A stretch of 21,251 nucleotides of DNA from a virus. The stretch spans positions 1 to 21,251 of the IMG/VR virus record IMGVR_UViG_3300048672_000201. One strand, 5' to 3'. The notes beneath the pieces are model-generated. The model was not told where the DNA came from. It saw nothing but the letters and a program-made list of their open reading frames with translations, and made no database searches. Positions 1 to 21,251 of the stretch are shown here, piece after piece (the stretch's first letter is position 1; each line of letters starts with the position of its first letter). Both the position numbers and the translations under genes were made by a program.

Positions 1-1169
1 GTTGACGGTACAAAGTCGCTACTATTGAACAATGACAAGTCAGAATCAAACGGTAGAGAATCAGAATCAAACGTTGAATTGAGCGAGTTATCAACCGCGC
101 CAAAGTTTGCATGATTCAGGTTTGGAACGTCACGGAATGACACAGTTTTGTCTTTATAGTTCCACACCATTGCTTTATCGCATACCGTCTGACCGACTGA
201 CGGATAGCAAATGAAAACCTCGTTGAAGAACGGGTTTTTAAATACGAAACACTTGTCTGATGCAGTCGCATCAATGTTCTGGAAAAGATCGCGCCTAGTC
301 TGCTTATCCATAACGCTAGTTGCTGTCTGTCCGTCATGAACTACCACGTCTTGATTGGTTAAAACTACGTGATAACCATCGACTTCTACAATACAGTTCT
401 TATTTAACGCGCCAGAGATGCCGAGAACTTTTGAGAACTTGAAAACATACTGACCGCCAGTGAAGTCCATGCGCCATACAGAGGATTCTTTGTAGATCAT
501 GAACGAGTCGCGCAATTGCAGCCCGTCAATAATAGGATCTTGGCCTTCTGCCAGGTCAAACTCGCCAGCGTCTTTAGTTGCGTCTGTGTGATCCCATGAG
601 GAAGGCACACTGCCGGGATCGGCAGGGTGCGACCACTTCACCATGAACGGGTAGTTAGTCGTTGATTTAGTGATGTTTAGCGCGACTAAATACTGCTTAT
701 ATGCCCGCAATGATTTACAGTAAGTATTTGCAGGCCAAGCGGTTAAATCCACAAACTTATTCGCTAAGTTCAAGTCCCACGTCATAGGAACCTTGGAAGT
801 ATCGCCAACGTTCACAATTGGGATGCCTGAAAGCATCGTACTAGTCCACTGATTCACAACACCAGTGCGCGGAGTCGCGTGTGTGATGTTCGTGGTGACA
901 GTAGAGCCACCTGAGTTCGTCACCGCATAGGCATTGGCAGCAGTCAGGTAAATCCAATACCGAGCGCCCGAGATTTGAGCCGCTAGAACGTGCTGTGGTA
1001 TGTTTGACGGAGTACCGTACACCTGCCCATGCCCGTAGAACTGAACAGCATTACCGTCCAAGAAACGAACGTTTTTCGCGTCAGTCCAAGCGTTGTTAGG
1101 TAGTTCATGCGTTGATAGGTCACGCACGACACCAACAGCGCCAACTTGATTGATATTAACGAACGGCAT
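1..1169 (-). CDS. P22 gp10-like packaged-DNA stabilisation / tail hub protein (C-terminus cut by window edge)
   Basis: An open frame of about 389 codons starts at the ATG at 1169 and runs off the left edge without a stop. The start reads MPFVNINQVGAVGVVRDLST and is followed by HELPNNAWTDAKNVRF, an opening common in podoviral proteins of the P22 gp10 type; the remainder is rich in beta strand with repeated Trp and Gly-Asp turns, suggesting a propeller-like fold. In P22, gp10 sits below the gp4 adaptor and helps close the portal after packaging. The presence of a P22-type portal and a gp4/SU10-like adaptor upstream fits this role. The start overlaps the preceding stop by 14 nt, suggesting translational coupling; the ribosome site is weak. 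Family assignment is from overall resemblance, not from a catalytic motif. Confidence 0.72.
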   Translation of the reverse strand, partial: MPFVNINQVGAVGVVRDLSTHELPNNAWTDAKNVRFLDGNAVQFYGHGQVYGTPSNIPQHVLAAQISGARYWIYLTAANAYAVTNSGGSTVTTNITHATPRTGVVNQWTSTMLSGIPIVNVGDTSKVPMTWDLNLANKFVDLTAWPANTYCKSLRAYKQYLVALNITKSTTNYPFMVKWSHPADPGSVPSSWDHTDATKDAGEFDLAEGQDPIIDGLQLRDSFMIYKESSVWRMDFTGGQYVFKFSKVLGISGALNKNCIVEVDGYHVVLTNQDVVVHDGQTATSVMDKQTRRDLFQNIDATASDKCFVFKNPFFNEVFICYPSVGQTVCDKAMVWNYKDKTVSFRDVPNLNHANFGAVDNSLNSTFDSDSLPFDSDLSLFNSSDFVPS

Positions 1170-1590
1170 AGAAATCTTTCACCAATCCATAGAGTGAATT
1201 AGGATGAACGCGCCACGGGTCAGGCATATCTAAAGCAGCAGCGACAGATTCAGCACAAGACCACTTGTGACGGTTATCACCTACGAACGGAAAGAGAAAA
1301 TGCACGTTTCCAATAAGGTCGTATGCTTGGCCTTCATGCTCTTTAAACCATTCCCGCGCTTTGGCTTCAAACTTTGGGTCTATCTCGATGAAGTCCCAAT
1401 TTTTCAGGTTATAGTCGATAGCCTTAAACCTAACACCGTGATCCATAAACGAAGCAGAAGCGCTCATGCCATCGCTGAAAACGATCTCAGCATGTGAATA
1501 CTTTCCCTTAGTAACAAACCTAACTCCACGGTTATAAATCCCCGCCAAGCCTGTTTTAGTGCCTTTAAAGAACGCGACTTTGATTGCCAT
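1156..1590 (-). CDS. Permuted NlpC/P60 (YiiX/C92-like) papain-fold hydrolase
   Basis: Predicted 144 aa. The ATG at 1590 is chosen because it lies one base past the upstream stop and has an AGGTG site seven bases before it; a longer frame from 1704 would overlap the DUF4376 gene deeply. Visible residues fit a circularly permuted papain-like fold: SHAE near residues 32-35 (His33, Glu35), a GQAYDLIG stretch near 87-94, and SCAES with Cys112 as likely nucleophile, then HPNSLY near 129-134. Known members are amidases or peptidases acting on peptide, lipid or cell-wall amide bonds. Placed inside the tail gene cluster, it may be a virion-associated wall hydrolase or a lysis enzyme; the substrate is not visible. 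No signal peptide or membrane helix is seen. Confidence 0.75.
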   Translation of the reverse strand: MAIKVAFFKGTKTGLAGIYNRGVRFVTKGKYSHAEIVFSDGMSASASFMDHGVRFKAIDYNLKNWDFIEIDPKFEAKAREWFKEHEGQAYDLIGNVHFLFPFVGDNRHKWSCAESVAAALDMPDPWRVHPNSLYGLVKDFYAVR

Positions 1591-1591
1591 G

Positions 1592-2062
1592 TTAAGCACC
1601 TGTGTATGTTTCAGGCCAGCCAGTTGTGTAATCGTAGTTAGCAGGATCATTTGAAGCATCCAAAGCCGTTTTATGCTCTGCTGCCTTAGCGAATAAAGCC
1701 GCATCTTGAGCAGCGCCAGCCGTAAAGATTTGACCTGCTAAAGTCTGCGTCATTGGGATATACCCGTTATCAAGCGTTTTCCACACCGTACCTGCTGGAA
1801 TGTTTGCGCCCATCATGACGAGGGAAATGTATTGAGTACGGCTAAGAAGGTTTGAGTGATACCAATGAGCGCCTACTTTGAAGCCGCCATTTTCCACAAG
1901 GTTGTCACGATACTTTTTGATTTCTTCCCATACTCGCGCCTTGATTACTTCTGGCGCTTCAGGAGCTTTCCGCGCTTCAATCTCTGCAATTTCCTCTGGC
2001 GTACAAACACGCTCTTTTTGCTCTTGTGCCTCAGAATCCCAATAAATAGTTTTATATGTCAT
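1592..2062 (-). CDS. DUF4376-family tail-region protein
   Basis: Predicted 156 aa, start supported by an AGGTG site six bases upstream. The N-terminal 40 residues are charged (several Glu/Lys, PEEIAEIEARKAPEAPE). From about residue 43 the pattern VWEEIKKYRDNLVENGGF, then KVGAHWYHSNLLSRTQY, then VWKTLDNGYIPMT matches the DUF4376 layout (Trp-x3-Lys-x2-Arg-Asp, Gly-Gly, a His-Ser/Asp step, Ser-Arg-x-Gln). DUF4376 proteins are common next to phage tail fibre genes, where they are thought to be fibre assembly or virion-tip proteins; biochemical function is unproven. It lies 11 bases after the tail fibre gene and directly before the hydrolase, in one late operon. Confidence 0.75.
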   Translation of the reverse strand: MTYKTIYWDSEAQEQKERVCTPEEIAEIEARKAPEAPEVIKARVWEEIKKYRDNLVENGGFKVGAHWYHSNLLSRTQYISLVMMGANIPAGTVWKTLDNGYIPMTQTLAGQIFTAGAAQDAALFAKAAEHKTALDASNDPANYDYTTGWPETYTGA

Positions 2063-2073
2063 GTTTTCACCTA

Positions 2074-3012
2074 TTAGGAATTTTGGTAGCCGAAGATGCG
2101 AATCTTTCCTGTTGCGCCAAAGTTAGCGCCACCAAGTAAGAAAAGGCGAATTCCTGAGACAGCATTTGCAGCCGTGTACACTGTTGCCGCACCACGGAAT
2201 ATATAAGCAGGTGTCGCAGCACTTTGCGAGCTATGCTCAGAAAATGCCGTTTTCAATCGCGTTGCATCGTTTGCGTTATAGATACGCATTGCAAAGTTTG
2301 CGCCTATACCTGCCGATGTAGTCGTTGATGCGACAATTCCTGAAGTGCTAGATGCTGTAATAGCTGCTACTGCGTAACTATCTGCTGTGTAATAATTTGA
2401 GCCAGAATCAACAGAACCAGCAACAGCAAATCTAAATCTAAAAGTATCGTCAGCCGCAACACTTAATCCTGTTCCGATAATCAGATAATTGTCGTAAGAG
2501 CTTGAGAAAGTCGTCAGAGCGTCAATGTTTGCTGCTGCTGTTGGAGTGATCGTTGCCAGCAAAGTCATACCGATAGGAATATCGCCAGAGCCTAGTATTG
2601 ATTGACTGTTGACCGTTTTTACAGATGACCAGCTTGCCGCTGTGCCGTTAGTCGTCAGCAGTTTTCCGCTATTGCCTAGCTGTGCAGGTAACGCAGAAGA
2701 GAACGCAGTATTAGCCACAAACTCAGTCGTCGCATACTTTAGCGAACTATCTCCAAGCGTTGCCGTTACACCGTAAGTAGTCGCTGGGAATGTGTGTGTA
2801 CCAGTCCAAGTCTGACCAGCAATAAGGCCGCGAGACGTTACAGTGTTTAACTCTGTATGAGTCATCGTAACCGCGTTGGTGACATTCGGGAATGTCGCTT
2901 TAAGACATGATTTAATCAGTCGCAAATGATCGTCTGCTGTACTCTTTGCGTCAGAGCCTAGCGGATTTGTTACGACCAAATCGCTGATGTACGTGCCAGT
3001 TTCTAAGCCCAT
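2074..3012 (-). CDS. Tail fibre / receptor-binding protein
   Basis: Predicted 312 aa. The N-terminus (about residues 1-45, with TNPLGSDAKSTADDHLRLIK and then FPNV) resembles the virion-attachment segment of podoviral tail fibres. The middle has a stretch VNSQSILGSGDIPIG, the typical phrase preceding fibre shafts or tips in many phages. The C-terminal 150 residues are rich in Ala, Ser, Thr, Gly and Tyr and end in GKIRIFGYQNS, like a trimeric beta-structured tip. No catalytic motif for a depolymerase is visible. The start is set by a TAATG junction: the adaptor stop and this ATG share one base, with GAGGG upstream. It probably determines adsorption specificity. Fibre role is likely; the receptor cannot be inferred. 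Confidence 0.8.
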   Translation of the reverse strand: MGLETGTYISDLVVTNPLGSDAKSTADDHLRLIKSCLKATFPNVTNAVTMTHTELNTVTSRGLIAGQTWTGTHTFPATTYGVTATLGDSSLKYATTEFVANTAFSSALPAQLGNSGKLLTTNGTAASWSSVKTVNSQSILGSGDIPIGMTLLATITPTAAANIDALTTFSSSYDNYLIIGTGLSVAADDTFRFRFAVAGSVDSGSNYYTADSYAVAAITASSTSGIVASTTTSAGIGANFAMRIYNANDATRLKTAFSEHSSQSAATPAYIFRGAATVYTAANAVSGIRLFLLGGANFGATGKIRIFGYQNS

Positions 3013-3620
3013 TATTTAGCCCTCACGCGCATAGTTGAACCTGAATACCAATCAATCGAATTGATCGCTTTCACAGAGTCTAAGTATAGTTTCTCAAAAA
3101 TAGGCAATCGAGCATCGTTCGCGATGTATGGCTGTGCGGCGCACAAAGCAGCATACAAATAAGCGTTAGGAAATGCCGTAATAAGCCAGTTAGTAGTATT
3201 CGTTGATGACAGCGAAGGAATCCGCTGCATGTAGGTCAATTCCATCGTGTAATCAGCATCAGGAATTGGAGCTAATTGCACATCTGCACCAATGACACAG
3301 AAAACACGAGGTTCACCAACTTGTGAAGTTGGGTACTCTGTGCTGATTTGGTCAGCAGAACGGTATTGCAAAGTATAGATAGGGTCTGTCTGTACGATTA
3401 AGCGCGACATTTCCAACATATCAGTTGGTAACGTTACATAAGCGTTTCCACTTGTTACCGCTAGACTTGTGCGTGTTTCCATTGGTCGAGCGTTAATATC
3501 TGCACTCATGCGACCTTCTGCCAATGATATAAAATCACCGACATATGAGTCTAAGTCTGTTCGATGCAGCCAATTAGAAACCGCAGTCTTGAGGCTTGCG
3601 TAGTCAGTAATCGCGCTCAT
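3012..3620 (-). CDS. Head-tail adaptor, P22 gp4 / SU10-adaptor-like
   Basis: Predicted 202 aa, ATGA overlap with the upstream gene and a GGGTAAGG site. The N-terminus (TDYASLKTAVSNWLHRTDLD, then a helix with FISLAEGRMSADINARPMET) and the central YVTLPTDMLEMSRLIV and YRSADQISTEYP segments match the SU10/gp4-type adaptor family, which binds the portal ring and extends the DNA channel toward the tail. Usual length in the family is about 160-230 aa, as here. Position between capsid genes and the tail fibre agrees. No unusual feature is seen. Confidence 0.85.
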   Translation of the reverse strand: MSAITDYASLKTAVSNWLHRTDLDSYVGDFISLAEGRMSADINARPMETRTSLAVTSGNAYVTLPTDMLEMSRLIVQTDPIYTLQYRSADQISTEYPTSQVGEPRVFCVIGADVQLAPIPDADYTMELTYMQRIPSLSSTNTTNWLITAFPNAYLYAALCAAQPYIANDARLPIFEKLYLDSVKAINSIDWYSGSTMRVRAK

Positions 3621-3904
3621 ACCTTACCCTCCCAGATGCGAAAGTCAGCAAGAGCAGGATCAGACAGCATTGTTTTAACGTGAGACTTATTACCCATGAA
3701 CTCTTGAAATGTAATGCCTTTGTCGTTCATGTAAGCCTCAACCAAGACCATTGGAAGCCTTGCAGCGTGGCGCATTTCACTAGAACCATGCACCCCCTCT
3801 AAACTTAGTCGTCTAGTTTCAGCAGCAATGGATGAACAGTCTTGTGTCCTTTGCCAAATCACGTCACCGTTCTCAACGTGAATCTTTGTGCTGATGTTGC
3901 TCAT
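3617..3904 (-). CDS. Conserved small protein of podoviral structural clusters, function unknown
   Basis: Predicted 95 aa. The start ATG overlaps the previous stop as ATGA, without a clear ribosome site of its own, so it is probably translated by coupling. The central stretch GVHGSSEMRHAARLPMVLVE followed by AYMNDKGITFQEFM, and the ending DFRIWEGKV, is a pattern I associate with small proteins beside the adaptor gene of many podoviruses, but I know of no assigned function. It is mixed alpha/beta and lacks Cys pairs or membrane segments. A role in head-tail joining is inferred from position only. Confidence 0.65.
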   Translation of the reverse strand: MSNISTKIHVENGDVIWQRTQDCSSIAAETRRLSLEGVHGSSEMRHAARLPMVLVEAYMNDKGITFQEFMGNKSHVKTMLSDPALADFRIWEGKV

Positions 3905-4203
3905 AGATTTTCGACAGGAACAACGTTGACCTGACCAGCCGCAGTACCTTGAATGTACGCAATATGCGTAACACCAGTTGGAACGTGCAAAATAACCGAG
4001 TCAGCAGGTTGAACGAGAATGTCGTTTGTAGTTGCAGCAACCGAAGAAATGCCGAGCTTTACATAGCACTCATTACGAGCAGCAACACGAATATACCGTG
4101 GGCGGTTTCCGTCAGAAGCAACAGGAATTGCAGTAGCAGCAGAAGCCGCGCCAGTCGCAGCAGAAAAGCCTACTGTTGTTACGGTGATGAATCCACCATC
4201 CAT
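3901..4203 (-). CDS. Small beta-rich virion-associated protein, function unknown
   Basis: Predicted 100 aa with a GGAGG site seven bases before the ATG. The sequence is rich in Ala, Val, Thr and Gly (for example RPRYIRVAARNECYVKLG and DSVILHVPTGVTHIAYIQGT), which looks like a compact beta sandwich similar to small head-decoration or head-joining proteins. It opens a sub-cluster of overlapping genes leading to the adaptor. No family name can be given safely. Confidence 0.6.
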   Translation of the reverse strand: MDGGFITVTTVGFSAATGAASAATAIPVASDGNRPRYIRVAARNECYVKLGISSVAATTNDILVQPADSVILHVPTGVTHIAYIQGTAAGQVNVVPVENL

Positions 4204-4217
4204 TTTGATACCTCCAG

Positions 4218-4229
4218 CGCTTCGCAGCG
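4218..4229 (-). other. GNRA tetraloop hairpin in an intergenic gap
   Basis: On the minus-strand RNA this reads CGCU-GCGA-AGCG: four base pairs closed by a GCGA (GNRA) loop. It lies between the putative decoration gene and the next gene, just before the GGAGG ribosome site. Stem is short, so stability alone is modest. A near-copy occurs at 9519-9530. Confidence 0.45.
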
Positions 4230-4235
4230 TTAAGA

Positions 4236-4256
4236 AAGCGGGAATTTCACCCGCTT
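4236..4256 (-). terminator. Hairpin after the putative decoration gene; weak terminator or processing site
   Basis: Minus-strand RNA AAGCGGG-UGAAAUU-CCCGCUU forms seven perfect pairs with a seven-base loop. It starts right after the stop codon of the 4263-4688 gene and is followed by UCUUAAC, too few U residues for a strong intrinsic terminator. It could lower expression of the genes beyond it or protect the 3' end of the abundant capsid transcripts. Confidence 0.5.
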
Positions 4257-4262
4257 AGTTTT

Positions 4263-4688
4263 TTAGTTTGGTGCTAGGCAAACAGTCACAACACCAGTCG
4301 CAGATGTTAAAACGCCTGTAAAGTCGATGCCGATACAAGTACCAGCAGGAATCAATAGATCGCTTGCAGTCGTTGAAAGTGTCAATGTCTGAATTGTGTC
4401 TGCCGTGCCTTTTAAGTTAAAGGTGCTTGAATGAACCGCAGTACCAGAAGTGATCGCAGTAGCGGAAGCCGCTTTTTTAATCACAGCAGTTACCGCGCCA
4501 GCATCAGTACCAGCAACAGTCGGGCGGCCTACAATACCCTTAACAATCATAGAGCGAGTCGCAACAAAAGCTACCTTATCCACGCTTGACGCGTTGTACT
4601 CGATATTGACGAAAACGAAGCCGCCTTCGTCCAAATCAGTACCACGGATGCCCAATGAGCTATCCGCATTTTGTACAATATTTGGCAT
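4263..4688 (-). CDS. Putative capsid decoration / stabilisation protein
   Basis: Predicted 141 aa with an AAGGAAA site upstream. The protein is beta-rich, Thr/Ala/Val/Ser-rich, with no Cys except near the C-terminus and no membrane segment. The C-terminal half (LLIPAGTCIGIDFTGVLTSA, then GVVTVCLAPN) resembles small proteins that follow DUF5309-type capsid genes in podoviruses. Location directly after the major capsid gene, separated by a strong hairpin, is what suggests decoration of the head; there is no diagnostic motif. Confidence 0.6.
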   Translation of the reverse strand: MPNIVQNADSSLGIRGTDLDEGGFVFVNIEYNASSVDKVAFVATRSMIVKGIVGRPTVAGTDAGAVTAVIKKAASATAITSGTAVHSSTFNLKGTADTIQTLTLSTTASDLLIPAGTCIGIDFTGVLTSATGVVTVCLAPN

Positions 4689-4706
4689 GCTATTTCCTTT
4701 CTTATA

Positions 4707-4724
4707 GGGCGACCGAAGCCGCCC
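4707..4724 (-). other. UUCG tetraloop hairpin after the capsid gene
   Basis: Minus-strand RNA GGGCGGC-UUCG-GUCGCCC: seven pairs including one G-U, closed by an exceptionally stable C(UUCG)G loop. It lies between the capsid stop and the ribosome site of the next gene and is not followed by a U-tract, so it looks like an mRNA stability or processing hairpin, not a terminator. Confidence 0.65.
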
Positions 4725-4736
4725 CTTAATTAGTTA

Positions 4737-5660
4737 TTAGAGAACGTCATAAACAGCGCCATGAGCTTTAGGAGCACGGCACTCTAATGTGTACTCAACA
4801 ACCAATTCGCGTTGTTCCGCATCGCCTGTTTTTGCCAATTCGATAGTGCTGAATGGACGCAAGTAAGCAACAGCCAACTTATCAGACTGCAATACGAATA
4901 CATCATTTGCGTCTTGGAAGCGGTTAGGAACAACAGTCAAGGAGCCGAAGTCAGAAACGTACACGTCGATAGCTGCATACAATTTCGCATCTTCAGACTT
5001 ATCAAAGCGAGTCGCATTGCCTGAGAACGTGGAGAATGTTTGCTTTTGAGATGGGCCAACCATGATCGTGTCAGGCTCACCGCCAGCAGTAAAACATTTT
5101 TGCAATACGTCTTTGATTTGCGCCTCAGTGAAAGCACGTGCAGTACCTTTTGTACGACCTGTATTGCCAGAGTAGGAAGCCAAAGTACCACCGTTACGAT
5201 TGACGTTATCTACAACCCAACCAACCAAGCCGCGAGATTGACGTGGTGCAGTTGCTGTAACGTCCAATTGACACAAAGCCGATTCCATATCACGCTTCAA
5301 TTCCAACGAAGCCATAGACAATTGGTAAGCCAATTCGTCTTTGCGACCTGCTGGATTCATTGCTTGTTGAGTACCAGACACAACCACTGTTTTAGTAGCG
5401 ATTTGTGTACGGTTATTCAAGCGAACTGTAGGAGTTACTGCCTTAGCTGTTGCGTTATCGCCCTCTGCCTGAGCATTGTTTGTTACCGCAGAAGCCAAGT
5501 CTTGTGTTTGCCATTCGTGAAGCGTGTTAGTCGCTTTGCTCTTGGCTGCCATATTCAACAATGGCGTAGTAGTTGGGGAAATGCGGTAGATAATGTCTGT
5601 TAAATCTTCACGATTACCAATTGCCGCTGTTGTCAAAAAGGTGTTTGATGGTGCTGCCAT
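4737..5660 (-). CDS. Major capsid protein, DUF5309 / SU10-type HK97 fold
   Basis: Predicted 307 aa with GGAG nine bases before the ATG. The N-terminus (NREDLTDIIYRISPTTTPLL), the segment LHEWQTQDLASAVTNNAQAE, and AFTEAQIKDVLQKCFTAGGE followed by PDTIMVGPSQK are typical of the DUF5309 capsid family, known from phage SU10 and many podoviruses. These proteins adopt the HK97 fold and self-assemble on a scaffold into the icosahedral shell. The gene follows the scaffold gene and precedes a putative decoration protein, the standard order. Length is normal for the family. Confidence 0.9.
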   Translation of the reverse strand: MAAPSNTFLTTAAIGNREDLTDIIYRISPTTTPLLNMAAKSKATNTLHEWQTQDLASAVTNNAQAEGDNATAKAVTPTVRLNNRTQIATKTVVVSGTQQAMNPAGRKDELAYQLSMASLELKRDMESALCQLDVTATAPRQSRGLVGWVVDNVNRNGGTLASYSGNTGRTKGTARAFTEAQIKDVLQKCFTAGGEPDTIMVGPSQKQTFSTFSGNATRFDKSEDAKLYAAIDVYVSDFGSLTVVPNRFQDANDVFVLQSDKLAVAYLRPFSTIELAKTGDAEQRELVVEYTLECRAPKAHGAVYDVL

Positions 5661-5694
5661 GTTATATTCTCCAGTGTCGTCTCGACGTTAAGAG

Positions 5695-6660
5695 TTAAAG
5701 GATTTGCGCAAATAAACCTGCTGCATCTTCTACCTTGCCAGTTTTAGATAACTGACGCATTGCCGCGCTTCGTTTATCTAAACTTGCAGGAGACTCGCCC
5801 ACGGAAGGCTTTAAGACCTTCTGAGGTGCAGATGCCACCTTTTTACTTGCTGCGTTTGCTTTGTTCATCATCGCTCTGTAAAGCATCGCTTCACGCGCTA
5901 AAATGATAAGTTTGTGTTCTTGTATGCTAGAAACTTGACTCTGGTCGAATCCCATCTCTAACAAGTGATTTGCAATTGCTTGGCTTTCAGCTTTAGCCTT
6001 TGCAGAGTCTTTCCATTCTGGGAGCTTGGCTAGGAGTTCTTCCTGCTGCATCCGTAAAAATTCTGACTGCGCTTTTTGCTGTTCTTGCTGGTTTAGTTGT
6101 TCGACATGCTGCAACTGTTGGAGATTATTCTGGTAAGCCGCTTGTCTCTGTTGAAAGAGGTGCTGCTGTTTCAGATATTCCACAGGATCATTGTCGATCA
6201 AGTGTTGCCAATCAATGTTTTGCTGCTGCTCAAGAGCGACTTCTAACTGTGCTTGAATCTTCTGTAGATTCTGAGCATAAGCCTGCCGTTCTTGTGCTGC
6301 TTTTTGAAGTTCTGCCTGAGCCGCTTTACGCTGCTCTGCAACTTCCATTGTCTTTTTCGTGTAGTCCGTTTGTCTTAGACCGTTCTTGTAAGCGTCTGCA
6401 AGTTCAGCTTTTGATAACTTGACCTGTTTGCCATCAACTTCAATGGTCACGCCTTCATCATCTTCTTCTGCTTGCTCGTCTTGCGGTTCAGTTTCTTCCG
6501 CTTCCGCTTTGGGATTCGTGAGATCTTCTAAGACTTCGTTTTCCAACTCTTTGGCACTCTTTTCCTCGATAGGTTGAGGATCAAGTAAAGCACCGAAGGC
6601 TTGAGCCGCGCTATCTACATTTAGCGCAGAATTACTGGATTCAGTTCCCTGATTGTCCAT
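5695..6660 (-). CDS. Capsid scaffolding protein
   Basis: Predicted 321 aa with GGAG upstream of the ATG. The N-terminal 100 residues are strongly acidic (stretches such as AEETEPQDEQAEEDDEG). Residues about 100-215 are a Gln/Ala/Leu-rich continuous coiled coil, and the C-terminus is basic with a short helix, the usual capsid-binding end of scaffolds. This composition, and the position directly before the capsid gene, identify a scaffold: it templates procapsid assembly and leaves before or during packaging. No protease signature is visible in it. Confidence 0.85.
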   Translation of the reverse strand: MDNQGTESSNSALNVDSAAQAFGALLDPQPIEEKSAKELENEVLEDLTNPKAEAEETEPQDEQAEEDDEGVTIEVDGKQVKLSKAELADAYKNGLRQTDYTKKTMEVAEQRKAAQAELQKAAQERQAYAQNLQKIQAQLEVALEQQQNIDWQHLIDNDPVEYLKQQHLFQQRQAAYQNNLQQLQHVEQLNQQEQQKAQSEFLRMQQEELLAKLPEWKDSAKAKAESQAIANHLLEMGFDQSQVSSIQEHKLIILAREAMLYRAMMNKANAASKKVASAPQKVLKPSVGESPASLDKRSAAMRQLSKTGKVEDAAGLFAQIL

Positions 6661-6682
6661 TTGTTACTCCAATTGTCATTAC

Positions 6683-6723
6683 CCTATCTAATGGCACAAG
6701 ATAGGATGCAGCGTCTCTCGACG
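6683..6723 (-). other. Two adjacent hairpins in the leader of the scaffold gene
   Basis: Between 6661 and 6747 there is no gene. A perfect 7-bp inverted repeat (6683-6689 with 6699-6705, 9-base loop) is next to CGUC-GAGA-GACG at 6712-6723, a GNRA tetraloop hairpin read on the minus strand. There is no U-tract after either, so these look like mRNA-folding or processing elements rather than a terminator. Confidence 0.5.
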
Positions 6724-6747
6724 TTTGCGTGAAGCTATGTGCCTAGC

Positions 6748-7035
6748 CTAAAACTTTACGAACTCGCCTGAGTTCAACTGGTAACCCGACTCACCTTGAT
6801 AGACGCGAATCCAACCTTTGCGAGTCTCTACAAACTCTCCGAAGCCTTGAGGATGAAACGCACAAGCTACAGAGTTATTCTTACCGCCTTTAAATTCTTT
6901 GACAGCCGTTACCAAATCTTCATACGATCCAACAGGCTTTGCTTGTGTTGTAGTTCCAACTCTGCCAGCTTGCCCGTGTCCAATGCTGTCTTTAGATGCG
7001 TTTCGACTTTTCTTAGTATTGATAGATAAATCCAT
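6748..7035 (-). CDS. Small protein of unknown function, start uncertain
   Basis: Predicted 95 aa from the only ATG at 7035, which overlaps the previous gene by 127 nt in another frame. The first 30 residues are Lys/Ser/Gly-rich and look disordered; the C-terminal part (SVACAFHPQGFGEFVETRKG, then WIRVYQGESGYQLNSGEFVKF-like ending at 6748) looks like a folded beta domain. A TTG overlapping the upstream stop could give a shorter 55-aa product, but its ribosome site is poor, whereas the ATG has AAGGG about 11 bases upstream. I do not recognise the family. Position between portal and scaffold suggests a morphogenesis role only by context. Confidence 0.5.
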   Translation of the reverse strand: MDLSINTKKSRNASKDSIGHGQAGRVGTTTQAKPVGSYEDLVTAVKEFKGGKNNSVACAFHPQGFGEFVETRKGWIRVYQGESGYQLNSGEFVKF

Positions 7036-7190
7036 ATCTTTTCACGCCCTTCGTTATCTCTAGCTGGTGATTCTTTCCACTGCTCTACAAACTCTTGTTC
7101 TATGTCCTTGAATACCTGTTGAAAGGCTTCATTCTCTAGAACCTCTTTAGCCCTATGACCGTCGTAGATACGTTTCTCAATAGCCGCCAT
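6909..7190 (-). CDS. Conserved portal-downstream small protein, function unknown
   Basis: Predicted 93 aa. The start overlaps the portal stop by 14 nt and is preceded by GGGGAA. The sequence (HRAKEVLENEAFQQVF, then EQWKESPARDNEGREKIWIY and TALDTGKLAELELQHKQSLL) is highly helical and matches a family often found just after P22-type portal genes. No function is established as far as I know; a role in packaging or head assembly is inferred from constant location. Confidence 0.75.
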   Translation of the reverse strand: MAAIEKRIYDGHRAKEVLENEAFQQVFKDIEQEFVEQWKESPARDNEGREKIWIYLSILRKVETHLKTALDTGKLAELELQHKQSLLDRMKIW

Positions 7191-9501
7191 TCATTTCCCC
7201 GCTTTCGTCTGCTTCTGCCGCTTCTGCGCTTGCAATCTGCTGACTTGTTAAAGTAGTTTGAGCGCCAATCTGAGCAACTAAAATACGTGTCTCAGCTTCT
7301 AAGTGCGCTTTCCATTTGTTGAATTCCATCTCACGCAAATGTCTCTCATTGTCAAACTGTGCTTTCAGTTGATCTAATTGCGCTTGCTGCTGGATTTCTT
7401 GTGTCTTTTGGTCTGCTTCTGCTTGCTGTCTGTTGTTGTCCACCTGTGCTTGCATGTGCATCTTGGCTTCTTCCAGCTTCATTTCATGCTCGCGCTTGGC
7501 TTGATCCAACTGCGCTTGTAATTGGAGTTCTTGCTGTTTCATCTGCATTTGAGCTTGCAACTTCACTTGCTCGATCTGCTGTTGTGCTTGGAGCTTTGCC
7601 GCTTCTGGGTCTGGTGCTTGAGGCTTTGGAGGCATCTTTGCCGGACTAGTAAAGAACTTGTCAGCGTTCTTAAAGCCTAAGACCTTCACCAACTCAGCAT
7701 CAGCGTTGTACACGTTCTCTGGTGTTGCTGTACCGATCTGCAAGGCCATTTGCTGACGCTGGTTCAAAGCCATTAAATGTTGAACCTTCTGGTCTTTGTT
7801 ACCCAAACCAATGCCAACGTTAATACACACGTCAAACTGATTACGCCATTCACGCGGATCAATACCGATCCAACCGCCAGCCAATTTAACTTCTGCACGT
7901 TTGTCTTGATGCTGACAGACCAACTTGAGCATGTGTTTAAATAGCTCTGTGAAGCCTTCAGCAAAGTTCCTCGCAATCAAATCAAGGCGCATGTCTGCTT
8001 TATTCGTAATGATGTTTGCAGCAGTCGCGGTCGTATGTAATCCTGATGGATCATTGCCCATAGACTGACGCGACCAACCTGTTTTGTTCTCGATGTCGGT
8101 CTGCAAGTAGCCCATCATGTTCATGGCTTCACCTGAATTTCCCATGCCTTGATCTAAGCGACCAACAGCGCCAGGTGATTTAATGCGAACCACACCGCCC
8201 GGACGAGACGTGAGCAAATCATCGAGATTGACCTGATTTTCTACAGCGTAATACCGTCCATTAACGTTCAGATAAACGTTATCCAACATTGAACGAAGTA
8301 CGCTAGTTTTAGTCTTTTGGCTTTCCATCGCTAAGTCAGCAATAGACAGGCCAAAGAACGTATGAGGCAAAGGAACAGGAGTGATCGACACGAAAGGAGT
8401 AAAATCTACTTCCTCGTTATCTAACAACTCATTGCCCGCTACCGTAATCTTGCGCAATTCAGAGATACCGTCACCGTCAAAGTCGCAACGGACATAAGCC
8501 TCAGTTACCCATACACGACGCTGCGAAGGATCGCTTGTTGTGATTTCGTCTGACAGATAAGCGTTTTCATCATTCCAACTCAATCGCTGAATGCGTTCAG
8601 AATTAACCGCTTGGCCTTGATCTTCACCAGAAATGTTATCGACGTTCTTGTAGCCCATCGACTTCAATTCTGATACGGTACGCTGCACACGATGACCTAC
8701 AAACTTCGCATCCTGAATGTTCTTTGCGTTGCGAGAGATCAGAAATTCTTCAGGAGGCACATTGTCAATCTGAATCTTGCCGCCTTTCATTACGCGCTTG
8801 CATGTAATGTCATACAACATCACAGGAGGCTGATTAACTACCTGCTGCATTTGCGCTTGAATCTGCTGCACTGCTTGAGCCGCTTGCGGGTTCTGCTGTG
8901 CTGCTTGCATCGCTTGGTCTAGTTGGCTTTGTAGCTGCTCTAAAGCCTTTTGACGCGCCTTTTGGTCGTCCTCGTCTGGATATGCCGCTTGATCGATAAT
9001 CTCAACCTCTGGATCATCCATGACTTGCGCTAACTCAATCTGATTCAGCGCTTTATATTCTTCTTTTTTTTCTTCGTGGCGAGTGTCCCACCAAACCTTC
9101 ACAATGCCGTTCTTTTGCAGCAGCGCATCTTTCATCCAGATATAGGATATTTGATGACCGTTGTTTTTCTTAAAGAACAGATAGTTAATATAGTCCGTTG
9201 CTTGTTGCGCCCTTACTTCGTCATCTTGTGACTGAGGTTCAAACTCAACAACAGTATCACCACCACAAAAAGTCATCACCAACTGAGGCAACATGCTTTC
9301 GATAGTGTCACGAACGTCTGTAGATACAACAGATGAACGGCCTTCAATCTCAGGAGGAGACAAGTCACCAACAGGCAAACCGAGGTAATAATACTCAGCT
9401 TTCTGACGCGCTTGTGACAGCTTAGACGACGAATAGCCTAATGCTTGGCGCATCTCTCCCATTACGAGAGCTTTTAACTCGTCTTGACTTAATCCTGCCA
9501 T
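7177..9501 (-). CDS. Portal protein, P22 type
   Basis: Predicted 774 aa with AAGG upstream of the ATG. It has the P22-portal family layout: an N-terminal helical part with AEYYYLGLPVGDLSPPEIEG and SVVSTDVRDTIESMLPQLV, a wing/stem core with an Ala/Gln-rich insertion near residues 180-220, a conserved PHTFFGLSIADL segment, and a long C-terminal Gln/Ala/Leu coiled-coil tail (roughly residues 620-755). In P22, the C-terminal helices form a barrel inside the head. Portals form the dodecameric ring that threads DNA and docks the terminase and adaptor. It follows the large terminase gene after a 34-base gap holding a small hairpin. Confidence 0.92.
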   Translation of the reverse strand: MAGLSQDELKALVMGEMRQALGYSSSKLSQARQKAEYYYLGLPVGDLSPPEIEGRSSVVSTDVRDTIESMLPQLVMTFCGGDTVVEFEPQSQDDEVRAQQATDYINYLFFKKNNGHQISYIWMKDALLQKNGIVKVWWDTRHEEKKEEYKALNQIELAQVMDDPEVEIIDQAAYPDEDDQKARQKALEQLQSQLDQAMQAAQQNPQAAQAVQQIQAQMQQVVNQPPVMLYDITCKRVMKGGKIQIDNVPPEEFLISRNAKNIQDAKFVGHRVQRTVSELKSMGYKNVDNISGEDQGQAVNSERIQRLSWNDENAYLSDEITTSDPSQRRVWVTEAYVRCDFDGDGISELRKITVAGNELLDNEEVDFTPFVSITPVPLPHTFFGLSIADLAMESQKTKTSVLRSMLDNVYLNVNGRYYAVENQVNLDDLLTSRPGGVVRIKSPGAVGRLDQGMGNSGEAMNMMGYLQTDIENKTGWSRQSMGNDPSGLHTTATAANIITNKADMRLDLIARNFAEGFTELFKHMLKLVCQHQDKRAEVKLAGGWIGIDPREWRNQFDVCINVGIGLGNKDQKVQHLMALNQRQQMALQIGTATPENVYNADAELVKVLGFKNADKFFTSPAKMPPKPQAPDPEAAKLQAQQQIEQVKLQAQMQMKQQELQLQAQLDQAKREHEMKLEEAKMHMQAQVDNNRQQAEADQKTQEIQQQAQLDQLKAQFDNERHLREMEFNKWKAHLEAETRILVAQIGAQTTLTSQQIASAEAAEADESGEMNGGY

Positions 9502-9518
9502 GTCTTTACCTTCTATTG

Positions 9519-9530
9519 CGCTTCTCAGCG
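9519..9530 (-). other. GNRA tetraloop hairpin between large terminase and portal genes
   Basis: Minus-strand RNA CGCU-GAGA-AGCG, four pairs with a GAGA loop, in the 34-base gap between terminase stop and portal start. The core ACGCTGAGAAGCGC differs at one base from the element near 4218-4229. Confidence 0.45.
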
Positions 9531-9535
9531 TTTTA

Positions 9536-10786
9536 TTAAGCTAGTACGCCTAAACTTCTGTAGTTAAGCGAACCGCCCCATGTTTCATTCGTCATCGTCT
9601 CAGCATTGATGCAGACATAACGCAAGTTATCAGCACCGTGACTGAACTCGTCATGTAGTGGCGCACCTGCTTCTTGTGTCTGTGCGTTGATCTGCCTTCT
9701 GTAACGTTTCGCGCACTCTATTAGTCGCTCAGTCTTTGAACGATCAAAATAGATACGGCTAAACGTCATGCGAGTGACCCTAATACCGTCCTCAACACTC
9801 ATGCTTGGCGTGATTCTCACCGACCAACCTAGCACCGTCATTATTTCTTCTGCGCTCTTGCCAGTCTTGAAGTCTTTGTTTCGCCCATCATGCGGAAGGT
9901 ATAAATTGCCCCAATTCAGGTTTTTAGCCTTCAGCATGTTTGAGTAGTAATCAAGCGTCTTGTGGCTGTCCTCGATGTACTCTAGCAATCTAATCTCTGA
10001 GGATTGAACCTGAACCAAGCTAATCGCCATTGCATCGTTCCAGCCAAGATCAAATACCACATGAACCTTAAGCATTGGATCGTAAGGCACATTACAAATA
10101 CGAGACTCAGCCGCTGCGACCTCGTTGTAGTAGATCGCGCCTGTGACCGCTGGTTTGCAATCACCCTCCCAAATATTCTTGTAACCTTCAGGATCGCGCT
10201 TTAGGCTGTCTTGTCGTTCTTTCTCTAGCACCTCAGGGAACCACGGATTATCGCGCCAGTTCATAATGACTGACACGCAATCTTCAGGAGGCTGCATTAC
10301 AAAGCGAACATGGGTCGGGTCAGTGTCCAGCTCTGGATTGTATGTCACCCAAATCTCTGAACCTTCCGTCCTAATCGTCGGTATTAAAATATCCCATGAT
10401 CGCTTGCTAGTGTTCTGACCTTCCTCAACCCAAACTTTAGTGCAGCCCTCAAACGATTTGATCGAATCAGCCGTTTGATCTGACAAGCCAGCAAAATAGA
10501 ACCGTGTTCCGTTCTGCCCTCTTATCTCTGTCTCAAGCACCTCATAGAAGTGACTCAAACCGAGAGCTTGTATTTGATCTCTAATCAGTTGATGCACTGA
10601 CTGCTTAATAGACTTCTGTATCTCGCGTGTACATAAGACGCGCTCAACATTCTGCAAGCCTAGAATCAGCAATGCCCGAGCAAAGCCCCATGATTTACCG
10701 CTTCCCCTGCCGCCTCGTGCTACCTTGTAACGTGCAGGTTTAAACAGGAAGCCGAGCTTTTCGGGAAACTCGCAATTAAGTTCCAT
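9536..10786 (-). CDS. terL: Terminase large subunit (PBSX/Terminase_3 type)
   Basis: Predicted 416 aa, the packaging motor ATPase and headful or site-specific nuclease. Visible motifs: Walker A GGRGSGKS at residues 25-32, Walker B VWVEEG at 118-123, coupling motif WVTYNP at 146-151, and the RNase H-like nuclease acidic residues in FDLGWND (Asp246), LPHD (Asp300) and HGADN (Asp386). All key residues look intact and length fits the family. The start overlaps the small subunit stop by 11 nt and has no strong ribosome site, so it is probably translated by coupling. It docks on the portal encoded next. Confidence 0.95.
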   Translation of the reverse strand: MELNCEFPEKLGFLFKPARYKVARGGRGSGKSWGFARALLILGLQNVERVLCTREIQKSIKQSVHQLIRDQIQALGLSHFYEVLETEIRGQNGTRFYFAGLSDQTADSIKSFEGCTKVWVEEGQNTSKRSWDILIPTIRTEGSEIWVTYNPELDTDPTHVRFVMQPPEDCVSVIMNWRDNPWFPEVLEKERQDSLKRDPEGYKNIWEGDCKPAVTGAIYYNEVAAAESRICNVPYDPMLKVHVVFDLGWNDAMAISLVQVQSSEIRLLEYIEDSHKTLDYYSNMLKAKNLNWGNLYLPHDGRNKDFKTGKSAEEIMTVLGWSVRITPSMSVEDGIRVTRMTFSRIYFDRSKTERLIECAKRYRRQINAQTQEAGAPLHDEFSHGADNLRYVCINAETMTNETWGGSLNYRSLGVLA

Positions 10787-11081
10787 TGGCTGAAACTAGC
10801 GTAATAGTCACGCGCTCAAATAAGTCTTTACCGTCTTTGCCAGTCATTTCTACACTAGACAGCTTTGCATGCACATAAGGCGCAGCAGCTTGAGCAGCAG
10901 TCAGGCGCATACGGTCATCGCTTGAATCATTCATAATCTCAAGCATCACCTCAAGGGGGGTCTTGCCCATTGCTTTGGCAGTCTCTACCGCTTCTTTGGT
11001 TAGCTTGTTTGACCCGCCAGCTTTACGACCTGCGCCTTCTCGCTTGCCACCACGTTGATTATTTGAAAGTTTTTCAATCAC
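10776..11081 (-). CDS. terS: Terminase small subunit
   Basis: Predicted 101 aa from a GTG at 11081; an in-frame stop lies three codons upstream, and no ATG is better placed. The N-terminus GGKREGAGRKAGGSNKLT is the hallmark basic leader of many small terminases, followed by a helical segment (TPLEVMLEIMNDSSDDRMRL) and a short beta tail. These proteins bind the packaging site and recruit the large subunit. It is the first late structural gene, directly before terL. A GAGGA stretch lies about 13 bases upstream, longer than usual spacing, so initiation may be weak. Confidence 0.82.
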   Translation of the reverse strand: MIEKLSNNQRGGKREGAGRKAGGSNKLTKEAVETAKAMGKTPLEVMLEIMNDSSDDRMRLTAAQAAAPYVHAKLSSVEMTGKDGKDLFERVTITLVSANGT

Positions 11082-11122
11082 GATGTTTCAGGGTTCCTCA
11101 CGGAGTGTCCTGCCTTAAATAA

Positions 11123-11195
11123 TTAGCGCATGTCTGGCTATTCCTATGCGGCGGCCTTCCAGACTGACCCGCTCAACCGTTACCGGATGCGCTAA
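11123..11195 (-). other. Structured leader before the small terminase (possible packaging or RNA element)
   Basis: Non-coding stretch 11082-11265. A perfect 9-bp inverted repeat (11123-11131 with 11187-11195) encloses, directly adjacent, a second perfect 6-bp stem (11132-11137 with 11159-11164); the remaining 11165-11186 segment can form a small third arm with CCG/CGG ends. This resembles a three-way junction. It lies between a terminator and terS, where late mRNA leaders and cos/pac sites are often found. Function is not shown by sequence. Confidence 0.5.
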
Positions 11196-11210
11196 AACTT
11201 GCTACTACAA

Positions 11211-11236
11211 ATAAAAAAGCCCCGACGGATCGAGGC
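11211..11236 (-). terminator. Intrinsic terminator after the 65-aa ORF
   Basis: Minus-strand RNA GCCUCG-AUCCGU-CGGGGC (11219-11236) followed by UUUUUUAU: a compact GC-rich stem with one G-U pair and a U-tract. It is a near-copy of the terminator at 11475-11510 and shares a 16-base exact segment with it (11209-11224 with 11475-11490). It stands between the presumed late promoter and the late genes. Confidence 0.8.
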
Positions 11237-11265
11237 TAAACCCGCATATAGCGAGAGGGAGAAAG

Positions 11266-11463
11266 TTATTTGATGCGAGTTAGACTTACTTTGCGACCGT
11301 CTTTAGGATCGAAATCAATTTGAAATTGAAATCTTTCTTCTTCTGGTTGCGCTTTGCAAAACTCGCCACATTCTTTATAAATTGCTTTTGCTGTGTGGTT
11401 CTCATGCCATAGACCTTCAGGCAGCGGCTTTGATTCGCCAACAGTAAATGTTTGAAAATCCAT
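11266..11463 (-). CDS. 65-aa protein between two terminators, function unknown
   Basis: Predicted 65 aa, acidic, ATG with TAAGG eight bases upstream. The sequence (KPLPEGLWHENHTAKAIYKE, then CGEFCKAQPEEERFQFQIDF) has two Cys three residues apart but no complete metal site, and I do not recognise a family. It is unusual in lying only about 11 bases beyond the U-tract of one terminator and ending 30 bases before another. There is no room for a promoter of its own, so it can be expressed only by read-through or antitermination. Confidence 0.6.
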   Translation of the reverse strand: MDFQTFTVGESKPLPEGLWHENHTAKAIYKECGEFCKAQPEEERFQFQIDFDPKDGRKVSLTRIK

Positions 11464-11474
11464 TTGAGTACCTT

Positions 11475-11510
11475 AAATAAAAAAGCCCCGCATCAGTTAA
11501 GATACGAGGC
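11475..11510 (-). terminator. Intrinsic terminator, tR'-like, downstream of the Q-like gene
   Basis: Minus-strand RNA GCCUCG (11505-11510), 14-base loop, CGGGGC (11485-11490), then UUUUUUAUUU. It lies about 80 bases after the candidate late promoter at 11594-11622 and before the first late ORF. In lambdoid phages this is where the Q-sensitive terminator tR' lies. Confidence 0.75.
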
Positions 11511-11593
11511 TTGCCGTATTACTACAGGCTCCAAGTCCCATTAGGGTACTTAGTAATTCTTTAGTGCGAACGAATCAACACTAGATATTTCTT

Positions 11594-11622
11594 ATCATAT
11601 TATTCCGGAACATTTAAGGCAA
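11594..11622 (-). promoter_or_regulatory. Candidate late promoter (PR'-like)
   Basis: Read on the minus strand: TTGCCT (11617-11622), a 17-base spacer, TATGAT (11594-11599; five of six bases match the -10 consensus). It begins just beyond the stop codon of the Q-like gene and points at the terminator pair and late genes. The -35 box is weak, which is expected of promoters whose downstream complex is modified by Q. Confidence 0.55.
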
Positions 11623-11630
11623 TTACTGTT

Positions 11631-11993
11631 TTACGCGGAAACTGTTCCGTACATTTTCTCAGCCAAAGACCGATGAATGATCGCAAGTTCGCTTGTGTAA
11701 GCTGTCTTGCATACTCCAATAATATCGGCCTTCTTTTTCTGTGGCGCTCTATGCATGTACTCAGTTGAAATGATCCTCTTTTGCTTGGTGTCTAGCACCG
11801 TCTCAATTAGATCATTTAAGTCGCTTACGTCCTTTGGTAATGTCTCTACATAGGTCTCTGCGCTTCTACTTGTCTGCACTCGCTCAATAATAAACGATGA
11901 TGCGCTTGGATAACCTTTGTCTGGTCGATAGCGGAAGAAATGCGCCCATACGTTAAGCAAGTCTTTAATGCGGTCTATGCTTGTATCTGTCAT
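11631..11993 (-). CDS. Q-like late antitermination protein
   Basis: Predicted 120 aa with GAGGG upstream of the ATG. The N-terminal stretch LLNVWAHFFRYRPDKGYPSA, the central DLNDLIETVLDTKQKRI and the helical end (KADIIGVCKTAYTSELAIIH) follow the layout of the antiterminationQ family: a Trp near the start, Gly-Tyr-Pro-Ser, then a sigma-like helix-turn-helix end. Q proteins bind DNA at the late promoter and let RNA polymerase ignore terminators. Position is decisive: last early/middle gene, followed by a promoter, terminator and terminase genes. Sequence similarity is moderate, so the name rests partly on context. Confidence 0.65.
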   Translation of the reverse strand: MTDTSIDRIKDLLNVWAHFFRYRPDKGYPSASSFIIERVQTSRSAETYVETLPKDVSDLNDLIETVLDTKQKRIISTEYMHRAPQKKKADIIGVCKTAYTSELAIIHRSLAEKMYGTVSA

Positions 11994-12002
11994 GTCATAC
12001 CC

Positions 12003-12221
12003 TCACACTAAAGTAGTTCTGCGTTTACTGCTTGGAAATATCACCAAGCTGAAAACAGGAAAATCAATTTTCTCGTCAAAGGTTATGCGCTCAGTGTTAA
12101 ACATAATTACTCCTTGCTTAATCCACCGCCTGATTTCGCTATTGCTTGCGTATGTACATGGTCTTTCGCTGGACATTGGCAAAGCATCACGTAGGTTCAA
12201 AAGGTATTCAAGTGCGGTCAT
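12003..12221 (-). CDS. Small S4-like protein, possible RNA binder
   Basis: Predicted 72 aa. The ATG at 12221 overlaps the previous stop as ATGA and has a very strong AGAGGGGGAAG site; an upstream ATG at 12266 lacks this and would overlap by 49 nt. Residues about 25-50 (ASNSEIRRWIKQGVIMFN) match the core helix-turn of S4 RNA-binding domains, where Ser-x-x-Glu-x-Arg-Arg and Gly-x-Val-x-x-Asn are typical. The domain looks shortened relative to ribosomal S4. It lies directly before the Q-like gene, so an RNA-linked regulatory role is conceivable but only inferred. Confidence 0.65.
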   Translation of the reverse strand: MTALEYLLNLRDALPMSSERPCTYASNSEIRRWIKQGVIMFNTERITFDEKIDFPVFSLVIFPSSKRRTTLV

Positions 12222-12574
12222 GCTTCCCCCTCTGGTAGTTCGTATTCGATCCAATCTGTAATCCAACTTTGAAAAACGCGAGCATTTTCTACAATACTTC
12301 CTGTTTCATATGAATTTACTGCTTGGACATGAAAACCTCTAGCGTCTTTATACAAAGCCAATCTGTAAAATTGCTTCTTTAGCTTTGGCTTGATGCGAAT
12401 TGCTTCATGATCAATAACATGCATCCCTAAAAACTCAACTGATTGAATCCAAGTTAAATCACACCATACCCATTTTTTTAAATCTGAACCTTGCACCCAT
12501 TTACGAACCTGCAAAGTCTTACCATCTGCCAGCGCTTGATATAGCTCTGCGCGTCTCTTGGCTTCTTCTCTCAT
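12218..12574 (-). CDS. Phage protein of unknown function
   Basis: Predicted 118 aa, ATGA overlap with the preceding gene and GGTGAG near the start. The N-terminal AELYQALADGKTLQVRKWVQ segment is found in many small phage proteins (a helix followed by Asp-Gly-Lys-x-(I/L)-Gln). The rest is Trp- and Val-rich, with an acidic C-terminus. No enzymatic motif, Cys pair or membrane helix. Part of the tightly coupled middle operon. Confidence 0.65.
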   Translation of the reverse strand: MREEAKRRAELYQALADGKTLQVRKWVQGSDLKKWVWCDLTWIQSVEFLGMHVIDHEAIRIKPKLKKQFYRLALYKDARGFHVQAVNSYETGSIVENARVFQSWITDWIEYELPEGEA

Positions 12575-12858
12575 ATGCTCACCACTCCCTTCGTATCAAT
12601 ACGCTTTGCATAGACTTCTGGTGTCATTGGCGTGAATGGCTTAACCCATCGAGGCGTTGGCTTGGCTTCTTCCACTGGTATGCCGTAAGTCCTGCGACCT
12701 CCACCGTTAAACCTTGTTCCTACGCAATCCAATTCTTTAAGGTATTGATTGACGGTTTTTATCGGTAGGTCTAACTGTTTCGCAATGGTGTCAACTCTGG
12801 AATACAAACCTTCGCGTCTTTTCAGCCATGCCAATACTTCTTCTTTTTCGTGATTCAT
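12571..12858 (-). CDS. Winged-helix DNA-binding protein
   Basis: Predicted 95 aa with AAGGAG upstream and ATGA overlap with the previous gene. Residues about 5-60 (EEVLAWLKRREGLYSRVDTI, then AKQLDLPIKTVNQYLKELDC and GGGRRTYGIPVE) form a clear winged helix-turn-helix with a Gly-rich wing. The Pro-rich end (KPTPRWVKPFTPMTPEVY) could be a contact tail. Likely a small transcriptional regulator or a replication accessory; the target is not visible. Confidence 0.7.
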   Translation of the reverse strand: MNHEKEEVLAWLKRREGLYSRVDTIAKQLDLPIKTVNQYLKELDCVGTRFNGGGRRTYGIPVEEAKPTPRWVKPFTPMTPEVYAKRIDTKGVVSI

Positions 12859-13082
12859 ACGACACTCCTTGGATCAATAGCCATAGGGTCAAGCGTTGGA
12901 AATGCTTTTTTCGTCAATGCAACACACATTTCGCTATATTCTTGGTCTGTTAATACTTTTGGCATCTTCATGCTTTTTACTTCTAACGCTGCATTTAACG
13001 CTCTGCGTGTTTTACCTAGCTCAACAGTTAATTCAAGCACGGCCTGTGCTAGTTCTTCCTTTGTGCAATTTGTTATGTCCAT
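12855..13082 (-). CDS. Small helical protein of unknown function
   Basis: Predicted 75 aa, GAGGGAAA upstream of the ATG. The first 40 residues are a continuous amphipathic helix (KEELAQAVLELTVELGKTRR), possibly a coiled-coil dimer. No recognised family. It is the first gene after a 71-base gap that contains short repeats, so it may begin a transcription unit, and it overlaps the next gene by ATGA. Confidence 0.6.
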   Translation of the reverse strand: MDITNCTKEELAQAVLELTVELGKTRRALNAALEVKSMKMPKVLTDQEYSEMCVALTKKAFPTLDPMAIDPRSVV

Positions 13083-13106
13083 TTTCTATTTCCCTCAATC
13101 GCTTAC

Positions 13107-13149
13107 GTTTAACCTGTTTAACTATATCATGATTTTTATATTGCGCAAT
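13107..13149. promoter_or_regulatory. Short repeats and palindrome in a 71-base gap
   Basis: The gap 13083-13153 holds a tandem pair of GTTTAAC (13107-13113 and 13116-13122) and a perfect 10-bp palindrome ATTGCGCAAT (13140-13149). Such spacing suggests a protein-binding site, possibly for one of the HTH proteins encoded nearby. No clear promoter boxes were found, so this is a weak call. Confidence 0.3.
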
Positions 13150-13153
13150 AGTT

Positions 13154-13450
13154 TTATCGTAAAAGTTTATTCTCTTGTGCCGCCATTAAATCAAACTCTT
13201 TCGGGTCGAAATATTCACCGTACGGATCGCCCAATCCTTTCTCCTTGCACCACTCGCTTAACCGTACATGCCCGTTAAATGCCCCTTGCTTGTAACCAGC
13301 ACGATGCGCAGCCGCTAGGCAAATAAAGTATCGAACCATTTCAGGGCTGTCCGTGAAAGCTGCTCGAATCTCTTTTTTGTCGTCATCGTTCCATTCGTAA
13401 TAGTCCGCAAGGTACTTTAAATCAGACGATAATCTTTCTGGATATTTCAA
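13154..13450 (-). CDS. Conserved phage protein after the helicase (TTG start)
   Basis: Predicted 98 aa. A TTG at 13450 is preferred: it overlaps the helicase stop as TTGA and lies six bases after a perfect GAGGAGGT site, whereas the upstream ATG (13495) lies deep inside the helicase gene. The sequence is helical, with RYFICLAAAHRAGYKQGAFN and RLSEWCKEKGLGDPYGE, a pattern seen in small phage proteins near replication genes. Function unknown. Coupling to the helicase suggests a replication-linked product. Confidence 0.7.
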   Translation of the reverse strand: MKYPERLSSDLKYLADYYEWNDDDKKEIRAAFTDSPEMVRYFICLAAAHRAGYKQGAFNGHVRLSEWCKEKGLGDPYGEYFDPKEFDLMAAQENKLLR

Positions 13451-14388
13451 AATTCCACCTCCTCGCTTGATATTCCTGTGGCTACATCGTAACAAATAGG
13501 ATGAGAATACCTATCTTCTAGATACTGCATAGAAGCACCATTAAACCAAAAGCGGAAAACGCCCGTATCTGTATCTTCTGCATTTCGCTGCTTTTCAAGT
13601 AAAAGAATTGCGTCAGGCTCGTCAGGCGTAGCGTTCCCTTCTAACAATGTTTTTTCTTTTTTCTTGTTGCGCCAAACAATAAACACGTTATCAACCAAGT
13701 CAGTTATCGCGCCTGTTCCTTTAATGTCAAACTTGTTTGGCTGAGTTTCTTCATCTTTTAGCTTCTTAACGTGCAATATCAAGTGAATATGGCAGCCCGT
13801 ATCATGCGCGATTGTGCAAAGCCCATTCACAAAATCTTTCTGTTCGTTGTAACTATCCTCACCAGCAACAACTTTCATCAGGTTATCAACGAAGAATTGA
13901 GTAATGCCATAAGTTGCGATTGAGTATCGAATAACCGCCAGCATGACGTTAGGCTTACAACTTCCAACATGGTCATAAATCCATAGCTTATCATTCGTCC
14001 ACTTGCCGAATTGCTCAATGTATGGAATCGTTGGTTCAAACGAACCGAACATCTGACGACTCATACGCGCCATTGTCTTAGATGGTGGCATTTCAAGCGA
14101 AGCAAGACAGCATCGTTCGCCTTGATAACAAAGACCTAAAGCGGCCTGACCTGACATCATAGACTTACCATGCCCATTGATACCAGCCCACAATGAAACC
14201 TCGCCAGTCCTAACTTGGAATGTTGAATGAGTATTTGACCACGGCAATCTCACTCGCGGTGATTCTTGAGGCTTGTGAAAATGATCTATAACATCTTGCA
14301 CCCAACTTGATGCAGGCTTAATGTCGTGCGATTCCTCCTCATTCATCCACAAATCAAGGTCAATTTCAGAATCTTTAATTAATTGCAT
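13447..14388 (-). CDS. Replicative helicase, DnaB/T7 gp4-type RecA domain
   Basis: Predicted 313 aa, GGGGGAA site before the ATG. It contains the RecA-like ATPase core only: Walker A GINGHGKS at 69-76, LASLEMP near 95-101, Walker B QFFVDNL at 164-170, a His-containing HLILHVKK near 202-209 and a C-terminal FDIKGTGAITDLVDNVFIVW near 220-239. Compared with DnaB (about 450 aa), the N-terminal primase-interaction domain is missing, as in many phage helicases that use a separate initiator or loader. It probably forms the hexameric ring that unwinds phage DNA, loaded by the upstream initiator. Confidence 0.88.
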   Translation of the reverse strand: MQLIKDSEIDLDLWMNEEESHDIKPASSWVQDVIDHFHKPQESPRVRLPWSNTHSTFQVRTGEVSLWAGINGHGKSMMSGQAALGLCYQGERCCLASLEMPPSKTMARMSRQMFGSFEPTIPYIEQFGKWTNDKLWIYDHVGSCKPNVMLAVIRYSIATYGITQFFVDNLMKVVAGEDSYNEQKDFVNGLCTIAHDTGCHIHLILHVKKLKDEETQPNKFDIKGTGAITDLVDNVFIVWRNKKKEKTLLEGNATPDEPDAILLLEKQRNAEDTDTGVFRFWFNGASMQYLEDRYSHPICYDVATGISSEEVEF

Positions 14389-14780
14389 AATTCCCCCGAA
14401 AACATCTTATTTTGCAAGCTGCACCACGGATTAGGAATCAACTTCATTTTAAAACCCATCTGAGGCTTGCTTAGAGCCTTCTCACAAGGCATAAACCAAA
14501 ATTCAGCACCTTCCTTACGGTCAATGTCCCAAACGGACAAAAACCGCGTTTTATTGCGTGCAATCGCATTTATCGTTTTTAGCCAATCAACTGATGAACT
14601 TGCATACACGCAAATATCAAGGCCGCGACACCAAGACCAATCATAATCATTTTTTGCGACTGCATAAACCGTGTGGTTCAGTTCGTCAATTCTGCCAACA
14701 AGTGACACCAATATCATTTCATCAGGCTTGTAACCACGTTTGCGGAGGTCTAATATTTTTTGTGCGTTAGTTGCCAGCAT
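14379..14780 (-). CDS. Conserved replication-region protein of unknown function
   Basis: Predicted 133 aa from the ATG at 14780, with GGTGA just upstream; a GTG at 14789 would add three residues. The stretch AQKILDLRKRGYKPDEMILV, then SLVGRIDELNHTVYAVAKND and YDWSWCRGLDICVYA, recurs in phage proteins located between initiator and helicase. No enzymatic motif is seen. The gene overlaps both neighbours (14 nt and 10 nt), so expression is coupled to replication. Role could be helicase loading or another accessory step; this is only context. Confidence 0.7.
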   Translation of the reverse strand: MLATNAQKILDLRKRGYKPDEMILVSLVGRIDELNHTVYAVAKNDYDWSWCRGLDICVYASSSVDWLKTINAIARNKTRFLSVWDIDRKEGAEFWFMPCEKALSKPQMGFKMKLIPNPWCSLQNKMFSGELCN

Positions 14781-15624
14781 TGTTTTCACCCGCTAATTCT
14801 TTAGCTTTCTGTTCTGCAATCAACTCAATTCGAGTCAATTTGCGCCACCCAATCCACTTCTCGTAAATCAAATCGCCATTTCTCTCGCCTTCTTTCCACT
14901 CGCGCTTTGTCTGCTCATTTTTTGGCAATTGCCCGACATACTGCGCGAAGTTTGTCGCGTTGAACAATGTCGCTGGGCGCAAGTATTCAACCATCTTTTT
15001 ATCATTCAGCCATTCTGCAACTTTAGAATCAATTACCTTTTTGCAGGTTTCAACTGTTGCGCCTTCTTTCAACCGAGATTGGATCAATTTTAGATTTGCA
15101 GCAACAGGCTGGAAGTCTCGATTTGCTTTCTCGTTCAGGTGTTGCAAAACAGCTACAAGGTCGTGCTTGCTCGACAAAGGTTCTATATTCTTCTCTTTAT
15201 CTCCTCTTATCTCCTCTGTATCTACAACGCTTTTGCGTTCGCCCGCGTTCGGTTGCGTTTGGTTTTCGGATTCTGAGTTATTTTTGCTATCTTCGCGCCA
15301 TTTTTTACCTCTTGATGACGAATCATCCTCGCGTTTTGGCTGTCTTTTTTCCCATCCAGTTAGATAGTCTCCTTCTAAGACTCTCCCCTGCATTGCTTCG
15401 CGAATAGAAACCACATCAGATGTTTCTATATCAAGTGCTGTTGCTACGTCCTCATCACTCCATCCTTGCGTTCGCCCGCGTTCGGTTGCGTTCGATGCTG
15501 CTGTCATCATGTGCATATAAACAGAAATAACATCGCCAATTCTCTGATTAGACTTTCTCGCAATTGTTCTCCACTTTGGATCATTTACCATATCAGTCCA
15601 TAATCTAAACCACGGATTTGCCAT
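14767..15624 (-). CDS. Replication initiator / replisome organiser (O/DnaD-like)
   Basis: Predicted 285 aa, GAAAGG upstream of the ATG. Residues 1-100 (NPWFRLWTDMVNDPKWRTIA, then GWSDEDVATALDIETSDVV) form a winged-helix-like domain seen in phage O/DnaD initiators. Residues about 95-150 are a charged, Ser/Lys/Glu-rich linker. Residues about 157-235 (VLQHLNEKANRDFQPV, LIQSRLKEGATVETCKKVI, LRPATLFNATNFAQYV) are the conserved phage C-terminal domain common to replisome organisers (the Phg_2220_C type). It likely binds the origin and recruits the helicase encoded two genes downstream. Initiators often carry origin repeats inside their linker region; no obvious iterons were seen by eye here. Confidence 0.82.
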   Translation of the reverse strand: MANPWFRLWTDMVNDPKWRTIARKSNQRIGDVISVYMHMMTAASNATERGRTQGWSDEDVATALDIETSDVVSIREAMQGRVLEGDYLTGWEKRQPKREDDSSSRGKKWREDSKNNSESENQTQPNAGERKSVVDTEEIRGDKEKNIEPLSSKHDLVAVLQHLNEKANRDFQPVAANLKLIQSRLKEGATVETCKKVIDSKVAEWLNDKKMVEYLRPATLFNATNFAQYVGQLPKNEQTKREWKEGERNGDLIYEKWIGWRKLTRIELIAEQKAKELAGENNAGN

Positions 15625-15651
15625 TTTTTTTACCTTTCATTTTTCGTAGTC

Positions 15652-15737
15652 GAAAAAAAAGGAGTTCTAAGCATCGACCCTTTTACGGATTGGCGGACAG
15701 GGACACAATAAAACCCTGCTCGATGCTTAGAACTCCT
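15652..15737 (-). terminator. Very strong terminator-like hairpin before the replication genes
   Basis: Non-coding gap 15625-15776. A perfect 18-bp inverted repeat (15660-15677 with 15720-15737) encloses 42 bases and, on the minus strand, is followed directly by eight U residues. Inside the loop, CAGGG (15698-15702) and CCCTG (15714-15718) form a second stem. Only 28 bases separate the U-tract from the replication start codon, and they are filled by the ribosome site, so no promoter can follow. This looks like an intrinsic terminator or antitermination switch. Confidence 0.8.
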
Positions 15738-15776
15738 CACTGTGATTTAATATTAGCCGCCAAGCCAATGACTTAA

Positions 15777-16001
15777 TTATACAACTGTTTTCGGTCGTTT
15801 CAACAAAATATACTGACAAACTTTAGCATGTGTGTATCTTGTTGGTGCGTCAATACGACGATGCTCAAACTCCCACCCCTGCGATTCTAGTTCCCTGATG
15901 CGCTCGCTTAGTCGCGCAATGCCAAGTTGAATAGTTGCTTGATGCTGCGTTAATCGACTGTTGCGCTTGAAATACTTTCTGAGTTCTTCGAGTTGCTTCA
16001 T
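15777..16001 (-). CDS. Small winged-helix protein
   Basis: Predicted 74 aa, GGGGGTAAG before the ATG and ATGA overlap with the preceding gene. The sequence KYFKRNSRLTQHQATIQLGI followed by ARLSERIRELESQGWEF is a compact helix-turn-helix with a wing, common in small phage regulators. The C-terminal half carries a basic strand (EHRRIDAPTRYTHAKV). It ends 40 bases before the strong hairpin at 15652-15737. Likely binds phage DNA; target unknown. Confidence 0.72.
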   Translation of the reverse strand: MKQLEELRKYFKRNSRLTQHQATIQLGIARLSERIRELESQGWEFEHRRIDAPTRYTHAKVCQYILLKRPKTVV

Positions 16002-16165
16002 CTTACCCCCGTATAAGTCCAGTATTTAATACAATCACGAATCGTTGATTCCCCTACACCATACTCTTTAGCCAAAGCACCATAGCCACGGCCTACAATG
16101 TAAGCCATATACTTTTTACGAATCTCTTTCACTTGATCCGCTGTTAATACTCTTTTCCGAGTCAT
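15998..16165 (-). CDS. Small HTH protein
   Basis: Predicted 55 aa. Two adjacent ATGs exist (16168, 16165); the second has the better GGAG spacing. The sequence LTADQVKEIRKKYMAYIVGR followed by GYGALAKEYGVGESTIRDCI is a typical HTH of the resolvase/HNH-associated type: helix, Gly-Arg-Gly-Tyr turn, Ala-Lys-x-Tyr-Gly-Val recognition helix. It overlaps the previous gene by 50 nt in another frame. Probably a site-specific DNA-binding accessory or regulator. Confidence 0.68.
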   Translation of the reverse strand: MTRKRVLTADQVKEIRKKYMAYIVGRGYGALAKEYGVGESTIRDCIKYWTYTGVR

Positions 16166-16343
16166 CATAATCTCCAAACAAATCAGGCTGATCGTTGCGC
16201 ACAACTTCAATTTTCTTTTTGAAAGAATGCGAGTTTCCTAACCCGCGATTCTTTGCGCACGTTGAACCAACTGGATAACCGCCAATAAAAAACTCGGCTT
16301 TATCCAGAGGTCGATTACATATTACGCATTTAAGCTGCGTCAT
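16116..16343 (-). CDS. Small Cys-rich protein, possible zinc knuckle
   Basis: Predicted 75 aa. The ATG at 16343 overlaps the helicase-methyltransferase stop by 14 nt; longer starts lie further inside that gene. Cys6 and Cys9 (CVIC) and Cys29 (GSTC) suggest a metal-binding finger with a fourth ligand unclear; the rest is Lys/Asp/Ser-rich and probably flexible. I do not recognise a family. The ribosome site is weak, consistent with translational coupling. Confidence 0.6.
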   Translation of the reverse strand: MTQLKCVICNRPLDKAEFFIGGYPVGSTCAKNRGLGNSHSFKKKIEVVRNDQPDLFGDYDDSEKSINSGSSERDS

Positions 16344-18540
16344 CTTCTGCAAATAAATCCATATTGCGTGATTTTGCATCAGCCATGTTTTTTACCGCTT
16401 GATGATAATAACTTGGCTTTAACTCGCTACCAATGAACCTGCGCCCCATTTTGACAGCCGTATATCCTTCGCTACCAACGCCAGTAAATGGGCTAAATAC
16501 AAGGTCATTCGGTGCAGTCCACAAGTCCATAGCTCGTTCAATTACATCTAACTGTAACGGGCAAATATGCTTAACATCATCTTCTTCTCGGGCATCACGG
16601 AAATTCAAAGTGCGCGATTGGTCAATATCAAACCAAACAGGCGATGCATACCGCTGCCACATTTGCACTGGAAATTCTTCTGCTGTGTGGCTGATCGGCT
16701 TATCATTAACTCCAGGCTTGCGGAATATTACTAAGTAGTCTGCCAGACCTTGACGAGACATTGACGAATCTTTTTTGATTGTCTTATGCAATAAACCAAG
16801 TGCCTTAGTGCGCTGCATTGCCACAACTGGGTCTTTCCAAATGCATACCTCAGAATGATAGATAAATCCTGCCGCTTGATGCGCTCGTATAATATCGCCA
16901 CGAAAATCACGAATGCCGATAAATCCATCATTTGCTTTTGACGTGGTCAAGTTCATGCAATGGACAGCTACTAATCGACCTGGGCGCATCATTCGATAGT
17001 TCTGTTCAATCAAAAACTGATAATGCAATCTAAAATCATCGCTTGACTTGTTATTCCCCATATCACGGTCAGAGTTTGAATACGTGAATAGCGACTCAAA
17101 AGGAGGGCTGTAGATTGTAAAGTCGATTGAGTTATCAGGGATTTCCTTTGCAAGATCAATACAATCTGCATTGTGAATAGTCCAGTTCTTTGTTTCTGTA
17201 ACTTGGCGCACGTATTCTGTTTTTTCTTGCCCTGCACCAAAGATCTCTTTTTTCATTGATTCGCTCATATGTTTTACCATTTCTGCGCCCATTTGCGCGT
17301 TCTGTTCTTCTTTACGTTTAATATTCGCCACCACTGCGCCCTCAGATTCAGCACTAATCACATGCACGTTCACTTCATGAGTCTGTCCAAATCGGTAGAA
17401 TCGACGGATAGCCTGATAATATTGCTCCCATGAATCAGACAGCCCGACAAATGCGGTATTGTGGCAATTCTGAAAGTTCATACCTGCACCAAGAATCTTT
17501 GGCTTAGAAACCAATACGCGAATCTCATTATCAAGAAAATCATGCACTGCATTTTCCTTATGTTCGATAGAATCGCTACCTGAAACATCAACAGCGCCAG
17601 GTATTGCAACAACTAGCTTTTCAGCTTCTTCATTGCGATGACACCAAATAACCCATTGCTCATTGCTTGCATTTACAACTTCTGCGCACTTTGCAACACG
17701 GTCATCAATTGACTCTTTACGCGCTGCATTACGTTCCATTAATCCTGCAGCAATATCAGCAAATAATCCATCAGTTGATTTTGACTCTACTACATGGTCA
17801 AACATATTCAATGCAGGCAAGATGTAAGAGGAACCATCAAAGCCTAAATCAGTCGGGCTACGAATGACACAAGCCCAAGTAGATAACCACTCCCAAAATT
17901 TAGATTTCCCGTGTCCCTTCAGGACCCATGTGCCTGTATCACCAGCATCATTAATAAAAAACATCGCCAGCATTTCAGCCATGTTCATGATTCCTAAAAA
18001 CTCGGATTGATTGCCTAATTCCATAAAGTCGTTAGGGCTTGGCGTTGCAGTACAACTTAACCGATATGGAACTTTTTGACATGCAGCAATTAAAGCATTG
18101 CGGGTTTTACCATCGCGGTTTTTGATAATGCTTGACTCGTCAAGTACAACGCCATGAAAGTCATCAAGATTAAATCGGTCTAACATTTCATAGTTAGTGA
18201 TATTAATTCCTGGCTTTGCATTTTCTTGATCTCTGCAAAAATTAATCTGGATTCCAAACTTTTCACCTTCTCGCACTGTTTGTTGAGCAACGCATAAAGG
18301 CGCAACGATCAACACATCGCCATCAGTATGATCGACTACAGACTGCGCCCATGATGTTTGCATCAATGTTTTACCAAGACCAGTATCAGCAAAAATAGCT
18401 GCTCGGCCTCGCTTTAACGCCCACTTGACAATCACTCGCTGAAAATCAAATAAATTTTGATTGAGTGAGTCAAGTTCAACATCAAACCCTGCAATGATTG
18501 GCGTGATCTTTTTACGCTCTAAAAATTCATCGTAATTCAT
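16330..18540 (-). CDS. SNF2-type helicase fused to a DNA methyltransferase
   Basis: Predicted 736 aa from the ATG at 18540 (GAGAGGG site). N-terminal half: SNF2/SF2 helicase with Walker A ADTGLGKT at 51-58, DESS (motif II) at 134-137, TATP (motif III) at 164-167 and QAIRRFYRFGQ (motif VI) at 376-386. C-terminal half: amino-methyltransferase with SPPF (motif IV) at 478-481, a motif X-like CPLQLDVIERA around 660-670 and the AdoMet loop FTGVGSEG (motif I) at 685-692. The order IV then X then I marks the beta class; SPPF resembles N4-cytosine enzymes, though N6-adenine is possible. No nuclease domain is visible. Probably methylates phage DNA, perhaps to resist restriction; phage P1 DarB is a known helicase-methyltransferase of that role, with domains in other order. 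Confidence 0.88.
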   Translation of the reverse strand: MNYDEFLERKKITPIIAGFDVELDSLNQNLFDFQRVIVKWALKRGRAAIFADTGLGKTLMQTSWAQSVVDHTDGDVLIVAPLCVAQQTVREGEKFGIQINFCRDQENAKPGINITNYEMLDRFNLDDFHGVVLDESSIIKNRDGKTRNALIAACQKVPYRLSCTATPSPNDFMELGNQSEFLGIMNMAEMLAMFFINDAGDTGTWVLKGHGKSKFWEWLSTWACVIRSPTDLGFDGSSYILPALNMFDHVVESKSTDGLFADIAAGLMERNAARKESIDDRVAKCAEVVNASNEQWVIWCHRNEEAEKLVVAIPGAVDVSGSDSIEHKENAVHDFLDNEIRVLVSKPKILGAGMNFQNCHNTAFVGLSDSWEQYYQAIRRFYRFGQTHEVNVHVISAESEGAVVANIKRKEEQNAQMGAEMVKHMSESMKKEIFGAGQEKTEYVRQVTETKNWTIHNADCIDLAKEIPDNSIDFTIYSPPFESLFTYSNSDRDMGNNKSSDDFRLHYQFLIEQNYRMMRPGRLVAVHCMNLTTSKANDGFIGIRDFRGDIIRAHQAAGFIYHSEVCIWKDPVVAMQRTKALGLLHKTIKKDSSMSRQGLADYLVIFRKPGVNDKPISHTAEEFPVQMWQRYASPVWFDIDQSRTLNFRDAREEDDVKHICPLQLDVIERAMDLWTAPNDLVFSPFTGVGSEGYTAVKMGRRFIGSELKPSYYHQAVKNMADAKSRNMDLFAEDDAA

Positions 18541-18563
18541 ATAATCCCTCTCGTTATGTAAAT

Positions 18564-18609
18564 TAAATACTGCAAATAAAAATATACTGCAATATCGAAT
18601 AAATAGCAA
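18564..18609 (-). promoter_or_regulatory. Candidate promoter/operator of the helicase-methyltransferase gene
   Basis: Minus-strand boxes TTGCTA (18604-18609), 17-base spacer, TATATT (18581-18586; five of six). A 21-base block at 18572-18592 matches the early promoter block at 20567-20587 in 18 positions, and carries two TTGC half-sites. An alternative reading, aligned to the early promoter, uses TTGCAG (18587-18592) and TATTTA (18564-18569). It may be controlled by the same repressor. Confidence 0.5.
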
Positions 18610-18628
18610 ATAATTTTATTTTGACCGC

Positions 18629-18653
18629 AAAAAAAGCCACATCACATGCGGCT
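18629..18653 (-). terminator. Intrinsic terminator between the first early genes and the methyltransferase
   Basis: Minus-strand RNA AGCCGCA-UGUGA-UGUGGCU followed by seven U residues (18629-18635), seven pairs with one G-U. It lies after the 18681-18932 gene and before a candidate promoter, so it may separate two early transcripts unless antitermination acts. Confidence 0.72.
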
Positions 18654-18680
18654 TTCTAATTTAATTCTCTTCTTTTTGTG

Positions 18681-18932
18681 TCATGGTTTCACCGCCAATC
18701 CTCGAAACCGAAACAAATGAGGATGCTTAGTTCGCACAAATGGATCTTTGAGATTCTCAAACCGTGCAATATCTTTTGCAAACCAAGACCATTTTTTCCC
18801 GTTCCAATATGAATAGCGAACCGCGTTAGTAGATAAATAAGACGGAATAATTTGATAAACACCTTTTCTTACTGGCTTTCCTGTTATCCATTGCGTTAAA
18901 TTCGGTTTCTTTGTTACACTTCGCTTTGTCAT
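18681..18932 (-). CDS. Small phage protein with GVY / W-G-W motif
   Basis: Predicted 83 aa, AGGAG site before the ATG, basic. It contains PVRKGVYQI and YSYWNGKKWSWFA, a pattern typical of a family of small proteins in phage early regions, often of unknown function, and ends with FRFRGL. It is similar in layout to the product of 20031-20336. It may be a small beta domain. Not essential to any known pathway as far as can be seen. Confidence 0.62.
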   Translation of the reverse strand: MTKRSVTKKPNLTQWITGKPVRKGVYQIIPSYLSTNAVRYSYWNGKKWSWFAKDIARFENLKDPFVRTKHPHLFRFRGLAVKP

Positions 18933-18947
18933 TTCTTTCTCCTAGTT

Positions 18948-19511
18948 CTAGCCGTTGGCGCGGCTGGTTTCTAACTCTTTAATCTTGCGCTTGTATGTCG
19001 CAATGATTTCTTTCAGTTCCTCAACAGTCCACTTATGCGGAATGTTGTTTGCTTCTAGTGCTTCTACTCTCTCTAACCCGATACGCTGGATTAGTCCTAT
19101 TCTGTAATCTACTGCTCGTCCTGCTCCCCATCTGTTGCATTGCTTGAGCTGTGCGTGGCAGTTATCTTCGTAAAACCTAAGATGCCCAGCACTGCCACGA
19201 CTACGATAGTGACCAGCATCAAACACGCCACCCAAAGTATTTTGAGCTTCGTTAATACGTCCACAGCAAATGCACGGAAGGCCGCTGTCACGAAGTCGAA
19301 TGTATTTGTTAAAAATGACCTGAGCATCTGCAATCCAATCTGGTAATCGTTTTAACTTCTCTTTGCGCACCTTTGTTTCTTCGCGCTCTTTCTTTGCTAC
19401 CTGCTTTTTAGTCTGTTCACGTCCAAATATCTCTGCACATTCAGGACTACAACACTTGTGAGTAATTGAGCGTTTGACGAACTCAGATCGACATACCTTA
19501 CATTTCGTCAC
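18948..19511 (-). CDS. ninG: NinG-like recombination protein (Rap)
   Basis: Predicted 187 aa from a GTG at 19511 that overlaps the upstream stop as GTGA, with GAGG upstream. It has a N-terminal zinc cluster (C4-x2-C7, C20/C21, C25), a Lys/Glu helix, and a second metal-binding, HNH-like module: CICCGR near 80-84, DAGHYRSRG near 98-106, and NCHAQLKQCN near 117-126. This is the lambda NinG family. Lambda NinG (Rap) resolves branched recombination intermediates and aids exchange between phage and plasmid DNA. Length is close to lambda's 204 aa. All Cys and His positions look intact. Confidence 0.9.
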   Translation of the reverse strand: MTKCKVCRSEFVKRSITHKCCSPECAEIFGREQTKKQVAKKEREETKVRKEKLKRLPDWIADAQVIFNKYIRLRDSGLPCICCGRINEAQNTLGGVFDAGHYRSRGSAGHLRFYEDNCHAQLKQCNRWGAGRAVDYRIGLIQRIGLERVEALEANNIPHKWTVEELKEIIATYKRKIKELETSRANG

Positions 19512-19852
19512 AGTGTTTTCGCCTCATATCTACGGGAACTTTCCATTGTTCTCCACGCTTCAATCTTCGCTTGAGCCGCTACCATTTTCCAGCGCAAATC
19601 CTCCTCGATCTGGATCGCTTCCTGCAATCCGCAAAGGTGGTCTTTGTACATTTGATGCGCATATGCGTCGCGCTCTTGAGTAGCAGAAGCCTTCGAACCT
19701 GTTTGCTCTGCTTCAATCATTAATTGTGCTTTTAATGTCTTGCGGTATTCTTCGAGATAGACACGGTTAGCTTTTGCAGTCGCATAGGCCGCAGCGTTAT
19801 CTCGCAAGTAATCCAAGCACTTGAAGATGTTGATTTCTGCTTCTTGGCTCAT
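19508..19852 (-). CDS. Conserved coiled-coil phage protein, function unknown
   Basis: Predicted 114 aa; GAGGAA before the ATG, ATGA overlap with the preceding gene. It is almost fully helical (AKANRVYLEEYRKTLKAQLM, then QERDAYAHQMYKDHLCGLQE and RWKMVAAQAKIEAWRTMES). This composition, with Lys-x2-Leu-x-Ala-x-Leu-Met and Ala-x-x-x-Ile-Glu-x-Trp-Arg, recurs in phage proteins preceding NinG or recombination genes. Function not established. Confidence 0.7.
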   Translation of the reverse strand: MSQEAEINIFKCLDYLRDNAAAYATAKANRVYLEEYRKTLKAQLMIEAEQTGSKASATQERDAYAHQMYKDHLCGLQEAIQIEEDLRWKMVAAQAKIEAWRTMESSRRYEAKTL

Positions 19853-20031
19853 CGTCTTCCTCTACATTCTCTACATACTTCATACACTGGATTTTGTGTT
19901 TTATTCCAAAACTGAGCAATGCTACGTTGTTTTTTGCATCCATAACAGAATCGACGTTCTGATACTCCTACGCTTGGCTGATTATTCTTGATATGCTGCT
20001 CTTGCACTTTTGCTGGAGAGTAGTAGATCAT
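19849..20031 (-). CDS. Small zinc-ribbon protein
   Basis: Predicted 60 aa. The ATG at 20031 shares one base with the upstream stop (TAATG) and has GAGAGGTG in front. Cys29/Cys32 (CYGC) and Cys53/Cys56 (CREC) make a four-cysteine zinc ribbon, with a Lys/Arg-rich C-terminus (CRGRR). Such proteins often bind nucleic acid or RNA polymerase. Whether this one is an antiterminator-like factor cannot be told, but it is well placed in the early operon to act on its terminators. Confidence 0.68.
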   Translation of the reverse strand: MIYYSPAKVQEQHIKNNQPSVGVSERRFCYGCKKQRSIAQFWNKTQNPVYEVCRECRGRR

Positions 20032-20336
20032 TATTGCACCTCTCGCCATTCAACATCTTGAATACGGCTTTTGCCAAATGGTCTTTCAGCACTTTCTATT
20101 GTGCTTGTTGGATAATCCCAATACGAACCAGTCCAAAGCTGATACATTGGCTTAGATGTTTGCGCACCTTTTACGCTGGTTTCATACACGCCAGATGTAG
20201 CAGGTTTTGTAGTTGCATCGTTCCATGCGGAAGTGTCTTTGAGGTGTGGATAACCTGACTCACGCAGCAAGAGATTGCCAAAGTCAGGCAGTTCTCCTAC
20301 TGCATCCATTACTTCTTCTTTTAGCTTGCTTTTCAT
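20031..20336 (-). CDS. Small phage protein with GVY / W-G-W motif
   Basis: Predicted 101 aa, ATGA overlap with the HTH gene and AGGGG upstream. A central KPATSGVYETS and MYQLWTGSYWDYP, and ending DVEWREV, share a pattern with the protein at 18681-18932 (GVY, then aromatic-x-x-W-x-G-x-x-W). The first 40 residues are helical. A common family in phage early operons without assigned function. Confidence 0.62.
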   Translation of the reverse strand: MKSKLKEEVMDAVGELPDFGNLLLRESGYPHLKDTSAWNDATTKPATSGVYETSVKGAQTSKPMYQLWTGSYWDYPTSTIESAERPFGKSRIQDVEWREVQ

Positions 20337-20527
20337 TTCAGCCCCTGGAAGTAAGACGCAATCTTTTCAACTGTTTCATACGTTGGGTTTTTTGTGTCAC
20401 CATTAGCAATGCGAGAGATTGCCGCTGGAGTTAAGCCAGTTGCGCGTGATAACTGCATGTTATTGTAAGCAGGATCGTTAAGTTTTCGCTTAACATAAGC
20501 AAGCTTTGATTCGATTTGAGTCGCCAT
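20333..20527 (-). CDS. Cro/CI-like HTH repressor
   Basis: Predicted 64 aa from the ATG at 20527 (AAAGGAAA site); an upstream ATG at 20593 would overlap the promoter. The sequence YNNMQLSRATGLTPAAISRI followed by ANGDTKNPTYETVEKIASYF is a textbook lambda-repressor type HTH (Gln-x-Ser-x-Ala-Thr-Gly, Ser-Arg-Ile-Ala-Asn-Gly). It lacks a C-terminal domain, so it is a Cro-type small dimeric repressor. It is the first gene of the leftward early operon and likely binds the palindromes at 20554-20571 and 20582-20598, limiting its own transcription. Confidence 0.88.
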   Translation of the reverse strand: MATQIESKLAYVKRKLNDPAYNNMQLSRATGLTPAAISRIANGDTKNPTYETVEKIASYFQGLK

Positions 20528-20553
20528 TTTGTTTCCTTTTGTTGTTGGTAATG

Positions 20554-20598
20554 TTTGCATAGTAGAGCAAAAAAAGATATATTGCAAGTGCATCGCAA
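20554..20598 (-). promoter_or_regulatory. Leftward early promoter overlapped by two operator-like palindromes
   Basis: Minus-strand TTGCAA (20582-20587), 17-base spacer, TACTAT (20559-20564). TTTGC-x8-GCAAA (20554-20571) covers the -10 and TTGC-x9-GCAA (20582-20598) covers the -35. These symmetric sites have the size of Cro/CI operators, and the HTH gene follows. A further AGTAGAG element recurs at 20671-20677. Confidence 0.65.
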
Positions 20599-20644
20599 AA
20601 ACAACACGAATTAAAATATTTATGCGAAATGATAAAAAAAGTTA

Positions 20645-20673
20645 TTGACAAGCTGTTTTGTGTGGTCTAAAGT
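20645..20673 (+). promoter_or_regulatory. Rightward promoter of the divergent gene
   Basis: TTGACA (20645-20650; perfect -35), 17-base spacer, TAAAGT (20668-20673). It drives the plus-strand gene at 20707. A GAGCAAA half-site at 20683-20689 lies just past the expected start of transcription and also occurs at 20565-20571, so the same repressor may act. Confidence 0.7.
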
Positions 20674-20706
20674 AGAGTCATCGAGCAAACAAACACGGAG
20701 AACAAC

Positions 20707-21075
20707 ATGAATGCAATTCAAATCAAGCTGCAATCAGAGCAAAACAAAGTCCTCGGTGAAGAACTGGCAAAGATTCGCGCTAAGAACAAAGCAGACGCAG
20801 CCCACCTGGTTGCAGAAGTTGATGAGAAGTTTTTCAAACTGTTTAGCGATGCAACATGCAACCGTGTAGCAGATCAGTTTGGTTCTGAGTTAATTCGCGC
20901 TTACTACTTGGGCGACACAAACAAGCAATTAGCACTCATCAAAAAAATGATTGAGAAAGAAGAATTAGAAATGGCTGAGGACGCATCAGAAGGCGCATTG
21001 GAGGCTTTATCTGACCAGATGCTTAGAGATGTATATGACCGTAACTTTGCAATGCAATGGGGTCGTTTAGCTTAA
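20707..21075 (+). CDS. Unrecognised 122-aa protein, divergent from the early operon
   Basis: Predicted 122 aa, the only convincing plus-strand gene, with GGAG (20697-20700) seven bases before the ATG and a good promoter upstream. It is mostly alpha-helical and acidic at the centre (AKIRAKNKADAAHLVAEVDE, then LIKKMIEKEELEMAEDASEG). There is no HTH, Ser/Lys protease pair or membrane helix, so it is not a CI-type repressor although it takes the position where one usually lies. A regulatory, immunity or anti-host role is possible by position alone. Confidence 0.72.
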   Translation: MNAIQIKLQSEQNKVLGEELAKIRAKNKADAAHLVAEVDEKFFKLFSDATCNRVADQFGSELIRAYYLGDTNKQLALIKKMIEKEELEMAEDASEGALEALSDQMLRDVYDRNFAMQWGRLA

Positions 21076-21081
21076 TCCTAC

Positions 21082-21098
21082 GGCCTGTAAATCAGGCC
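21082..21098. repeat. Perfect 6-bp hairpin after the rightward gene
   Basis: GGCCTG-TAAAT-CAGGCC lies seven bases after the stop codon. It has a strong stem but no U-tract on either strand, so it is not a standard terminator; it may be a transcript-end or protein-binding hairpin. Confidence 0.5.
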
Positions 21099-21099
21099 A

Positions 21100-21217
21100 A
21101 ACATCTAACCAGCTTGAACTAGGTCTTAGCAACCTAGAGTAGCAGCCAAAGTAAAGCCTAGCAAAAATTGTAAGTTGATAAAACCCTGCTTTATGGGGGT
21201 CAGGCTGGTTAGATGTT
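21100..21217. repeat. Long inverted repeat with inner hairpin, possible structured RNA
   Basis: The last 176 bases hold no gene. A perfect 14-bp inverted repeat (21100-21113 with 21204-21217) extends to about 18 pairs in RNA with one G-U. Inside, CTAGGT (21119-21124) and ACCTAG (21132-21137) form a second perfect stem, and ACCC/GGGT near 21182-21200 a third. Its loop shares 13 bases (21178-21190) with the loop at 15708-15720. It could be a small RNA, an origin-like or recombination element. Confidence 0.45.
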
Positions 21218-21251
21218 GATGATTCCTGTTTAGGGGCGATATGTAAAAGTC

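Follow-up and report, generated by a model that had tools for sequence, protein, structure and literature searches.

A covarying, pseudoknotted leader RNA ahead of phage replication initiator genes and its probable role in transcription attenuation

The DNA analysed here, referred to as the window, is the whole stretch of 21,251 nt (positions 1 to 21,251) of the IMG/VR virus record IMGVR_UViG_3300048672_000201. On its minus strand lies a gene (14767..15624) whose product is assigned to Phg_2220_C and to the PHROG replication initiation protein, and a DnaB-like helicase gene (13447-14388) is found two genes beyond it. Two exact 27-nt repeats, TTGCGTTCGCCCGCGTTCGGTTGCGTT, are located inside the initiator gene at 15233-15259 and 15466-15492, 233 bp apart; they are iteron-like and, by analogy with lambda O, could possibly mark the phage origin. 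Upstream of the initiator is a co-directional HTH_39 ORF that ends at 15777. At 16330-18609 (minus strand) the window also encodes a SNF2/DEAD-type helicase fused to an N6/N4 DNA methylase, relatives of which (about 52% identical) are present in EBPR podovirus 1, Alteromonas phage XX1924 and others.

Between the HTH_39 ORF and the initiator, on the minus strand, is the strongest inverted repeat of the window, with two arms complementary at 18/18 bp (15720..15737 and 15660..15677) and 42 nt between them. The hairpin built on this stem, here called P2, had a folding z of -6.3, and none of 200 shuffles was equally stable. It is followed directly by a U8 tract (15653..15660), the first U of which pairs with A15737. 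A stable hairpin with a U-tract immediately 3' is the layout of an intrinsic terminator, and judged by its sequence the element would be expected to terminate transcription in vivo. The T-run (15660-15653) is 28 nt from the initiator ATG at 15624, and a likely Shine-Dalgarno sequence, GAAAGG, is found at 15633..15638. The first-pass annotation of this DNA had pointed to a perfect 18-bp hairpin with a U-tract 28 nt before the initiator and a co-directional gene ending just in front of it, and the sequence, inverted-repeat and folding analyses agree with that description on each point. Another 18-nt inverted repeat (21100-21117 / 21200-21217, 94%, 82-nt spacer) lies near the end of the window and does not belong to the RNA family described below.

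It had also been claimed that the locus leaves no room for a promoter, and that the initiator would therefore be silent unless polymerase reads through the hairpin. The interval between the terminator and the ATG is indeed too short for a promoter, and the dependence of the downstream gene on read-through is supported, but a near-consensus promoter is present on the other side of the hairpin. Of all sigma70-like sites in the region scanned, the best, with 11/12 matches, lies directly upstream of the hairpin (15776..15803, minus strand; -35 TTGAAA at 15803-15798, a spacer of 16 nt, -10 TATAAT at 15781-15776), overlapping the 3'-terminal part of the HTH_39 ORF. Its predicted +1 is at about A15769, the first base of a small hairpin, P0, and the predicted RNA (15769-15653, minus strand) is 117 nt long from +1 to the end of the U-tract. 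Across the family promoter-like sites cluster immediately upstream of the leader RNA, and 5-8 nt separate the end of the -10 hexamer from P0. This fixed offset indicates that P0 is the very 5' end of the RNA.

The 117-nt leader can be divided into six helices, all given here in minus-strand coordinates. P0, the 5'-terminal hairpin (15752..15769), reads AUUGGC-UUGGCG-GCUAAU, and its loop UUGGCG (15758..15763) is the 5' half of a first pseudoknot, P1, whose 3' half CGCCAA (15690..15695) lies in junction J3/4 inside the terminator hairpin. A second pseudoknot, Px, pairs the segment CACAGUG (15738..15744), which adjoins the 5' side of the terminator stem, with UAUUGUG (15704..15710) in the loop of P3; in the window Px has 7 pairs, 3 of them G-U. 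P3 itself was found both by folding and in the alignment, and is made of GCAGGG (15714..15719) and CCCUGU (15697..15702). P4 is a small hairpin (15678..15689) that is weak in the window.

Viral contigs with related initiators had the same layout and a completely different stem sequence. A search with the sequence of the terminator arm (GGAGTTCTAAGCATCGA) returned a single match, in L015, which proved to be unrelated coding sequence. The family was collected by pattern scans of IMG/VR together with a covariance model. The first two scans gave mostly chance matches, which were rejected by inspection and later by the covariance model. At least 129 distinct members with usable flanks were obtained, nearly all on contigs of uncultured viruses, with one to three copies per phage. 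A second covariance model, built without the window, recovered it with a score of 67.6 bits (E about 1e-13) and had no match in 46 non-member loci. No Rfam 15 family matched the leader at or above its gathering cut-off in the window, eight loci and seven further loci, and a permissive Rfam search of the leader gave chance matches only. BLASTN of the window locus against GenBank phages returned nothing. A typical leader found only two records there, both uncultured and from one spring, and the one member among GenBank phage records, MW202462, is also uncultured and precedes an unannotated initiator-like ORF. The typical leader had no match in plasmids, all 14 pattern matches in GTDB genomes were due to chance, leaving no bacterial member, and none of 369 Gammaproteobacterial genomes matched. 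A literature search of open-access papers found no description of it. The leader represents a real and widespread RNA family that appears to be undescribed.

The structure was scored on a 55-member alignment, with shuffles and a slid structure as controls. In the proposed structure 95.6% of cells were paired, against 76.3% in the shuffles and 39-44% in the slid structure, and 456 cells were changed on both sides, against 119 in the shuffles. Strong covariation was seen in all six helices (P0, P1, Px, P2, P3 and P4). P0 had 97.8% of its cells paired, with double-sided changes at 4/5 pairs; the terminator stem P2 was 98.5% paired, with double-sided changes at 17/17 alignment pairs; P3 was 99.3% paired and P4 86.5%. 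The strand of the RNA is settled by conserved G-U pairs in P3. Most of the patterns had demanded a T-run; with one pattern that did not, the T-run was nevertheless present in 8/8 members.

Like the hairpins, both pseudoknots are supported by compensated changes. P1 was complementary in 100% of the 55 members, in which five compensated sets were seen (GCG/CGC, GUC/GAC, GCC/GGC, GAAC/GUUC and GACC/GGUC), and it could be fairly tested on the members collected by an IMG/VR pattern that left the P0 loop unconstrained. Second copies within a phage were found by a model containing neither P1 nor Px, and they provided further P1 sets (UGGGGA/UCCCCA, CUGCAA/UUGCAG, UUGGAG/CUCCAA, UUGGAA/UUCCAA and UUGGAC/GUCCAA). 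The five-pair core of Px was 94.8% paired in the alignment. The last IMG/VR pattern constrained P1 and left Px, P0 and P2 free, so that Px could be tested out of sample: among the matches listed, 90% of the 57 distinct pairs had six or more contiguous pairs, whereas 11% did so when the partners were mismatched.

The position of the leader relative to the gene behind it is also conserved. In 82% of the 129 members a start codon is found 8-15 nt past the U-tract, against 4% at random positions, and a Shine-Dalgarno-like sequence is usually located directly 3' of the U-tract, so that promoter, leader, terminator, Shine-Dalgarno sequence and start codon follow one another in this order. Most genes behind the leader are either HNH genes or replication initiators unrelated to one another; the first 60 downstream proteins include DUF1376/primosomal and other initiator families, HNH endonucleases, Rha regulators and helicases. 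Across unrelated initiator families the protein changes and the leader is kept, and initiators related to that of the window also occur without it (L007-L011), indicating that the leader is a module. HNH endonuclease-like genes lie directly behind the leader in L082, L094, L104, L105, L107, L112, L128, L134 and others, and at several of these loci it is the next gene that resembles a replication initiator by sequence, as if HNH genes homed into the spot behind the leader.

It may be asked whether the hairpin is an ordinary terminator that insulates two units, read through by early polymerases that an N- or Q-like factor has modified elsewhere. The genes upstream are co-directional, and phage lambda does employ such a scheme. 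However, an ordinary terminator does not explain why the pseudoknots are conserved, why the promoter keeps a fixed place at +1 of the RNA or why the spacing to varied genes is constant, and no gene for a common factor was found. In 19 contigs carrying the leader no protein family was common to all, although a small diverged protein would be missed, and the two most widespread families, by eye like terminase and NinB, reached 12/19 each. We consider this explanation scarcely credible, and an N-like or zinc-ribbon partner is likewise not indicated.

A second alternative is that the terminated RNA of about 117 nt is itself the product, a trans-acting small RNA directed at host or phage RNAs, or at sister leaders via the P0 loop, in which case its placement before genes would be secondary. 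The compact fold with its own promoter and terminator is in keeping with this idea, as is the finding that in phages with two copies the P1 pair differed between them (7/7; L046 9525 and 6138, L090, L115, L174, G374, G385 and G395), as though to prevent cross-talk. Such copy-specific pairs possibly insulate the copies from each other, but the 7/7 difference is no more than suggestive, as random members often differ too and chance also fits. Moreover, the narrow spacing between U-tract and start codon is unexpected for a stand-alone small RNA gene, and the partners of P1 and Px are present in cis in every member. A free-standing small RNA therefore appears quite unlikely, though a trans-acting RNA might arise as a by-product.

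The two covarying pseudoknots and the fixed distance to the start codon make an RNA switch the best explanation of the leader, as the first-pass annotation had suggested, although it had named a put-like element and the architecture is unlike put. The put RNA of phage HK022 is about 70 nt long, has two stem-loops and binds the zinc-binding domain of the RNA polymerase beta' subunit (PMC9378689). Both put and the leader are nascent RNAs located close to the 5' end of early phage transcripts, with few copies per phage and no phage protein evident; the leader differs in its length of about 117 nt, its six helices and two pseudoknots, and an intrinsic terminator abutting the Shine-Dalgarno sequence. 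If the leader worked as put does, the folded nascent RNA would bind the polymerase and, by RNA alone, carry it past the leader's terminator and later ones as well. Its position at the +1 of early replication operons would suit such a role, as would terminator-like sites 4 kb downstream (11512 and 11237) and a conserved P3 core, CUGGCGG..CCGUUCG, in most members. This core is nonetheless rewritten in the window and in L050, and together with the leader's size, topology and possession of its own terminator this makes put-like action quite improbable.

The same conservation could be taken as the mark of a riboswitch, in which a metabolite or protein ligand stabilises the pseudoknotted core and sets termination. 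The near-invariant segments (UUGG, CUGGCGG, CCGUUCG and CCAAC), the tandem G-U pairs in P3 and a terminator abutting the Shine-Dalgarno sequence, which is the usual layout of an expression platform, are all of the kind expected. Fluoride and preQ1 riboswitches are transcription attenuators with pseudoknotted aptamers, and they share with the leader the order of promoter, structured leader, terminator and Shine-Dalgarno sequence, as well as an early pseudoknot that competes with the terminator. In contrast to them, the leader has its putative antiterminator halves inside the terminator hairpin's own loop and precedes varied genes. No metabolic theme was seen among those genes, and the core can be rewritten provided that pairing is kept (the window, L050, the second copy of L174 and L290), which a specific pocket would not tolerate. 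A ligand-sensing role is thus very unlikely.

Two further comparisons were rejected. The rep-gene attenuators of pT181 and pIP501 are set by an antisense RNA and, like the leader, place a terminator ahead of a replication initiator gene, but antisense promoter-like sites opposite the leader were not concentrated among 124 members. HDV-like ribozymes have a similar strand order (P1-P2-P3-P1'-P4-P2'); the leader, however, has the extra Px helix and a long P2 that ends in a U-tract, its J4/2 is 0 nt, with no place for the catalytic C, and it had no Rfam HDV match.

The reading we favour, and hold to be rather likely, is that the leader is a cis-acting transcription attenuator of the gene behind it, that its antiterminator is a pseudoknot and that it represents a new RNA family. 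The geometry of Px is central to this proposal. The gap between Px and P2 is 0-1 nt in about 98% of members, and the Px partner sits at the far end of the 17-18 bp P2 stem plus P3. Because Px ends 0-1 nt before P2, Px and the outer P2 stem should be mutually exclusive, a conclusion drawn from their adjacency and from helix length, not from a 3D model. From a distance estimate for A-form helices we infer that Px and P2 could be present together only with the outer four or so P2 pairs, or more, open, and it is the outer stem pairs that are needed for termination. A conserved alternative whose halves are made before the 3' arm of the terminator is best read as a cotranscriptional antiterminator.

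In the attenuator we propose, transcription would begin from a constitutive-looking sigma70 promoter, with the first base of P0 as the 5' end. In the nascent RNA the P0 loop would pair with J3/4 to give P1, and the segment before the terminator stem would pair with the P3 loop to give Px, both of which can form before the 3' arm of the terminator has been transcribed. As long as this putative antiterminator of Px and P1 holds, polymerase would go on to transcribe the initiator gene; once Px was lost or displaced, P2 would zip up and an RNA of about 117 nt would be released. Against this model, the completed P2 stem greatly exceeds P1 and Px together in stability, so that read-through would depend on kinetics or on a factor, and Px of the window includes 3 G-U pairs. 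The balance might be set by some signal, such as the state of the host, a factor or the released RNA itself. In this model, read-through, what triggers it and the direction of the switch are all inferred.

In many uncultured viruses the opening step of phage DNA replication is probably under the control of this leader family. A bolder form of the proposal would describe a large undescribed family of switches that need the host polymerase alone, with the antiterminator halves within the terminator hairpin, in which P1 is a copy-specific address and released 117-nt leaders act in trans on their own operon only; this we regard as unlikely. If the address reading of P1 is true it would amount to a self-dosage control of phage replication, and if RNA alone does the switching the leader would join put as a second protein-free principle of antitermination, and would offer synthetic biology a supply of orthogonal attenuators. 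As to the hosts of these phages, a 56-kb viral contig with two copies of the leader (L045) also encodes, at 5944-6270 (minus strand), a two-piece (permuted) tmRNA of the Betaproteobacteria type, which offers a hint of host range.
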